Virus record (IMG/VR): IMGVR_UViG_3300032236_001613
Location: 62,001 to 126,000 of that record
Direction: 5' to 3' (one strand)
DNA from: a virus
Length of the DNA: 64,000 bases
Position 1 is the stretch's first letter. Each line of letters opens with the position of its first letter. The notes beneath the pieces were generated by a model that worked only from the letters and a program-made list of their open reading frames with translations, ran no database searches and had not been told where the DNA came from. Positions 1 to 64,000 of the stretch are shown piece after piece. The position numbers and the translations under genes were made by a program.

Positions 1-132
1 AGTGATGTGATAACGCAAACCGCCCGAGGCAGTGCCATTGCCCGAAAGCATACGAGCTACAGCACGCACACTCTTGAACGTGCGGCGCTCGCCCGAAGGA
101 AAAGTAACGTCAATCTTGATTGCCTTGTTCAT
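1..132 (-). CDS. small conserved protein, 3' end outside window
   Basis: Partial gene running off the left edge; the 44 visible codons start at an ATG at 132, with AGGAG a few bases upstream. It contains VARMLSGNGT-SGGLR, nearly identical to the product of 10198-10398 (VARMLSGNGTESGGLR), so the two are paralogues. Both start with a short basic beta-like stretch (DVTFPSGERRTF) and use the same promoter type. Function unknown; the size and pattern would suit a small nucleic-acid-binding protein, but that is a guess. Confidence 0.75.
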   Translation of the reverse strand, partial: MNKAIKIDVTFPSGERRTFKSVRAVARMLSGNGTASGGLRYHIT

Positions 133-178
133 GTCATTTGCTCCTGTTTGTGATGACATTTACTAACTCAACGCATGT

Positions 179-207
179 AGTCTACAGTCTTTTATCCAAC
201 CTGTCAA
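179..207 (-). promoter_or_regulatory. sigma70 promoter for gene 1-132
   Basis: Minus-strand TTGACA, 17-bp spacer, TAGACT, about 45 bp upstream of the start codon at 132. Confidence 0.65.
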
Positions 208-239
208 CTACTTTTTACCAACTTTCTTCAAACAATTTT

Positions 240-314
240 TGGTAGGACCGGAGAGATTCGAACTCTCGACCAACGGATTAAAAGTCCGCTGCTCTACCGC
301 TGAGCTACGATCCC
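240..314 (-). tRNA. tRNA-Lys(UUU)
   Basis: 75-nt cloverleaf read on the minus strand, 5' end at 314. Acceptor GGGATCG pairs with CGGTCCT (with a G-U at 1-72), the D arm is GCTC/GAGC, the anticodon stem GCGGA/TCCGT holds loop CTTTTAA (anticodon TTT), the T arm has GAGAG-TTCGAAT-CTCTC, and the 3' CCA is encoded. No intron. Confidence 0.95.
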
Positions 315-336
315 ATTCGAAACTAGTGTATACTAC

Positions 337-504
337 TTAATAAGCGTCTGTAACCTCGCGGTCCGTACGCCAGTTGTAGCGCAATTCCCGCTCATGGTCC
401 TTGGCACTCTTGTGTGTACGAGGACGGTTAAATGTGTTAAGATTGCGGGCTACAGGATTGCTCTTGCGGCGCCGGTTCTTGTCCAAATAGTTGTGATCGT
501 TCAC
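337..504 (-). CDS. small basic hypothetical protein
   Basis: 55 codons with a GTG start at 504, preceded by AGGAG at 7-nt spacing, and a TAA stop. The product is strongly basic and hydrophilic (RRRKS near the N-terminus, then RPRTHKS and RELRYNWRTDRE) with no membrane segment. A strong TTGACC/TATACT promoter sits just upstream, which supports a real gene despite its size. It may bind nucleic acid; no family recognised. Confidence 0.7.
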   Translation of the reverse strand: MNDHNYLDKNRRRKSNPVARNLNTFNRPRTHKSAKDHERELRYNWRTDREVTDAY

Positions 505-536
505 TGTCTGCTCCTGGCAGCGTTTAGTGTCTATAC

Positions 537-565
537 AGTATACGCAGCCCGTGGGGTAAGGTCAA
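537..565 (-). promoter_or_regulatory. sigma70 promoter for gene 337-504
   Basis: Minus-strand TTGACC, 17-bp spacer, TATACT. Spacer lacks the GGTAAAACC word seen at most early promoters here. Confidence 0.75.
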
Positions 566-641
566 CCACTCCCCAAGAAATATTTTTTTAAGCTTGAACT
601 AGGTCGTGGGGCAGGATCCCAAGATTTGGATCTCATGATTC

Positions 642-671
642 TTGACATCTTGTGGGGCAAAATCATATAAT
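642..671 (+). promoter_or_regulatory. plus-strand sigma70-like promoter
   Basis: TTGACA, 18-bp spacer, TATAAT. It points away from the minus-strand gene array into a stretch with no clear ORF; a stem-loop follows about 20 bp downstream. Confidence 0.55.
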
Positions 672-776
672 ATAGGCTGAAATTTGTGGCAAAAGTGCCA
701 CAAAATCGGAGGTTCTCTTGACCATTTCTTGAGATTTTGAGAGGAAAAGTTTAGAAAATTTTGGGCAAAATTGAGG

Positions 777-806
777 TTGACCTCCTCGGGGATGAGAGGC
801 TATGCT
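777..806 (+). promoter_or_regulatory. second plus-strand promoter-like sequence
   Basis: TTGACC, 18-bp spacer, TATGCT. Weaker -10 than the upstream site. Confidence 0.35.
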
Positions 807-967
807 AGAATACTTCTCTCACCTTTCGCCATCATTCTGGCCATTTTTTCGTCATTATTTCAGATGTTTTGGCCATTTTTTCTCATTGTTCTCATCAGAA
901 TTTCTACACACGGAGAGTGTGTATAGATTCAGAGTTTTATCGTTGTTAGTCGATGATGAGTCTACTG

Positions 968-1201
968 TTAATCAAAGTTACCAATGGATAGAGTCACGCT
1001 TGAACGGATTACGCGAGCCAAGAGTAGGATTGCAGCAGTATGTTGGATATCAAGCTGTTGAGTAGTCCAATGATAGTAGTTAACCACAGCCCAGTTCCAT
1101 AGTTGACTAACCAGTACAGCAGCGAATAGTACAGCTACGATTGTTAGAGCTGTGCGTAAGAACAGTTCGTTCCAGGAGGGTAGTTTGTTTGTGTCTAACA
1201 T
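968..1201 (-). CDS. small membrane protein
   Basis: 77 aa with one clear hydrophobic segment at about residues 15-38 (LRTALTIVAVLFAAVLVSQL), a short aromatic loop and a more polar second half. No family recognised. It has its own promoter (1238-1266) and an AAGGA motif upstream of the ATG. Likely an inner-membrane early protein of the phage. Confidence 0.65.
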   Translation of the reverse strand: MLDTNKLPSWNELFLRTALTIVAVLFAAVLVSQLWNWAVVNYYHWTTQQLDIQHTAAILLLARVIRSSVTLSIGNFD

Positions 1202-1237
1202 AGTGATCGGATCCTTATGTGTTAGTGTGTAGAGAGT

Positions 1238-1266
1238 ATTGTACGAGGGTTAGTTGGAGATGTCAA
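1238..1266 (-). promoter_or_regulatory. sigma70 promoter for gene 968-1201
   Basis: TTGACA, 17-bp spacer, TACAAT on the minus strand. Confidence 0.7.
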
Positions 1267-1273
1267 GTGTTAG

Positions 1274-1305
1274 TAAAAAATCTGCGCGATACGCTAGTGC
1301 GTAGT
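1274..1305 (-). terminator. possible rho-independent terminator
   Basis: Minus-strand stem TACGC-ACTA-GCGTA followed about 8 nt later by a run of six T, downstream of the gene ending at 1331. The gap between stem and T-run makes this weak. Confidence 0.3.
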
Positions 1306-1330
1306 ATTCTACAGCGGGGTATTATGGTCG

Positions 1331-1588
1331 TTAGGCAAAAGTATGTATCCAACGCCAGTCGCTGTACTTAAGTAGCAATAGAGTGTATTCTGGTGGAGTG
1401 TGTATAGTTAGCAGTTCGATATCGCCTCTTTCTATTAGAGGAGCTGCCACTTTGTATTCGCGTCGTCCAGGAGGGAGTTCTTTAACACAGTAGTGGGCAA
1501 ATGTCAGTTGATGATAGCCGCCCACTTCCTGTATGTAACATAACAAGTGATCGATTTTAAAGTATCTAGGCCAATTAGTTGCGATCAT
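1331..1588 (-). CDS. hypothetical protein
   Basis: About 85 aa from the ATG at 1588; the frame also allows a TTG at 1603. It overlaps the end of the upstream membrane gene by about 14 bp, so the two are probably translationally coupled. Composition is mixed and rich in aromatic residues (DWRWIHTF at the C-terminus). No family or motif recognised. Confidence 0.5.
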   Translation of the reverse strand: MIATNWPRYFKIDHLLCYIQEVGGYHQLTFAHYCVKELPPGRREYKVAAPLIERGDIELLTIHTPPEYTLLLLKYSDWRWIHTFA

Positions 1589-1766
1589 CGCGAGATAGTG
1601 CAAACAAGCGGTAGATATTGTAGACAGTAATCACTGCTGCTGCTGTAAAAATGATCTTCAGTAGGACTGCGCCCGCAGGTGGGTAGAGGTAAGCCACTAC
1701 GAAAACTGCAAAAATAGTAGCCAATAACAGGGCTGTCTTAGCAGCCGCAACCATATCGATATTCAT
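1575..1766 (-). CDS. small two-helix membrane protein
   Basis: 63 aa with two hydrophobic segments (about residues 8-28 and 31-52) and a charged C-terminal tail (ALSRDDRN). AAGGAGCAG precedes the ATG and a perfect promoter lies at 1796-1824. Unknown function; similar in form to the membrane proteins at 14846-15471. Confidence 0.7.
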   Translation of the reverse strand: MNIDMVAAAKTALLLATIFAVFVVAYLYPPAGAVLLKIIFTAAAVITVYNIYRLFALSRDDRN

Positions 1767-1795
1767 AATCTTCTGCTCCTTTTTAAAGTGTGTAC

Positions 1796-1824
1796 ATTAT
1801 ACTAGAGTTAGAGTCGGCTGTCAA
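1796..1824 (-). promoter_or_regulatory. sigma70 promoter for 1575-1766 operon
   Basis: TTGACA, 17 bp, TATAAT. The TGA stop of the upstream gene (ending at 1821) lies inside this -35 hexamer. Confidence 0.85.
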
Positions 1825-2210
1825 CGACGCTGCAGCAGCTCGGTCAAGCAGCGGGCCAAGTAGTAGTCTTCGTGCTCAATAGCACGTACAGCCAAACTTT
1901 TGACATTAGCCCAAAGATCGGGTTGACTGTCCTCTGCAGCGTAGTGTTCTTCGACCTGCACACCACGAGTCTTCAACTGCTCAATCAACTCTGGATAGGC
2001 TGCGTCGTTGCGAACATAAACACCCTGTTCGCTGTCGTAGACCTGCGTGTTGACTCTAAGCCGCACCGGGTCCAGAGTCTCAGTAACAGCTTTGGACTGC
2101 CGAAGATCCATGCTGGTCAACTCGCGAATGGCCTTAATCACCCGAACACGATAATCGCCCAGACTTTCTGCGGGCATGACGATGGTGATCTCTTTGGGCA
2201 AACGGATCAT
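1821..2210 (-). CDS. ribosomal protein L7/L12 C-terminal-domain-like protein
   Basis: 129 aa from the ATG at 2210, chosen because AAGGAG and a perfect promoter lie just upstream; the longer frame would read through that promoter. Residues 7-50 (VMPAES...RVIKAIRELTSMDLRQSKAV) match the bL12 C-terminal pattern ([20 protein letters not shown]), and a later helix plus strand (AYPELIEQLKTRGVQVEE) matches the end of that fold; an insertion lies between. An extra helical tail follows. In ribosomes this domain recruits translation GTPases, and viral L12 homologues have been reported. Here the N-terminal dimerisation domain and hinge are missing, so a ribosome-modifying role is inference. Confidence 0.6.
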   Translation of the reverse strand: MIRLPKEITIVMPAESLGDYRVRVIKAIRELTSMDLRQSKAVTETLDPVRLRVNTQVYDSEQGVYVRNDAAYPELIEQLKTRGVQVEEHYAAEDSQPDLWANVKSLAVRAIEHEDYYLARCLTELLQRR

Positions 2211-2237
2211 ATCTAGCTCCTTAGTTAGTAAGCCGTT

Positions 2238-2266
2238 ATTATACTGGAGTTTTACCAGAATGTCAA
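2238..2266 (-). promoter_or_regulatory. early sigma70 promoter (L12-like gene)
   Basis: TTGACA, 17-bp spacer containing TCTGGTAAAACTCC, TATAAT. Fixes the start of the downstream gene at 2210. Confidence 0.9.
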
Positions 2267-2434
2267 ATAGACCCGGGCTAACTCTAGACAATTACATTGC
2301 CGAAAGTTTGCTATCTTGTCCAACCCCCGGGCAGCTGGACTCAACAGGGTTATGTACTCATTTCGTAATGCAGAGCAGCGGCTACCAAAACCCTGCTAAC
2401 ACCTTGCCCGGCTCTGTTTTGTCATTACCCGTAC
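2267..2434 (-). ncRNA. possible structured RNA or long leader with its own promoter
   Basis: About 165 bp between two tandem promoters with no usable ORF on the minus strand: the ATG-started frames stop after 8 and 3 codons. It contains CAGGGTT and AACCCTG that can pair across about 45 nt, plus GC-rich inverted pieces around CCCGGGGG. A full promoter (2435-2462) without an ORF suggests a small RNA or a leader for the L12-like gene. Confidence 0.35.
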
Positions 2435-2462
2435 ATTATAGCAGGTTTTACCAGAATGTCAA
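2435..2462 (-). promoter_or_regulatory. early sigma70 promoter without downstream ORF
   Basis: TTGACA, 16-bp spacer with TCTGGTAAAACC, TATAAT. The stop TGA of gene 2459-3001 is inside the -35. The next 165 bp have no ORF before another promoter. Confidence 0.85.
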
Positions 2463-3001
2463 GCCCGATCTACAGGTTGCCAAATACACTGATCCCAAGT
2501 GGATACTTTGATGTGGTCTTGACTGTCCGTATCGGATTGTGCTAGAAATAGCTCCTCGTATTCGGCCGGATTGTAGGCTATTAGATTGTCTACTTCCATG
2601 CCAAACGGAACGTCGCTTTCTTGATCCTGAAACACCCAACGTCCGGGTTCAATTTCACGCATAGCGAACCGTTCACGAGCTTCTTCGTCAAGTCCTACTA
2701 CACGTAGGCAATGACAGGGCTTGCCGTTTGTAGAGTTGTATAGTGCTTCACTAGTGATCACGTAATAATAGTTAGATCCACTATCTTCCATAGGCTTACG
2801 CTCGCGTACTCGATCGCCGACCTTAAATGGGCTAGGGATCTGTCTGTTCTTTCGAGCAGTAGCAGCCAATTCATCCATTTCTTTTATAAATTCCTTCAAC
2901 TTATCCGTATGCTCTTGTTCTTTTTTTGTAGACTTGATTAACTGGTTGATCAACCAGTATACGATTAATACTCCAATGATACATTGTACGATCATGACCA
3001 T
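2459..3001 (-). CDS. membrane-anchored protein with KVGDRVR / CIWQP domain
   Basis: 180 aa. Residues 1-20 form an N-terminal membrane anchor; a charged helix follows, then FKVGDRVRERKP (about residues 59-70, an SH3-like start) and a C-terminal W-D-QCIWQP. The same two marks occur in 12988-13353 (FKVGQRVR and W-S-QCIWQP), so a domain is shared. GGAGGAG lies 8 nt before the ATG, inside the end of the upstream coiled-coil gene. Function unknown. Confidence 0.7.
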   Translation of the reverse strand: MVMIVQCIIGVLIVYWLINQLIKSTKKEQEHTDKLKEFIKEMDELAATARKNRQIPSPFKVGDRVRERKPMEDSGSNYYYVITSEALYNSTNGKPCHCLRVVGLDEEARERFAMREIEPGRWVFQDQESDVPFGMEVDNLIAYNPAEYEELFLAQSDTDSQDHIKVSTWDQCIWQPVDRA

Positions 3002-3004
3002 GGT

Positions 3005-3373
3005 TTATACTCCTCCAAACCAGCTAGTATACCAAGACTTTTTGGGTTTATACTGTTCTTGCTGTTTAGCTTCGCGTGCTATATACTCTTGTTCCTTATA
3101 GGCGGCCAGTTCTCGACGAGCGTCACGGCCATTTTCGATAGCTTGCTCCAAATCTCGTCGGTTTTGATATGCCCGATGATGTAGGTGATCAATTTCTTCG
3201 GCAGCTTCTCTTATTTGTCGTTTGTAGTCTGCTAACAAGGCAGCGGAACGTGCAGTTTCATCTTTAAGTTCTTGGATGTGCAGGCGCTGTAATTCCACAA
3301 TGGTGGTGCTATCTGCCAACATAGTGGCCAATTGGTCTTTGTCCAAATTAAGCAGATCGGGTTTGCTCAACAT
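3005..3373 (-). CDS. coiled-coil protein
   Basis: 122 aa, almost wholly helical with heptad-like spacing over residues 8-100 and a basic, aromatic tail (KKSWYTSWFGGV). Comparable aromatic tail in 9840-10145 (PWYKRLFS). Middle gene of a three-gene operon (3574 to 2459) read from the promoter at 3606-3634. Possibly structural or a scaffold; no family recognised. Confidence 0.7.
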   Translation of the reverse strand: MLSKPDLLNLDKDQLATMLADSTTIVELQRLHIQELKDETARSAALLADYKRQIREAAEEIDHLHHRAYQNRRDLEQAIENGRDARRELAAYKEQEYIAREAKQQEQYKPKKSWYTSWFGGV

Positions 3374-3376
3374 TGT

Positions 3377-3574
3377 TTACTCCTTTTCTTTAAACTCGGG
3401 CATATGCTGAGACCAATCATATGTACCTACTTCATGATCCTCAGTCGGTTCTGGCAGTTGGAGTTTCAAAGCTTTGATCTCATCTTTAAGAGCACGGTTC
3501 TTGGCACGCAGGCCTGCTACAGTTTTCTCCAGCTGCTCACTGTACTCTTCGTAACTAAATTTGGGTCGAGACAT
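3377..3574 (-). CDS. small coiled-coil protein
   Basis: 65 aa with a coiled coil over residues 10-40 (LEKTVAGLRAKNRALKDEIK) and an acidic C-terminus. First gene after the promoter at 3606-3634; GGAGCAACAG precedes the start codon. Function unknown; may pair with the coiled-coil protein encoded just downstream. Confidence 0.7.
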   Translation of the reverse strand: MSRPKFSYEEYSEQLEKTVAGLRAKNRALKDEIKALKLQLPEPTEDHEVGTYDWSQHMPEFKEKE

Positions 3575-3605
3575 TTCTGTTGCTCCTTACTGTCTAAGTG
3601 CGTAT

Positions 3606-3634
3606 ATTATACTAAGGTTTTACCGAAAGGTCAA
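3606..3634 (-). promoter_or_regulatory. early sigma70 promoter (3574-2459 operon)
   Basis: TTGACC, 17-bp spacer TTTCGGTAAAACCTTAG, TATAAT. Confidence 0.9.
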
Positions 3635-3636
3635 GT

Positions 3637-3888
3637 CTATTTTTCAGTTTTGATTGCCTTAGCCACCATAGCTTCAATTTCTTTAACCACAGCAGCCAGT
3701 ATTGAACGGTAATATAATGATAGATTGTGTGCTATAACCCACACGATAGCCAATGTCCCGTAGAAGATCTTAGGTGGTTCGTGCCATAGTAAGGCACCTA
3801 GTGAGGTCCATGCAGCAATAGCGATAGCGAGCCGCTGTAGCAGCTCGCTTCGGCTAATGTTAGTAGTTACTCGAACTTCACTCACCAT
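3637..3888 (-). CDS. small membrane protein coupled to AAA+ ATPase
   Basis: 83 aa from the ATG at 3888, whose A is shared with the TGA stop of the ATPase gene (TGATG), a sign of translational coupling. Two hydrophobic segments (about residues 18-36 and 45-62) are followed by a helical charged tail. It may anchor or regulate the ATPase at the membrane; this is inferred from position only. Confidence 0.65.
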   Translation of the reverse strand: MVSEVRVTTNISRSELLQRLAIAIAAWTSLGALLWHEPPKIFYGTLAIVWVIAHNLSLYYRSILAAVVKEIEAMVAKAIKTEK

Positions 3889-4727
3889 CAAACCCGCTTC
3901 ATGCAAGTAATTTCAGCGAAGTTCGTCCAACTGTCCGGAAAGGCTACCTTCAAGTCTGCAATCTTAATCACAGCACGACATGACAGCTCCAACATACGCT
4001 CGCTATTATCATGAATGAAGTCAAGAATTGCTTTCTTTTCTTCTTCTTCGAAGCTGTACTTCTGCAGCATACCTGATTCAGTAACGTGACGCAGCCAGAT
4101 CAGCTTTTCACGATCGGTATCCATCTGTAGGTCAATGTAGTGGCAACGCGACTCAATCGCCTTCAAGTGGTTACGGAGTTTCTTAGAGCGCACGAAATCA
4201 AACTTCAAGTTGGTAATGAAGATTGCGCCACCCAAGAACTCAAAGCGATCTGGAATACCTTCACGTCGTAGCAAGCGACTGTCCTTGTTCCATGAAATGA
4301 AACGACGTTCGCTACTGTCAAGAGCGCCTTTAAGAGTGTTCAAGCTCTCTTCTTCTTCAAGTACAGTATCACAGTCGTCAAAGCCGATCACGTTCTTTTC
4401 TTCGCGGAACTCAAAGAGTTTAGCATATAGACCAATGCTAGATGCTGTACCTTTGACAATCTCATAGCGTGGCTTGCGACCGGCCAGTAGATTAAACAGA
4501 TCATCCTTAGCCAGGATTTCGCCTACGCCGTGGCTCTTGCCTACGCCAGCAGGACCTGATACAATAAGAGCACGAACGTGGCCTTGCTTAACGGCGCGGG
4601 TTACGTCGTGGAATACCTTAAAACGATTTTGCAAGCGGGTAAGAATCTGTGCATCAGTTTCTTTAGCAACAGACTTAGCAACGTCGGCAATACGATCCTG
4701 ATCCAATTCAATGGTGCTTTTGGTCAT
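3888..4727 (-). CDS. AAA+ family ATPase
   Basis: 279 aa. Walker A GPAGVGKSH at residues 58-66, Walker B-like NVIGFDDCD at 112-120, and a sensor-1-like strand AIFITNLKFD near 168-177 place it in the P-loop AAA+ class. The strong DDCD and preceding hydrophobic strand suggest an active ATPase. No nuclease, helicase or protease domain is attached, so the substrate is unknown; small AAA+ proteins in phages act as loaders or remodelers. First gene from promoter 4772-4800, coupled to a membrane protein. Confidence 0.85.
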   Translation of the reverse strand: MTKSTIELDQDRIADVAKSVAKETDAQILTRLQNRFKVFHDVTRAVKQGHVRALIVSGPAGVGKSHGVGEILAKDDLFNLLAGRKPRYEIVKGTASSIGLYAKLFEFREEKNVIGFDDCDTVLEEEESLNTLKGALDSSERRFISWNKDSRLLRREGIPDRFEFLGGAIFITNLKFDFVRSKKLRNHLKAIESRCHYIDLQMDTDREKLIWLRHVTESGMLQKYSFEEEEKKAILDFIHDNSERMLELSCRAVIKIADLKVAFPDSWTNFAEITCMKRV

Positions 4728-4771
4728 TTAAGGTCCTTAAAAAGTAGAATTAATTACGCATCAACAGGTAT

Positions 4772-4800
4772 ATTATACTGCAAAGACCCTAATGGGTCAA
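4772..4800 (-). promoter_or_regulatory. sigma70 promoter (ATPase operon)
   Basis: TTGACC, 17 bp, TATAAT. Spacer lacks GGTAAAACC. Confidence 0.85.
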
Positions 4801-5082
4801 TTAAGACTTAGTATCTTTGAGTACTCGTTTAATCATCTTCTGAAGCATTTGGTTGTTCGACTCGGAATCTTCTAGTTCGGCAGTCAAACGGGCGACCTGA
4901 GCAGTCAAACGCTCAACTTCGATCTTTTGGCGCTCTAGATCGTTCTGTAACTGCTGCTGTTGGGTTCGCGCATTCTGGGCGTCTAGTTTATATGCGTCAC
5001 GGCTTTTGATAGCTAGGGCTGCTAGCTCCATAAGCGGAGTGTCTGCAGTAGGTACAGGGTTATTGGCGGGTTCTAGTTTCAT
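4801..5082 (-). CDS. coiled-coil protein
   Basis: 93 aa. Proline-rich first 15 residues, then a long helix with clear heptads (QQLQNDLERQKIEVERLTAQ, then VARLTAELEDSES) and a basic end. Single-gene transcript from 5125-5153. Function unknown. Confidence 0.7.
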   Translation of the reverse strand: MKLEPANNPVPTADTPLMELAALAIKSRDAYKLDAQNARTQQQQLQNDLERQKIEVERLTAQVARLTAELEDSESNNQMLQKMIKRVLKDTKS

Positions 5083-5124
5083 AGTATGGACATCCTTCTA
5101 GTGTAGTAATTATCCAGGTAGATA

Positions 5125-5153
5125 ACTATACACTAGAAGTTTTGGATAGTCAA
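5125..5153 (-). promoter_or_regulatory. sigma70 promoter for 4801-5082
   Basis: TTGACT, 17 bp, TATAGT. Confidence 0.7.
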
Positions 5154-5158
5154 CCAGA

Positions 5159-5365
5159 TTATTCTGCAAATTCTTGCTCTTGGTAGTAAGCCAAGAGTTC
5201 GCGTTGAATAGTAGGAATCATCTCACCATCGCTTTCAATAGTAAAGCGGATAGGTGCATGACGCCAACTCTGTGTACGCTGGAACTCAGCGAACAGTTTT
5301 CGATGTCGAGCATTAGTTACATCAAACAATTCGTAAGGACGCATATGCAGATTCAATCGGCTCAT
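5159..5365 (-). CDS. conserved small phage protein
   Basis: 68 aa with the pattern HMRPYELFDVTNARHRKLFAEF, then W-R-HAPIRF and IQRELLAYY. I recognise this as a small protein type widespread in phages of aquatic and soil bacteria, without known function. AAGGAG precedes the ATG. Second gene after 5381-5662. Confidence 0.75.
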   Translation of the reverse strand: MSRLNLHMRPYELFDVTNARHRKLFAEFQRTQSWRHAPIRFTIESDGEMIPTIQRELLAYYQEQEFAE

Positions 5366-5380
5366 GGTCGTTCTCCTTAG

Positions 5381-5662
5381 TTAGGCTGCAACGGATTCGG
5401 ATTTCTTCTGTGTCTTAGTGCGCCGGGCTAGGCCGTCTTCAAGAGCTGCACGGACCTCAGCACGCCCATCATCAAAGTCAATGCTGATCAAGTATTCGAT
5501 AGCAGCGATCTTAGTCATGGGTTCGGGCAATTCGATCATATCAATGCAGTCATGATCAGTTTTGGCCAAAACCTTAACGCGAGCTGCATCGGTAGCAAAC
5601 CTGGTTTTGAACTGGCCTTTCAAACGGCTAACGCCGGCGTGTGTAAAAAGTTTATCAGTCAT
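5381..5662 (-). CDS. hypothetical protein
   Basis: 93 aa with basic termini and an acidic middle (IDFDDGRAEVRAALEDGLARR). Predicted mixed alpha/beta. Own promoter at 5692-5720 and an SD-like GAGGAG. Operon with 5159-5365. No family recognised. Confidence 0.7.
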   Translation of the reverse strand: MTDKLFTHAGVSRLKGQFKTRFATDAARVKVLAKTDHDCIDMIELPEPMTKIAAIEYLISIDFDDGRAEVRAALEDGLARRTKTQKKSESVAA

Positions 5663-5691
5663 TTTGTCAACTCCTCTGTCTGTGTGCGTGT

Positions 5692-5720
5692 ATTATACGA
5701 AACACAGACAGAGTTGTCAA
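5692..5720 (-). promoter_or_regulatory. sigma70 promoter for 5381-5662
   Basis: TTGACA, 17 bp, TATAAT; consensus hexamers at ideal spacing, different spacer sequence. Confidence 0.85.
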
Positions 5721-5726
5721 CCATTT

Positions 5727-6011
5727 TTAGTTCAAGCGTGGTGGTTCAGGATCGTATTCATCTTCGGTAGCGTACTGGTCTTCTGGATCGTAAGGCATAG
5801 TAGTCTCCTCTGTATCAGTGTCGTTATCAGTGTCAATCTCTTCCTCGTAGAATTCTCTAGCGGAATCGAGTTCGTCCTCAAAGTCGTCATCGCAGTAGTG
5901 CATAATATCGGCCAAAAGATCTGCAGGGCAAGTCCAAGTGGTGCCGTCGTTGCTAGCCAGCAGATCACGGATACGCTGCACAGCCTGTTGGTGTAGGGTC
6001 AAAGTAGTCAT
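5727..6011 (-). CDS. acidic hypothetical protein
   Basis: 94 aa from the ATG at 6011, which follows AAAGGAGCACGG; the longer frame starts inside the leader and is less likely. N-terminal helix (TLHQQAVQRIRDLLAS), then a very acidic second half (DDDFEDELD, EEEIDTDNDTDTEE). Strongly acidic small early phage proteins are often DNA mimics or binders of basic host proteins, but nothing here proves it. Confidence 0.65.
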   Translation of the reverse strand: MTTLTLHQQAVQRIRDLLASNDGTTWTCPADLLADIMHYCDDDFEDELDSAREFYEEEIDTDNDTDTEETTMPYDPEDQYATEDEYDPEPPRLN

Positions 6012-6038
6012 TGTCCGTGCTCCTTTTGTTAAGTGTAT

Positions 6039-6067
6039 ATTATACAATCAACTAGGTATTGAGTCAA
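6039..6067 (-). promoter_or_regulatory. sigma70 promoter for 5727-6011
   Basis: TTGACT, 17 bp, TATAAT. Confidence 0.85.
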
Positions 6068-6424
6068 CTATTCGTCATTGTCGCATATTTCGCAAGGTTC
6101 CCAAGGTAATGCTCCGTGTGTGCAAGGTTTAGGGTCAGATTTCTTGGGAAGTGGAAGGTTCTTTAAAGGAGTAGTGCTGAATTCAGCAGATCGAACTACT
6201 CTTTTTAGTTCGTTGTCCCGAACTCTTTTATGAATGGGCTTTTCTTTTGCTGGGGTATCTCTTTCTGGAGGTTTTGAGTTCCTCAGTGTTTGTATCAAAC
6301 TATCTGTGTGAGCTACAGCAGATTGTGCTATCTTTATAGGATCCAATTTTTCGTTTGCTATGTTAGCCAACATTCCTTGCATGGCCATAGCCGCGATTTG
6401 CTCTCGTTTAGTTAAGTGCTTCAT
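6068..6424 (-). CDS. conserved phage protein with C-terminal Cys/His motif
   Basis: 118 aa. The start MKHLTKREQIAAMAMQGMLA is a recurrent N-terminus of small phage proteins. A basic linker follows, and the C-terminus CTHGALPWEPCEICDND may hold a zinc (C-x-H...C-x-x-C). Single gene behind promoter 6447-6475. Function unknown. Confidence 0.75.
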   Translation of the reverse strand: MKHLTKREQIAAMAMQGMLANIANEKLDPIKIAQSAVAHTDSLIQTLRNSKPPERDTPAKEKPIHKRVRDNELKRVVRSAEFSTTPLKNLPLPKKSDPKPCTHGALPWEPCEICDNDE

Positions 6425-6446
6425 CTCTATATACCTTTGATGATAC

Positions 6447-6475
6447 AGTATACAGAGATTCTAACCTATTGTCAA
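6447..6475 (-). promoter_or_regulatory. sigma70 promoter for 6068-6424
   Basis: TTGACA, 17 bp, TATACT. The TGA stop of gene 6472-6672 is nested in the -35. Confidence 0.8.
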
Positions 6476-6672
6476 TCGGGTTTTTTGAGCCAAAACTCCG
6501 CATCGTGTGCTATGCATTCTAGTGTGCCTGCGCCCGGGTAGTGGCGTAGAATGTGCATAGCACGTTCGCGCAAGTGTCGAGGGACTCTGGGTGTGGCTTT
6601 TGGGTTTAAGAGTTCTACTAAGAAGCGTTCTGCTGCTAGTAGAGCGCGATATCGTTCATCGGGTAGGGTCAT
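6472..6672 (-). CDS. BPSL0761-like small protein
   Basis: 66 aa. MTLPDERYRALLAAERFLVEL, then P-R-V-P-x-x-LRERA, LRHYP and a C-terminal aspartate/tryptophan segment match what I recall of the BPSL0761 family of small proteins of beta- and gammaproteobacteria and their phages. Last gene of the nine-gene operon starting at 8976. Function unknown. Confidence 0.7.
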   Translation of the reverse strand: MTLPDERYRALLAAERFLVELLNPKATPRVPRHLRERAMHILRHYPGAGTLECIAHDAEFWLKKPD

Positions 6673-6675
6673 TTA

Positions 6676-7305
6676 TTAATCCTCTGTATCAAGTCCGGAT
6701 AATTCTCTCATTCGTCTTGTATTAAAAAATGCAATCATTTCACCTAATTTAGCAGGCAAAGATTCGGACAAGACAAATCTATAGTTTTTGAAAGATACTT
6801 CGTTTCCAAAATATTGATTCATTTCGTCTGCATTTTTAAATGTAACGCGACTCTGTCCAGGACTGTGTATATCATAGACAGAAACATAATGTCCTTGATT
6901 GAATAATCTTTTCCAAATAGCAAACCCTTCATCACTTAACTGGTCGTCGCTGATAATGCATACTGGATAGTGAGTATCTTTGAGTACAGCATTATACAAG
7001 TTACTAGCGTAAGGAGGATGCCCGCTGTAATTAGGATCTTTGCCTACTACGTTTACCAAAAGGTTTTGTGGTTTTTTGGAAAATTCTATAGCTAGAAATA
7101 TATGTGTTTCTGTACCATACCAGTAGTAAATTGTACTTTCTAATTCAATTTTGAACAAGTCTTTAGATAACTTTTTTGGGTGTATTCCAGAAGATAATAG
7201 TTCTTTCACGTTTTGAGAAATTATAGGGTACATATCGCCTATATTATTTCTTTTGGGCATCTCTGTCAACCATGACTGGTTGAAATCAGTTCTACTCGTA
7301 GTCAT
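6676..7305 (-). CDS. hypothetical protein
   Basis: 209 aa, AT-richer than its neighbours, suggesting separate origin. Mixed alpha/beta with short motifs such as YYWYGTETHIFLAIEF, ISDDQLSDEGFAIWKRLF and GHYVSVYD. The region LSDEG-x-AIWKRL-x-x-GH is a pattern I associate with phage hypothetical proteins but cannot assign to a function. Start at 7305, four bases after the upstream stop. Confidence 0.7.
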   Translation of the reverse strand: MTTSRTDFNQSWLTEMPKRNNIGDMYPIISQNVKELLSSGIHPKKLSKDLFKIELESTIYYWYGTETHIFLAIEFSKKPQNLLVNVVGKDPNYSGHPPYASNLYNAVLKDTHYPVCIISDDQLSDEGFAIWKRLFNQGHYVSVYDIHSPGQSRVTFKNADEMNQYFGNEVSFKNYRFVLSESLPAKLGEMIAFFNTRRMRELSGLDTED

Positions 7306-7308
7306 TCT

Positions 7309-7491
7309 TCAGCCCAAATCCGTTTTATAGCGAATGTGTACAGCAAAATCATAGGCTGCTTCAGGAGTCAAGCCTTTGGCTACAGCCCACCCAAGAGTCA
7401 AACTAAACCAATCTTGTGAACTGTCTGTATCGATTTCTGATGCTCTATCAGAGCATTCGGTTTTGAACAGTTCGATCAATTGTTCGTTCAT
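7309..7491 (-). CDS. small hypothetical protein
   Basis: 60 aa. N-terminus MNEQLIELFKTECSDRASEI recalls the MNERI... family encoded next door, but the rest differs (WFSLTLGWAVAKGLTPEAA). It overlaps the next start by one base. Part of the 8976-6472 operon. Confidence 0.65.
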   Translation of the reverse strand: MNEQLIELFKTECSDRASEIDTDSSQDWFSLTLGWAVAKGLTPEAAYDFAVHIRYKTDLG

Positions 7492-7697
7492 TATTCAACT
7501 CCGAAATGATGCTTCAAAATACTACCACGGCTAACAAATGGATGATCAGCATCCTTGTCCATAATATAAGCACATTCCTTGACAATCAACTGGGCGAAAT
7601 TTTTAATAAAAACTTCTTCCAAACTGTTGGCAAAATCAAATCCTGGCAGAGGTTTATATCCAGCCTGTTCAGCAAGTTCTCTAATTCGCTCGTTCAT
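7491..7697 (-). CDS. MNERI-family small phage protein
   Basis: 68 aa. MNERIRELAEQAG, FAQLIVKECA and a C-terminal LKHHFGVE mark a family of small, very common phage proteins of unknown function. Paralogue of 7972-8178 and related to 9030-9395. Overlaps the upstream gene by 4 bp (ATGA). Confidence 0.75.
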   Translation of the reverse strand: MNERIRELAEQAGYKPLPGFDFANSLEEVFIKNFAQLIVKECAYIMDKDADHPFVSRGSILKHHFGVE

Positions 7698-7975
7698 TCT
7701 TCAATTCCGAAATGTTTTAGGATCTCGTCTCGAAGTTCACCGTTGCGAAATTCGGTAGCAAAGTCGTCCACCAAATGCACATAAAGATACTGCATAGCCT
7801 GTTCGGATTTGGGCAGTTTCAGAAATTTCTTGATACGCCGCCGTTCTTCTTTACTATATTCCTTAAGGTGATCCTTATGCACATAAAAGCCATCTGGGTC
7901 GTAATAGTCAAATTCAAATTCCGTGGCAAGATTGTGACAGCGACTTTCCATGCTTTCAACAATATATTCGTTCAT
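7694..7975 (-). CDS. small protein of the MNE tandem set
   Basis: 93 aa starting MNEYIVESMESRC and ending in ILKHFGIEE like its neighbours; the middle is a charged insert (KEYSKEERRRIKKFLKLP). Probably a diverged member of the same tandem family. ATGA overlaps on both sides point to coupled translation. Confidence 0.7.
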   Translation of the reverse strand: MNEYIVESMESRCHNLATEFEFDYYDPDGFYVHKDHLKEYSKEERRRIKKFLKLPKSEQAMQYLYVHLVDDFATEFRNGELRDEILKHFGIEE

Positions 7976-8178
7976 TCTTTAACTCCAAAATAACGCTTCA
8001 AACGAACAGGATACTCACTTGCGGGAAAACGATGGTCGACAAAATCCTGTATAGTCTTAGCACATTCCATAACAATCAACTCTGCGAACTTTTCAATAGC
8101 CTCTTGATCCCAAGCATCAGGAGTACCGTCGCAATACAAACCTGCTTCCTCAGCGAGAGTGTGAATACGTTCGTTCAT
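7972..8178 (-). CDS. MNERI-family small phage protein
   Basis: 68 aa: MNERIHTLAEEAGL, FAELIVMECA and LKRYFGVKE. Paralogue of 7491-7697, same length, tandemly arranged. Function unknown. Confidence 0.75.
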   Translation of the reverse strand: MNERIHTLAEEAGLYCDGTPDAWDQEAIEKFAELIVMECAKTIQDFVDHRFPASEYPVRLKRYFGVKE

Positions 8179-8390
8179 TATTCAAAGACCTTAACAACTT
8201 CTTTATGCACCCGCTTGTCTGTCTGTAGGTATTCAACCCAGTTTTCAGCATCTGCGAGGTCGTGAAATTTACCATCTCGCTTAGTAGGATGCCAGATGTT
8301 AATCCAAAACAAGCCTAAACACTTGCTCTGTATCGCATACTGTGGGCGTCCGTAGTAGGCGCCGCTATGCTTAACAATACGGTATTTCAT
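8178..8390 (-). CDS. small hypothetical protein
   Basis: 70 aa, basic, predicted beta-rich: YYGRPQYAIQSKCLGLFWINIW followed by an acidic helix (DLADAENWVEYL). Similar layouts (strand-W...helix) occur in many short phage proteins. Coupled to both neighbours. Function unknown. Confidence 0.65.
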   Translation of the reverse strand: MKYRIVKHSGAYYGRPQYAIQSKCLGLFWINIWHPTKRDGKFHDLADAENWVEYLQTDKRVHKEVVKVFE

Positions 8391-8632
8391 GCTTCACCTT
8401 CTACTAATGACAAGTTGTATTCACGAATTATAGGCTTTTCATTATTGATAGAGCAAGGATCTTCCATCACGATAAGACGTGTGTCGTCGATAACATAGAT
8501 AACAGTTGGATCTTCTAGCCCTTCAAGAAAAACCCGATGCATCATAGCGTGTTTACTAACGCCCCACCAAGTAGGGTAATCGATCTTTTCCCAATCCAAC
8601 GAAAAAAGAAACAGGATAGGTGGTGCTTTCAT
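8387..8632 (-). CDS. small hypothetical protein
   Basis: 81 aa with a strand-rich core (VIYVIDDTRLIVMED). ATGA overlaps with both neighbours. No family recognised. Confidence 0.65.
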   Translation of the reverse strand: MKAPPILFLFSLDWEKIDYPTWWGVSKHAMMHRVFLEGLEDPTVIYVIDDTRLIVMEDPCSINNEKPIIREYNLSLVEGEA

Positions 8633-8976
8633 TCTTCAAACCTTTTCCAAAATTGCTGGTATGCCTCGAACTCTTTAGAAAATGCAGCATCCTTAGCCTT
8701 TTTTTCTTTTGCCAATCGTGCCTTATTAGCCTTGTTTTCTTTCGCTACCCGTGCCTTATATTCGCGGTCATTTTCTTCGCGTCGTTCATAGACGTTGATT
8801 GTATACTGACCAGGAACCTCTTCTGTTTCTTCGTGACGGAAGAAAAGTTCTCGGTTCTTATGAGTCTCCATAAGATCCTGAAGATTCTGGATAACCTGCA
8901 TAGGAGTTTTATTATGAAAGGTATGATACACGTATGCGTTACGAACCCAGCTTTCAATAATTTTACGGTCACTCAC
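8629..8976 (-). CDS. charged helical protein, first gene of operon
   Basis: 115 aa. Globular N-terminal half, then a very charged helix from about residue 65 (EREYKARVAKENKANKARLA) typical of a coiled coil. First gene of the nine-gene operon read from 9006-9033; AAGGAGTAGACCC precedes the ATG. Function unknown. Confidence 0.7.
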   Translation of the reverse strand: MSDRKIIESWVRNAYVYHTFHNKTPMQVIQNLQDLMETHKNRELFFRHEETEEVPGQYTINVYERREENDREYKARVAKENKANKARLAKEKKAKDAAFSKEFEAYQQFWKRFEE

Positions 8977-9005
8977 GGGTCTACTCCTTCTGTTTACATG
9001 CTAAC

Positions 9006-9033
9006 AGTATAGCAGGTTTTACCAAAAAGTCAA
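9006..9033 (-). promoter_or_regulatory. early sigma70 promoter (8976-6472 operon)
   Basis: TTGACT, 16-bp spacer TTTTGGTAAAACCTGC, TATACT. The stop TGA of gene 9030-9395 is inside the -35. Confidence 0.9.
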
Positions 9034-9395
9034 CCTGTAGGATTGTTGGATAGGCAATGCGGGCAGGGCATTACGTCTGTATTCGGCACCAAAATAATCC
9101 CAGCTCCGCCACATTCTGGGCAGGGATCTGAACCCCGCGCACGGATGGCTTTGAAAATTGCCATTTCGGCATCCCACACGGCAACCTCTTCAGCGTTTCC
9201 TTGGTTGCCGCAATCACAACGCTCGCAACTGCACGGACGCTTGTATTTAGGTTCGGCTAACTTCTCACACGCCTCGCGCTCATGGGCAGCGACAAGGTTG
9301 GCAAAGAGTTCAAAAGAGTCCCGTCCTTTAGACGAAAACATATAAAGATCAAACCCTGACTCTTCTACCAGTCTTAGGATGTCATCGCGGGTCAT
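9030..9395 (-). CDS. zinc-ribbon protein related to MNERI family
   Basis: 121 aa. MTRDDILRLVEESGFDLYMF and FANLVAAHEREACEKLA follow the pattern of the MNERI family, but the protein then carries two cysteine clusters: CSCERCDCGN (about residues 55-64) and CPECGGAG...CPHCL near the C-terminus, likely binding zinc. ATGA overlap with 9392-9610. Confidence 0.75.
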   Translation of the reverse strand: MTRDDILRLVEESGFDLYMFSSKGRDSFELFANLVAAHEREACEKLAEPKYKRPCSCERCDCGNQGNAEEVAVWDAEMAIFKAIRARGSDPCPECGGAGIILVPNTDVMPCPHCLSNNPTG

Positions 9396-9610
9396 CCGAA
9401 TGATCTCCTTGCATCATGTTCGTTGTCAAACATCTTGCAGCCCCAGTAAGTGAGAGCCTGTGCGTTGAAATAGCCAGGCTCACCCTTAGCCTTGTTCCAT
9501 GCTGCACAGGCTTCTGCAAAACTCTCTGCCTCGTACAGTCCACAAAATTCTGCACCGGAAGAATTACCCGTTGCAGCGTAACCTTCCATCCAGACTTCAT
9601 ATTGTTTCAT
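9392..9610 (-). CDS. small hypothetical protein
   Basis: 72 aa: MKQYEVWMEGYAATGNSSGAEF, then an alanine-rich helix (ESFAEACAAWNKA) and a short C-terminal WGCKMFDNEHDA. The layout (strand, GxY region, EA-rich helix) is common in short phage proteins. Overlaps the next gene by 4 bp. Confidence 0.7.
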   Translation of the reverse strand: MKQYEVWMEGYAATGNSSGAEFCGLYEAESFAEACAAWNKAKGEPGYFNAQALTYWGCKMFDNEHDARRSFG

Positions 9611-9622
9611 TGGTATCTACTT

Positions 9623-9796
9623 TTAAACGTAGCCCAACCACTGAGCTCCCCAACCTAGTGCACCGATTGCACACAATACGCTACCTAGGCCCAACAAAAT
9701 TCTAGCCCAGATGGGCAATATCTTGAATGCAATAGCTTCATAGCCCAAAGACACAAATAAGAACAAATAACAAATAGCTACAATTAACGGTTTCAT
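9623..9796 (-). CDS. small two-helix membrane protein
   Basis: 57 aa, read directly from the minus strand. Two hydrophobic segments: residues 3-18 (PLIVAICYLFLFVSLG) and 33-50 (ILLGLGSVLCAIGALGWG). AAAGGAGCAG lies before the ATG at 9796 and a promoter lies at 9823-9851. First gene of a three-gene transcript to 9030. Confidence 0.7.
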   Translation of the reverse strand: MKPLIVAICYLFLFVSLGYEAIAFKILPIWARILLGLGSVLCAIGALGWGAQWLGYV

Positions 9797-9822
9797 CTTT
9801 CTGCTCCTTTCAATGTAGAAGT

Positions 9823-9851
9823 ATTATAGCAGATCGAGATTAAGAGAACAA
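9823..9851 (-). promoter_or_regulatory. sigma70 promoter for 9623-9796 operon
   Basis: Perfect TATAAT with a weak -35 (TTGTTC) at 17 bp. Confidence 0.6.
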
Positions 9852-10145
9852 CCTCTTATACCAGGGCTGTTCATCATTGACAACTTGTGGTTGTGTATTA
9901 AGAGTGGCGGCGTGCAACTCTCTATTTTGATAGCGCAACCCTTGATTCTCACGAGTGATGTCTAACAAATCATCTCGGCAAGATGCTAGGAGAGTTTCAA
10001 GCTCTTGGTTAAGAGCCTTCAAACGTTCGATAATAGTGCGTTGGCTAACGAACATGGCTTCGTAGTCAGCTAAACGCTGCTCTGCAGTAGGCTGTGTCTT
10101 TTCCAGCTCTTCTTTTTTACGCTGTTCGAATGTAGGTGCTGCCAT
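9840..10145 (-). CDS. coiled-coil protein
   Basis: 101 aa. Residues 5-75 are helical with heptads (TIIERLKALNQELETLLASC) and the C-terminus is PWYKRLFS, similar to the aromatic tail of 3005-3373. AGGAGC precedes the start. It lies right behind a terminator, so expression depends on read-through or an unseen promoter. Confidence 0.7.
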   Translation of the reverse strand: MAAPTFEQRKKEELEKTQPTAEQRLADYEAMFVSQRTIIERLKALNQELETLLASCRDDLLDITRENQGLRYQNRELHAATLNTQPQVVNDEQPWYKRLFS

Positions 10146-10156
10146 TTCATGCTCCT

Positions 10157-10187
10157 AAAAAAAATGGGCAGTTTAATGACCTGCCCA
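10157..10187 (-). terminator. rho-independent terminator
   Basis: Minus-strand stem TGGGCAG / CTGCCCA with a 9-nt loop, followed by eight T. It lies 11 bp after the stop of 10198-10398 and limits transcription into the coiled-coil gene. One of few clear terminators in the early region. Confidence 0.9.
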
Positions 10188-10197
10188 GGTCGGTTAA

Positions 10198-10398
10198 TCA
10201 TCCGGCTACAGCATTGTTCCGGACAATCGACTCGGCTTCGTTACCATAAAGCCCATTAGCAGCCTTGATGGAGATCTGCTCACGCAAACCACCCGACTCA
10301 GTGCCGTTGCCCGAAAGCATACGAGCCACTGCATGGATGCTGTGGAAGCGACGGATAACGCCCGACGGATGGGTAACAAAAATTCGACGATTAGTCAT
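10198..10398 (-). CDS. small conserved protein, paralogue of 1-132
   Basis: 66 aa. IFVTHPSGVIRRFHSIHAVA then RMLSGNGTESGGLREQIS; the core is nearly identical to the partial gene at the left edge. AGGAG precedes the ATG; promoter at 10447-10475 and a terminator right after. Function unknown. Confidence 0.8.
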   Translation of the reverse strand: MTNRRIFVTHPSGVIRRFHSIHAVARMLSGNGTESGGLREQISIKAANGLYGNEAESIVRNNAVAG

Positions 10399-10446
10399 TT
10401 CAAACTCCTTGTGTATCTAAAAGGTTTAATCTAACTCAACAGAACT

Positions 10447-10475
10447 ATTATAGCAAAACTCTCAATCTAAGTCAA
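10447..10475 (-). promoter_or_regulatory. sigma70 promoter for 10198-10398
   Basis: TTGACT, 17 bp, TATAAT; spacer differs from the common form. Confidence 0.85.
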
Positions 10476-10477
10476 CC

Positions 10478-10759
10478 TCAAACCTTAATAACGCCATGGT
10501 TATAACGAGTCTCCAGTACATCGTAAAACTCGTCAACAGCAGCAAAAAACCGGCAATGACGCGGGCTAGCCAAACGTCCTGCAGCCTTAGCACGCCCATA
10601 GGCCCGATTGAAGTTATCGTGCTCGCTACAAATAGCAACCGCATAATCGATACCTTCGGGCTTTTCAATAAAGGCCACAGTGGCTCCACCACGGCTTTCA
10701 ATCTTTCCGTCCAGATCACGGTTACGATAGTGAATGTACTTGATCTTAGGTGTATTCAT
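10478..10759 (-). CDS. conserved small phage protein
   Basis: 93 aa. RNRDLDGKIESRGGATVAFI, YAVAICSEHDNFNRAYGRAKAAGRL and a C-terminal acidic/aromatic helix (FFAAVDEFYDVLE) match a small phage protein type I have seen often, without known function. An unrelated overlapping frame (10462-10719) is rejected. GGAG precedes the start. Confidence 0.75.
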   Translation of the reverse strand: MNTPKIKYIHYRNRDLDGKIESRGGATVAFIEKPEGIDYAVAICSEHDNFNRAYGRAKAAGRLASPRHCRFFAAVDEFYDVLETRYNHGVIKV

Positions 10760-10790
10760 CTGTCCATCTCCTTTCTGTTTGTGTCTAAGT

Positions 10791-10819
10791 ATTATACTAT
10801 GGTTTTACCAAAAGGTCAA
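10791..10819 (-). promoter_or_regulatory. early sigma70 promoter for 10478-10759
   Basis: TTGACC, 17-bp spacer TTTTGGTAAAACCATAG, TATAAT. The TGA stop of 10816-11355 is nested in the -35. Confidence 0.92.
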
Positions 10820-11355
10820 GTAATTTTTCTCGAAACAATAAAAGTATCATCTGCACAGTTATATAGCAATGATTCCTTAATTTGTTTCGATACGTTAAAA
10901 GTTTTCGGCATCTCGAACTCATCACTTCCTTGATTATTTTTAGCTCGTGCACCCGTATAACGAGTTTGAGATATTATATTCTTTAGATCATATCCTTTAG
11001 ACTTTGCATATTCTTTAATTTGTCGCTTTAACCACCTAATACCGGCGGTTCCTATGTCTACCCCATTATATTGAGTTCCTAAACTAGTATGAACAATTTT
11101 ATTGTTACTGGGATGGTCAACTGGTGCTATATTTCCAATGTCAATGGATCCATTTTTAGAAAGTGAGAATGACGCAATTACCAATGGTCTATTGCTAGAC
11201 TTTTCAATCACTTTGGCATAATAGTGCCCTGGTATATCCTTAACTTGTTCGAAAGTAATAGATAGCTCTTGTTCTGGATTCTTATACGATTCTAGTATCA
11301 ATATTGAATTAATGTTGATAAAAAAGAATTTGCTTTCTATTTCATGTAGTCTCAT
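10816..11355 (-). CDS. late-promoter hypothetical protein in early region
   Basis: 179 aa, AT-rich compared with its neighbours. It starts MRLHEIES, resembling but not fully matching the capsid-targeting-like N-termini of region 2, and is preceded by a T4-type late promoter word TTAAATAT (11374-11379) and an SD-like TAGGA. The middle (HTSLGTQYNGVDIGTAGIRW, LKRQIKEYAKSKGYDLKNI) recalls acetyltransferase-like phage proteins, but I cannot assign it. Confidence 0.65.
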   Translation of the reverse strand: MRLHEIESKFFFININSILILESYKNPEQELSITFEQVKDIPGHYYAKVIEKSSNRPLVIASFSLSKNGSIDIGNIAPVDHPSNNKIVHTSLGTQYNGVDIGTAGIRWLKRQIKEYAKSKGYDLKNIISQTRYTGARAKNNQGSDEFEMPKTFNVSKQIKESLLYNCADDTFIVSRKIT

Positions 11356-11373
11356 TCCTACGACCTTTTGCTA

Positions 11374-11379
11374 TATTTA
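11374..11379 (-). promoter_or_regulatory. T4-type late promoter word TAAATA
   Basis: GTTAAATATAGC on the minus strand, 18 bp before the start at 11355, with an SD between. Confidence 0.5.
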
Positions 11380-11384
11380 ACTCC

Positions 11385-12029
11385 TTAGTGTGCATAGTAG
11401 CTAGTGTTCTGTACGCTGTCGTCCCAGCAGGCGCGGCAGTTACCGCACTCATTGTCTTGAAAGCGGCTAGGGCAATCGTAGCCGTGTGCAGCACCATTCT
11501 TATGCACGGTTGAGGTATGCTCAAAGCCCTTAGGCGGCTCTGCGTCCATTTGCTGGGCACTCATACGGATTACAAGATTGCGTGGACGGCTGCGAAGTCG
11601 AAGGAACTCGCGCACCATACCAAACTCACGGGTAGGCAACCAATGCTCAACCCAAGGAGTCTGCTCTGCTACTTCGGCAATCATCTGCAAGTGATCTACA
11701 CTCTGCAGGTCGCCGCTATCGTGCCAACGGAAGTGTGTTTCACCTTTCAGTAGGCGCACCATAGCAGCAATCCAAGTGTCGCGAGTAACAGTATTGAGCA
11801 GAGCTTCTGCCAAACGAGCATGACGACGGTTGTGTGCTGCCTTAGTGTTGGGTAGTGAATACATTCCGCGCATAGCGTAACACTGGTGGCAGGTGCTGCC
11901 TTCTACTTGGCGCAGGATGCTACCAGTTTGGCAACGGGTAGCACTAAGCCCAAAGCTCTTGCCCGGCATTTTGCTAGGATTGCTGAGTCCACCAACAAAC
12001 TCTGCTGCCTCTGCTTTGGTCCTAAACAT
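11385..12029 (-). CDS. GP88 family protein
   Basis: 214 aa from the ATG at 12029 (AAGGAG at 6-nt spacing; a TTG two codons earlier is possible). Features of the phage GP88 family: N-terminal LSNPSKMPG-x-S-x-GLSA, GSTCHQCYAMRGMYS, RWHDSGDLQSVDHL, WLPTREFGMV and NLVIRMSAQ, plus a C-terminal Cys cluster CPSRFQDNECGNCRACW that may bind a metal. Biochemical role unknown. Good promoter at 12059-12087. Confidence 0.85.
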   Translation of the reverse strand: MFRTKAEAAEFVGGLSNPSKMPGKSFGLSATRCQTGSILRQVEGSTCHQCYAMRGMYSLPNTKAAHNRRHARLAEALLNTVTRDTWIAAMVRLLKGETHFRWHDSGDLQSVDHLQMIAEVAEQTPWVEHWLPTREFGMVREFLRLRSRPRNLVIRMSAQQMDAEPPKGFEHTSTVHKNGAAHGYDCPSRFQDNECGNCRACWDDSVQNTSYYAH

Positions 12030-12058
12030 AGCCAACTCCTTACTGTTACTGTAGGAAT

Positions 12059-12087
12059 AGTATACTATGGTTTTACCAAAAGGTCAA
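12059..12087 (-). promoter_or_regulatory. early sigma70 promoter (GP88 gene)
   Basis: TTGACC, 17-bp spacer TTTTGGTAAAACCATAG, TATACT. The TGA of 12084-12527 is nested in the -35. Confidence 0.9.
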
Positions 12088-12527
12088 GCCAATTCTTTCT
12101 TCTTGGCTCGGACTCGGGCTGTTCCCTTCTTAGTATGACGCACCATGCGAGCGTAACGATGCTGCCCCATCAAGATTTGGATACGACCTTCAAACCCGTC
12201 CTTAATAGGAACGCTCCCAGTTTCAATTTTGAAGTTGTTCTTGTCAAACCACTGAAGCCACTCGTAAAGTTCGGCTTCGGCTTCCTCACCGCGGCTCAAT
12301 ACTGCCACGCAGGGATGCTTATGATAGGCGTTCTCCGGACACCAAACGACGCCATTCTTATCTGCTCGTTTGTAGTCCTCGTCGTACCATGCATAGTCTG
12401 GATAATTACCGTCGACTACAATGCCCACGCAATGCCGCCCGATGCCTACTTCGCCTTCGAGATCCAGTTGACAGTTATTCTTAGCAGCCCAAACCGCCAT
12501 CCAAGTAATCTTTTCATCGCGTGTCAT
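12084..12527 (-). CDS. hypothetical phage protein
   Basis: 147 aa. MTRDEKITWMAVWAAKN, a central HCVGIVVDGNYPDYAWYDED, a CPENAYHKHPCVAVL segment with possible metal-binding Cys/His, and a very basic C-terminus (RHTKKGTARVRAKKKELA) that could bind nucleic acid. No family recognised. Single-gene cassette. Confidence 0.7.
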   Translation of the reverse strand: MTRDEKITWMAVWAAKNNCQLDLEGEVGIGRHCVGIVVDGNYPDYAWYDEDYKRADKNGVVWCPENAYHKHPCVAVLSRGEEAEAELYEWLQWFDKNNFKIETGSVPIKDGFEGRIQILMGQHRYARMVRHTKKGTARVRAKKKELA

Positions 12528-12557
12528 TGTATTACTCCTTGCTCTAACTATGAGTAT

Positions 12558-12585
12558 ATTATAACAGGTTTTACCAAATGGTCAA
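12558..12585 (-). promoter_or_regulatory. early sigma70 promoter for 12084-12527
   Basis: TTGACC, 16-bp spacer ATTTGGTAAAACCTGT, TATAAT. TGA of 12582-12923 nested in the -35. Confidence 0.9.
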
Positions 12586-12923
12586 ACACAATCTGAGACA
12601 AATTCTGTGTCAGGTGCAACCAGCGTTTCTACAAACCAAGTACCGCCTGTGCCCTGAGTATGCTCTTGTGCGTAGTCTTCTGCAGACTCTACGCTAGGAA
12701 ACGGGCCCGCAAAGTTAAATCCCTTGACAGGATCTCCATGTACTACAACAAGATCCACATTATCATCTTGTCCATCAACATTGGGCGTCCGCATCATGAC
12801 TACAAACCATGCAGCGGCTGTGCAGTACTCCCCGCCATAGTCGTAGGCTGCTTCTTCTTGATCAAAAGGCCCGATAAACTCGAAGCCGCTAGAAAGGTCA
12901 CCAAATAATATAACAAACTGCAT
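12582..12923 (-). CDS. internally duplicated small protein
   Basis: 113 aa made of two copies of one unit: FVILFGDLSSGFEFIGPF with a WFV strand, and LVVVHGDPVKGFNFAGPF with a WFV strand (about residues 3-45 and 57-105). Each unit is strand-G-F-x-F-x-GPF-helix-strand. Function unknown; 14650-14844 carries a single similar IGPFESKEAC unit. Confidence 0.75.
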   Translation of the reverse strand: MQFVILFGDLSSGFEFIGPFDQEEAAYDYGGEYCTAAAWFVVMMRTPNVDGQDDNVDLVVVHGDPVKGFNFAGPFPSVESAEDYAQEHTQGTGGTWFVETLVAPDTEFVSDCV

Positions 12924-12949
12924 AGACAGTCTCCTTTTGCTATGAGTAT

Positions 12950-12977
12950 ATTATAACAGGTTTTACCAAAAAGTCAA
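12950..12977 (-). promoter_or_regulatory. early sigma70 promoter for 12582-12923
   Basis: TTGACT, 16-bp spacer TTTTGGTAAAACCTGT, TATAAT. Confidence 0.9.
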
Positions 12978-12987
12978 GACCTGTGTT

Positions 12988-13353
12988 CTAAAGAGTCAAA
13001 CCTTCGACACCATTTTTCCGAGGTTGCCAGATACACTGGCTCCACTGAACTAGTTCTCGGTCATTCCTGTCATCGTAGGGTTCTAACCATGCCACAGGCA
13101 CCGCGTAAGACATAGGCCTGCCACTATGAGTGGAAGTTCCCCGATCAATCTGCCTACCGTCGGCCAGCACAGCAGTGAGGTCGTGCACGTCACAGGTGAT
13201 GCGTTGCCCGCCTGTTGTCTCTACAGTGGCGTGCCTGGCAGGTGCTCGCACCACAGCGTATTGCAGTTCATCGGGCGGTGGCGTGCCCTGCTGGTCAATC
13301 TGAATCACACGGACCCGTTGTCCAACTTTAAATCCCGTACTCATATTAAACAT
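12988..13353 (-). CDS. KVGxRVR / CIWQP domain protein
   Basis: 121 aa. FKVGQRVRVIQIDQQG near the N-terminus suggests an SH3-like barrel; the C-terminal part has EPYDDRNDRELVQW then QCIWQP. Both marks are shared with 2459-3001, which adds a membrane anchor. A second ATG at 13344 is nearly as good a start. Function unknown. Confidence 0.7.
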   Translation of the reverse strand: MFNMSTGFKVGQRVRVIQIDQQGTPPPDELQYAVVRAPARHATVETTGGQRITCDVHDLTAVLADGRQIDRGTSTHSGRPMSYAVPVAWLEPYDDRNDRELVQWSQCIWQPRKNGVEGLTL

Positions 13354-13376
13354 TTTCTCCTTGCTAGTGTCTGTGT

Positions 13377-13404
13377 ATTATAGCAGGTTTTACCAAGAAG
13401 TCAA
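13377..13404 (-). promoter_or_regulatory. early sigma70 promoter for 12988-13353
   Basis: TTGACT, 16-bp spacer TCTTGGTAAAACCTGC, TATAAT. Confidence 0.9.
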
Positions 13405-13643
13405 GTGCTTCTCTCTGCTGGCGGTGTTTGTCATCTCACCACAAACAATTATGTGGTATCCGCATCCCAACACAGAGAGACTTTCGTGTGCCAACGCCCG
13501 TTAGGTTAGACGGCAGTATTGCTACTGGAGACCATTGACAGTCATTCTCGCGAATGATATGTTGTTCTCAAACCACCCGTGGTTGTCACACCACTTCATC
13601 ATGCGGGTCACATTAGTGGCTGACTAAGCCACGTGGTCTTTAA
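13405..13643 (-). other. no clear gene; inverted repeats, possible structured RNA
   Basis: About 240 bp between 13644 and the next promoter. On the minus strand it has a hairpin GTGGCT-TAGTC-AGCCAC, an ACCACA/TGTGGT hairpin, and TCTCTCTG / CAGAGAGA that can close a long-range stem at 13414-13488. A 26-codon frame (MMKWCDNHGWFENN...) has no good ribosome site. TTGACA-17-TATGTT on the plus strand near 13536 is a weak promoter match. No family recognised. Confidence 0.35.
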
Positions 13644-13928
13644 TTAACTAAAAATGTCAGCCAAAATCTGGTCAATTTCATGCTGACGTGCACGTTCGCC
13701 ATGAACGCGATCCATGAACTCTGACATCATGCCCGGACGATTGTGGACATAGTCCAGCTGGCCGTATGCCGAAATGTCAAAGTAACGGAAGGATGGTGCA
13801 CCAGGATAGTACTTAATCCACTGACCGCGCTGCAGGACCAAACGACCGTCCTGGATAGCACGCCGAGTGGCCGGATCCGAAAGAACCGGAGTAGGAAGAA
13901 ACTGACGACCCTTACGATTGATAACCAT
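13644..13928 (-). CDS. hypothetical protein
   Basis: 94 aa. The segments GRLVLQRGQWIKYYPG and SRF-like FRYFDISAYG suggest a small beta domain; the C-terminal helix (RARQHEIDQILADIF) is charged. GGAGCAATTAAT precedes the ATG. Similar short proteins occur in other phages; function unknown. Confidence 0.7.
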   Translation of the reverse strand: MVINRKGRQFLPTPVLSDPATRRAIQDGRLVLQRGQWIKYYPGAPSFRYFDISAYGQLDYVHNRPGMMSEFMDRVHGERARQHEIDQILADIFS

Positions 13929-13977
13929 ATTAATTGCTCCTTACAAAAAAGTGTTTAAACTCTAACTCAACAGAACT

Positions 13978-14006
13978 ATTATACTAAACTTTTACCAAAA
14001 GGTCAA
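13978..14006 (-). promoter_or_regulatory. early sigma70 promoter for 13644-13928
   Basis: TTGACC, 17-bp spacer TTTTGGTAAAAGTTTAG, TATAAT. TGA of 14003-14164 nested in the -35. Confidence 0.9.
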
Positions 14007-14164
14007 TAAAGACTTGAAAGATTTTCACGTTGCCAAACCCAGAGATCCTGTATCACATGAAACGCAGGTCCAACAGGGCCAATAGCGACGCCAGTGCGGC
14101 TATCCACTTCAAAAGTCTGCCAACCGCCTACAACACTACGGCAAGTGTATTCTTTGACAAACAT
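14003..14164 (-). CDS. small hypothetical protein
   Basis: 53 aa read directly: MFVKEYTCRSVVGGWQTFEV then a Gly/Val region and a C-terminal WVWQREN. AAGGAGCAGAC precedes the ATG at 14164. It starts 9 bp after the stop of 14174-14326 and ends inside the next -35 hexamer, both typical of this region. Function unknown. Confidence 0.7.
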   Translation of the reverse strand: MFVKEYTCRSVVGGWQTFEVDSRTGVAIGPVGPAFHVIQDLWVWQRENLSSLY

Positions 14165-14173
14165 GTCTGCTCC

Positions 14174-14326
14174 TTAGAGTTTGATCAGCACATCAGGATA
14201 GGCAGTAGCAAATGTTCGTGTTCGTTCACCACGCGGATCATAGTAATAATCCACTCGTTGACAATAGCGTTTGGCCAGCCACTTCACCACGAACACAGGC
14301 AGTATCACAGTCCATTTTGCTAACAT
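14174..14326 (-). CDS. small basic protein with hydrophobic N-terminus
   Basis: 50 aa read directly: an N-terminal hydrophobic stretch (WTVILPVFVVKWLA) then a basic, tyrosine-rich part (RYCQRVDYYYDPRGERTRTF). GGAGCAAACA precedes the ATG at 14326; promoter at 14353-14380. It may be a membrane-associated peptide. Confidence 0.65.
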   Translation of the reverse strand: MLAKWTVILPVFVVKWLAKRYCQRVDYYYDPRGERTRTFATAYPDVLIKL

Positions 14327-14352
14327 TGTTTGCTCCTTACTAGTATCTATAT

Positions 14353-14380
14353 AGTATAGCAGGTTTTACCAAAAGGTCAA
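14353..14380 (-). promoter_or_regulatory. early sigma70 promoter for 14174-14326 and 14003-14164
   Basis: TTGACC, 16-bp spacer TTTTGGTAAAACCTGC, TATACT. TGA of 14377-14595 nested in the -35. Confidence 0.9.
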
Positions 14381-14595
14381 CCAACCAAACCCTCATCCAT
14401 CATCTCCAAGAGTTTGATGGTGTATTCTCGCTCGTGACTGTAAGTCCTTGACTCGTTAGCCCATTCCTCACCATAGACAGCGAGGAACTCGTTGTAGATC
14501 TCTCGAAGAGAGATTTGAGGAAAACGGAATGCAACCTCATGGTACAGTTGGCCTTGGTTGACCATCTCGCGCATCTCGATGTTGATCTCTTTCAT
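14377..14595 (-). CDS. small hypothetical protein
   Basis: 72 aa, helical, with ISLREIYNEFLAVYGEEW resembling a helix-turn-helix-like segment, though not a convincing one. Single-gene cassette. Function unknown. Confidence 0.65.
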   Translation of the reverse strand: MKEINIEMREMVNQGQLYHEVAFRFPQISLREIYNEFLAVYGEEWANESRTYSHEREYTIKLLEMMDEGLVG

Positions 14596-14619
14596 CTTAC
14601 CCTCGTTTGCTATGAATAT

Positions 14620-14647
14620 ATTATAGCAGGTTTTACCAAAAGGTCAA
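14620..14647 (-). promoter_or_regulatory. early sigma70 promoter for 14377-14595
   Basis: TTGACC, 16-bp spacer TTTTGGTAAAACCTGC, TATAAT. Confidence 0.9.
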
Positions 14648-14649
14648 AC

Positions 14650-14844
14650 TTAGAATTGGCGAACGCAGAGTGACTGAATATGCGGAGCAGGCGCATAAAA
14701 ACTATTTTGTTCCTGCTGATGCAGCCATCCAGTACCTGCAGCTAGACAGGCCTCTTTGCTTTCAAAAGGCCCAATCTGGGTTATAGCTGAGCCGCCGCGA
14801 TGGTCACTCGCCGCAATAGTAAGAATCAATAACCAACCTGCCAT
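14650..14844 (-). CDS. small protein with signal-like N-terminus and GPF motif
   Basis: 64 aa. Hydrophobic start (AGWLLILTIAAS) that could be a signal peptide or weak anchor, then ITQIGPFESKEACLAAG, the same unit found twice in 12582-12923, and two C-terminal-half cysteines. Last gene of the operon from 15774. The Cys pair and leader would fit a periplasmic protein. Confidence 0.6.
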   Translation of the reverse strand: MAGWLLILTIAASDHRGGSAITQIGPFESKEACLAAGTGWLHQQEQNSFYAPAPHIQSLCVRQF

Positions 14845-14845
14845 A

Positions 14846-15046
14846 TTATTTCTCCTTCTTCAATTTAGGAAAGTGATAGGCTAAATTTTCCCAGAGACCT
14901 AGAACTATTGCTGCGGGTATAAACAGCACCATTAGACGGCTCCTGTCTAGGCCTAGCCCTAGTAATGGCATAGTCGTTAGTATCACAATACCTGCTATGA
15001 TCAGAGCCACAACTACGCTCAGTAAAATGACCAATAGAGTCACCAT
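14846..15046 (-). CDS. small two-helix membrane protein (1 of 3)
   Basis: 66 aa: hydrophobic residues 3-28 and 38-52, basic tail KLKKEK. One of three neighbouring genes of equal size and plan, each separated by a single base. Inferred inner-membrane protein; function unknown. Confidence 0.7.
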   Translation of the reverse strand: MVTLLVILLSVVVALIIAGIVILTTMPLLGLGLDRSRLMVLFIPAAIVLGLWENLAYHFPKLKKEK

Positions 15047-15047
15047 A

Positions 15048-15251
15048 TTACTTGTCCTTCTTGAAAAGATCCACTACAGACATCAAAATGCTCTTCAGTA
15101 AGAACACTACAAAGCCTACAACCGCGTATGGCAGACAGATGATAAAGCCTATAACAGGCACAGCCATCACAGCAGCTCCTAATGAGAACACGGCAGCGAA
15201 TGCTACTATGCACCATAAAATCAACAGAGTTGAGTAACTAACGGTAATCAT
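15048..15251 (-). CDS. small two-helix membrane protein (2 of 3)
   Basis: 67 aa: hydrophobic residues 7-33 and 35-55, basic tail LFKKDK. Same plan as its neighbours, suggesting duplication with strong divergence. Confidence 0.7.
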   Translation of the reverse strand: MITVSYSTLLILWCIVAFAAVFSLGAAVMAVPVIGFIICLPYAVVGFVVFLLKSILMSVVDLFKKDK

Positions 15252-15252
15252 A

Positions 15253-15471
15253 TCACTTGACCTTTTTTGGAAAAATCTTTTTCCAAAGCATAATGGGTGA
15301 TGTGATCAGTAACACGCCCAGCATCAATATACCACCCGGAATTAGAATAATCCACAGTATGGGCCTCTGCTTGGTGCCGAAATGTGCGCCAAACTTCATA
15401 GAAACCATGCCGGCTATTCCCAATGCCAAAAACAATACAACCAGCAAGGTTATGAGACTGATAGTAATCAT
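15253..15471 (-). CDS. small two-helix membrane protein (3 of 3)
   Basis: 72 aa: hydrophobic residues 4-24 and 38-60, basic tail KKIFPKKVK. First of the membrane trio, directly after the SSB-tail gene. Confidence 0.7.
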   Translation of the reverse strand: MITISLITLLVVLFLALGIAGMVSMKFGAHFGTKQRPILWIILIPGGILMLGVLLITSPIMLWKKIFPKKVK

Positions 15472-15480
15472 AACATCTCC

Positions 15481-15774
15481 TTAAAACGGAATATCGTCGT
15501 CAAGCTGACGAGTAGATGGCCGAGGAGGACCTACGAACTCACTCTTAGCAACAGCCCGATCAACCCAGTATTGTACCTCCTCTTCGGTCATATAACAGGT
15601 TTCTTCAGGATGTGGCTGCGGCTTACCACGATAGTGCGGGTTCTCAATCCACACGTCGTAATCAGTAAGAATCCATTGACTATCCTTGTAACGATCATAA
15701 TCACCTACATTGTAGGCATATTCACGCATGGCTTCAGCTGGAGTGGCTACGCGATCTTCTTCATCATAAAACAT
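15481..15774 (-). CDS. protein ending in the SSB C-terminal peptide DDDIPF
   Basis: 97 aa, acidic, with no recognisable OB fold: MFYDEEDRVATPAEAMREYA, a tyrosine/tryptophan-rich middle and the exact C-terminus LDDDIPF followed by TAA. In bacteria this acidic tip of single-stranded DNA-binding protein docks RecQ, RecO, PriA, ExoI and other repair enzymes. The tail is seen; that the protein is a decoy or recruiter of SSB partners is inference. It could also be an adapter for the phage's own replication enzymes. First gene from promoter 15804-15832. Confidence 0.7.
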   Translation of the reverse strand: MFYDEEDRVATPAEAMREYAYNVGDYDRYKDSQWILTDYDVWIENPHYRGKPQPHPEETCYMTEEEVQYWVDRAVAKSEFVGPPRPSTRQLDDDIPF

Positions 15775-15803
15775 TGAAGACTCCTTACTGTTACTGTAGG
15801 AAT

Positions 15804-15832
15804 AGTATACTACGGTTTTACCAAAAGGTCAA
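15804..15832 (-). promoter_or_regulatory. early sigma70 promoter (15774-14650 operon)
   Basis: TTGACC, 17-bp spacer TTTTGGTAAAACCGTAG, TATACT. TGA of 15829-16095 nested in the -35. Confidence 0.9.
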
Positions 15833-16095
15833 GATTTTTTGTATAGAGAGTGAAGGGCTTCGTGCTGCTCCAAAGCTTTCAACTGCTTCTTCACCTGAGT
15901 GAGATAGAGGTAGCGGCGATTGACTTCGGATCGGGCCAACTCACCATCGCAGGTCAAGTTCTCAGGGCTAAGGTCAGACTCTAGATGACCTGCCAGATGC
16001 CGACGGTGTTGCGGATCGTTGAGGTCCAGATCGGCCTCCTTGAAGAAGCGATTGATCTGATTGATGTGATCTAGATATTCAGTGAGTTCTTCCAT
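15829..16095 (-). CDS. helical hypothetical protein
   Basis: 88 aa, charged and helical (LARSEVNRRYLYLTQVKKQL). A histidine-rich turn (HRRHLAGHLE) lies in the middle. Single-gene cassette behind 16122-16150. Function unknown. Confidence 0.65.
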   Translation of the reverse strand: MEELTEYLDHINQINRFFKEADLDLNDPQHRRHLAGHLESDLSPENLTCDGELARSEVNRRYLYLTQVKKQLKALEQHEALHSLYKKS

Positions 16096-16121
16096 AGGTT
16101 GCTCCTTGCTAGTGAGTCAGT

Positions 16122-16150
16122 ATTATACTAAGGTTTTACCAAAAGGTCAA
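16122..16150 (-). promoter_or_regulatory. early sigma70 promoter for 15829-16095
   Basis: TTGACC, 17-bp spacer TTTTGGTAAAACCTTAG, TATAAT. Confidence 0.92.
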
Positions 16151-16152
16151 CA

Positions 16153-16359
16153 TCAATTCACAAGATTTACACGCTCTAAACGGTAAAAGAAATCTTGCTT
16201 AGGGTCAACAATTCCAAACTCCACAAAGTATTCCGAACCTGTAAGTTCGTCATGGCAATGGAACCCGTCATCTTGTGTGTAGTCAATACGAAACACATCA
16301 CCATTCTGTATAAAGAATACTGAGTTCTGTGCAATGTCATGCAATTCGTTATGGTCCAT
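16153..16359 (-). CDS. small hypothetical protein
   Basis: 68 aa, acidic and beta-rich (GDVFRIDYTQDDGFHCHDEL). Shares one base with the stop of 16359-16691. Function unknown. Confidence 0.65.
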   Translation of the reverse strand: MDHNELHDIAQNSVFFIQNGDVFRIDYTQDDGFHCHDELTGSEYFVEFGIVDPKQDFFYRLERVNLVN

Positions 16360-16691
16360 TATGCCTTCTCCTCAGTTTGAGCTTTGAGCTTGGCTAACTT
16401 TTTTTCGAGATTACTGATTTCTTTCAAGCGGGCCTTTTCCTTTCGGATAGCCTCTTTCTTCTTTTCTTCCTCTTCTCGAATTTTACGTTCAGCATCCTGC
16501 TTCTGATGTTCATTCCACCAGTCCAGATGCTGTTTCTTAGTAACTCCGCACTCTGTCCAATCAATGCGATCCACAATAGTAGGATCTGCTCGCATAGCAG
16601 CACAAACTACGGCTTCGAACTGTTTGACACGTTTCTCAAGGTTTCGTGAATTACGTTCTCGATCATAACTATCATCTACATAGCAAGGCAT
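16359..16691 (-). CDS. conserved phage protein with charged coiled coil
   Basis: 110 aa. N-terminal helix, a DRIDWTECGVTKKQHLDWWN segment, then a long lysine/glutamate coiled coil. The W-x-E-x-G-V-x-x-x-x-x-x-x-WW pattern followed by a charged helix is frequent in phage hypothetical proteins. Function unknown. Confidence 0.7.
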   Translation of the reverse strand: MPCYVDDSYDRERNSRNLEKRVKQFEAVVCAAMRADPTIVDRIDWTECGVTKKQHLDWWNEHQKQDAERKIREEEEKKKEAIRKEKARLKEISNLEKKLAKLKAQTEEKA

Positions 16692-16703
16692 ATCATATTC
16701 TCC

Positions 16704-17057
16704 TTAGTCTGAACTGTCGTAGGCGTTGATCTGACCGCAATGGATACACTTATACTGGTCATAGCCGCGGCCTAGATTCTGTAAGAACTTCCACTCATGC
16801 CCAGAACACTTAGCCGCAGTCTCCTTAGAGACATAACCGTGACCACCACAGTGATCACAGATTTTACGGAAATGACTGTAACGATGACGATTCTCTGGAG
16901 TATCAGGCTTGCCATGCAGGTTGTAGCTGTTGATAGAAAGATTCCACCCACCATGACCACGGCAGCGAGGACACTCTACAGTATAATTAAGCCAAGGCTC
17001 CTTGCGTGGATGATCCAAGAATGCATCTGGATGATCTGGCGTAAGAAAGTCTGACAT
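16704..17057 (-). CDS. zinc-finger protein with DnaJ-like CxxCxGxG repeats
   Basis: 117 aa. CPRCRGHGGW (about residues 30-39) and CDHCGGHGYV (about 68-77) are paired CxxCxGxG repeats as in the DnaJ cysteine-rich domain; a third C-x-x-C (CIHCGQ) lies near the C-terminus. There is no J domain, so this is a zinc protein rather than a chaperone. First gene of the 17057-16153 operon. Confidence 0.75.
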   Translation of the reverse strand: MSDFLTPDHPDAFLDHPRKEPWLNYTVECPRCRGHGGWNLSINSYNLHGKPDTPENRHRYSHFRKICDHCGGHGYVSKETAAKCSGHEWKFLQNLGRGYDQYKCIHCGQINAYDSSD

Positions 17058-17086
17058 ATGTTACTCCTTGCTCTAACTATGAAACT

Positions 17087-17114
17087 ATTATAGCAGGTTT
17101 TACCAAAAGGTCAA
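17087..17114 (-). promoter_or_regulatory. early sigma70 promoter (17057-16153 operon)
   Basis: TTGACC, 16-bp spacer TTTTGGTAAAACCTGC, TATAAT. TGA of 17111-17257 nested in the -35. Confidence 0.9.
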
Positions 17115-17257
17115 CCGTTATCTGGAACTTCCTTGAAGCCAAATGCCGTAAGGTCATCAAGGTTAATGACTTCCCGGAGATAGTTCAGTAGCATCAGCTC
17201 GGCTGCATCGAGATCTTCTGCATCAAACTCTGTTTCGAAATTGATTTTGAATTTCAT
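17111..17257 (-). CDS. small acidic protein
   Basis: 48 aa read directly: MKFKINFETEFDAEDLDAAE, a helical LMLLNYLREVINLDDL and a short tail. It overlaps the 3' end of 17223-17462 by 35 bp in another frame, with GAGGAAG before its ATG. The MKFKI-x-F-E-x-EFDAEDLDAA start is a familiar short phage protein plan. Function unknown. Confidence 0.65.
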   Translation of the reverse strand: MKFKINFETEFDAEDLDAAELMLLNYLREVINLDDLTAFGFKEVPDNG

Positions 17258-17462
17258 AGGCTTCCTCACGGCTCATTTCATTATTGATACGATTGAAAAT
17301 GCAGTAGTCAGACACTCCTGCATCATACCCGGTCTTATAAGCATGACCACATTTGGCGTCGTGCCCGTTAACGGCATCGTAATACTGCTGATCTACACGA
17401 CCTTCTTCACGCCCGTCGAAGTAACCACGAGCATAGGCATAATAGGTGCTATCGTAAGACAT
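17223..17462 (-). CDS. small hypothetical phage protein
   Basis: 79 aa: two similar pieces, YARGYFDGREEG and AYKTGYDAGVSDYC, i.e. Y-x-x-GY-D-G/A-x-x-x-G/D repeats. This plan is common in short phage proteins. Function unknown. Confidence 0.7.
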   Translation of the reverse strand: MSYDSTYYAYARGYFDGREEGRVDQQYYDAVNGHDAKCGHAYKTGYDAGVSDYCIFNRINNEMSREEAYEIQNQFRNRV

Positions 17463-17480
17463 TGTGTTGCTCCTTTAATC

Positions 17481-17690
17481 TTATACCAATTTCATATAGT
17501 TAAATTCGGTCTTATTGCAGCGGCTGCAGATTCTGGTTTGATATATCACAAAACTGTAGACTCGACCCTTTCTATGCCAGGTTTCATTAAGAGACATGTT
17601 TGTCTCTTCATGATCCTCTCCATTGAGAAACTCACGAACGTAGTATTCGTTTAGATTAGCCCACTGACTCCACTTGTGTATAATGCACAT
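17481..17690 (-). CDS. small zinc-ribbon-like protein
   Basis: 69 aa with MCIIHKWSQW at the N-terminus and ICSRCNKTEFN near the end, so a Cx2H/CxxC zinc knuckle is possible. First gene of the 17690-17111 transcript. Confidence 0.65.
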   Translation of the reverse strand: MCIIHKWSQWANLNEYYVREFLNGEDHEETNMSLNETWHRKGRVYSFVIYQTRICSRCNKTEFNYMKLV

Positions 17691-17723
17691 ATTACTTCAG
17701 CTCCTTGCTCTAACTGTGAATAC

Positions 17724-17751
17724 ATTATAGCAGGTTTTACCAAAAAGTCAA
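17724..17751 (-). promoter_or_regulatory. early sigma70 promoter (17690-17111 operon)
   Basis: TTGACT, 16-bp spacer TTTTGGTAAAACCTGC, TATAAT. TGA of 17748-17990 nested in the -35. Confidence 0.9.
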
Positions 17752-17990
17752 CCTTCTTCGTCTTCTTCCTCGTCGTCTTCGGGCCAATCGTCGTCCTCAT
17801 CGTCTTCCCATTCTCCGTTACAATCTTCTCCCCAGGGTTCGTCGATGACGAGATCTAGGTTCTCGTCAAAAACTTCTTGGTTGACAATGGATACGTTGAC
17901 ATGGTTGTGTTCATAGTTTGCCAAAGCTTCAACATCAGTTTCTGCTTCAACTTCATACTGATGGGTGATTCGAACGTAGAATTTGGGCAT
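17748..17990 (-). CDS. small protein with very acidic tail
   Basis: 80 aa. Beta-like N-terminal half (MPKFYVRITHQYEVEAETDV), then almost only D/E/W from about residue 50 (EWEDDEDDDWPEDDEEEDEE). The tail gives it a large negative charge; a DNA-mimic or decoy role is possible but unproven. Confidence 0.65.
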   Translation of the reverse strand: MPKFYVRITHQYEVEAETDVEALANYEHNHVNVSIVNQEVFDENLDLVIDEPWGEDCNGEWEDDEDDDWPEDDEEEDEEG

Positions 17991-18016
17991 CTCAATCTCC
18001 TTGTTATTGAAATAGA

Positions 18017-18045
18017 ATTATACTAAGGTTTTACCAAAAGGTCAA
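18017..18045 (-). promoter_or_regulatory. early sigma70 promoter for 17748-17990
   Basis: TTGACC, 17-bp spacer TTTTGGTAAAACCTTAG, TATAAT. TGA of 18042-18227 nested in the -35. Confidence 0.92.
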
Positions 18046-18227
18046 CCAGCTGGCGTTATATTCACAACAGTGAATAGTCCTCCCGGATAGGCTTCGAGAG
18101 CAACTGAAGGAAATAAATCAACGGCAGCATTTAGATCCGCTGCTTCAATCGTTAGACTTTCTAGTCTCCCAGGGTGAGGGAACTCAGGAGGATCTGATAC
18201 TTGAAAAGTTATAGTCCATAGACTCAT
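18042..18227 (-). CDS. small hypothetical protein
   Basis: 61 aa, beta-rich (SLWTITFQVSDPPEFPHPGR) with an AADLNAAVDLFP helix. Overlaps 18224-18460 by 4 bp (ATGA). Function unknown. Confidence 0.65.
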   Translation of the reverse strand: MSLWTITFQVSDPPEFPHPGRLESLTIEAADLNAAVDLFPSVALEAYPGGLFTVVNITPAG

Positions 18228-18460
18228 ATTACTACTCCATGTTCTTTATTGGATAGAATTACTTTTAATGCAATAGAATACGCTTCTTCAGCATCTTCAC
18301 AATTAAACAATTCAGGAAAACTACCCCGATCTAGATAGACATTGCAGATGTACTGGCCAAACCGCCAGTCCCGCTCATCACGACCACGACGATAGTGTGC
18401 GATCCAATAACGGCGCTCGAGGTTCAATAGGTGAACGGTAAGTGTGCGAGAAAACTGCAT
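18224..18460 (-). CDS. small hypothetical protein
   Basis: 78 aa; basic first half (RRYWIAHYRRGRDERDWRFG), acidic helix EDAEEAYSIALKVIL in the second. First gene after promoter 18491-18518. Function unknown. Confidence 0.65.
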   Translation of the reverse strand: MQFSRTLTVHLLNLERRYWIAHYRRGRDERDWRFGQYICNVYLDRGSFPELFNCEDAEEAYSIALKVILSNKEHGVVI

Positions 18461-18490
18461 AGATAATATTTACCATGTTTATCAGCCAAT

Positions 18491-18518
18491 ATTATAGCAG
18501 CTACTGCCAAACGATCAA
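18491..18518 (-). promoter_or_regulatory. sigma70 promoter for 18224-18460
   Basis: TTGATC, 16 bp, TATAAT; spacer GTTTGGCAGTAGCTGC is a diverged form of the common one. Confidence 0.65.
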
Positions 18519-18521
18519 TAT

Positions 18522-18899
18522 TTACTTACTAGATGTCTGGACGAAGTGAGCTTGAGACCTATAGCCTAGTTCGCGTAGGCTAGTATTAATCAACTGCATG
18601 ACCGTCTTAGAAACGGGCGTGTCTGTTCTTGGAGGTTGAATACTCCAGGGCATTCCTCGCTCTTTGGGTTTCAAAAATGGATATCGATACTTCTCACCAT
18701 TAGGGTAACGAAACTCTTGCCCAGTTTTTTTGAGCAAGGTATTGTAAAGCCAATAAAGCATGTTGCTACGCTGACGTGCACGATCGTAGATATCTTTAGA
18801 AGATTGATCAATCTGTTCGATACCCCGACGCAAGGCACTGAGAGCTAATGCTTGAAGCTCGGGGTCTGGGTTACTTTCTAACAGTTCTTGTATCTGCAT
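18522..18899 (-). CDS. late protein with capsid-targeting-like N-terminus
   Basis: 125 aa. Begins MQIQELLE|S, matching the (L/I/V)-x-E cleavage pattern of T4-type prohead protease. The rest is helical and basic (ALRRGIEQIDQSSKDIYDRA, later YPFLKPKERGMPW). A late promoter TAAATA ends 4 nt before the ATG and no SD is present. Predicted internal head protein; activity unknown. Confidence 0.7.
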   Translation of the reverse strand: MQIQELLESNPDPELQALALSALRRGIEQIDQSSKDIYDRARQRSNMLYWLYNTLLKKTGQEFRYPNGEKYRYPFLKPKERGMPWSIQPPRTDTPVSKTVMQLINTSLRELGYRSQAHFVQTSSK

Positions 18900-18903
18900 A
18901 CTG

Positions 18904-18909
18904 TATTTA
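18904..18909 (-). promoter_or_regulatory. T4-type late promoter for 18522-18899
   Basis: AATAAATACAG on the minus strand; only 4 nt separate TAAATA from the ATG, so the mRNA is predicted leaderless. Confidence 0.7.
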
Positions 18910-19230
18910 TTTGTAGAAAGTTGCAGCGTCTTCGCTGGGTACGAAACGCTGCTGCCTCTTGATTTTTTGGAGATAAATCCTTCCAGCCCCGCTGAATCGG
19001 GCTCAAGTTATCCTACTTGTGCGACAAACAATAGAAACTTTCGTTTCTACCCGGCAAAGCCCTCATCATAACGACAATGACTCTACCCGCGGTTATACCG
19101 TTTCATTAGTCCCCTAGGAGCATAGCTAGCATTCAGACCGCTAGACGACACTAAGGGTTTCGCTTTCGGTTCAGGCATATGTAGTTATCAACATCACAGA
19201 CCGCTACAGCGGGGTTTTTGGTTTAATAGT
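18910..19230 (-). other. no clear gene; structured stretch downstream of tRNA-Leu
   Basis: About 320 bp. On the minus strand it contains a perfect TAGAAAC-GAAA-GTTTCTA hairpin (19032-19049), an AGCCC/GGGCT hairpin near 18985-19003, a GCAGCG/CGCTGC hairpin with TTCG/CGAA inner pairs at 18922-18953, and GNRA-like loops. A 31-codon frame (MPEPKAKPLVSSSGLNAS...) lacks a ribosome site. It lies just 3' of tRNA-Leu and is probably cotranscribed. Not tmRNA or RNase P RNA by the conserved elements I can check. Confidence 0.4.
19199..19221 (+). terminator. possible terminator, plus strand
   Basis: CCGC-TACA-GCGG stem followed by GGTTTTTGG. Reading toward the tRNA-Leu antisense; low stem length makes it tentative. 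Confidence 0.3.
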
Positions 19231-19519
19231 TGGTGCCCTGAGCCGGACTCGAACCGGCACGCCAGTGGCGTCAGATTTTCTTACTACTACAGTTTTCACT
19301 GCCAGCTTGCGCTGTTTGTAGTCTGGACTATACCTTGACCTTAGCTATTGCTTTAGGTCCTTGCCGTCTAGTCTCTACACCTTCCTATTTCTAGGCTTGG
19401 CTCGGTATTAGCAGTTAAGCCTTCACCGAATTTGACAAGTTACATCTTAAAAGTTTCCTAATAAGAGCTCAAATCTTTTCTCTAAGTCTGATGCGTCTAC
19501 CTTGTTCCGCCATCAGGGC
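19231..19519 (-). tRNA. tRNA-Leu(UAA) interrupted by a group I intron
   Basis: 5' exon 19519-19484 (GCCCTGA acceptor strand, D arm GCG/CGC, TCAGA, loop CTT); 3' exon 19279-19231 (loop AAAA, TCTGA, long variable arm ACGCCA/TGGCGT, GCCGG-TTCGAGT-CCGGC, TCAGGGC, A, encoded CCA). Joined exons give loop CTTAAAA with anticodon TAA and a perfect 7-bp acceptor stem. The intron sits between U34 and A35, as in cyanobacterial and plastid tRNA-Leu(UAA). Promoter at 19544-19572. Confidence 0.92.
19280..19483 (-). ncRNA. minimal group I intron (204 nt)
   Basis: On the minus strand the core elements appear in order: P (AATTCGGTGAAGGCTTAACT), Q (TACCGAGCCAAGCC), R (GTGTAGAGACTAGACGG) and S (AAGGTATAGTCC). 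The intron ends in G before the 3' exon, and its 5' splice site follows a T. There is no endonuclease ORF. Its length is close to the smallest natural group I introns, such as the Azoarcus tRNA-Ile intron of about 205 nt. Expected to self-splice. Confidence 0.92.
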
Positions 19520-19543
19520 AAATTATCAACTAACTATCTATTT

Positions 19544-19572
19544 AATATACGCTAATTATCTTCAGTTGTCAA
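19544..19572 (-). promoter_or_regulatory. sigma70 promoter for tRNA-Leu
   Basis: TTGACA, 17 bp, TATATT, 25 bp upstream of the mature 5' end at 19519. Confidence 0.8.
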
Positions 19573-19721
19573 ATGAGTTTTAGCCTCAGTTTACTATTCT
19601 CTTGCTACCTGATGTAAGTGCTTACAACACTTTTTACTAGTATCACAGGCTACCCGCTTCGAACAAGGTTAGGCTTGTACTTGTACTTGACCCGACGAGC
19701 TGGGCTAAAACTCATAAAACT

Positions 19722-19750
19722 ATTATATGCTAGCACCAGCATAAGGTCAA
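19722..19750 (-). promoter_or_regulatory. upstream minus-strand sigma70 promoter
   Basis: TTGACC, 17 bp, TATAAT. Only a 21-codon frame (MSFSPARRVKYKYKP...) follows at 19712 before the tRNA-Leu promoter; it may be a second promoter for the tRNA or express a peptide. Confidence 0.75.
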
Positions 19751-19760
19751 CAATTAACAA

Positions 19761-19766
19761 TAAATA
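19761..19766 (+). promoter_or_regulatory. T4-type late promoter for 19772-20947
   Basis: AATAAATACTCCT then ATG: 5 nt between TAAATA and the start codon, no SD. Confidence 0.8.
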
Positions 19767-19771
19767 CTCCT

Positions 19772-20947
19772 ATGCGCATCCAAGAGCTACTATTAGAATA
19801 CAACCGACAGATTACCCTACAAAAGATAGGCGATCAGCTGACTCAAACAGCAGCTAGAGAACACACTACTGCAGAAGAGGCTATAGCTGCACTGGAAGAA
19901 ATGGATCCAACCGCAAATAAACAGTATACTCCTTGGCTGGCACGACAATACATTAAGCAGCAGTTTAGATTAGAGGACGCAGATAGAATACGCACAGTAC
20001 TAGATAACTTTGGTCAACTTAAATCAAGACTACCTGTTGAACAAAGAGATATAGGACGTATGGATTTTTACCAACTTGATGATTTAATTAATCAAGTATT
20101 AGATGTTAAACTAGAGGTGGATAAGCCTATTGAAGGAGGTACTTTCCCTATAGTTCCTGACTCCCGAGTCTTATACAACGGACCATTAGGGCAATTAGCT
20201 ATACCAGAAACCCGAGAAGCCAGTTGCGAATTAGGTCGTGGTACTGAATGGTGTACGGCTTATACAAAATCAAATAATCAATTTGATAGTTATAATCGAA
20301 GAGGTCCTTTATACGTATGGCGAGACAAAAATGGTGAGAAATATCAATTCCATTTCAGCGGCGGCCTACAAATGATGGATAGTCGAGATCGCCCTATAGA
20401 AAAAGATAAAATAGATTATTTTAGAAAACAGCATCCTGTACTTAAAAAATTGTTTCGACAAATAGAATCTCAAGCGTTAAAAGACCCTATATTAGCAACT
20501 CAGTATGCCGAAAAAGTAATTGGAGGACGTTGGCCCGAAGGCGAGGCCACAATAGCACAAACCTCACAGGCAGCATATTACTACGCTCGAAAAATAATCA
20601 AAAGTCGGTTTCCTGAGGGGGAAGCAGCATTATTAGAACCATCAACTGACATTAATTTTCTAATTTTTTATGCCGAACAAGTAATCAAAGGTCGTTGGCC
20701 TGAAGCTGAAGAAATGATAGCACAAAACCCATCGGCAGCATTTTACTACGCCCGACACATAATCAAAGGTCCTTTTCCTGAGGGGGAAGACGCAATAGCT
20801 CAAGATGACAGGCTCGCTTACAACTATGCTGTAGAAATACTTAAAGATCGTTTCCTAAAAGGAGAAAAGACTCTACAAAAGAGCAATGTTTATTGGTACC
20901 ATTACAAAAAACATTTCGGAATAAAACAACGTAAAGGTAAAACCTAA
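19772..20947 (+). CDS. predicted internal head protein, WCTA-domain with C-terminal repeats
   Basis: 391 aa. MRIQELLLE|Y is a capsid-targeting-like N-terminus. Residues 10-235 align with 23127-24458: EYNRQITLQKIGDQL, MDP-x-x-x-KQYTPWL, then the signature REASCELGRGTEWCTAYTKS, FDSYNRRGPLY, GEKYQFHF and MMDSRD. From about residue 240 four to five repeats of about 35 aa follow (AYYYARKIIKSRFPEGEAAL-like), a repeat type found in phage proteins. The domain's activity is not known to me. Leaderless late mRNA predicted. Confidence 0.75.
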   Translation: MRIQELLLEYNRQITLQKIGDQLTQTAAREHTTAEEAIAALEEMDPTANKQYTPWLARQYIKQQFRLEDADRIRTVLDNFGQLKSRLPVEQRDIGRMDFYQLDDLINQVLDVKLEVDKPIEGGTFPIVPDSRVLYNGPLGQLAIPETREASCELGRGTEWCTAYTKSNNQFDSYNRRGPLYVWRDKNGEKYQFHFSGGLQMMDSRDRPIEKDKIDYFRKQHPVLKKLFRQIESQALKDPILATQYAEKVIGGRWPEGEATIAQTSQAAYYYARKIIKSRFPEGEAALLEPSTDINFLIFYAEQVIKGRWPEAEEMIAQNPSAAFYYARHIIKGPFPEGEDAIAQDDRLAYNYAVEILKDRFLKGEKTLQKSNVYWYHYKKHFGIKQRKGKT

Positions 20948-20949
20948 TA

Positions 20950-22125
20950 ATGCGTATCCGAGAACTAATTGATCACTCACACCCTATAGTTTACTTAGAC
21001 ATGGACGGAGTATTGGCAGACTTTGATCACGGTTATCGCGAACTATCTGGGCAAGATCCTAAAGACACATTTATACCTAATCCTAAAGATGATCCTGTGC
21101 TTAGCCGAATGATTGGCACAGATTTCTTTGCTAGATTACCTAAGTACAAGACAGCGGATCGGCTAGTTCAAATGGTGGTGGATCGATTTGGATCTTACTC
21201 TATATGCTCAAGCCCATTACGCGGCGATCATGATAACAGTGAGCACAATAAAAAACAATGGATACAGCAACATCTTAATCCACAACCTGCATCCATAGTT
21301 ATAACTGGTAGAAAAGAAAAATACGCTATACGTAATGGAGTTCCGAACATCTTGATTGACGATAAGTCATCTAATATTGCTAAATGGACTGCTAAAGGTG
21401 GAATAGGCATACTCTATTACGCTCCTAGAGATTCTTTAAATCAAGTGGCTAAAGTTCTTGATCAGTCTTTAAACGAAGAAAAAATCGAGTTCGATCCTGC
21501 TGATCCCGAACATGAAGAACAGTTTCTTAGACCTAAAGAGTTTCGTAAACAGGGCGCATACTCTTATGTAACTCATCATCCTAGTCATGATCCACATATG
21601 GTTCAAAAGACAGATCGTACCGCTTTACCACCTGAACAGAATCCTTTTTATCAATATGCTCGAGCAATTGCTACAGCAGAAAAACGTAACACTAACCCAT
21701 ACTTGCCTAGAGTACGAGTAGTTGATGCCGAAGAAACAGATTGGGGTGGCGTAGTCTTTACTTACGAATGCGAAAGATTACATGACTTTACCGAAGTAGA
21801 ACACCAGTTGGGCGAAGATGTAGTTGTAAACATAGGCAGAAAAATGTTTAATGATTACGACACATTATCACGAAATTACATTAGAGACCACAGAGGTGAT
21901 AACCTCAATGCTTGGGAAGTATTAGCAGGAATATTGCACTTTATGCAAGTAGGACATAAATGGAATTGGGTTAAAGACCCATTATTCAAACAGGCACTAG
22001 ATATTCTAAAGGAAATTGACGAGCAGACTGGTAACTTCTTTCAATGGGATTGGAAGGCAGATAACCTAATGATTAGGTTCACCAGTAAAGGTCCTCAGCT
22101 AGTGCTTACGGATCCGTTAAGTTAA
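20950..22125 (+). CDS. HAD-type nucleotidase-like domain fused to kinase-like domain
   Basis: 391 aa, 2 bp after the previous gene. Residues 13-190 look like a 5'(3')-deoxyribonucleotidase-type HAD phosphatase: motif I IVYLDMDGVLADF, a CSSP stretch for motif II, and ILIDDK for motif IV. From about residue 205 a second domain has GAYS-x-V, ...DPHMVQK and a C-terminal WDWKADNLMIRF...LVLTDP resembling a kinase catalytic loop and metal site. MRIRELIDHS at the start resembles the capsid-targeting family but lacks the terminal Glu. Confidence 0.7.
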   Translation: MRIRELIDHSHPIVYLDMDGVLADFDHGYRELSGQDPKDTFIPNPKDDPVLSRMIGTDFFARLPKYKTADRLVQMVVDRFGSYSICSSPLRGDHDNSEHNKKQWIQQHLNPQPASIVITGRKEKYAIRNGVPNILIDDKSSNIAKWTAKGGIGILYYAPRDSLNQVAKVLDQSLNEEKIEFDPADPEHEEQFLRPKEFRKQGAYSYVTHHPSHDPHMVQKTDRTALPPEQNPFYQYARAIATAEKRNTNPYLPRVRVVDAEETDWGGVVFTYECERLHDFTEVEHQLGEDVVVNIGRKMFNDYDTLSRNYIRDHRGDNLNAWEVLAGILHFMQVGHKWNWVKDPLFKQALDILKEIDEQTGNFFQWDWKADNLMIRFTSKGPQLVLTDPLS

Positions 22126-22130
22126 TAAGT

Positions 22131-22208
22131 TGGTGGGACTACTAGGGTACGATCCTAGACTCTCGCCGATTATGAGTCGGGGGTTTTAACCAATTAAACT
22201 ATAGTCCC
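22131..22208 (-). tRNA. tRNA-Met(CAU) (or Ile2)
   Basis: 78-nt cloverleaf on the minus strand: acceptor GGGACTA/TAGTCCC perfect, D arm GTTT/AAAC, anticodon stem CCCGA/TCGGC with loop CTCATAA (anticodon CAT), T arm CTAGG-ATCGTAC-CCTAG, encoded CCA. The T loop starts with A instead of the usual T. A CAT anticodon may be elongator Met or lysidine-modified Ile. Confidence 0.92.
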
Positions 22209-22216
22209 TTAAAAAT

Positions 22217-22363
22217 TTAAGCCTCAGTCAAGTATGCGTATTGATGTCCCGGATACTGTGCATCCAAACGGCGCCTAGCATCCCAATAATCATCAGCTAG
22301 AATACGAACATCAAAGTAATCACTACGATCCAAACTGTAAACTCTAGCCTTGTAAGTACGCAT
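22217..22363 (-). CDS. small hypothetical protein
   Basis: 48 aa read directly: MRTYKARVYSLDRSDYFDVR then ILADDYWDARRRLDAQYPG. The plan (basic strand, acidic turn, helix, strand) suggests a small alpha/beta fold. AAGGACACAGC precedes the ATG at 22363; promoter at 22401-22429. Early-type gene inside the late cluster, just upstream of tRNA-Met and likely cotranscribed with it. Confidence 0.7.
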   Translation of the reverse strand: MRTYKARVYSLDRSDYFDVRILADDYWDARRRLDAQYPGHQYAYLTEA

Positions 22364-22400
22364 TGCTGTGTCCTTGTGTGTAACTGTCTAAGTGCAGACT

Positions 22401-22429
22401 AATATACACTGATACTAGCAAATGGTCAA
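22401..22429 (-). promoter_or_regulatory. sigma70 promoter for 22217-22363 and tRNA-Met
   Basis: TTGACC, 17 bp, TATATT. Confidence 0.75.
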
Positions 22430-22455
22430 GGCCTCTGCAGCGGGGTATTAGGTTA

Positions 22456-22461
22456 TAAATA
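22456..22461 (+). promoter_or_regulatory. T4-type late promoter for 22468-23130
   Basis: TTATAAATAATAATT then ATG; 6 nt between TAAATA and ATG, no SD. Confidence 0.85.
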
Positions 22462-22467
22462 ATAATT

Positions 22468-23130
22468 ATGCGTGCACAAGAAGTATTTGAATCTTATAGA
22501 TGGAGCTGGTCAGACGATGATGCAGAACAGCTCTCTAGTAAGATCCCACCCAAATATCTAGAAAGATTACGTAATCTCACTGTCCGGGATCGACGAGTTA
22601 GCAACTTTATGGATACCCATAACATTAACTTGGTTCAATTTCTCACAAGATTTCAGGAACAAAAGGGTTTAGATCCAGTAAACAAAACTGAGTTAGCATC
22701 TGATTTTATTGTTAAGATTCCGAAAAATAATCCTGAAGGTTTTTATTTTGCAAATAAATCTAATGAAGTTAGAGCCGGTGCCGAATTAGATATTGCAGAT
22801 CAAGCACATACAGATCTATATCGCGTTTATATGAAGACCAAACTTCGCGCAGAAAAGATAAACACTCCATTTACATTAACATTAAAAGAAGCCGCCGACA
22901 TCTTTAAAGCACAGGGAGGCAAATGTGCATTAACTGGAGAAAAGTTAGGAAAAGGACTAGGATCATCACCCAGTATGGATCAACGAGTTCCTAGAGTGAG
23001 AGGCGGCCCTGGTTATACTAAAGACAATGTACAATGGGTTACCGCACAGATTAACTTTGCTAAACAGAATTTAACTAATGAAGAATTTGCAGATCTTTGT
23101 AAAAAAGTTGCTGCACATTCCGGGAATTAG
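22468..23130 (+). CDS. HNH-type nuclease with capsid-targeting-like N-terminus
   Basis: 220 aa. MRAQEVFE|S fits the (V)-F-E cleavage pattern. The C-terminal 75 residues have the layout of a compact HNH/EndoVII-type fold: GGKCALTGEKLG, SPSMDQRVPRVRGGPGYT and DNVQWVTAQINFAKQNLTNE. The His of a classic HNH is not obvious (SMDQR replaces the usual DH), so this may be a variant. If packaged it would act on host or competing DNA early in infection; inference. Confidence 0.7.
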   Translation: MRAQEVFESYRWSWSDDDAEQLSSKIPPKYLERLRNLTVRDRRVSNFMDTHNINLVQFLTRFQEQKGLDPVNKTELASDFIVKIPKNNPEGFYFANKSNEVRAGAELDIADQAHTDLYRVYMKTKLRAEKINTPFTLTLKEAADIFKAQGGKCALTGEKLGKGLGSSPSMDQRVPRVRGGPGYTKDNVQWVTAQINFAKQNLTNEEFADLCKKVAAHSGN

Positions 23131-24458
23131 AGTCTGTACCATTTGTCCTTTAACTTTACTAAAAACCTCGATACAGTTTGATACGCATAATGGCCATCAT
23201 ACTCTGTAGGCCCCGATTCCATGTCCCGAATAAGTTCGTTCACAGTATCTTTGAATTGCCTACGATATGTTAAGTCTGCTTGATCTGCGTTGCCTAAGGT
23301 CTTGATTTCATGCTTTCCTGGACCATCCGTGGGTAGATAATAGCGATCAGCTACAACTACTACAGCAGAAAAATCAGGTGGAAATATGGCATATACAAGT
23401 TGGGATGCTTTTTGTCCACGACTGGGTGCAACTCTGAGTGTTTGTAAAAAAGAACCCATATGTACATTAAAAAGTTCTTCAAAAGGATCAACCAACTCCC
23501 ATTCAAACATACCACTTTCTACTAGAATGCAAGAGTACATGCCATTTTCTAATTGACGAGCTTTCCATTTAAGATATTGTTTTGTATGGTTTAATCCATT
23601 ATAAGATGGCTTACGTGGTGGCTTTAACCAACTTAAACGATATTCTTTAGCTTGGTCTGCAAAGATTTTTGATAGCTCAGGAAACCTTCTAACTAGACTG
23701 CTGCCCCACTCACTAATGTCATTATCATGTTCGTCCATAAACTGGTGGCTAGGAAAATGAAACTGGTATTTTTCCCCAGTATGTACAGGCTGTCTAGGTA
23801 TTATAATATACATAGGACCATCTTGGTTATAGCTGTTAAACATGTTGTTGTTTGTAGCAGCTGTACACCAACGAGTGTTCTGCCCATAAAAGCAAGCTGC
23901 TTCTCGATCATTTGGTTTTATAACAATTAGACGATCATCACGAAATACTTCATCGTAATCGCCGCGGGGTGACTTCTGCTTTTGGTCATCTCTACGACTT
24001 CTGACTGCAGAAAAAGCGTTATATAACGTTCTAAAATTATAAGCGTTAATATCTCTAAGATTAGTTAATCTGCGACGTTTGTAGTCATCAAATTTTTCTA
24101 GAGAATCTGTAATCTCAGTAGCTACATCTTCTGCATGCATCGCGTCCTTACAATAGTTTTTTATTAACCATTGAGTGTATTCTTTATGTGGGGTGGGATC
24201 CATTAATTCAAAAATATTTACTAAGATTTTTTTAGACTCAGCTTCGATTGCATGGCGAGGATTATCATAGTCGTTGTGTTCGTCATAGGCCATACATAAA
24301 ATACTGTACCCTCTTTCACTAAGTAGGTCAGCAGATTTTAGACGTTGTATGTGATTATAACTTTCCAATTCAAAGAAATGTTTATACAACTTATCACCAT
24401 AATTCTTAACGGTGATTTCATGATTATATTCGACAAGGAACAGTTCGTTGAGTAACAT
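23127..24458 (-). CDS. predicted internal head protein, WCTA-domain paralogue
   Basis: 443 aa. MLLNELFLVE|Y, then EYNHEITVKNYGDKL, MDPTPHKEYTQWL, REAACFYGQNTRWCTAATNN, FNSYNQDGPMY, GEKYQFHF and FMDEHD, collinear with 19772-20947. The C-terminal 180 residues are unrelated to that paralogue's repeats. Its stop overlaps the convergent nuclease gene. Third gene of the 25268-24871-24458 late operon. Activity unknown. Confidence 0.75.
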   Translation of the reverse strand: MLLNELFLVEYNHEITVKNYGDKLYKHFFELESYNHIQRLKSADLLSERGYSILCMAYDEHNDYDNPRHAIEAESKKILVNIFELMDPTPHKEYTQWLIKNYCKDAMHAEDVATEITDSLEKFDDYKRRRLTNLRDINAYNFRTLYNAFSAVRSRRDDQKQKSPRGDYDEVFRDDRLIVIKPNDREAACFYGQNTRWCTAATNNNMFNSYNQDGPMYIIIPRQPVHTGEKYQFHFPSHQFMDEHDNDISEWGSSLVRRFPELSKIFADQAKEYRLSWLKPPRKPSYNGLNHTKQYLKWKARQLENGMYSCILVESGMFEWELVDPFEELFNVHMGSFLQTLRVAPSRGQKASQLVYAIFPPDFSAVVVVADRYYLPTDGPGKHEIKTLGNADQADLTYRRQFKDTVNELIRDMESGPTEYDGHYAYQTVSRFLVKLKDKWYRL

Positions 24459-24460
24459 TA

Positions 24461-24871
24461 TTAGGCCTGATCTGCATCCATCACATCACAAGTAAGTGGC
24501 CAAGGTCCACGATGCGGCGGGCGTTGCATTGCTTTATAATGATCATAATTGGTATTGGCTGCAGCATGATTTTCGATGTTACTTGCTACTGTTTCGGCAA
24601 TGTCTCTATTGCTGTAACTAGCAACTGGTGCCCACCCTTGCCCGTGTGCTTGATGTACACGGCGTGCAGCTTCCCCAGGGCTTAATCTAGTACCTGCTAC
24701 TACAGCTTCGACTACTACTTCAAATGGTGTAACTGCATCATTTAGGATTACTACTGTAAATCCTCCAGGGACGTATAGTGGTACTTCTTGTCTTTGACGA
24801 ACTGTTGGACGATCAACTACTGTATCATCGTCAGTATCTACTGGTGCTTCAACTAATTCTTGTATACGCAT
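24461..24871 (-). CDS. clpS: ClpS-like adaptor with capsid-targeting-like N-terminus
   Basis: 136 aa. After MRIQELVE|A and an acidic linker, residues 30-130 align with ClpS: VPLYVPGGFTVVILNDAVTP (cf. YKVILVNDDYTP), F-E-V-V-V-E-A, RRVHQAHGQGWAPV (cf. LMLAVHYQG-x-A), the IAETVASN helix, and a C-terminal PLTCDVMDA (cf. PLLCTLEKA) after an insertion. ClpS delivers N-degron proteins to ClpAP. The Asn-Asp and His of the ligand pocket are kept; the second Asp is Ala and the gatekeeper Met is Phe, so specificity may differ. Confidence 0.8.
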   Translation of the reverse strand: MRIQELVEAPVDTDDDTVVDRPTVRQRQEVPLYVPGGFTVVILNDAVTPFEVVVEAVVAGTRLSPGEAARRVHQAHGQGWAPVASYSNRDIAETVASNIENHAAANTNYDHYKAMQRPPHRGPWPLTCDVMDADQA

Positions 24872-24875
24872 ACGA

Positions 24876-25268
24876 TTATGCCACCGTTGGTCTTATGGAT
24901 TTTTGTAATCCTTGTATATTTTTACCTAGATCGTCTTGATCTTTTTGTATTTGTTGACTTTTTTGTACAATTGCATCAAGTTCTTTCTGTTGTTCTGGGT
25001 TGTTAGCTAGTGGTAGACCTTCGGGATTTTTAAGAGCTTGTTTGGCAAGATTGTATCCGCCGGAAAATGCTCCAGCAGCACTGCCCATTTTAGCTGCTCC
25101 TACCTGTGCATTTGCCACAGTAGAACCCAATGCTGATCCAACTTTGCCAGCTAACTTACTAGCAATACCACCACTGCCTGGCGTATCTGTACTACCTGCT
25201 GTCGGAGTTCCAATAGTAGTAGTTCCACCCTGTTCAATTAAGTCAATATAATATCTTAGGTTTTTCAT
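24876..25268 (-). CDS. predicted internal head protein, Ala/Gly-rich
   Basis: 130 aa. MKNLRYYIDLIE|Q is the capsid-targeting-like start. The middle is small-residue rich (ASKLAGKVGSALGSTVANAQ), the end is a helix (KSQQIQKDQDDLGKNIQ). First gene of a late operon leading to the ClpS-like and WCTA genes; TAAATA ends 5 nt before its ATG. Function unknown; the small-residue helices might be membrane-active. Confidence 0.65.
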   Translation of the reverse strand: MKNLRYYIDLIEQGGTTTIGTPTAGSTDTPGSGGIASKLAGKVGSALGSTVANAQVGAAKMGSAAGAFSGGYNLAKQALKNPEGLPLANNPEQQKELDAIVQKSQQIQKDQDDLGKNIQGLQKSIRPTVA

Positions 25269-25273
25269 AAAGA

Positions 25274-25279
25274 TATTTA
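25274..25279 (-). promoter_or_regulatory. T4-type late promoter for 25268-23127 operon
   Basis: GCTAAATATCTTT then ATG on the minus strand. Divergent from the late promoter at 25295-25300. Confidence 0.75.
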
Positions 25280-25294
25280 GCTGAGTTTAAACAA

Positions 25295-25300
25295 TAAATA
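25295..25300 (+). promoter_or_regulatory. T4-type late promoter for 25307-25498
   Basis: CAATAAATAGATTGT then ATG; 6 nt between TAAATA and ATG. Confidence 0.85.
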
Positions 25301-25306
25301 GATTGT

Positions 25307-25498
25307 ATGCGCATACATGATTTATTAGAAAACTTTGCAGATGGTAAAGGTCCAGGACGTCCAGGCGATAGTCAACGTCATGGTATTCCAAAGAAAGCCA
25401 CAATGGCTCAGCTACAGAAAGCTGCTCGAGCTAAAGGACGTAAAGGACAATTAGCACGTTGGCAAATTAATATGCGTCGTGGTAAGAAGAAAAAGTAA
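25307..25498 (+). CDS. very basic predicted internal head protein
   Basis: 63 aa. MRIHDLLE|N, then KGPGRPGDSQRHGIPKKATM and a strongly basic end (ARAKGRKGQLARWQINMRR, GKKKK). A basic, DNA-compatible protein with a capsid-targeting-like start is what T4-type internal proteins look like. Function beyond DNA binding is unknown. Confidence 0.75.
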   Translation: MRIHDLLENFADGKGPGRPGDSQRHGIPKKATMAQLQKAARAKGRKGQLARWQINMRRGKKKK

Positions 25499-25501
25499 TC
25501 T

Positions 25502-25702
25502 TTATTTTTTTACTAGATTTCTAATATCTTCGACTTTTTCTCTTTCGATTAGATCAATTATAACACCGGTGAGTTCTATTTCTTTCTTAATAAAGAACAT
25601 CTTACGATTAAGTTCTTCTAAGCGTTCTTGATAAAATTTTAATTCTTTTTCTTTTTCTTCTTTTAATTTGTATATGTCTTGAATTAAAATTATATCACTC
25701 AT
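25502..25702 (-). CDS. small coiled-coil protein
   Basis: 66 aa, nearly all charged helix (YKLKEEKEKELKFYQERLEE). It follows 25708-26280 by 5 bp, so is probably in the same late transcript. Convergent with the basic protein gene, 3 bp apart. Function unknown. Confidence 0.65.
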   Translation of the reverse strand: MSDIILIQDIYKLKEEKEKELKFYQERLEELNRKMFFIKKEIELTGVIIDLIEREKVEDIRNLVKK

Positions 25703-25707
25703 TAGGC

Positions 25708-26280
25708 TTATCCCCAGCTAATACTAGCTCCATTTTCTTGAGCAAATTTTACCATTTTGATCAGTGCATCAATATATCTATCAATTTGACTTTGACTACG
25801 ACCCACATCTATCATTCTAGGACCAGTATGTCCGATATGTGTAACACCTTGATCGTCAGTATGCTGGCGGCCCATAGGACCACGTTCATCACTAGGGTCC
25901 TGAGTATATTGGCTAGTATTTTGATTCTTTAACTGGATAAGTCTACGCATAAGCTTAGGTAGATCTTGATGATGTATTATGCCCGAATAGTCAGTATCTG
26001 TAATTCCTAGCATACGTTGTATCTCAAACCCGTTGGAATTACTTACACTTAGTTCAGGAGCACTAGAAACCCATTCTTCGGTTTCTCCCGCACCATCACA
26101 GCGTCTGCATGTTTCTTCGCCGGTACTCCACCGCTGTTTTCCTGTGCCATCACATACAAAACAAGGCTCCATTTGTTTGCTTTGCCATTCCATACTGGAC
26201 CAAACTTTATCCCCGTCATAATCTGTTAATTTTACAGGGTTAAAGGTCATGCCTTCAATTAATAAATCTTTAATACGCAT
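25708..26280 (-). CDS. predicted internal head protein with CxxCxGxG zinc motif
   Basis: 190 aa. MRIKDLLIE|G start. Residues 35-70 hold CFVCDGTGKQ and CRRCDGAGET, a pair of CxxCxGxG repeats as in the DnaJ zinc domain, likely one zinc site. The rest has no recognised domain (GRSQSQIDRYIDALIKMVKF near the end). TAAATA ends 5 nt before the ATG; no SD. Confidence 0.7.
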   Translation of the reverse strand: MRIKDLLIEGMTFNPVKLTDYDGDKVWSSMEWQSKQMEPCFVCDGTGKQRWSTGEETCRRCDGAGETEEWVSSAPELSVSNSNGFEIQRMLGITDTDYSGIIHHQDLPKLMRRLIQLKNQNTSQYTQDPSDERGPMGRQHTDDQGVTHIGHTGPRMIDVGRSQSQIDRYIDALIKMVKFAQENGASISWG

Positions 26281-26285
26281 AAAAT

Positions 26286-26291
26286 TATTTA
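26286..26291 (-). promoter_or_regulatory. T4-type late promoter for 26280-25502
   Basis: GCATAAATAATTTT then ATG on the minus strand; 5 nt gap. Confidence 0.8.
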
Positions 26292-26304
26292 TGCCAAACT
26301 GATC

Positions 26305-27081
26305 TTACTTTGCAGGCGGGGGCGACTGTACAAAAAGTTTCTGTGCAGCGATGCTATCTACAGGCGGCGCAAGTATAGTCCAATCAGATCCTAACACAGG
26401 TGTTAGATGAATATGACTACGAGGTATCCAATACTTATCTACATCAATATCTAACTGATCAACCATATTACTGATAACCGAATCTAAACAAACTAATGCG
26501 TTAGCGTTTTCGATAATAGTCAACCAATCAAAAATACTACCTGTAATGCCTTCTCGAATATCGATGCGTTGCCAATCCGATGGCAAACTTGAAAGGTCAG
26601 GATTAGTTTTAAAGCTGCTGCCTTCCAAATGTGTTACGTAGTAATTGGTATTCTTTACTAGACGATCGTACAATGCGTTTTCGGTTACTGTGTCTCTAGT
26701 AATGCATTCAGATAACTTCCATTTATTTTTAAAAGGAACTCCAGCTTTAGTATACTTAAACTCATCAAATTTCTGTATTTGGAACCAAGGAACGTCGCTG
26801 AGTTCTGGGATTACATTTAGGCTCTGATATAAGCAGACTATTTCATCACAGCCCGCTTTGTTAAGTAGCTTCATCGGATCCTCGTAGAAGAATTTACCAG
26901 CTGCGTCGGTTACCATAGGAATCCAATTTACCCAAGGTGCAGTGTTGATAAAACTTGGTAAAAATTCCTGACAAATTGGCCAATAAATTTGTACACCTTC
27001 GTTGTAATAATAACGTGCAATAGGCAACGCCATGCAAATATCACCTAATCCTCTACTCTGTATAATGCCAAGTTTCTTCAT
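26305..27081 (-). CDS. glycosyltransferase family 9-like protein
   Basis: 258 aa. GIIQSRGLGDICMALPIARY at the N-terminus, Y-W-P and a C-terminal ENANALVCLDSVISNMVDQ match the heptosyltransferase-like GT-B plan (GDxxxALP; a short motif with D-S before the sugar-donor helix). It lacks a capsid-targeting start and has an SD (AGAGGAAC). Likely modifies phage structural proteins or host surface sugars; substrate unknown. Confidence 0.65.
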   Translation of the reverse strand: MKKLGIIQSRGLGDICMALPIARYYYNEGVQIYWPICQEFLPSFINTAPWVNWIPMVTDAAGKFFYEDPMKLLNKAGCDEIVCLYQSLNVIPELSDVPWFQIQKFDEFKYTKAGVPFKNKWKLSECITRDTVTENALYDRLVKNTNYYVTHLEGSSFKTNPDLSSLPSDWQRIDIREGITGSIFDWLTIIENANALVCLDSVISNMVDQLDIDVDKYWIPRSHIHLTPVLGSDWTILAPPVDSIAAQKLFVQSPPPAK

Positions 27082-27109
27082 ATGTTCCTCTTAAGTAAAA
27101 TAATATACG

Positions 27110-27115
27110 TATTTA
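27110..27115 (-). promoter_or_regulatory. T4-type late promoter for 26305-27081
   Basis: ATTAAATACGT on the minus strand, 28 bp upstream of the ATG with an SD between, so a leadered mRNA. Confidence 0.65.
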
Positions 27116-27149
27116 ATATTTGTCTAATATCTAAATTATAATTTTGATA

Positions 27150-27155
27150 TAAATA
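27150..27155 (+). promoter_or_regulatory. T4-type late promoter for 27161-27424
   Basis: GATATAAATAATTGT then ATG; 5 nt gap, no SD. Divergent from 27110-27115. Confidence 0.85.
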
Positions 27156-27160
27156 ATTGT

Positions 27161-36000: not shown

Positions 36001-36236
36001 GCATCGGCTACGTAGGAAGCATAGGCGGAGGCTACACCGGTTCAATTGGCTATGTTGGATCATTTGGTTACTATGGATCGATCGGCTACGTAGGTAGCAC
36101 AGGTAGCGGATACACTGGTTCAAACGGCTATGTTGGATCGCAAGGTATTACCGGACCTATCGGATATGTAGGTAGTATCGGGCAGGCGCCTATAGGATTA
36201 ATATTAGCAACTGTAATGGGATATAATTTATTATAA
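33057..36236 (+). CDS. tail fibre with two collagen-like G-x-y blocks
   Basis: 1059 aa. N-terminal FPKTRTDGSPLQIGDQYTGG module, then collagen-like triplets (GYT-GSI-GYT-GSI) at about residues 180-380 and 700-1050. Between them is a beta module (NHFTGTQASNDIVIVNDKGN, DGYLFVDGGNLTIGTDTPG) shared with 46101-51524. The C-terminus is short. Triplets with Tyr/Thr/Ser/Ile instead of Pro should form trimeric rods. DNA repeats vary mostly at synonymous sites, but a block is duplicated at 126-bp spacing (35511-35607 and 35637-35733). Confidence 0.8.
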   Translation: MAVLSFPKTRTDGSPLQIGDQYTGGNGVLYTYDGVKWIGHSPAVNPGANSIANNSFVVQVDTSGNLVIPNSATIVYESGVPVTSNVLVNNSFTVFLSSTGTLSFINTSGHVIDSLITNAGASQNDLEISADNNIILATNVATTLSNFWTFSTTGSLTFPNNTVQNTAWTGTMAWTQVTGNPPLGYTGSIGYIGPLGYVGSQGDIGYTGSTGYSGFDGYTGSQGDIGYTGSASDVIGYTGSYGDLGYTGSKGAGYTGSAGNDAVGYSGSIGYTGSSGIGYAGSNGANGYVGSIGYIGSFGYTGSIGYTGSIGYNGSIGYTGSIGYTGSVGYTGSIGYTGSIGYTGSIGYSGSIGYTGSFGYSGSIGYNGSIGYVGSAGSSGVLNLSAGTGITGSINTATQTLNISATGVQTINGTNNQITVTPGVGGAVTLSTPQNLNTTASVTFQNLTVNNLTVNSTLTVATNASVANKVINLAYSATNVTQIDGGGIVLGTGTFQQSILYSQANSYWNFQGAGINVNQISASTATIVGQLGVSGNVNLNTQYRTINYPNAALQIDSSANTSTQLIAQNHFTGTQASNDIVIVNDKGNNSQNYIDIGINSSVYADPNWTSNGPNDGYLFVDGGNLTIGTDTPGTWVRFFTEGTLANNIAVDISTTNITLYNSVGIVFPDLTRQTSAWNTSTSVKWTQITGAPNVTGYTGSLGYTGSKGYTGSIGYYGSIGYTGSIGYIGSIGYTGSIGYYGSIGYTGSIGYTGSIGYYGSIGYTGSIGYTGSIGYYGSIGYTGSIGYTGSIGYVGSSGIGYYGSIGYVGSSGGGYTGSIGYVGSSGIGYYGSIGYVGSSGGGYTGSIGYVGSSGGGYTGSIGYVGSSGIGYYGSIGYVGSSGGGYTGSIGYVGSSGGGYTGSIGYYGSIGYTGSASTAAGYSGSIGYVGSSGIGYYGSIGYVGSSGVSYTGSIGYVGSSGVSYTGSIGYTGSASTVAGYSGSIGYVGSIGGGYTGSIGYVGSFGYYGSIGYVGSTGSGYTGSNGYVGSQGITGPIGYVGSIGQAPIGLILATVMGYNLL
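33590..34190 (+). repeat. collagen-like G-x-y repeat DNA (fibre 33057-36236, block 1)
   Basis: Tandem 18-bp and 36-bp units coding GYTGSI. Units differ mainly at third codon positions. Confidence 0.85.
35140..36180 (+). repeat. collagen-like G-x-y repeat DNA (fibre 33057-36236, block 2)
   Basis: About 1 kb of GYTGSI / GYVGSS triplets; includes nearly identical stretches spaced 126 bp apart (from 35511 and 35637), a sign of recent duplication. Confidence 0.85.
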
Positions 36237-36249
36237 CGGAGATTTAAAA

Positions 36250-37011
36250 ATGTCAGGTAATTCAAACCCAATTTATTCGAGGGTAGGTGATATACAAGGA
36301 GCCTATGCATTAATTAATGCGGCTAACGATTATACAGGTACAGGGCCTAATAATATACCTATCTTCACATCAGACTATACTAACGGCGGCTATGTACAGC
36401 GTTTGAGATTCAAAGCTTTAGGCACAAACATAGCTACTGTAGCAAGGATTTTTATCAACGATAATGATTTAGGGGCGCAAGGAGCTCTATATCAAACCTC
36501 ACCATTAACAACTGCTACTAACTTTAGTGCTACTCCTAGCACGACAGGTGGAACATTATATCCTGGAACTTTTTATGGAAAGATACAAGTAGTTGACCAA
36601 TGGGGCGGAGTAACAGCATTTTCTACAGAAACTAGTGCTGTTGTTGCAGGTTCAGGTGCCGGAAGTATTACTTGGAATTGGGGGGCTGTATCTGGTGCTG
36701 CATCGTACAGACTGTACACAGGACCTGTATCAAATTCTGAGGTTGTATTTTTTACAACTACTACCAATGTATATACACAAACAAATGCAGTAGTACCTGG
36801 AGAAATAGCTAGCCCGGCAGATTATCAAATTAACAACTATTTTGTTGGTGAGATTTCTTTACCTGCTACAACAATATCAGCAACTGCTGCAACTCCTGAT
36901 ATTGATTATCCTATGAACTTGGCGTTACCTCCGGGATATAGAATTTTAGTAGGGCTCGGAACAGCAGTAGCTGCTGGGTGGAGTGTAACTGCAATAGGCG
37001 GAAAATACTAA
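36250..37011 (+). CDS. fibre-associated protein with fibronectin-III-like insert
   Basis: 253 aa. The N-terminal 75 (GGYVQRLRFKALGTNIATVA, RIFINDN) and C-terminal 60 residues (FVGEISLPATTIS, DIDYPMNLALPPGYRILVGL) form a known small phage structural protein when joined. Between them lies an insert of about 110 aa (GTFYGKIQVVDQWGGVTAFS, ITWNWGAVSGAASYRLYTG) with FN3-like W and Y/L positions. Stop overlaps the next ATG (TAATG). Confidence 0.7.
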   Translation: MSGNSNPIYSRVGDIQGAYALINAANDYTGTGPNNIPIFTSDYTNGGYVQRLRFKALGTNIATVARIFINDNDLGAQGALYQTSPLTTATNFSATPSTTGGTLYPGTFYGKIQVVDQWGGVTAFSTETSAVVAGSGAGSITWNWGAVSGAASYRLYTGPVSNSEVVFFTTTTNVYTQTNAVVPGEIASPADYQINNYFVGEISLPATTISATAATPDIDYPMNLALPPGYRILVGLGTAVAAGWSVTAIGGKY

Positions 37012-37985
37012 TGTTAGATGTTTTTAATATACCCGGTGCTACTAAATCCGATGTACAGACGTTTACTGCAAACTCAACTGTAGCAGGCGGCAGCTGGTAT
37101 ACATGGCGTAAACCTAGAGGTATTTCTTTCATACATCTCTTCCTTTTAGGAGGCGGTGGTGGCGGAGGAAGTGGATTCATAGGTGCTGCTAGTAATGCTG
37201 CCGGCGGCGGCGGAGGTGGGTCATCCGCTCAAGCTAATATGATATTTCCTGCATGGGCTTTGCCAGATATTCTTTACATTTCCGTAGGAAGTGGAGGAGC
37301 TGGCGGCAATGCTGGTAACGGCGGTAATGGAATAGCCAGTTATGTATCAATTGATCCTAGCATTACCGTAAATAATCTGTTATCTATCGCAAGCGGAGGC
37401 GTAGGTGGTGGTGCTGGTAGTGCAACTACAGCTGGAGCAGTAGGTACCGCAGGTGCTGCATCTGCATCTACCGCAGCATATCTAGCAGGATTAGGATTTT
37501 TCTTTGGCGGAAATACTGCTGCAAACTTTAATCTTATTGGATCAGCTGGAATTATCGGAGCAGCGATCGGCGGTATTGCAGGTGGAAATTTAACGTTACC
37601 CGGAGCTTCAAACACTAACGCAGGATTAATTGTTACAGGTGGGGCGTCTGGAGCTTCTCTAGGTGCCGCTGCAAGCACAGGATTTGCTGGTGGTAATATC
37701 ACAGGTGCTGGGATTTTTCCAACAAGTAGCGGTGGAGCTGCAGGCGGAACAACAACAGCTCCGGGCGGGAATGGAGCTGGCGGGTTTTCACCTATTAAAG
37801 GATTACTTTACTTTTATGGCGGCACTGGAGGGGCTAGTGGTGGCGGTGCTGGAGGCAACGGCGGAGTTGGTGGTAATGGAGCGAACGGAGCAGGCGGTGG
37901 CGGTGGCGGTGCTGGATTAACTGGTACGACTGGCGGACAAGGTGGCCGAGGCGGCGATGGGATTGCAATTTTAACTGCTTGGTAA
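37011..37985 (+). CDS. glycine-rich adhesin
   Basis: 324 aa from ATG 37011, which overlaps the upstream stop. LGGGGGGGSGFI, NAAGGGGGGSS, GGVGGGAGS, GGTGGASGGG and GAGGGGGGAGL are glycine-rich stretches that can pack as polyglycine-II helices, as in the gp38 adhesins of T-even-like phages. The N-terminal 45 residues and some loops between glycine runs may bind the receptor. Assignment to gp38-type is by composition, not by close sequence match. Confidence 0.65.
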   Translation: MLDVFNIPGATKSDVQTFTANSTVAGGSWYTWRKPRGISFIHLFLLGGGGGGGSGFIGAASNAAGGGGGGSSAQANMIFPAWALPDILYISVGSGGAGGNAGNGGNGIASYVSIDPSITVNNLLSIASGGVGGGAGSATTAGAVGTAGAASASTAAYLAGLGFFFGGNTAANFNLIGSAGIIGAAIGGIAGGNLTLPGASNTNAGLIVTGGASGASLGAAASTGFAGGNITGAGIFPTSSGGAAGGTTTAPGGNGAGGFSPIKGLLYFYGGTGGASGGGAGGNGGVGGNGANGAGGGGGGAGLTGTTGGQGGRGGDGIAILTAW

Positions 37986-38002
37986 ACATATAGGAACAAA
38001 AG

Positions 38003-40168
38003 ATGTCATTATTATTTCCCACAAGTCCAAACGTAGGTGATACATACCGTGCAGATAACGGTGTAGTTTATACTTGGACTGGTGATCGTTGGAGTGCTGC
38101 ACAAACAGTACAAAATCTCGGACAAACTATTCCAGTAGCATATGGTGCTCAGATCGTTAACAACGGTTATTCATTAAATGTTGACACAGGTGGAACTGTA
38201 ACTCTTCCAATAAGCACACAATCGGCTATCAAAATAGAAAGCGGCGATATTTCTCTTAGAGCAGGATTTCATACTTGGATCGCTGATTCGGTGCAAGGAG
38301 GAACATATGCTAAAGCAGTTACCTTAGATAGCCAAGGAAACACTATTATTATTGGTGTTGATGATCAAGGCAATCAACCTGGGTACATGATAAAATTAGA
38401 CACCCGTGGGAATGTCATATGGCGTCAAGATATAACAGCTAATGTCGCTACCAGCTCTACTGCATGGTGGGAAGGATATGGGTTATGCGTTGACAATTCT
38501 GACAATATATATTCAACTATTAACTATCAATATGGGACTAACGCAGACAATAGCCCTAATAGAGAAATTGAATTAATAAAATTTGATCCTAATGGAAATA
38601 TTGTGTGGAGTAGTAGTTTTGGATTCTACGGAACAGACTTAGGATTCAGTCTTGCTCACGACGGCAACACAGGCATTGTGTTAGCAGGTCAAACACAGGC
38701 TTTAGATACCAGTACATATGATATATTTGTTGCTAAATTTGATCAATTTTCCGGAACAGCAACATGGCAGACTATTATAGGTAATATAGGCTCCGACGAA
38801 AACGAATACGGCATGGCAGTAAACACTAATACCGGTAAGATATTAGTAGTAGGATCTAGCAATGCTCTTATTAACGGCAATAATAATTCATCTTCTATGA
38901 TTGTTGTAGTACAGCTTGACGGCGTAACAGGAGCAGCAGATTGGCAAAACTCCTATGCCAGTTCATTGACTAATTATAATAGCTATGCTACAGATGCTGC
39001 TGCAGAACCCGGCGGTGGATGGTATGTTTACGGCGTACATAATGTTGCTAATTATAATTCTGCTGTATCAACTGCAAGGTTAGATTCTACAGGTAACATT
39101 ATATGGAGTTACTTATACGACGAAGGATGTTTAAATATCTCTGCTGCGATTGATACAGACGAACAGGGAAATTTATACGTAAACTATTTTACATTTGTAC
39201 CTATTAAAAATCAATACTATTTTGGTATAGGTTTTGGAAAATATACTCCCGATGGAACGTTTATATGGCAACGGTATTTAACTAACACAACAACAGATGT
39301 TCTCACAGTTGGTGATTTATGGTTCAGTGGTCCAGATCCATGGACAGATAGATTAGGTCAAACACTGGCAGTAAGAAACGGGCGTCTTGCAATGACTGGG
39401 GTTACATTCAACGGCTACAGCGAGACTAATCCAAAAACATTTGTACTTAATACCGAGGTTAACGGTGAACTTATTGATACAGGCAATTACAGAACAGTAA
39501 CCAGCAATTTTGTTCCTACTCCTGATACCTATATTGTAACCGCGTCGAATTATACCGTAACAAATATTACCGGCGGTAATGGTCCTTTATTTGCAGCAAG
39601 TGCAGACAATTCGATTGTAACAACCGCAACCACTATTACTTTAAATACCTATACTGATTATACTACATGGAAATTTAAACATACTGGCGGATTAGAGTTC
39701 CCTGATAAAACTGTACAAACTACAGCTTATCCTGGACAGAACCGTGTGTGGAGAAGCCCTAGCCCGAGTGAGTGGAGTATCACTGAGTGGGATTCAGGAG
39801 GAGTATTTAACTATGATGGAACAACTCCTACTATCTGGTTTGATCCTCGCAATTGTCCTGCTACTACAGATACCTATCTATTTCGAGGAGCAATAATTAG
39901 CTATCATGCTTATATCTTAGGCTCCGGTACTTGGATTGGAACCATACATTTAGCTTGCGATTATCCTACAGGAAATTGGTCAGCAACACATGCTGAAAAT
40001 GCCAATATAAATGGTGTTAATGTCAACGAACCTACTTATCAGTTTTGGGTCACAGATGCTAACTATCCTTACGCATTAACATTTGGAAATACAGTTGCTG
40101 CACAAACTGCAACAACATATATACAGTGGACTGCTAAAATGTTCTACGGCAATGACTACAACTATTAA
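38003..40168 (+). CDS. tail fibre with beta-propeller-like repeats
   Basis: 721 aa. N-terminal FPTSPNVGDTYRADNGVVYT module common to these fibres. Residues 95-480 contain blades of the form A-x-DSQGNTIIIG, IKLDTRGNVIWRQ, VDNSDNIYST, IKFDPNGNIVW and VNTNTGKILVVGSS, the pattern of SBBP/NHL-type propellers. After a linker (GGLEFPDKTVQTTAY) comes a C-terminal beta domain shared with 40179-41159. Probable sugar- or receptor-binding fibre. Confidence 0.7.
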   Translation: MSLLFPTSPNVGDTYRADNGVVYTWTGDRWSAAQTVQNLGQTIPVAYGAQIVNNGYSLNVDTGGTVTLPISTQSAIKIESGDISLRAGFHTWIADSVQGGTYAKAVTLDSQGNTIIIGVDDQGNQPGYMIKLDTRGNVIWRQDITANVATSSTAWWEGYGLCVDNSDNIYSTINYQYGTNADNSPNREIELIKFDPNGNIVWSSSFGFYGTDLGFSLAHDGNTGIVLAGQTQALDTSTYDIFVAKFDQFSGTATWQTIIGNIGSDENEYGMAVNTNTGKILVVGSSNALINGNNNSSSMIVVVQLDGVTGAADWQNSYASSLTNYNSYATDAAAEPGGGWYVYGVHNVANYNSAVSTARLDSTGNIIWSYLYDEGCLNISAAIDTDEQGNLYVNYFTFVPIKNQYYFGIGFGKYTPDGTFIWQRYLTNTTTDVLTVGDLWFSGPDPWTDRLGQTLAVRNGRLAMTGVTFNGYSETNPKTFVLNTEVNGELIDTGNYRTVTSNFVPTPDTYIVTASNYTVTNITGGNGPLFAASADNSIVTTATTITLNTYTDYTTWKFKHTGGLEFPDKTVQTTAYPGQNRVWRSPSPSEWSITEWDSGGVFNYDGTTPTIWFDPRNCPATTDTYLFRGAIISYHAYILGSGTWIGTIHLACDYPTGNWSATHAENANINGVNVNEPTYQFWVTDANYPYALTFGNTVAAQTATTYIQWTAKMFYGNDYNY

Positions 40169-40178
40169 GGATTAACAG

Positions 40179-41159
40179 ATGACTACTAGAAATTTAAAGA
40201 ATTTTAATGCTAATCAAATAGGGGTATGGGCCGGAGTCAATCCTGTACTTGAGGCAGGATCTTTATCTTGGGATAGTGCTAATGGGTTACGATTACATGA
40301 TGGTGTAACGCCTGGTGGTAATCTAGTCAGCAGTGGTGGAGTAGGCGGACCGATATCTCAACTAACAAGTGGCACAGCCAGTGTCACATTAAACAGTAAT
40401 GTGTATGGCGGTGGACAAAATATATTAAACATAAGCTCGGCAACTTATCTATTATTTAACGGCAGTGGGGATGGCAATCCTAATGAGTTTTTTGCTATTG
40501 GTTTACTACCGGGTGGATTAGAAAACGCAAATACGTCAAGTTTCATCTATAGTGCTAATCAATCATTTAATATTACATTAGTTACTCAACCTCTTAACTC
40601 GCCGCCACTTGCTGCTAACACTTGGACTTATAATGTAGATGGAACAATTACGCTGCCTCTATCAAATTCCGTATCAACTTCGACGATTGTTACCAGTTTA
40701 GGCGAAGGTCCTGACGCTAACTGGAACGATGGTGACGGGCAACCATGGGCAATACGTAATTACACAGGCGGTATAACACTTACATATACTACCGGCACTA
40801 ATCAATACGGAACCGGCGGTTTAATCTGGTTTGATACTTTTAACAATACAGTGCAGTCTCTCCCTCCAGCACCTGCAGGAATGGTTATAAAAGGATTTAT
40901 ACTTGATTATCATTTGATTACAAAATGGGCGGTGAGTTTGAATCCGTTATACGGGGACTTTGAAACCGGAACTATACATAATGTTTTAGGTACCATGACG
41001 CATACTAAAGCCACACAGCCTTGGGGAAATAATGATGTCTTTACAGTAGTTGCTAGCGACACTAATGGAGTATTAAGTTTTTCCCATACACAGGATTGTG
41101 AATTGAAAATTATGTGGACCGCTAAAGTATTCTACCACTATAACGAGAATTACTGCTAA
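40179..41159 (+). CDS. tail fibre protein with Mtd-N-like start
   Basis: 326 aa. SWDSANGLRLHDGVTPGGN near residue 30 is the motif found in the N-terminal domain of the major tropism determinant and many fibres. A later part (DWN-like GPDANWNDGDGQPW; GTIHNVLGTMTH; IMWTAKVFYHYNENY) resembles the end of 38003-40168. Single late operon with the neighbours. Confidence 0.7.
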   Translation: MTTRNLKNFNANQIGVWAGVNPVLEAGSLSWDSANGLRLHDGVTPGGNLVSSGGVGGPISQLTSGTASVTLNSNVYGGGQNILNISSATYLLFNGSGDGNPNEFFAIGLLPGGLENANTSSFIYSANQSFNITLVTQPLNSPPLAANTWTYNVDGTITLPLSNSVSTSTIVTSLGEGPDANWNDGDGQPWAIRNYTGGITLTYTTGTNQYGTGGLIWFDTFNNTVQSLPPAPAGMVIKGFILDYHLITKWAVSLNPLYGDFETGTIHNVLGTMTHTKATQPWGNNDVFTVVASDTNGVLSFSHTQDCELKIMWTAKVFYHYNENYC

Positions 41160-41180
41160 TCAAGGAACCAGGAAAGTAAC

Positions 41181-43307
41181 ATGTTAAAACAAATAAATTA
41201 TTCAACAGTAAACTTATATAACGATAATATTGTACTGCCTAACGGAACCTTGGTAATCAATAATGCTAATCAATTAAGGTTGCATGATGGTACCGCAGCA
41301 GGCGGTAACCCTGTAGGTGGCGGTAATGGGTACGAATTAACTTCCGGAACTTACGCAGTATCATTGAGTGGCGATACAGGTATATTAACTTTAAGTACAG
41401 CATCAACTATCTTAGGGGCGGGTTTAGATCCCAATGTCTATATTGAAACATTTACTACAAGTACAACTAGTATCTGGACCTTTGGTACTAATGGTGTATT
41501 AACATTACCTGAGTTAAATCCTATTATTAAAGGTAGTGGTACAGGTACGGATGTTACTGTCGTTGCTACTACTGGTTCTAATACAAGCACCTGGGTATTT
41601 TCAGCAGATGGTAAACTGATGTTCCCTAATAAAGGGCAGATAACAATGCCCACTTATGGACCATACGCAATTATAGATGGCAATCTTGACACTCCTACTC
41701 TAGGAACTGGTGTACTTTACGTTGCTAGTCCGTTGCCTCTAGACACATTATTACAAGTCGGTGACTTAGTTACTGATTCCAACAACCTTCAAACTAACAT
41801 AGTTTCTCCAGGTGTTACTTCCAACAACGACGGTACCTATAATATCTACGTGTATAACAGTTATGTAAGTGTTGCTCAAGGATCATTGACATTTGGCAAT
41901 AACCCAGTATGGCAATTTAAAAATGGCGGAACACTGGCATTGCCAAACGGCAGTAGTATAGATGCTGGTGTTGATGGTCAAGGCATTGGCCTAATCACTG
42001 ATCGTGGCACGATACGATTTGGTAATAGACCAGAGTTAATTGGTGGGCCAAGTCATTACCATATCATGCGAGATCCTAATGCTGACATAGATCTATACTT
42101 TGGTGATGACTATAACTATTTGTTACAGCCTACCGGGGGTGGTATAACAATTGGCAGTAATATTCGTTCAGGTACCGGCACACAATATACCTGGATGTAC
42201 GGCATAGACGGCATCTTGACAGTTCCGGGAACTATCTGGGCTCGTGCCAGTGACAACGGCAGCATTGTATTCAGTAGCGACGGAACAACCGATCACGGCA
42301 GTATCAAAGTCGATGGCGGTCATAACATGATCACCAGCGCAGCAAGCAACTACTATGTCAAGAGAGCTGGACAGGATAGATTTGCCATAACTGATACTGA
42401 TACTACCTTGATGGCCGGCGCCAATCTTGTATTAAAATCAAACAAATCTTCCGCAGAGAAAGTATGGACCTTTGGCACTAACGGCGATTTAACATTGCCG
42501 AATAGCACAGTTATCGGTGACATTATTGGTTCGGTTACACACGTTGCTGTTTGTACCGTAACTACTGGGGACGGTTATAACGGATTTTTCTCTGGGTTTG
42601 ATTTTGGTGCACTGCCTCAAATTGACGGTACGTGGACCGTAAATGGCCCAGGTGTTACCAACGGTGTGATTGACGGGCTTGATTATTATCTGCATCTAGT
42701 TCAGCTTCTAGTGTCGGGTGGTCAGCAATTCCAATCAGGTGGAACATATACATTTAGCAGTATGCCTGTTTATTCTATTGGTTCTAAAATTAGTGTTACT
42801 GGTATAACCTCTACTAGTACTTGGGACTTTTACACTAACGGAGCACTGAAGTTCCCAGACAGTACAGTGCAAACCACAGCTTGGACTGGCAAATTAACTA
42901 ATAACGGGCACGATGTGACGCTAGCATCTAATGGAGCACTATCATTGCCAGGCAATATTACTATCAATGCCAACGTGGAAACAAACGCAAGCGCATCGGT
43001 GGGTTCTTTAGCAGGAGCACCTGCTACTATTTGGACAGCTAGTACGTCTAGTGTTATTGGAGCACAAATTGTTTGTCGTTCAAATGTCAATTACGGACAA
43101 TATGTAGAAATGCTAACAGCAAATATTGTTCAAGATATTAATGGTAATGTTAATGTACTTGTTACAGGACAGGTAGGGTCAACCTCTACCGGATATGGAC
43201 CAACTACAATCACCGCAGGCATCAACAGTGGTACTTTATATGCTGTTGCACAACCAGCTGGAAGCAATGATTCTAACTTTGTTGTTAGTGTAACTGAGTT
43301 TTACTAA
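41181..43307 (+). CDS. tail fibre protein
   Basis: 708 aa. Starts with an Mtd-N-like NANQLRLHDGTAAGGNPV, followed by many short beta repeats ending in WTFGTNGVLTLPE, WVFSADGKLMFPN, WQFKNGGTLALPN and WDFYTNGALKFPD. These WxFxxxGxLxxP units are about 70-110 aa apart and recur in other genes of this locus. C-terminal domain unassigned. Possible fibre shaft plus tip. Confidence 0.7.
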   Translation: MLKQINYSTVNLYNDNIVLPNGTLVINNANQLRLHDGTAAGGNPVGGGNGYELTSGTYAVSLSGDTGILTLSTASTILGAGLDPNVYIETFTTSTTSIWTFGTNGVLTLPELNPIIKGSGTGTDVTVVATTGSNTSTWVFSADGKLMFPNKGQITMPTYGPYAIIDGNLDTPTLGTGVLYVASPLPLDTLLQVGDLVTDSNNLQTNIVSPGVTSNNDGTYNIYVYNSYVSVAQGSLTFGNNPVWQFKNGGTLALPNGSSIDAGVDGQGIGLITDRGTIRFGNRPELIGGPSHYHIMRDPNADIDLYFGDDYNYLLQPTGGGITIGSNIRSGTGTQYTWMYGIDGILTVPGTIWARASDNGSIVFSSDGTTDHGSIKVDGGHNMITSAASNYYVKRAGQDRFAITDTDTTLMAGANLVLKSNKSSAEKVWTFGTNGDLTLPNSTVIGDIIGSVTHVAVCTVTTGDGYNGFFSGFDFGALPQIDGTWTVNGPGVTNGVIDGLDYYLHLVQLLVSGGQQFQSGGTYTFSSMPVYSIGSKISVTGITSTSTWDFYTNGALKFPDSTVQTTAWTGKLTNNGHDVTLASNGALSLPGNITINANVETNASASVGSLAGAPATIWTASTSSVIGAQIVCRSNVNYGQYVEMLTANIVQDINGNVNVLVTGQVGSTSTGYGPTTITAGINSGTLYAVAQPAGSNDSNFVVSVTEFY

Positions 43308-43310
43308 GTT

Positions 43311-44138
43311 ATGGCAATAACAATACGATCAGCACAAACTATCCGCAACGGTGTTACACTACAAGGTGCTCTAAGACCCGACCCTACCATACATAGAAGC
43401 TATCGATATTGGAAATTTTCTGTAACACGTATAGCCGATGCATCTGCTGAAAATAACGATAATTGGCAAATATCTGAATTAGTATTAAAACGTTACGGAC
43501 AACGTATAGATTATACCGGTGCTACAGCATCAAGTACTCCTGGGTTTAATACCTCACCTAGCGAAACTCCTGATCACGCAATTGACAATGACCCTACTAC
43601 AAAACTTTGTATGCAGCCAAGTAGTGGTCAAAGCGGATTGGGATGGCCGTTAATCATCGACTTTGGACGAACAGTTACAGCAGATAGTATGAGTTATTTT
43701 ACTGCCGATGATGTACCTGCAAGAGATCCGGTTGATTGGATATTGTGGGGGAGTGGTGATGGCACAAATTGGAATCCAGTGTTCTGGACAACAGGATATA
43801 CTCCTCCAGTAGATAGATATGTAGAAACTTCCGAGTTTTATTTTAACCCACCATTTGTTAATCATATCACAGTTCCTACAGCTACCGGTGGAATCTCAGG
43901 AACTAATGTTTATCAGGCCTGGACCGCACCCAATGCTAACGGCGACGCATCAATACCTGTAGGTGCTACAGCATTTGGTACTAATCTAAATGATCACATA
44001 GGTGGTATCTATACTGTAACTGGCAATGTGTTAGAAGGCGGCTATCAAAAAATTACTGTAACAGACGGAATAAACAGCACGATCATTAATGTGACAAATG
44101 TGGGTTCTAACGAACCATTTGAAGTATATTGGAATTAA
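43311..44138 (+). CDS. fibre protein with F5/8 type C (discoidin)-like domain
   Basis: 275 aa. Residues 25-185: YWKFSVTRIADASAENNDNW, ISELVLKRYG, HAIDNDPTTKLC, WPLIIDFGRTVTADSM, DPVDWILWGSGDGTNW match the jellyroll of discoidin-like carbohydrate-binding domains (entry strand, ALDGDP-like loop, I-x-DFG strand, W-x-L-x-GS). The C-terminal 70 residues are a separate beta domain. Likely binds surface glycans. Confidence 0.7.
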   Translation: MAITIRSAQTIRNGVTLQGALRPDPTIHRSYRYWKFSVTRIADASAENNDNWQISELVLKRYGQRIDYTGATASSTPGFNTSPSETPDHAIDNDPTTKLCMQPSSGQSGLGWPLIIDFGRTVTADSMSYFTADDVPARDPVDWILWGSGDGTNWNPVFWTTGYTPPVDRYVETSEFYFNPPFVNHITVPTATGGISGTNVYQAWTAPNANGDASIPVGATAFGTNLNDHIGGIYTVTGNVLEGGYQKITVTDGINSTIINVTNVGSNEPFEVYWN

Positions 44139-44141
44139 ATT

Positions 44142-44969
44142 ATGGGACTAATAATCAATTCAGGATTTACAATAGGACCTAGTGTTATTCTCAATGGTGG
44201 GTTACCAACTGCTATTATTCCTAACGGACTTACATCAGCAACCGCAGCTCCAAATGCCTACATAATCAAACAAGCATATCCAAATAGTACAGATGGATTA
44301 TATTGGTTACAAAATGCCAACATTAATGGTGGAGCACCATTTCAAGCGTATTGTGATATGACTACACAAGGCGGAGGTTGGACACTGATATTACAAAACA
44401 ATTATAGTGATTGGGGATACTCTGAGACTTTACTACGCAACCAAACTTCTGCTCCTACAACATTAGTTCCGAATGGTGCCTATGGCAGTGATGGATCGGC
44501 AAACTATAGTATTGTTGGCTGGGCAGATTATATTAAACGCAGCGCCAGCGGGTTTGATTTTATGATAGAAATAGGCAGTCGAGGAGGAATCGGAGGTATC
44601 TGGACTGCTAACGAAGCTTATAGTTTTACCGGTCGAGTTGATGTACCTACACTTCAAACACAAGGTTCACCGGTATACTTTGGTGGTAACACACAAGATG
44701 TTATTACAGGAACTGCCGGATTTCGTCAGAACATTACAGAAGTACACAAATTTGGTAATTGGAATTATAGCGACAGCGGGATGGAGCATCGTATGCCCTG
44801 GTATAATCCCGGAGATATAGGTATACCTGGTGTACTTACAACTACTCACGACGACCCTGGTGATTGGTGGGGTACATTAGTAGAATATTATGGTAGTGGA
44901 TTTACTCCTAGTCCGTGGGACCAATCGGTAGCTTTCCAATCGACAGTAGTCTGGTACTGGGTGCGTTAA
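44142..44969 (+). CDS. fibre protein with fibrinogen-like domain
   Basis: 275 aa. APFQAYCDMTTQGGGWTLIL (about residues 65-84) is the hallmark of fibrinogen C-terminal (FReD) domains, followed by WADYIKRS and a C-terminal part with several Trp (DDPGDWWGTLVEYYG, VVWYWVR). FReD-type lectins bind acetylated or other sugars. Two Cys only, so disulfides differ from animal forms. Stop overlaps the next ATG (TAATG). Confidence 0.75.
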   Translation: MGLIINSGFTIGPSVILNGGLPTAIIPNGLTSATAAPNAYIIKQAYPNSTDGLYWLQNANINGGAPFQAYCDMTTQGGGWTLILQNNYSDWGYSETLLRNQTSAPTTLVPNGAYGSDGSANYSIVGWADYIKRSASGFDFMIEIGSRGGIGGIWTANEAYSFTGRVDVPTLQTQGSPVYFGGNTQDVITGTAGFRQNITEVHKFGNWNYSDSGMEHRMPWYNPGDIGIPGVLTTTHDDPGDWWGTLVEYYGSGFTPSPWDQSVAFQSTVVWYWVR

Positions 44970-45601
44970 TGAAAATTCGCCCTGCTAACACAAGAGGCTA
45001 CCTAAACGTAGGTTGGATAGAATCGCGTAGAACATTCAGCAACAATAGCTACTGGGATCCTAAGTATACAAACTGGTGGGATCTCAAAGTAATTAATGAC
45101 GATATACAACAGCCCGGCAACTGTGTGCCTAATCATGAGCACCGTAACTTTGACATATTAGGATATATGGTCGAAGGTGAATTAGAGCATAAAGATAGTT
45201 TAGGCAATGTGGCCCGTGCAAAGCCCGGACAAATACAGCATATGTGGTGCGGTAAGAGTATATGGCATACAGAAGCTTGTGTCAGCAATATTCCTGCAAG
45301 ATATCTACAAATTTGGATTACTCCTAAACAGGAACACTTTAACACCAATCCTTACTATGAGATAATAGAAAAAACTACAGACTATGGACCCATTGTAATC
45401 GACTTAAAGCAGGATATGCAAATAAATGCAGGCATTATTAAAGGTCAACATACTTTAAATGTAAAAAATCAAGCCTACTTATATGTTATATCTGGAACTG
45501 TTACTGGCAGTAATTTTATATTAAAAGAAGGCGATGGTGCTGAATTATATAGCAATCTTACAGCAACATTTGATGCGCATATACTACTGTTTGAAGAATA
45601 G
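44969..45601 (+). CDS. pirin-like cupin protein
   Basis: 210 aa from ATG 44969 (overlaps previous stop); an in-frame upstream start at 44915 would extend into the lectin gene and is rejected. RGYLNVGWIESRRTFSNNSY, LKVINDDIQQPGNCVPNHEH, FDILGYMVEGELEHKDSLGN and GQIQHMWCGKSIWHTEA match pirin/YhhW-type cupins, including the HEHR and H-T-E metal-binding positions. Bacterial pirins include quercetinase-like dioxygenases. Its place between adhesins is odd; it may be a virion part or a metabolic gene. Confidence 0.8.
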   Translation: MKIRPANTRGYLNVGWIESRRTFSNNSYWDPKYTNWWDLKVINDDIQQPGNCVPNHEHRNFDILGYMVEGELEHKDSLGNVARAKPGQIQHMWCGKSIWHTEACVSNIPARYLQIWITPKQEHFNTNPYYEIIEKTTDYGPIVIDLKQDMQINAGIIKGQHTLNVKNQAYLYVISGTVTGSNFILKEGDGAELYSNLTATFDAHILLFEE

Positions 45602-45611
45602 TTTTTAAGTA

Positions 45612-45617
45612 TAAATA
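45612..45617 (+). promoter_or_regulatory. T4-type late promoter for 45638-
   Basis: GTATAAATATAG, 20 bp upstream of ATG 45638 with AAGGA between. Confidence 0.75.
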
Positions 45618-45637
45618 TAGAATAATAAGGAAAAATA

Positions 45638-45874
45638 ATGGCGCTTAACCATATTTCTACAGCAACTTCAAGTACTGCAATAGCTACTAAACTCTATCGC
45701 AGAGACTTAAAGTTGAACTTAGCACAAACTAAGCGTCAGAGCAGTACCGCTACGTGGCATAGAGTATTAAATATAATATCAGGAACGCATGTTGCTTATG
45801 TTAGTACATCAACTGCTACTGTTAGAGGAACCACTAGCCCTACTGTTGGGCATCCGTGGACATTAGGAGTATAA
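45638..45874 (+). CDS. small fibre-locus protein
   Basis: 78 aa, Thr/Ser-rich at both ends with a basic centre (KLYRRDLKLNLAQTKRQSST). Preceded by its own late promoter and AAGGA. Possibly a structural or assembly factor; no family recognised. Confidence 0.65.
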   Translation: MALNHISTATSSTAIATKLYRRDLKLNLAQTKRQSSTATWHRVLNIISGTHVAYVSTSTATVRGTTSPTVGHPWTLGV

Positions 45875-45877
45875 GGC

Positions 45878-46090
45878 ATGAGGGCAGCAGAGTTTATGAG
45901 AGCTATTGCAGACGTTATCGACAAGCTCGATGGCAAAGAATCTGAGCCCGAAGTTAAAGGTCCTTTAGAGCGTGATGTATTTGTTCCCCCTTTACAGACT
46001 AAAATTGAAATAATGAAGAAAATGGCCGATGTGCCACAGAAGAACGCAGATTTATTAGCGGCGGATGACGACGATCCACTAGATGGCTAA
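45878..46090 (+). CDS. small conserved phage protein
   Basis: 70 aa. MRAAEFMRAIADVIDKLDG then DVFVPPLQTKIEIMKKM and an acidic end. The pair of N-terminal MRA-x-(E/D)-F-x-R-x-(L/I)-AD-x-ID and VPPLQ-x-K-x-E recurs in many phages next to structural genes. Its start resembles the capsid-targeting family but has no (L/I)-x-E site. Function unknown. Confidence 0.7.
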   Translation: MRAAEFMRAIADVIDKLDGKESEPEVKGPLERDVFVPPLQTKIEIMKKMADVPQKNADLLAADDDDPLDG

Positions 46091-46100
46091 GGAGTGATCC

Positions 46101-49100
46101 GTGGCCTATACACAGGATTTTTTTACCAGTAGACGAAATTACGGCGATGGCACTACCCGAATAGGGGAAGTAGGCCGCCTCTGGTATGATCCTATTACCA
46201 ATACTATTAGAGTTAGTGACGGTGTTACTCCCGGTGGCATTATTGTTACAGGTGGAGGCGGCGGTGGCGGAACTACTACTATTGTGTCTGGTACTGCTCC
46301 TGGAGTACAGCCTACCGGAACACTTTGGTGGAATACTACTGATGGTAATTTATATGTAAGCTATCAAGGAACATGGGTTGATGCATCTGCGCAGTATGTA
46401 TTAGCTGCCGCCACCACAAGCACATTAGGTGGAGTTAAAATCGGAGCAGGAATCACTGTTGCTCCTGATGGAACTATATCTGTTACAGGAGTATCTGGTA
46501 ATGGTTATACCGGATCACAAGGTGCTACAGGATATATCGGAAGTGCAGGTGTTGATGGTATTAATGGGTATACTGGGTCTGCTGGTATTGATGGAGTCAA
46601 TGGGTATGTAGGCAGTACAGGATATACCGGTAGCTCAAGTGCTGCTATTGTTTCCGATACTAATCCCGGAACAGAAGCCACAGGCACATTCTGGTGGAAT
46701 ACAATTGATGGCAACTTATATATCAATTACCAAAACACTTGGGTAGATGCAGTTGCGCAATATGTATTATCAACAGCTACTACAAGTACGTTAGGCGGAG
46801 TTAAAATTGGCAGCGGCATTAGTATTACCGCTGACGGTACTATATCTGTTACAGGCGGGGCAGGTAATGGATATACTGGTTCTGCAGGAATTAATGGTAT
46901 AAGTGGATATACTGGATCTGCAGGTGTTGATGGTGTAGCTGGTTATACCGGCAGTACAGGATATACCGGTAGCTCAAGTGCTGCTATTGTTTCCGATACT
47001 AATCCAGGGCCAGAATCAACCGGAACGTTCTGGTGGAATACTATTGATGGCAATCTATACATTAACTATCAAAATACTTGGGTCGATGCTGTTGCGCAGT
47101 ATGTATTATCGACAGCTACTACAAGTACATTAGGCGGCGTTAAAATTGGTAGCGGCATTAGTATTACTAGTGACGGCACTATATCTGTTATTGGTGGAGT
47201 AGGAAACGGATATACCGGATCCGCGGGTACTAATGGAACTTCTGGATATATTGGTAGTGCCGGTGTTGCCGGATACATTGGTTCTGCTGGCATAGGTTAT
47301 GTAGGTAGTTCAGGTATCGATGGTATTAATGGATATACTGGTTCTGCTGGTATTGATGGAACCCTTGGATATGTCGGTAGTATAGGTTACGTAGGATCAG
47401 TTGGCACAGTAATCGTATCAGACACTGCGCCTGTGTCCGAATCAACAGGAACACTATGGTGGAATAGTATTGATGGCAATTTGTATGTAGAATACCAAGG
47501 AACTTGGGTAGATGCCGTTTCACAATTTGTATTAACAACTGCTACTACAAGTACATTAGGTGGGGTTAAAATTGGTAGTGGTATTAGCATTACCGGCGAT
47601 GGCACAATATCTGTTATAGGTGCGATTGGCTACGTAGGTAGTGCCGGTATTGACGGAATAACTGGGTACACTGGTTCTCAGGGAAATATCGGTTATTATG
47701 GAAGCAAAGGGTATACAGGCAGTGTAGGATACATTGGAAGCAAAGGGTATACTGGTAGTAAGGGGTATACTGGTTCACAAGGTGATATTGGTTATGTAGG
47801 TTCGCAAGGCAATATCGGTTATGTAGGTAGTGCAGGCATCGATGGTTATATTGGTTCTCAAGGTGATATTGGTTATGTAGGTAGTGCAGGTATCGATGGT
47901 TATATTGGTTCACAAGGCGATATTGGCTATATTGGTAGTGCAGGTATCGATGGTTATATTGGTTCGCAAGGTGATATTGGTTATGTAGGTAGTGCAGGTA
48001 TCGATGGTTACGTAGGTTCACAAGGTGATATTGGTTATGTAGGTAGTGCAGGTATCGATGGTTATATTGGTTCGCAAGGTGATATAGGTTATGTAGGTAG
48101 TGCAGGTATCGATGGTTATATTGGTTCACAAGGTGATATTGGTTATGTAGGTAGTATAGGCTACTTTGGAAGTATTGGATACAACGGAAGTAAGGGTTAT
48201 ACAGGTAGCATCGGTTATGTGGGCAGCATCGGTTATGTGGGCAGCATTGGATACAGCGGCTCTGCAGGTAGCTTCAACCCTATCATTTCAGACACTCCTA
48301 TCACCTACAATACAAGCCAACTATGGTGGAACAGTATTGACGGCAACTTATACATAGGATTTGAAAACTATTGGGTTCCTGCTGTACAAACTACAATAGG
48401 TCCGCAAGGATTAATAGGTTACATCGGTTCGCGAGGTATACAAGGGCCTATAGGACCTAATATTCCAGCAAGTGCTAGCCAACTGGGCAGCGTGATTATA
48501 GGCAATAATATCAACGTTGACGTTAATGGTGTTATTAGTATTCCTCAAAATGTTAATACGAGTGCTACTGTTATTTTTGATCAATTAACAGTTAACAACC
48601 TTAGTGTGTTAGGAACATTTACAAATGTTATACCCGCCGAGATACTAGGATACAGACTCTATCTTGCTAGTAGTGCTACTAACACTTCTACTATTAATAA
48701 CGGTGGTATACAGTTAGGCAGCACCACTACCGGTATACGTAGCTTACTATGGAATTACAACAACGGCAATGACTATTGGTATACAGATACTACTACCGGA
48801 TTCCAAACCGAGCACTTAGTAGCCGGATATAGTATTTTAAATAGTTTACAAGTCACTAACAAAGCCAACTTTGGCTTTGTAAACTTGTCATTAACTTACA
48901 CAAATGCTGTTATACAGATAGATAGTTATGGTGACAATTACACGCAGGTTATACTGCAAAATCACAGTTCCGGTACTAACGCTTCTGGCGACTTTATTGT
49001 AACTAATGATGCGGGCAACGATGCCATGCATTATATTGACTTAGGTATTAACAGTAGCAATTACAATACCAGCACTTGGACTGTTAACGGTCCCGACGAT

Positions 49101-51524
49101 GGTTACTTGTATGTGGATGCAGGTAACTTAAGTATTGGTACAGACACTCCAGGCAAGGGTTTACAATTCTTTACCGAAGGTACAATGTCTGAAAACATTG
49201 TGGCTACTATTACTACTGGTAGTTTAAATGTCAACAACATTAATACACTTAATAGTTCAACACTATCTCTTAACTTAGCAAATAATGGTAGTGTTAGTGT
49301 TAATACCATAAACATCCCCGTTGGAACTATTTTAGGTAGTACCACTGCTACGATATATACATTGGCCAGTTTAACATTAACTAATGTTATTGCGCATAGT
49401 ACATTGACTACAGACACATTATCTGCAGGACAGTATGGATTATTAAATGGTATTGCTGCTCCATATGCTGTTTATGAATTTACACAAACTCCTACACCTG
49501 CTCTACAAGTAGGCGACATACTAAGTGGTGCGGGCATACCTAACATATTACCTGGAGGTGTTATAGGATATACCGGTACTGTGGTATTAGCAGTCTGCAC
49601 CGGAACATATAGTAATTTGATTGTAGGCTATAGTGATTATAGTTATAGTGCAATTAGTTTACCTGCACCGGGTGTTTCAGTCTTAGTAGGACGCAATACA
49701 CTAAATGCCAATCTAGCTGTCACTACTCCGCCTATTACAGACGTTGGATTATTCCCGGGAGTTGCTGGAAACATTATTGCGGGACGCAATATATTACCAT
49801 TAGTTAATGATACCTACGACTTAGGGTCGCCTGCTATGCGGTGGCGTCATATATGGTTTGGTGCTGGTACAATTTATATCTTGGACGAAACATTAGGTAC
49901 CGACACTGCTATCGGTGCTAAAGATGGACTAGTATACTTACAAGGCGGTGTAGGATTAACTGTAGGTGAATTTACATTAGTTGACAACCAAATTAAAATT
50001 GCCAATCCCGCTCGTGATATCTTAGTAGGTACAACTACTGCCACAGGCAGTGTTATATTCAATCGTCCGATTAGAGTTAATGCTCCTGCTGGCAATACCG
50101 CATTTGTTGTGGATAGATTGGGTTTAACCACTATCAATCCCCCAATATCATTATCAAATACACAGTCAGCATTAAGTATTATTGGTAATGCTAGTGGTAT
50201 ACAACAGCCTCGTAACTTTAACAATACTATGTTACAAATTACAGGAGCAGATAGTACTGCTACTCGTATAAGTTTGGATGCATTTGGTACAGGATCGTAT
50301 CCTGTTATTGCTGGTAGACAAGCTGGCGGTACCGTTACTGCTCCTACTCAAACTAAGAACGGCGATACACTATTACGGTTTAGTTCTCAAGGATGGGGTA
50401 CTACTGGGTATGTTACTACAATCGGCCGCATTAATGTGCAGGCTGTGCAGGATTTTACTGACACTGCTGCAGGTACTAGAATACGTTTTCAAGTAACTCC
50501 TGTAAACACAAACAGTATACAAACTGTTACAGCAGATATTACTGCTACAGGATTAAGTTTAGTTGGTAACTCTATCGGTGGAATCACCTTTAGAGATAAT
50601 ACATTCCAGTATACAGCGTTTACAACATCAAGTGCTGTAACTAGCATTCGTGCAGGAACTGGCACACACGTTAGTTCCACAACCGGCGATGTTACTGTTT
50701 GGGTAGATTTATTAAGCGGCCCTACAGGTTACACAGGTAGTGTTGGTTATACTGGAAGTATCGGATATACTGGATCAAAAGGTTATACTGGCAGTATTGG
50801 CTATACTGGCAGTATTGGTTACACAGGCAGTATTGGCTATATTGGCAGTATTGGCTATATTGGCAGTATTGGCTATATTGGCAGTATTGGTTCAATCGGA
50901 TATACAGGAAGTGTTGGTTATACTGGTTCAATCGGATATACAGGAAGTGTTGGTTATACTGGTTCAATCGGATATACAGGAAGTGTTGGTTATACTGGTA
51001 GTGTTGGCTATACTGGTAGCATAGGTTATACTGGTTCTGCTAGCACAGTGCAGGGCCCACAAGGTTACGTTGGTAGCATAGGATATACAGGTAGTTTTCC
51101 CGGGTCATATGTCAGTAGTATCACAGCAGGTACAGGCACAGCAGTATCAACATCAACAGGTGCTGTTACAGTCTGGGCAATACCGCAGGCAATTACTAGC
51201 ACCGGAACTACATCAGCTACTAACATCACAGTAAACCTATCTGGTCCAACTTTTGTATATTGGCAACCCACAGCTAATGGCAATAGAACTATAACACTAA
51301 CTGGATTTTCGCCTGGTAGAAAAATTGAAATGTTTATTACCCCTCATACTGTTAATGACATTTTTACAGTAAGCGGAGTTACTACTAGTCAATGCAGTAA
51401 CGGTAAAAATACTTTTACAATGAATGGAGTCGGAGCATCGCAACAAAACAGTTTTATGCTACAGATTTATTGTACCACTAATGCAATAGGCGGTGTTTGG
51501 ATTTATGGCAATGGTAGTTTGTAA
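46101..51524 (+). CDS. giant modular tail fibre with collagen-like blocks
   Basis: 1807 aa with GTG start. Mtd-N-like start (GRLWYDPITNTIRVSDGVTP), then four copies of an approximately 80-aa module (TGT-F/L-WWNTIDGNLYINYQ-x-TWVDA...TSTLGGVKIGSGISI) each followed by collagen-like triplets. Residues 510-730 are a long collagen block with six near-identical 54-bp units (47820-48150). Next come a beta module shared with 33057-36236, a DTYDLGSPAMRWRHIWF module, a second collagen block (about 1540-1670) and a C-terminal tip (TITLTGFSPGRKIEMFI). Confidence 0.8.
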   Translation: MAYTQDFFTSRRNYGDGTTRIGEVGRLWYDPITNTIRVSDGVTPGGIIVTGGGGGGGTTTIVSGTAPGVQPTGTLWWNTTDGNLYVSYQGTWVDASAQYVLAAATTSTLGGVKIGAGITVAPDGTISVTGVSGNGYTGSQGATGYIGSAGVDGINGYTGSAGIDGVNGYVGSTGYTGSSSAAIVSDTNPGTEATGTFWWNTIDGNLYINYQNTWVDAVAQYVLSTATTSTLGGVKIGSGISITADGTISVTGGAGNGYTGSAGINGISGYTGSAGVDGVAGYTGSTGYTGSSSAAIVSDTNPGPESTGTFWWNTIDGNLYINYQNTWVDAVAQYVLSTATTSTLGGVKIGSGISITSDGTISVIGGVGNGYTGSAGTNGTSGYIGSAGVAGYIGSAGIGYVGSSGIDGINGYTGSAGIDGTLGYVGSIGYVGSVGTVIVSDTAPVSESTGTLWWNSIDGNLYVEYQGTWVDAVSQFVLTTATTSTLGGVKIGSGISITGDGTISVIGAIGYVGSAGIDGITGYTGSQGNIGYYGSKGYTGSVGYIGSKGYTGSKGYTGSQGDIGYVGSQGNIGYVGSAGIDGYIGSQGDIGYVGSAGIDGYIGSQGDIGYIGSAGIDGYIGSQGDIGYVGSAGIDGYVGSQGDIGYVGSAGIDGYIGSQGDIGYVGSAGIDGYIGSQGDIGYVGSIGYFGSIGYNGSKGYTGSIGYVGSIGYVGSIGYSGSAGSFNPIISDTPITYNTSQLWWNSIDGNLYIGFENYWVPAVQTTIGPQGLIGYIGSRGIQGPIGPNIPASASQLGSVIIGNNINVDVNGVISIPQNVNTSATVIFDQLTVNNLSVLGTFTNVIPAEILGYRLYLASSATNTSTINNGGIQLGSTTTGIRSLLWNYNNGNDYWYTDTTTGFQTEHLVAGYSILNSLQVTNKANFGFVNLSLTYTNAVIQIDSYGDNYTQVILQNHSSGTNASGDFIVTNDAGNDAMHYIDLGINSSNYNTSTWTVNGPDDGYLYVDAGNLSIGTDTPGKGLQFFTEGTMSENIVATITTGSLNVNNINTLNSSTLSLNLANNGSVSVNTINIPVGTILGSTTATIYTLASLTLTNVIAHSTLTTDTLSAGQYGLLNGIAAPYAVYEFTQTPTPALQVGDILSGAGIPNILPGGVIGYTGTVVLAVCTGTYSNLIVGYSDYSYSAISLPAPGVSVLVGRNTLNANLAVTTPPITDVGLFPGVAGNIIAGRNILPLVNDTYDLGSPAMRWRHIWFGAGTIYILDETLGTDTAIGAKDGLVYLQGGVGLTVGEFTLVDNQIKIANPARDILVGTTTATGSVIFNRPIRVNAPAGNTAFVVDRLGLTTINPPISLSNTQSALSIIGNASGIQQPRNFNNTMLQITGADSTATRISLDAFGTGSYPVIAGRQAGGTVTAPTQTKNGDTLLRFSSQGWGTTGYVTTIGRINVQAVQDFTDTAAGTRIRFQVTPVNTNSIQTVTADITATGLSLVGNSIGGITFRDNTFQYTAFTTSSAVTSIRAGTGTHVSSTTGDVTVWVDLLSGPTGYTGSVGYTGSIGYTGSKGYTGSIGYTGSIGYTGSIGYIGSIGYIGSIGYIGSIGSIGYTGSVGYTGSIGYTGSVGYTGSIGYTGSVGYTGSVGYTGSIGYTGSASTVQGPQGYVGSIGYTGSFPGSYVSSITAGTGTAVSTSTGAVTVWAIPQAITSTGTTSATNITVNLSGPTFVYWQPTANGNRTITLTGFSPGRKIEMFITPHTVNDIFTVSGVTTSQCSNGKNTFTMNGVGASQQNSFMLQIYCTTNAIGGVWIYGNGSL
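47821..48150 (+). repeat. 54-bp near-identical tandem repeats in fibre gene
   Basis: Six units of 54 bp encoding GYIGSQGDIGYVGSAGID. DNA identity between units is much higher than in other collagen-like blocks of the locus, indicating recent expansion. Confidence 0.85.
50720..51100 (+). repeat. collagen-like repeat DNA near end of fibre 46101-51524
   Basis: GYTGSI/GYIGSI/GYTGSV triplets, several 36-bp units identical at DNA level around 50920-51000. Confidence 0.8.
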
Positions 51525-51569
51525 GGTGAGTGCCATTGTTATAGTTAGAAGATATAGGTAATGAGGAGT

Positions 51570-51575
51570 TAAATA
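51570..51575 (+). promoter_or_regulatory. T4-type late promoter for 51580-58917
   Basis: GTTAAATACGGC then ATG; 4 nt gap. A GAGGAG lies upstream of the promoter word, so it could serve read-through transcripts only. Confidence 0.7.
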
Positions 51576-51579
51576 CGGC

Positions 51580-54500
51580 ATGTCATTAAATTTTCCACCA
51601 GGCGCTACAACAGGAACTACTTACAATGGGTATACCTACGATGGCACTAAATGGGTGTCCACTAGCACTATACCTACTAATCAAAGTTTATATACTACTG
51701 ACGTAGTTACGTTTGCTGGGATTAATGCTACAGGCGATATTATACCTGCAGCCGATAATACATATAACTTAGGATCGCCAGCAAATAAATGGAAGCACGT
51801 ATTTGTAACTAGTGGATCTATATATCTCGGCGATGTTAAATTAAGTACACAAAATGGTCAACTAGTAATACAAAATGTCAGCTATACATATAATACTGTA
51901 ACCAACATTATTAATACCGAAACTGTTATTAATACCTATGCTGCTCCTACTATTGTTCCGTTTTTTACAGTTACCAATGCTTTTGTCGCCGGTAATATAA
52001 TAACTACATCTACAGATGCCAGTACAACCACAGTAACAGCTAATGCACTATATGTAGCAGGTGGCGTAGGTATTGGAAAATCACTTTATGTAACTGGTCC
52101 TGCTATATTTAAAAATGATGTAGTATTTGGTGGATCAACTAATTACGTCTACAGCACTAATACAGTTTATACAGATAATATTCTAGAATTACATGCTCCT
52201 CCCGGAGGAGTCAACGGGCAGTGGACATTTAATGACGGCAAAGACATAGGATTAAGATTCCATTATTACAGTAATACTGATACTAATGCAGCTTTAGTAT
52301 TAGCACAAGATTCTGGAAATTTAGAGTGGTATAGTTCAGGTGCTGAGGGTAGTTCTACTTTTGTTGGCGTTACTTATGGTAACATCAAAGCTGGCGGAAT
52401 AATTCTAGTTAATAGTACAGCATCTGTTAATACACAAACCGGTGCATTAGTTGTTGCCGGTGGTGTAGGTGTTGGTGGAGACATCAATATCGGAGGTTCT
52501 ATTTACATTAACGGATCTGCAGTAGGCTATGGCTATACTGGATCGTTAGGATACGTAGGTAGTATAGGTTATGCAGGATCACAAGGTATCACCGGGTATA
52601 CAGGCAGTACTGGATATACAGGTAGTATAGGTTATGTAGGCAGTATTGGTTATACAGGTAGTACAGGATATACTGGTAGCATTGGTTACATAGGATCAAT
52701 AGGTTATACCGGTAGCTTTGGATATGTAGGCAGTGCAGGATTGATTGCTAATCCATATTCAGGTATTTTAACAATAACTAATACCACAAATTCTATTGGA
52801 GCTACTACAGGCGCTTTAGTAATTACTGGCGGGTTAGGGGTTGGCAAAGACGTTAACATTGGCGGTAACTTAAATGTTAATGCAATTACTGCTACTAATT
52901 TAACTCTTAAAAATAATCGAATTGTCTTAGGCAATGGAACTCCCGTTAATACTACTGTGTCGAACGCAATAATGATCGGTAACGGTGCAGGTTCTGGTAT
53001 TACATCCGGTGACCCTAATCTTATTGTTATAGGATATGGTGCATACCAAATTGGATCAGGTTCGACCGCAATTAGTAATAATATTGCTATAGGCACAGCT
53101 GCTTTACAAGGAGGTAATTTAGCAGGTTCGGCCGGAGCCAATATAGCAATTGGTTATAATGCTTTCTCATTTGGGCCTACCGGAGATTATAATATTGCGT
53201 TAGGTACTAACGTTGGTGCTAATATGACTCAAGCTACTTACCTAGTAGCTGTAGGATTTAACGCTGCTTATGGACTTTCTGCAAAAAGTACAACCGCAAC
53301 ATCAGTTGGAAACATAGCAATAGGATATAAAGCATTATATGCATCAGCGTTTCAAGCTGACGGTATAGTTGCTATTGGTCCAAATGCTGGTTACAATAGT
53401 GCACAAGGTAATTTCTCTATTGTCATAGGAAATTCAGCAACTAGTGTAGCAAACTCCATAGTTTTAAATGCTTCAGGAACTAAGGCTGTAAGAGGAACAG
53501 TATCTGGATTTTATGTTAATCCGGTGAGAGCAGACAGCAGCACCAGTGCTACAACTTGGGCTGTATTTTATAATCCAGCAACATATGAACTTACAACAGC
53601 TAGCACATTTGTTGGATATTATGGTAGTATCGGATATAATGGAAGTATTGGATATGTAGGTAGCGCGGGTACTAATGGATATAATGGAAGTATTGGGTAT
53701 ACCGGAAGTATCGGTTATATAGGATCTTTAGGATATACTGGTAGTCGTGGTTATACAGGAAGTATCGGGTATACCGGCAGTGCCGGAGCAGCAAGTACTG
53801 TACCAGGTCCAAAAGGCGATATCGGTTACACGGGCAGCGTGGCAACCCCATATCAACTAGTAAACAGTGATTATACACTTCAACTGAGTAATGCCGGTGA
53901 TGTAACTATCAATAATACAGGTATTAACGGATCAGGATTATACTTTGACGGAACTACTAATCTTTTGATAAGTCCTGGTATACAGTTTGGCACATCAGCA
54001 TTTACAATGGAAGTATGGTTTCAAATTGATCCCGGATATACTGACCAGTACGCACTTATTGGTCCACCTAGTTCCAACGTGGGGTCGTTAGGAGCAAGAG
54101 GAGATGAAAACGGAGCAGGAATTACTTATGATGCGGGGAACGGAAGTACCCAATTTGTTTATGCTCAAGGAGCAATCACTACCGGAGTACCGCATCATAT
54201 AGCCTTTGTTAGAGATAGTAGCAACAACTGTCAGGTATTCTTAGATGGTGTTGCCTGTACCACCGGAGTTCAAACTATCCCCGATGACCTAACTTCAAAC
54301 GTAACAGATACACACGAAATAGGCGGGTGGAACGATGGTACTTATGGTCAATATTATCTGCATGGCTTCATCACCGGAGTCAAAATAGTAGTAGGCAATA
54401 ACTTATATAACCCTAATGCTAGCAATATAACTGTACCTTCGTTGCCATTTACAAATAGTACCGGAACTCAATTATTGATTAATCCTACAGATTCTGTATC

Positions 54501-57500
54501 AGCATTCACTGACGCTAGCGGCAATAATACTATTACAGGAACAGCAATATATGATGTAATAAATGGTCTCATAATTTGGGATATAGCTAGTACCGGTATT
54601 ACGTTCCCTGATCATACAATACAGACTACCGCATGGAATTCCTTAGCTAATGTAGCATGGAGTCAAATAACAGGTGCTCCTGATGTAACCGGATATACTG
54701 GATCAACTGGTGATCAAGGTTATACCGGTAGTATAGGATATACTGGTAGCCGAGGATATACTGGTAGCCGAGGTTATACTGGAAGTATCGGTTATGTAGG
54801 CAGTATTGGATATACTGGAAGTATCGGTTATGTAGGCAGTATTGGATATACTGGAAGTATTGGTTATACTGGAAGTATTGGATATACTGGAAGTATTGGT
54901 TATACTGGAAGTATTGGTTATACTGGATCAGCTAGTACAGCTACAGGATATACCGGTAGTGTTGGTAATACAGGATATACCGGAAGCATTCCAGGATCTT
55001 ATGTCAGTAGTATAACAGCAGGTACAGACACTGTAGTGAATACAACTACCGGAGCTGTTACTATATGGGATAATAGCACTTTGCAAAGTGTGGTTAATCG
55101 AGGATCAAGTGTATCAGGCGTTACTCCAACATTTAATTCAGGTATTAGCGTTCCTGGAACAAGCACATTAGGTGGTGGTATCAATTTAAGTGGGAATCTT
55201 GCAAGCTCACCAATTAATATGAGTGCCTCGTACGGAGGACCATTTATAGCCGCATATGGGACACTTAACGGCTCTGGAAATATTTACTCACTGCAATACC
55301 AACATACTCTTGCACCAACTACGACAACAGTTGCTGCGTATTACGGAAATTTATTCTTACCAACGTTAGGAAATACTACTACCTATACTACCATGTATGG
55401 AACATTTGCTCGAGTTGATATGAATGCAAGTGCTGTGTCAGGATCAGTTAATACATGGTATGGTATGTTTTCTGCAAGTCCAAGTAGAAATGCTGCAGCT
55501 GATGTAAGATTTACCAATCATATAGGATATTATGCACAAGATCCTACCGGTATTACTGCAACTAACGTTTATGGATTTCAATCTGCTATAAATCTTGCTT
55601 CGGGAGTTAACAAGTATAATTTCTATGCTAGCGGAACAGCTCCGAATTATTTTGGAGGAACCAGTACATTTGCTAATTCTGCCTTAGCAACTTCTACCGC
55701 AACCGGCGCATTAGTTGTTACAGGTGGTGTTGGAATTGGTGGTAATATATGGGCAGGTGACTCTTATATAGGTGCCACTAATTCAAACTATTTTCAAATT
55801 ATTGGTGCTGTAAGTGCAAGTGCTACAGGTCCATCGATATTAGCTGCAGGAACAGACACTAGTATTAACCTTACTATCGAATCTAAAGGAAACGGAGTTA
55901 TTAAACTTGGTGCAGTAAATAATAATCCTACTGTACTTACTATAACGCCAACCGCTAGTGGATCAAACTATAACAATCTAAATATCACTAACGGTGTTGC
56001 TGGAGGAGTTAGCGGTCCTACGATCAATGCGTTTGGCAGTATCGATGCTAATATTGATATAAATTTAACACCTAAAGGTCTTGGAAAAATATATATCAAT
56101 GCTACAGCAACTTCTACCTCAACAAATACAGGTGCATTAGTTGTTGCAGGCGGTGTTGGAATTGGTGGCAACTTAAACGTCGGAGGAACAGGAACAATTG
56201 GATCCTCAAACGCAAACTACGTTGCCATTTCAGGTGCTTCAACTACACTCGAGCCAGCAATTGTTGCAACTGGATCTGATGCTAATATTCCGATACTGCT
56301 ACAGACTAAAGGAACTGGCAGCATTGACTTATCGGCAGGAACAGGAGGTTTCAATTTAAGTAATGGTACTTCGGTAACATCGCTAACTCGTAATTCTCCA
56401 GGTACCGGTTATACATCTACTCCTACAATAACAATTTCTGCGCCAACAACTCCAGGTGGTATAACAGCACTTGTTGCACCTATACCTATCGGCATTGTTG
56501 CTACACCGACTGTAGCATCATCAGGTACAGGGTATACTAATGGCGAGGTACTAAGTGTTTTAGGGGGTACATACACAACTAGTGCAACGATCACAGTAAC
56601 TGCAGTAGGTGGCAACGTCACAGGAGTGTCTGCATATACTAGCGGTGCATACTTTAACTATCCAGGTCCAAATCCTGTTGCAACTGTGTCAACACTCACC
56701 GGTAGTAGTGCAACATTTACGTTGGTATTTGGTGTAGGCAACGTCTATACAATCACTCAAGCAGGATCAGGATATGTTGAGCAACCGACCGTTACCGTCA
56801 GTGGCGGCGGTGGCAGTGGCGCTTCATTTTATGCAACTGTTAGCTCTCCAATAATTATTAAGAGCATCGGTGCATCTGCTGCTACTGCTATTGACTTTCA
56901 AGGACCCTATAATGGTCCAGCTAATATTTCACTTTTAAGACTTCGAGATATTGCTAACGCTGATTCATATATTCAAATACAAAACGGCTCTAGTAATAGT
57001 GGATTCCCGTTAATTGCTGCACAAGGTAATGCTAATTCAAATTTATCTTTATTTGCAAACGGTACAGGTATTGTTACTATCGGTTCAGGCGGAACTAGTC
57101 AAACCGGCCAGTTGAGAATTACAAACACTACAGGAGCGGTTAATCAATTATATATCACTGGGGCAACGACAGGTAATGGTCCGATTATTTCTGCTGGCGG
57201 AACAGATGCAAATATTGGTCTCAACATTGTTACAAAAGGCACTGGTGCTATTTCATTAAGGACAGGGGTAACTTCGACAACGCAGTTGCAAGTGATAGAC
57301 AACGTCGGTTCAGTTAACTACGTTACCGTCAAGGGTTCTCCAAGTGGAGCAGGGCCAACTATTAGCGTAGGTGGATCCGATACAACTGCACCGATTAGTC
57401 TTGCTCCTAAAGGCGATGGTGTTGTTTATATAGGCGGATCTAGCAGCAGTGTTACTAATACTGTGCGTATTGTTCCAAGCGGTGTAGATGCTTTGCGTAT

Positions 57501-58917
57501 AAGCGCAAATAATTCTGCAGTAAACTATTTGCAAGTCAATGCGGCTACTACCAGTTTTAGCCCAGCTTTTATTGCACGTGGCTCGGATGCTAATATCGGA
57601 ATTAATTTTGGTGCGCTTAATGCAGGTAATTTAAACTTTTATTCATCAGGCGATCCAAATGCCGGGACGGGAAAACTACAATTCCAAGTAACACCTACTG
57701 CAACTGCGACTAATTACATGGCAGTCACGGGAGCAATTGCAGGAAATGGTCCGACGATATCTGCTCAAGGATCCGATACAATAATTAATCTTAATGTAAC
57801 TCCTAAAGGAAACGGATCTGTTGTTATACCAAGTACTTCTGCAACAATTAATACTACTACAGGAGCATTAGTTATTACAGGCGGGGTTGGCATAGGACAG
57901 AATCTTAATGTCGGCGGATTAACTAATATCAGCTATACCGGTAGCGCAGATAGCAGTTTACAAATTACTGGTTACAATTCTAAGGGCGGCACAGGTTATC
58001 ACGATTTCTTAAGAGTAACAAACGGTTACACTAGTGCTACTAACATTAACAAATACTTCCGCTTAAACAGCACCGGTAGTTTAGAAATACTGCGTAGCGA
58101 TTATGGCGCTATAATATTATCATTAACTGATACCGGAGGACTTACATTTGGTACAGCTACGGTTTCTAACAATGATGCTACAAATAACTATTTAATATTT
58201 AACGGCACCGCGGCTAATACCGGCAGCGGACTTATGTTATACGACGACGGCAATTCGCATATACACGCTAGAGGTAACGGCGGATCGCTGTGGCTTAATG
58301 CTAATAATGGTGCTATCATCTTAGGTAATCAAGCACCGGTAAATGGTGGGTCGCCTGCCTCAGCTATCCTGATGGGAAACTCAACTACTATACGAGCCTA
58401 TGCTAACATCAACGGTAATAAGTCATATGCTATAAGTGGGTATGGTTATTTGTCAACCGGTGGCGCCGGAACTGTCCCTGGTGGTTCTGGAACCGTTCCG
58501 TACAGTCTGTATTGTTCTGATCGTATACAAGCAGCCGAAGTTGACGCTACATCCGACGAACGTGCTAAGGATATACAAGGAACTATTCCTTTAGAAAAGG
58601 CTTTGCTGTTTATTCAAGAAGTAGACGGTATCCTATATACTTGGAATCCAGATGCTGTGGAGCATGATGATCGTGGATTAAAAGCAGGGTTTGGGGCACA
58701 ATCTGTACACAAAGCAGGCTTCGAACACATGCTAGGTATTATTCCCAACGAGAAGATGAAAGAACAAGTGGACGAGGACGGATGGGTGCATCCCGAAGGT
58801 TACCAGTTAACTATGGGGTACAATCAAGCCATTCCGTATCATCATACTGTTATTAAACATCTGTTAGATCGTATTGAGAAATTAGAACAATTGGTAGAAA
58901 AACTACAGGGCAATTGA
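51580..58917 (+). CDS. giant tail fibre with YadA-like, LamG-like and S74 chaperone domains
   Basis: 2445 aa. N-terminal FPPGATTGTTYNGYTYDGTK module; collagen-like blocks at about 320-385, 685-755 and 1040-1140; YadA-head-like NIAIGTAALQGG / NIALGTNVG / VAIGPNAGYNS repeats at about 465-630; a LamG-like jellyroll at about 780-950 (LYFDGTTNLLISPG, FTMEVWFQI, HHIAFVRDSSNNCQVFLDG); many TGALVVTGGVGIGGN repeats; and a C-terminal S74 chaperone from Ser2325 (SDERAKD) ending in a coiled coil (IEKLEQLVEKL). S74 domains trimerise fibres and cut themselves off before the Ser. Confidence 0.85.
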   Translation: MSLNFPPGATTGTTYNGYTYDGTKWVSTSTIPTNQSLYTTDVVTFAGINATGDIIPAADNTYNLGSPANKWKHVFVTSGSIYLGDVKLSTQNGQLVIQNVSYTYNTVTNIINTETVINTYAAPTIVPFFTVTNAFVAGNIITTSTDASTTTVTANALYVAGGVGIGKSLYVTGPAIFKNDVVFGGSTNYVYSTNTVYTDNILELHAPPGGVNGQWTFNDGKDIGLRFHYYSNTDTNAALVLAQDSGNLEWYSSGAEGSSTFVGVTYGNIKAGGIILVNSTASVNTQTGALVVAGGVGVGGDINIGGSIYINGSAVGYGYTGSLGYVGSIGYAGSQGITGYTGSTGYTGSIGYVGSIGYTGSTGYTGSIGYIGSIGYTGSFGYVGSAGLIANPYSGILTITNTTNSIGATTGALVITGGLGVGKDVNIGGNLNVNAITATNLTLKNNRIVLGNGTPVNTTVSNAIMIGNGAGSGITSGDPNLIVIGYGAYQIGSGSTAISNNIAIGTAALQGGNLAGSAGANIAIGYNAFSFGPTGDYNIALGTNVGANMTQATYLVAVGFNAAYGLSAKSTTATSVGNIAIGYKALYASAFQADGIVAIGPNAGYNSAQGNFSIVIGNSATSVANSIVLNASGTKAVRGTVSGFYVNPVRADSSTSATTWAVFYNPATYELTTASTFVGYYGSIGYNGSIGYVGSAGTNGYNGSIGYTGSIGYIGSLGYTGSRGYTGSIGYTGSAGAASTVPGPKGDIGYTGSVATPYQLVNSDYTLQLSNAGDVTINNTGINGSGLYFDGTTNLLISPGIQFGTSAFTMEVWFQIDPGYTDQYALIGPPSSNVGSLGARGDENGAGITYDAGNGSTQFVYAQGAITTGVPHHIAFVRDSSNNCQVFLDGVACTTGVQTIPDDLTSNVTDTHEIGGWNDGTYGQYYLHGFITGVKIVVGNNLYNPNASNITVPSLPFTNSTGTQLLINPTDSVSAFTDASGNNTITGTAIYDVINGLIIWDIASTGITFPDHTIQTTAWNSLANVAWSQITGAPDVTGYTGSTGDQGYTGSIGYTGSRGYTGSRGYTGSIGYVGSIGYTGSIGYVGSIGYTGSIGYTGSIGYTGSIGYTGSIGYTGSASTATGYTGSVGNTGYTGSIPGSYVSSITAGTDTVVNTTTGAVTIWDNSTLQSVVNRGSSVSGVTPTFNSGISVPGTSTLGGGINLSGNLASSPINMSASYGGPFIAAYGTLNGSGNIYSLQYQHTLAPTTTTVAAYYGNLFLPTLGNTTTYTTMYGTFARVDMNASAVSGSVNTWYGMFSASPSRNAAADVRFTNHIGYYAQDPTGITATNVYGFQSAINLASGVNKYNFYASGTAPNYFGGTSTFANSALATSTATGALVVTGGVGIGGNIWAGDSYIGATNSNYFQIIGAVSASATGPSILAAGTDTSINLTIESKGNGVIKLGAVNNNPTVLTITPTASGSNYNNLNITNGVAGGVSGPTINAFGSIDANIDINLTPKGLGKIYINATATSTSTNTGALVVAGGVGIGGNLNVGGTGTIGSSNANYVAISGASTTLEPAIVATGSDANIPILLQTKGTGSIDLSAGTGGFNLSNGTSVTSLTRNSPGTGYTSTPTITISAPTTPGGITALVAPIPIGIVATPTVASSGTGYTNGEVLSVLGGTYTTSATITVTAVGGNVTGVSAYTSGAYFNYPGPNPVATVSTLTGSSATFTLVFGVGNVYTITQAGSGYVEQPTVTVSGGGGSGASFYATVSSPIIIKSIGASAATAIDFQGPYNGPANISLLRLRDIANADSYIQIQNGSSNSGFPLIAAQGNANSNLSLFANGTGIVTIGSGGTSQTGQLRITNTTGAVNQLYITGATTGNGPIISAGGTDANIGLNIVTKGTGAISLRTGVTSTTQLQVIDNVGSVNYVTVKGSPSGAGPTISVGGSDTTAPISLAPKGDGVVYIGGSSSSVTNTVRIVPSGVDALRISANNSAVNYLQVNAATTSFSPAFIARGSDANIGINFGALNAGNLNFYSSGDPNAGTGKLQFQVTPTATATNYMAVTGAIAGNGPTISAQGSDTIINLNVTPKGNGSVVIPSTSATINTTTGALVITGGVGIGQNLNVGGLTNISYTGSADSSLQITGYNSKGGTGYHDFLRVTNGYTSATNINKYFRLNSTGSLEILRSDYGAIILSLTDTGGLTFGTATVSNNDATNNYLIFNGTAANTGSGLMLYDDGNSHIHARGNGGSLWLNANNGAIILGNQAPVNGGSPASAILMGNSTTIRAYANINGNKSYAISGYGYLSTGGAGTVPGGSGTVPYSLYCSDRIQAAEVDATSDERAKDIQGTIPLEKALLFIQEVDGILYTWNPDAVEHDDRGLKAGFGAQSVHKAGFEHMLGIIPNEKMKEQVDEDGWVHPEGYQLTMGYNQAIPYHHTVIKHLLDRIEKLEQLVEKLQGN

Positions 58918-58952
58918 TTTCTAAATTCCTTTCTGCTATTATATGCGTATAT

Positions 58953-58958
58953 TAAATA
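58953..58958 (+). promoter_or_regulatory. T4-type late promoter for 58965-63050
   Basis: ATTAAATACGGCAT then ATG; 6 nt gap, no SD. Confidence 0.8.
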
Positions 58959-58964
58959 CGGCAT

Positions 58965-61900
58965 ATGAAAAAGATCAAAATAGCGATTATAGACTGCGTA
59001 GGTCTTAACTACGATGGAACAACTTTACAGAAAAAAGGCATCGGCGGCTCAGAAAGTTCAATCATTTCTGTAGCAAAAGAACTAGTTGCACTAGACTTTG
59101 AAGTCTCAATTTTTAATGATTGTAACAGCCCAGATACTAAGCCCGGTATTTACGATGGTGTTAACTACTATCCTATTAGAACACTAGGTCAACGTGAGTT
59201 TGGCTTTGATATTGTTATCAGTCAAAGAACAGTAATACCATTTACTCCGCTTGAACTTTATGATCAAGTACGTCAGCCACCTCCTAGAGATTTTGATCCA
59301 AATATTTTCCGTCAAGTACAACGAACCGAACAGTTAAAGATCTTATGGCAGCAGGATACGTTTATTTGGGGTGATGCCTTACTTGAACAGTTATGTGTTA
59401 AAGGCTACATTGATGAGATTTTTAATCTCAGCGATTGGCACATTAGTTACACTACACATTCTAGTCACGGACCACGACGTAACTTTGAAGTATTAAAACG
59501 TTATATCTATCATACACGCAATGCTATTAATCGTTGGATAGATTGGGTTGATATTAAAAAGAAAGATCCTAACCTATTTGTCTATAATGCTTCGATTACT
59601 AAAGGTATGGTGCCTTTAGTACAAAAGATCTGGCCTAGACTTAAACAACATTTACCTAATGCTAAACTAAAAATTATCGGCGGTTATTATCGTTTCAATA
59701 ACGAACCAGTAAACGAGGCACAACAGAATTGGATTAACTTACAGAATTCTGTAGCACATGATAAGTCTGTCGAGTTTACAGGAATTATTCCGCAACCTAA
59801 GATTGCGGAAATTATGGCCGAAGCCAGTTACAATCTCTATCCCGGTGCATTTCCTGAAACATCAGGTATCAGCATTATCGAAAGTATCAACTATAATACA
59901 CCTATAATCGGTACACGCTTCGGTGCCATGGAAGAATCTGCAGCCGAAACAGCAGGTTACTATATCGATTTTCCAGTAGAGCCTAACGGACTATTTCCTA
60001 ATATTAACACCGACGATCAGGTTAATCGCTATGTTGATTTAGCATTGCGTGTTATAAGAGATCCTTACCTACATCAACAAAAGCAATATGCTTGCAATGC
60101 AGCTAAAGATGTTAGTACTTGGGATACAGTTGCATTACAATGGAAACAGCATTTTTATTATAAATTAGGATTAGAATTATCTGCCGAGGAACAACAGGCA
60201 GTCGATTGGATTAACTATCGTGTGCACAAAGTATTTGGTAAACGATTTGCTAATCCTGAAGAAGTTGTTGTTACCCAAAAACCCGAAAAGGTAACTGCAT
60301 TACCCGGACCACGTCCTAAGATTGCATTCGTTGATATTGTTGGCATGGCATACGATGGCGACACTCTTAATCGCAAGGGCATGGGCGGTAGCGAAAGTGC
60401 GGTTATTCTTAACAGTCGAGAACTAGCTAAAATTGGGCTTGATGTTACTGTGTTTAACGCTTGTAACGAAGATGGTAGTAGTCCTGGTATGTATGATGGG
60501 GTCACTTATCGACCTCTTGCAGATTTACAATCAACTACTGATGTTTTTGATGTAGTTATAAGCAGTCGTGTAGTTACACCTTTTATTACAGAACCATGGT
60601 ATAATTATCCCCAAACAACAAATAGAAAAATTGATTATCGTTGTTTTGAAAATATGCGTCGTAACGCAAAACTAAAAGTGTTTTGGATGCACGATACATT
60701 CTGTTGGGGCGATGACATTCTAGAAGATCTTGTTTGGACAGGTGCTATTGACGAAGTATGGACACTAAGTGACTTCCATGCATTCTATGTAATGAATGCT
60801 GCACATCCGCGCATGCGCATGATGGAAGTTATGCGTAGTCGCACATGGACTACTAGAAACGGATTAGTAAAATACTTTACTGAAGTAGACATTGCTGCCA
60901 AAGACCCTAACTTGTTTATATTCAACGCTAATATGAGCAAGGGCCTCGATCCTTTATTAAATCTTGTTTGGCCTCGAGTTGTAAAACAAATACCTAAAGC
61001 ACGTTTAACCGTAATTGGCGGCCATTATAAACTAGGTGCAGCATTTGCGCATAATGATGAAGAATCTGAGTTTATGAAGTTAGCTGGGCCGCACATGAAC
61101 AACCCTTCTATTACGTTTACAGGAATCATTAGTCAAAGAGAAGTTGCTGAAATTTCTGCAAAGGCTAGTTACTTCCTGTATCCAACTGCATTTCCTGAAA
61201 CTTACAGCATTAGCACACTAGAATCTCTGTACGCTAATACTCCTATGATCAGCTGTAGATTCGGTGCATTAGAAGAAACTGCTAGCCCCGAAGGCTACTT
61301 GATTGACTATTCCACAACACCGAATAGTTTATTTCCAAACGTTAATCCAGAAGAGCAAGCAGACCGTCTAGTTGAATTAGTTGTTAATGCATACAATAAT
61401 CCTAAAGAACACCAACGCAGAATGAAGGCATTAGATGTTATTAAAGATTTAGCCGGGTGGGATGTTGTTGCATTAGAATGGAAACAGCATATTTACAATA
61501 AGTTAGGCTTGTACTTAAGCCGTAGCGAAAGTCAGCAAGCTACTTACACTAAAAGCAAATATAGAAAAATCTTTAACCGTCGTATGACTACTGCTGAAGA
61601 ATGGCTCGTTCCTCCACAGGAATTATCCGATCAACAGAAGATGGTTATTATTAGTCCTTTTTACAATGCTGAACCTTACATCGAACGTTGTATTGCTAGC
61701 GTAGCAGCACAAGACTACGATCGTTACGAGCATTGGTTAATTGACGATGCTAGTACCGATAACGGATTTAAAGTTGCAGAAGATTATATCAATCAGCTAC
61801 CTGAAGAAATACAAAGTAAATTTAGACTAATCCGTAATGATGAAAACCAAGGTGCAGTCTATAATCATATGAGTGTTATTAGAGATTTAGATCCTAATGA

Positions 61901-63050
61901 TGTTATTATGATGTTAGACGGCGACGACAGTTTAATTAATCGTCCTGATGTATTAAGATACTTTAATGCTGTTCATTGGCATCACGATTTTACTTATGGG
62001 TCATGCTGGAGTATGGTTGATCAAATTCCATTAATCAGTCAGCCTTATCCTCCAGAAGTTATTGAATCTAGAGATTATAAAAACTATCATTTTAATTGGA
62101 AGATTCCGTATACTCATTTGAGAACAATGAAAGCCAAACTATTGTTAGAAGTTCCTAACGAGGCTTTCCAAGATAATCAAGGCAATTGGTTTAAAGCCGG
62201 CGGAGATAACTCTACGTTCTATAACGCATTGTATAATTGTGATCCTGATCGGATTTATGTGGTTCCTGATATTGTTTATAACTACAACGATGCAAGTCCT
62301 ATTAACGATTATAAGGTTAATAGAGAAGAGCAAGATCGAGCTATTTCGGTTATTTTTGGAAATAATGATCCTATTGATCGTGCACCAAAAAAACCCGAAA
62401 CAGTTAGCCAACCAATTGCATTATCAGCTCCTGCTGTAAATATCGGCCCGGCTAAACGTATTTTAATAGCTATTCCAACTAACAGAAATATTGAAGCTCA
62501 GACTTTTAAAAGTATATACGATTTAATTATACCCGACGGATACGTTGCTGAGTTTCAGTATTTCTGGGGATATCAAGTAGATCAAGTACGTAATCTAATT
62601 GCACACTGGACGATACACAATGGATACGATTACTTGTTTGCTGTTGATAGCGATATTTCGTTTGCACCAGACACATTAGTAAAACTATTATCGCATAATC
62701 GAGATATTGTTTCAGGTATATATATTCAACGCATTCCAGGAACACATATTATTGAAATTATGCGTAAAAATCCGCATGGTGGTGTTAGCCATGTTGATTG
62801 GAATACTATTAAAGGGCAAGGCTTAGTACCAATTGACGGATGTGGATTTGGTTGCGTACTAGTTAAATCTGAAGTGTTTAAAGCTATACCATATCCTCAC
62901 TTCCTATATCATAGTGCAATTGATCATAAAAATACTTTAAGTGAAGATGTTCATTTCTGTAATCAAGCTAGAGATAGAGGATTTACACTTTGGGCAGATA
63001 CTAGTGTAATTTGCGATCACACTGGATCTTGGACATTTAAGGTAAACTAA
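58965..63050 (+). CDS. four-domain glycosyltransferase
   Basis: 1361 aa. Two tandem GT-B (GT4-like) domains, about 1-430 and 445-870, each with KGIGGSE or KGMGGSE near the start and AFPETSGISIIES / AFPETYSISTLES near the end, so an internal duplication. Then a GT-A (GT2) domain from about 890 (SPFYNAEPYIERCIASVAAQ, DDASTDNG, MMLDGDDS) and a further GT-A-like domain from about 1164 (IPTNRNIEAQTFKSIYD, FAVDSDISFAP). Probably builds a glycan on fibres or other virion proteins, or alters the host surface. Confidence 0.85.
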   Translation: MKKIKIAIIDCVGLNYDGTTLQKKGIGGSESSIISVAKELVALDFEVSIFNDCNSPDTKPGIYDGVNYYPIRTLGQREFGFDIVISQRTVIPFTPLELYDQVRQPPPRDFDPNIFRQVQRTEQLKILWQQDTFIWGDALLEQLCVKGYIDEIFNLSDWHISYTTHSSHGPRRNFEVLKRYIYHTRNAINRWIDWVDIKKKDPNLFVYNASITKGMVPLVQKIWPRLKQHLPNAKLKIIGGYYRFNNEPVNEAQQNWINLQNSVAHDKSVEFTGIIPQPKIAEIMAEASYNLYPGAFPETSGISIIESINYNTPIIGTRFGAMEESAAETAGYYIDFPVEPNGLFPNINTDDQVNRYVDLALRVIRDPYLHQQKQYACNAAKDVSTWDTVALQWKQHFYYKLGLELSAEEQQAVDWINYRVHKVFGKRFANPEEVVVTQKPEKVTALPGPRPKIAFVDIVGMAYDGDTLNRKGMGGSESAVILNSRELAKIGLDVTVFNACNEDGSSPGMYDGVTYRPLADLQSTTDVFDVVISSRVVTPFITEPWYNYPQTTNRKIDYRCFENMRRNAKLKVFWMHDTFCWGDDILEDLVWTGAIDEVWTLSDFHAFYVMNAAHPRMRMMEVMRSRTWTTRNGLVKYFTEVDIAAKDPNLFIFNANMSKGLDPLLNLVWPRVVKQIPKARLTVIGGHYKLGAAFAHNDEESEFMKLAGPHMNNPSITFTGIISQREVAEISAKASYFLYPTAFPETYSISTLESLYANTPMISCRFGALEETASPEGYLIDYSTTPNSLFPNVNPEEQADRLVELVVNAYNNPKEHQRRMKALDVIKDLAGWDVVALEWKQHIYNKLGLYLSRSESQQATYTKSKYRKIFNRRMTTAEEWLVPPQELSDQQKMVIISPFYNAEPYIERCIASVAAQDYDRYEHWLIDDASTDNGFKVAEDYINQLPEEIQSKFRLIRNDENQGAVYNHMSVIRDLDPNDVIMMLDGDDSLINRPDVLRYFNAVHWHHDFTYGSCWSMVDQIPLISQPYPPEVIESRDYKNYHFNWKIPYTHLRTMKAKLLLEVPNEAFQDNQGNWFKAGGDNSTFYNALYNCDPDRIYVVPDIVYNYNDASPINDYKVNREEQDRAISVIFGNNDPIDRAPKKPETVSQPIALSAPAVNIGPAKRILIAIPTNRNIEAQTFKSIYDLIIPDGYVAEFQYFWGYQVDQVRNLIAHWTIHNGYDYLFAVDSDISFAPDTLVKLLSHNRDIVSGIYIQRIPGTHIIEIMRKNPHGGVSHVDWNTIKGQGLVPIDGCGFGCVLVKSEVFKAIPYPHFLYHSAIDHKNTLSEDVHFCNQARDRGFTLWADTSVICDHTGSWTFKVN

Positions 63051-63052
63051 TA

Positions 63053-63763
63053 ATGAAAATAGCTATTTTGGTTAGTGGTCAGCCAAGATTCCACAAAATG
63101 TCTTTCTACGATCACCTTACAAAGTTTAAAGGCTATAGTCAAGTTGATTGGTTTTTTTACATTTGGAAAAATAACGAAAACATCAAAAACATTCCGCCTG
63201 AATGGATCAATATTTCCGATGTTAATTGGGCTGTTGAAAAAATTAAAAAAAATCTACCTGTTAGCCATATACTTTCACGTTTTCATTTAGGAATGTATAA
63301 TATTCACGAATATCATACGTTGCCGTCAATTGGCTCAATAAATGCTATTAATTTACAATTTTATAGTTTAAAACAAGCCGATTTACTCCGTCAAGAAACA
63401 GAACAAACGTGGGGAAATTACGATTTAGTTGTTAGAACTAGGCTAGACAGAGAAATTACAAAAGAGATTAATCTAATAGAATTAAAAAACAAATTAGATT
63501 ATAACCCAAATCTCGTTTTCACACCAAATAATTACAAACATTATTATAATGAATATGGTATGTGTGACGCTTTTGCTATAACTTCTTCTAAAAATATGTC
63601 AATCTATAGTGATTTAATTAATTTTATTCCATCTTACTATCAGCAAGGGCTATATCCTCATCCTGAATCTTTGTTAAATTATCATTTAATAAAAAACTCT
63701 TTAGAATTAGACGAAACTTTGGAAATTAACCAATCATATAGCTACGAGTATGTAGACTGGTAA
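63053..63763 (+). CDS. glycosyltransferase-like protein
   Basis: 236 aa, 2 bp after the four-domain enzyme and AT-richer. MKIAILVSGQPRFHK, YDLVVRTRLDREI (a DxD-like D-R-E region), CDAFAITSSKNMSIYSDLIN and HPESLLNYHL follow the plan of small GT-A-like sugar transferases. Weak match; may act with the preceding enzyme. Confidence 0.6.
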   Translation: MKIAILVSGQPRFHKMSFYDHLTKFKGYSQVDWFFYIWKNNENIKNIPPEWINISDVNWAVEKIKKNLPVSHILSRFHLGMYNIHEYHTLPSIGSINAINLQFYSLKQADLLRQETEQTWGNYDLVVRTRLDREITKEINLIELKNKLDYNPNLVFTPNNYKHYYNEYGMCDAFAITSSKNMSIYSDLINFIPSYYQQGLYPHPESLLNYHLIKNSLELDETLEINQSYSYEYVDW

Positions 63764-63768
63764 TCATA

Positions 63769-63774
63769 TAAATA
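63769..63774 (+). promoter_or_regulatory. T4-type late promoter for gene at 63779
   Basis: CATATAAATACAGG then ATG; 4 nt gap. Confidence 0.85.
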
Positions 63775-63778
63775 CAGG

Positions 63779-64000: not shown

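Follow-up and report, generated by a model that had tools for sequence, protein, structure and literature searches.

A tRNA-Leu(UAA) gene in the window (the whole 64,000-nucleotide stretch of viral DNA analysed here) is split by a group I intron, and this intron is one of a large, overlooked family of introns in phage tRNA genes. The best explanation of the data as a whole, to which we assign a probability of roughly 0.88, is that a spliceable group I intron from a phage-resident lineage, spread among phage tRNAs, occupies the only tRNA-Leu(UAA) detected.

With introns allowed, ARAGORN called a tRNA-Leu(taa) at 19231-19519 on the minus strand, 85 nt long when spliced and containing a 204-nt intron. 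Removal of 19483-19280 leaves a complete 85-nt tRNA with an encoded CCA, and ARAGORN together with an analysis of the anticodon stem places the intron between U34 and A35 of the anticodon loop (Table 1). The preliminary description of this locus was correct on all of these points: the coordinates, the 204-nt length, the U34/A35 site, the encoded CCA and the lack of an ORF. It also called the intron minimal, which is a fair term for an intron of quite ordinary size, as the median length of distinct phage Leu(UAA) introns shorter than 320 nt is 202 nt among the matches listed. The 204 nt of the window intron hold no ORF and thus no endonuclease gene of the homing type. Its site, 34/35 of a UAA tRNA, also sets it apart from Azoarcus-type introns, which lie at 36/37 of a CAU tRNA. 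Neither default ARAGORN nor Rfam RF00005, each run on the window, recovered the intron-bearing tRNA-Leu.

P1 is formed by the 5' exon CUU and intron positions 1-3 paired with the internal guide UUUGAG. Within it, CUU pairs with GAG, and the U34·G14 pair lies at the splice site. The UUU of the guide can pair with AAA of the 3' exon to form P10. As the guide is complementary to the joined exons CUUAAA, P1 and P10 together would fix both splice sites.

Table 1 Features of the intron-bearing tRNA-Leu(UAA) locus in window coordinates.
Feature	Position	Strand	Details and evidence
5' exon, tRNA-Leu(UAA), 36 nt	19484..19519	-	Ends ...CAGACUU (C32 U33 U34); ARAGORN -i; spliced 85-nt tRNA
Group I intron, 204 nt, ORF-less	19280..19483	-	Starts AGAGAAAAG, ends GUAAG; omega-G at 19280; ARAGORN -i, RF00028, covariation
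3' exon, tRNA-Leu(UAA), 49 nt	19231..19279	-	Starts AAAAUCUGA, encoded CCA last; ARAGORN -i
Internal guide sequence UUUGAG	19468..19473	-	Sequence; P1 columns; guide/anticodon matching test
P2 hairpin, GAAA tetraloop	19445..19466	-	Two-sided changes in 9/9 pairs, 73% of cells paired
P3-P6a core and P7 5' strand	19360..19439	-	P3 CUUGUC/GGCAAG, P4 UUCGGU/ACCGAG, P5, P6, P6a
P7 and enclosed P8	19326..19373	-	P7 = 19373-19369 with 19330-19326 (GACUA/UAGUC); pseudoknotted with P3
P9, P9.1 (GCAA loop), P9.2 (GAAA loop)	19283..19322	-	Structure count, 29 sequences
tRNA-Met(CAU)	22131..22208	-	Adjoins tRNA-Leu in the same order in G004; ARAGORN; synteny
88-aa ORF	15829..16095	-	40% identical homologue just before intronless tRNA-Leu in G004 (L365:14641-14886); tblastn

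A covariance-model search had been proposed in the preliminary description as a check, with the lack of a match counting against an intron. When both window strands were searched, Rfam RF00028 matched the intron with 64.3 bits (cut-off 50, E 5.3e-14) over 19308-19493, covering the full model (1-253). The window intron is the one RF00028 match in the 328,068-bp virus record; absence by this model is weak evidence, since with strict filters it missed the intron of Agrobacterium phage Atu_ph07. The folding energy of the window intron has a z of -4.55, and 0 of 200 shuffles were equally stable.

Covariation was assessed in an alignment of 29 phage introns against a pseudoknotted P1-P9.2 structure specified by hand. 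In these introns 93.8% of cells are paired as compared to 79.8% after shuffling, and 36 of the 67 pairs have two-sided changes (26.6 shuffled). The covariation score of 0.380 exceeds both the shuffled value (0.136) and the values obtained with partners slid (at most 0.091), although the lead over the slid versions is partly built in because the structure was derived from the window sequence. More weight attaches to the number of compensatory changes. Such changes are found across most helices, P3 and P7 among them. Across the 29 sequences the CUU/GAG columns of P1 and the U34·G14 pair are invariant; P3 and P4 are paired in 100% and 99% of cells, with two-sided changes in 4 of 6 P3 pairs; and P7 is likewise paired in 100% of cells and has one double change, AU to UA, in 7 sequences. 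P8 is 100% paired in its outer part and 91% on the loop side, and the corresponding values for P9, P9.1 and P9.2 are 98.6, 100 and 99.3%. The hallmarks of a group I intron are present: a pseudoknotted P3/P7 core with the guanosine site in P7, a U·G pair at the splice site, and G as the last intron base (...UAAG). We infer from this architecture a complete and probably active group I intron. After transcription, the intron would fold into P1-P9.2, and an exogenous G bound in P7 would attack after U34, held in place by the invariant U·G of P1. The freed U34 would then attack after omega-G, joining the exons into a normal tRNA that reads UUA.

To place this intron among others, related copies were collected by one exact 20-base R-element motif, AAGGTGYAGAGACTNNACGG, which occurs in at least 120 stretches in IMG/VR and at least 118 in GTDB genomes. 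Among the matches listed, tRNA introns were resolved with splice rules in 93 phage and 100 bacterial cases; the earlier view that a tRNA intron is uncommon in a phage does not survive these numbers. The phage introns among the matches listed interrupt Leu(UAA) (62), Arg(UCU) (16), CAU (5), Lys(UUU) (4) and Arg(CCU) (2) tRNAs, with single cases in Lys(CUU), Glu(UUC), Thr(UGU) and Ser(UGA). The bacterial introns listed are mainly in Leu(UAA) (52), Arg(CCU) (18) and CAU (18), with a few in Thr and Lys. Arg(UCU) accounts for 10 of 75 distinct phage introns and 0 of 100 bacterial ones among the matches listed (Fisher p 1.5e-4). Such proportions describe a sample drawn with one exact motif and are no census. 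Named carriers include Agrobacterium phage Atu_ph07 (L122, tRNA-Leu), Gordonia phage Daredevil (L098, tRNA-Lys), a Microcoleus phage (L125, annotated tRNA-Arg) and the huge phages (484-735 kb) LR756501, LR756511 and LR756508. Several of the intron-bearing metagenomic contigs hold phage genes such as rIIA or UvsX, and others are phage by IMG/VR classification alone.

Isotype assignment depended on correct boundaries. Splice sites located by mechanical rules alone, without ARAGORN, led to noisy isotype calls, and this approach was replaced. At many phage loci the ARAGORN labels tRNA-Tyr(ata) and Phe(gaa) stemmed from mis-set boundaries, and T/G splice rules returned Leu(UAA). The minor bacterial isotypes R ACG, T CGT, F AAA, Y GTA and R TCG are probably boundary errors as well and were not used. 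Some individual loci had features of their own. In the Atu_ph07 record, no tRNA is listed at the intron-bearing tRNA-Leu; the annotation has a hypothetical protein (AUZ94936.1, 112825-112941) over its 3' portion. Four loci (L010, L012, L105 and L113) combine a UAA anticodon and an intron with a short variable arm (~74 nt spliced), unlike the body of a class II tRNA-Leu. One 179-kb viral contig (G027, IMGVR 3300044606_000144; L345, L353-L355) contains four group I intron matches.

By sequence, we assign the virus to the T4-type jumbo myoviruses related to the GAP32/CBB group. Its major capsid protein is 67-71% identical to those of Vibrio phage 2.275.O, Sinorhizobium phage Phosso, GAP32 and CBB, and 82% identical to that of a closer relative, G004. 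These kin phages were found through the capsid protein; a search for relatives of the 391-aa flanking protein found none. The tRNA-Leu(UAA) of G004 is intronless and 78% identical to that of the window over all 85 nt, and it lies in the same gene order, with a homologue of the ORF at 15829-16095 followed by tRNA-Leu and then tRNA-Met. Another genome, G003, has two Leu(UAA) genes, both intronless. Searches of the related phage records recovered no group I intron, and some of these records hold an intronless Leu(UAA). Since a kin phage has the same tRNA in intronless form, joint acquisition of tRNA and intron is not required; gain in the window phage or loss in G004 may each account for the difference.

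The surroundings of the tRNA in the window have several features of their own. Just upstream, an ORF-free stretch is enclosed by a 13-base inverted repeat, ATGAGTTTTAGCC...GGCTAAAACTCAT, with further predicted pairs (19570-19728; folding z -2.0). Directly downstream, another ORF-free stretch on the minus strand (18980-19216; folding z -2.15) has a predicted multi-branched fold closed by CCCCGCUG/CAGCGGGG. Rfam searches of the two stretches gave no match. Seven neighbouring ORFs on both strands of 18522-27424 share a short N-terminal leader of the form M-R/Q-I/A-x-E/D-L... (MQIQELLES, MRIQELLLE, MRIRELIDH, MRAQEVFES, MRIQELVEA, MRIKDLLIE and MRARDFITE), which we take to be reminiscent of the T4 capsid-targeting leaders of packaged internal proteins. 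In a loose test of the leader motif on all window ORFs, 12 of 71 matched as compared to 8%, which is not clearly above background. Also near the tRNA region, 19772-20947 and 23127-24458 encode two proteins of unknown function that both match PHROGs 28193 and 17056 and hence are probably paralogues. A phage-encoded Fe/Mn superoxide dismutase and an Fe-S cluster assembly protein lie at 27458-28012 and 28353-28703.

Intron trees group the phage copies together. In a tree of all isotypes, the phage/bacteria label changes 11 times as compared to 52.5 times with shuffled labels, and in a Leu(UAA) tree the corresponding values are 2 and 23.9. The latter tree was built from ~206 columns and midpoint-rooted, has many weak forks, and leaves out six long-branched or odd rows. 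In it, 28 of the 30 phage rows lie on one side of a branch with a support of 96/92. L022 and L066, also phage Leu(UAA) introns, are placed apart from that main group. Monophyly of the phage introns is not rejected (p-AU 0.40). Nineteen rows, all of them phage introns and including that of the window, form a set (98/94) separate from the bacterial introns sampled. Cyanobacterial introns form a set of their own (100/100), which joins the phage set with weak support (63/85) in this midpoint-rooted tree. Given the rooting and the weak forks, the direction of transfer between phages and bacteria is not given by the tree; the nesting of the window intron in an all-phage set lends no support to recent acquisition from a bacterium, cyanobacterial or other. 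Intron identity is 82% between the window and L010 and 81% between the window and L113, whereas the exons are 55% identical in each case. The difference between 82 and 55% indicates that introns have changed tRNA backbones. Combined, these comparisons lead us to regard the window intron as a phage-resident mobile element rather than a recent bacterial import. The horizontal transfer raised in the preliminary description is thus borne out as movement between phage tRNAs, in line with the syntenic intronless relative, and not as acquisition from a recent bacterial source.

Sister introns offer a possible means of such movement. HNH ORFs lie within the tRNA-Leu(UAA) introns of L038 (776 nt) and LR756511 (700 nt) and are 44% identical to each other; another HNH ORF, on the opposite strand, lies in the tRNA-Arg(UCU) intron of L053. 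The HNH-type genes of the window itself (22468-23130 and 30991-31512) were considered as trans-acting homing enzymes and set aside, as no relation between them and the HNH ORFs inside introns could be detected (best E about 0.2-0.5). With no endonuclease in the window intron and unrelated HNH genes nearby, its current mobility is uncertain. Recombination, at times initiated by the HNH homing endonucleases of sister introns, is the most likely route by which ORF-less copies would spread from one phage tRNA gene to another, and matching changes in the guide sequence would give access to new anticodon loops.

The guide sequences themselves were compared across the family. In phages, the three guide bases 5' to the P1 triplet fit the 3' exon of their own tRNA type with 2.23 of 3 pairs, as compared to 1.15 for other types (0 of 2000 permutations); in bacteria the values are 1.97 and 1.16 (2 of 2000 permutations). 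Some tRNA types are represented by one intron each, so this test leans on few independent cases. The fit supports accurate splicing across the family and a guide that would be adapted to each anticodon loop. We lean slightly towards a broader scenario, in which an old, phage-owned pool of tRNA group I introns jumps between isoacceptors by retuning of the guide, partly driven by HNH enzymes, hides many functional tRNAs from standard annotation, and has a target, Arg(UCU), that among the matches listed occurs in phages only. With a similarly modest preference, we would count Leu UAA, Arg UCU, Lys UUU/CUU, Thr UGU, Ser UGA and Glu UUC as the targets of that pool.

Other origins for the window gene were weighed against a phage-resident lineage. 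A bacterial host, cyanobacterial or proteobacterial, could have supplied its tRNA-Leu(UAA) recently and together with the intron: the same site and architecture occur in tRNA-Leu of cyanobacteria, alphaproteobacteria, Bacteroidota and Acidobacteriota, and a host origin is suggested for a small number of phage introns (L077 in Arg(CCU) grouping with Skermanella, L044 in CAU with Gulbenkiania). The window intron, however, is separated from every bacterial row by its place in the all-phage set (98/94), its best identity among the matches listed (82%) is to phage introns, and a kin phage has the same tRNA without it. Recent import is already disfavoured by these data, and we consider it very unlikely.

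The intron might instead have decayed and ceased to splice, leaving a tRNA pseudogene. Two U·U mismatches in P2 would fit with decay, and a host tRNA-Leu could serve the phage. Yet the catalytic helices, the splice-site U·G, omega-G, the tRNA arms and the CCA are all intact, and covariation reflects selection on the fold across the group. No other Leu(UAA) was found among the tRNAs of the virus record, so the intron splits the only UAA-decoding tRNA detected. As UUA is the commonest leucine codon in window ORFs (35% of Leu codons), non-splicing would be costly, depriving the phage of its only detected reader of that codon; decay is accordingly highly improbable. The importance of this codon, together with the persistence of ORF-less introns across many phages, could also be taken to suggest an intron kept for its benefit. 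Group I splicing needs guanosine, and guanosine-dependent splicing might time the release of tRNA-Leu(UAA) during infection. Such a regulatory role is hardly likely, given that the kin phage records searched yielded no group I intron and that some of them have an intronless Leu(UAA). On the plain reading, the phage-resident intron would be a neutral, spliced selfish element, of no benefit to the phage beyond its harmlessness when spliced out.

These findings bear on how phage tRNA genes are described. All phage introns known by 2014 are reported to lie in protein genes (Hausner et al. 2014, PMC3984707), in agreement with the preliminary description, which had named such genes as the usual site of phage group I introns. 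A 2017 paper reports an insert of ~2.5 kb in a tRNA-Stop of Vibrio phage pVa5, called the first intron-interrupted phage tRNA and, according to its authors, a possible artefact (PMC5746245), and papers on Lak megaphages and other jumbo phages mention tRNA introns (PMC8346664, PMC13037316). These cases likewise concern interrupted tRNA genes of large or lytic phages; in the passages found, the introns are not identified as group I, and the class is not named for the Lak and jumbo phages. In the open-access literature we found no description of phage tRNA introns as group I, and earlier reports elsewhere are possible. Phage group I introns can no longer be said to avoid tRNA genes. Some phage tRNA counts are too low, as default ARAGORN and RF00005 miss the window tRNA and that of Atu_ph07 is overlapped in its 3' part by an annotated hypothetical protein. 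The tRNA sets of jumbo phages, used in arguments on codon adaptation and anti-defence, need a recount with introns allowed. Many natural pairs of intron and anticodon are now on hand for studying ribozyme retargeting.

Among known systems, the protein-gene group I introns of phages (T4 td, Twort, SPO1) are of the same ribozyme class, are phage-borne and sometimes carry HNH endonucleases, but they interrupt coding genes and not tRNAs. The bacterial Leu(UAA), Arg(CCU) and CAU introns of alphaproteobacteria and others (Azoarcus, Agrobacterium type) share the R-element motif and the size class. They differ in that the Arg(CCU) and Azoarcus-type CAU introns lie at 36/37, and the phage Leu introns are shorter (median 202 as compared to 225.5 nt among the matches listed) and group apart. 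The closest likeness in site is to the tRNA-Leu(UAA) introns of cyanobacteria and plastids, which are usually filed as subgroup IC3, a subgroup that the window intron resembles in its R element and P9 region only. These introns interrupt the same tRNA between U34 and A35, as the preliminary description had said, and sampled cyanobacterial loci indeed read GGACTT-intron-AAAATCC; they are ORF-less and alignable with the window intron and have a near-identical R element. In contrast to the cyanobacterial introns, which occupy a separate tree branch, the window intron is shorter, is borne by a phage, and moves between tRNA backbones.
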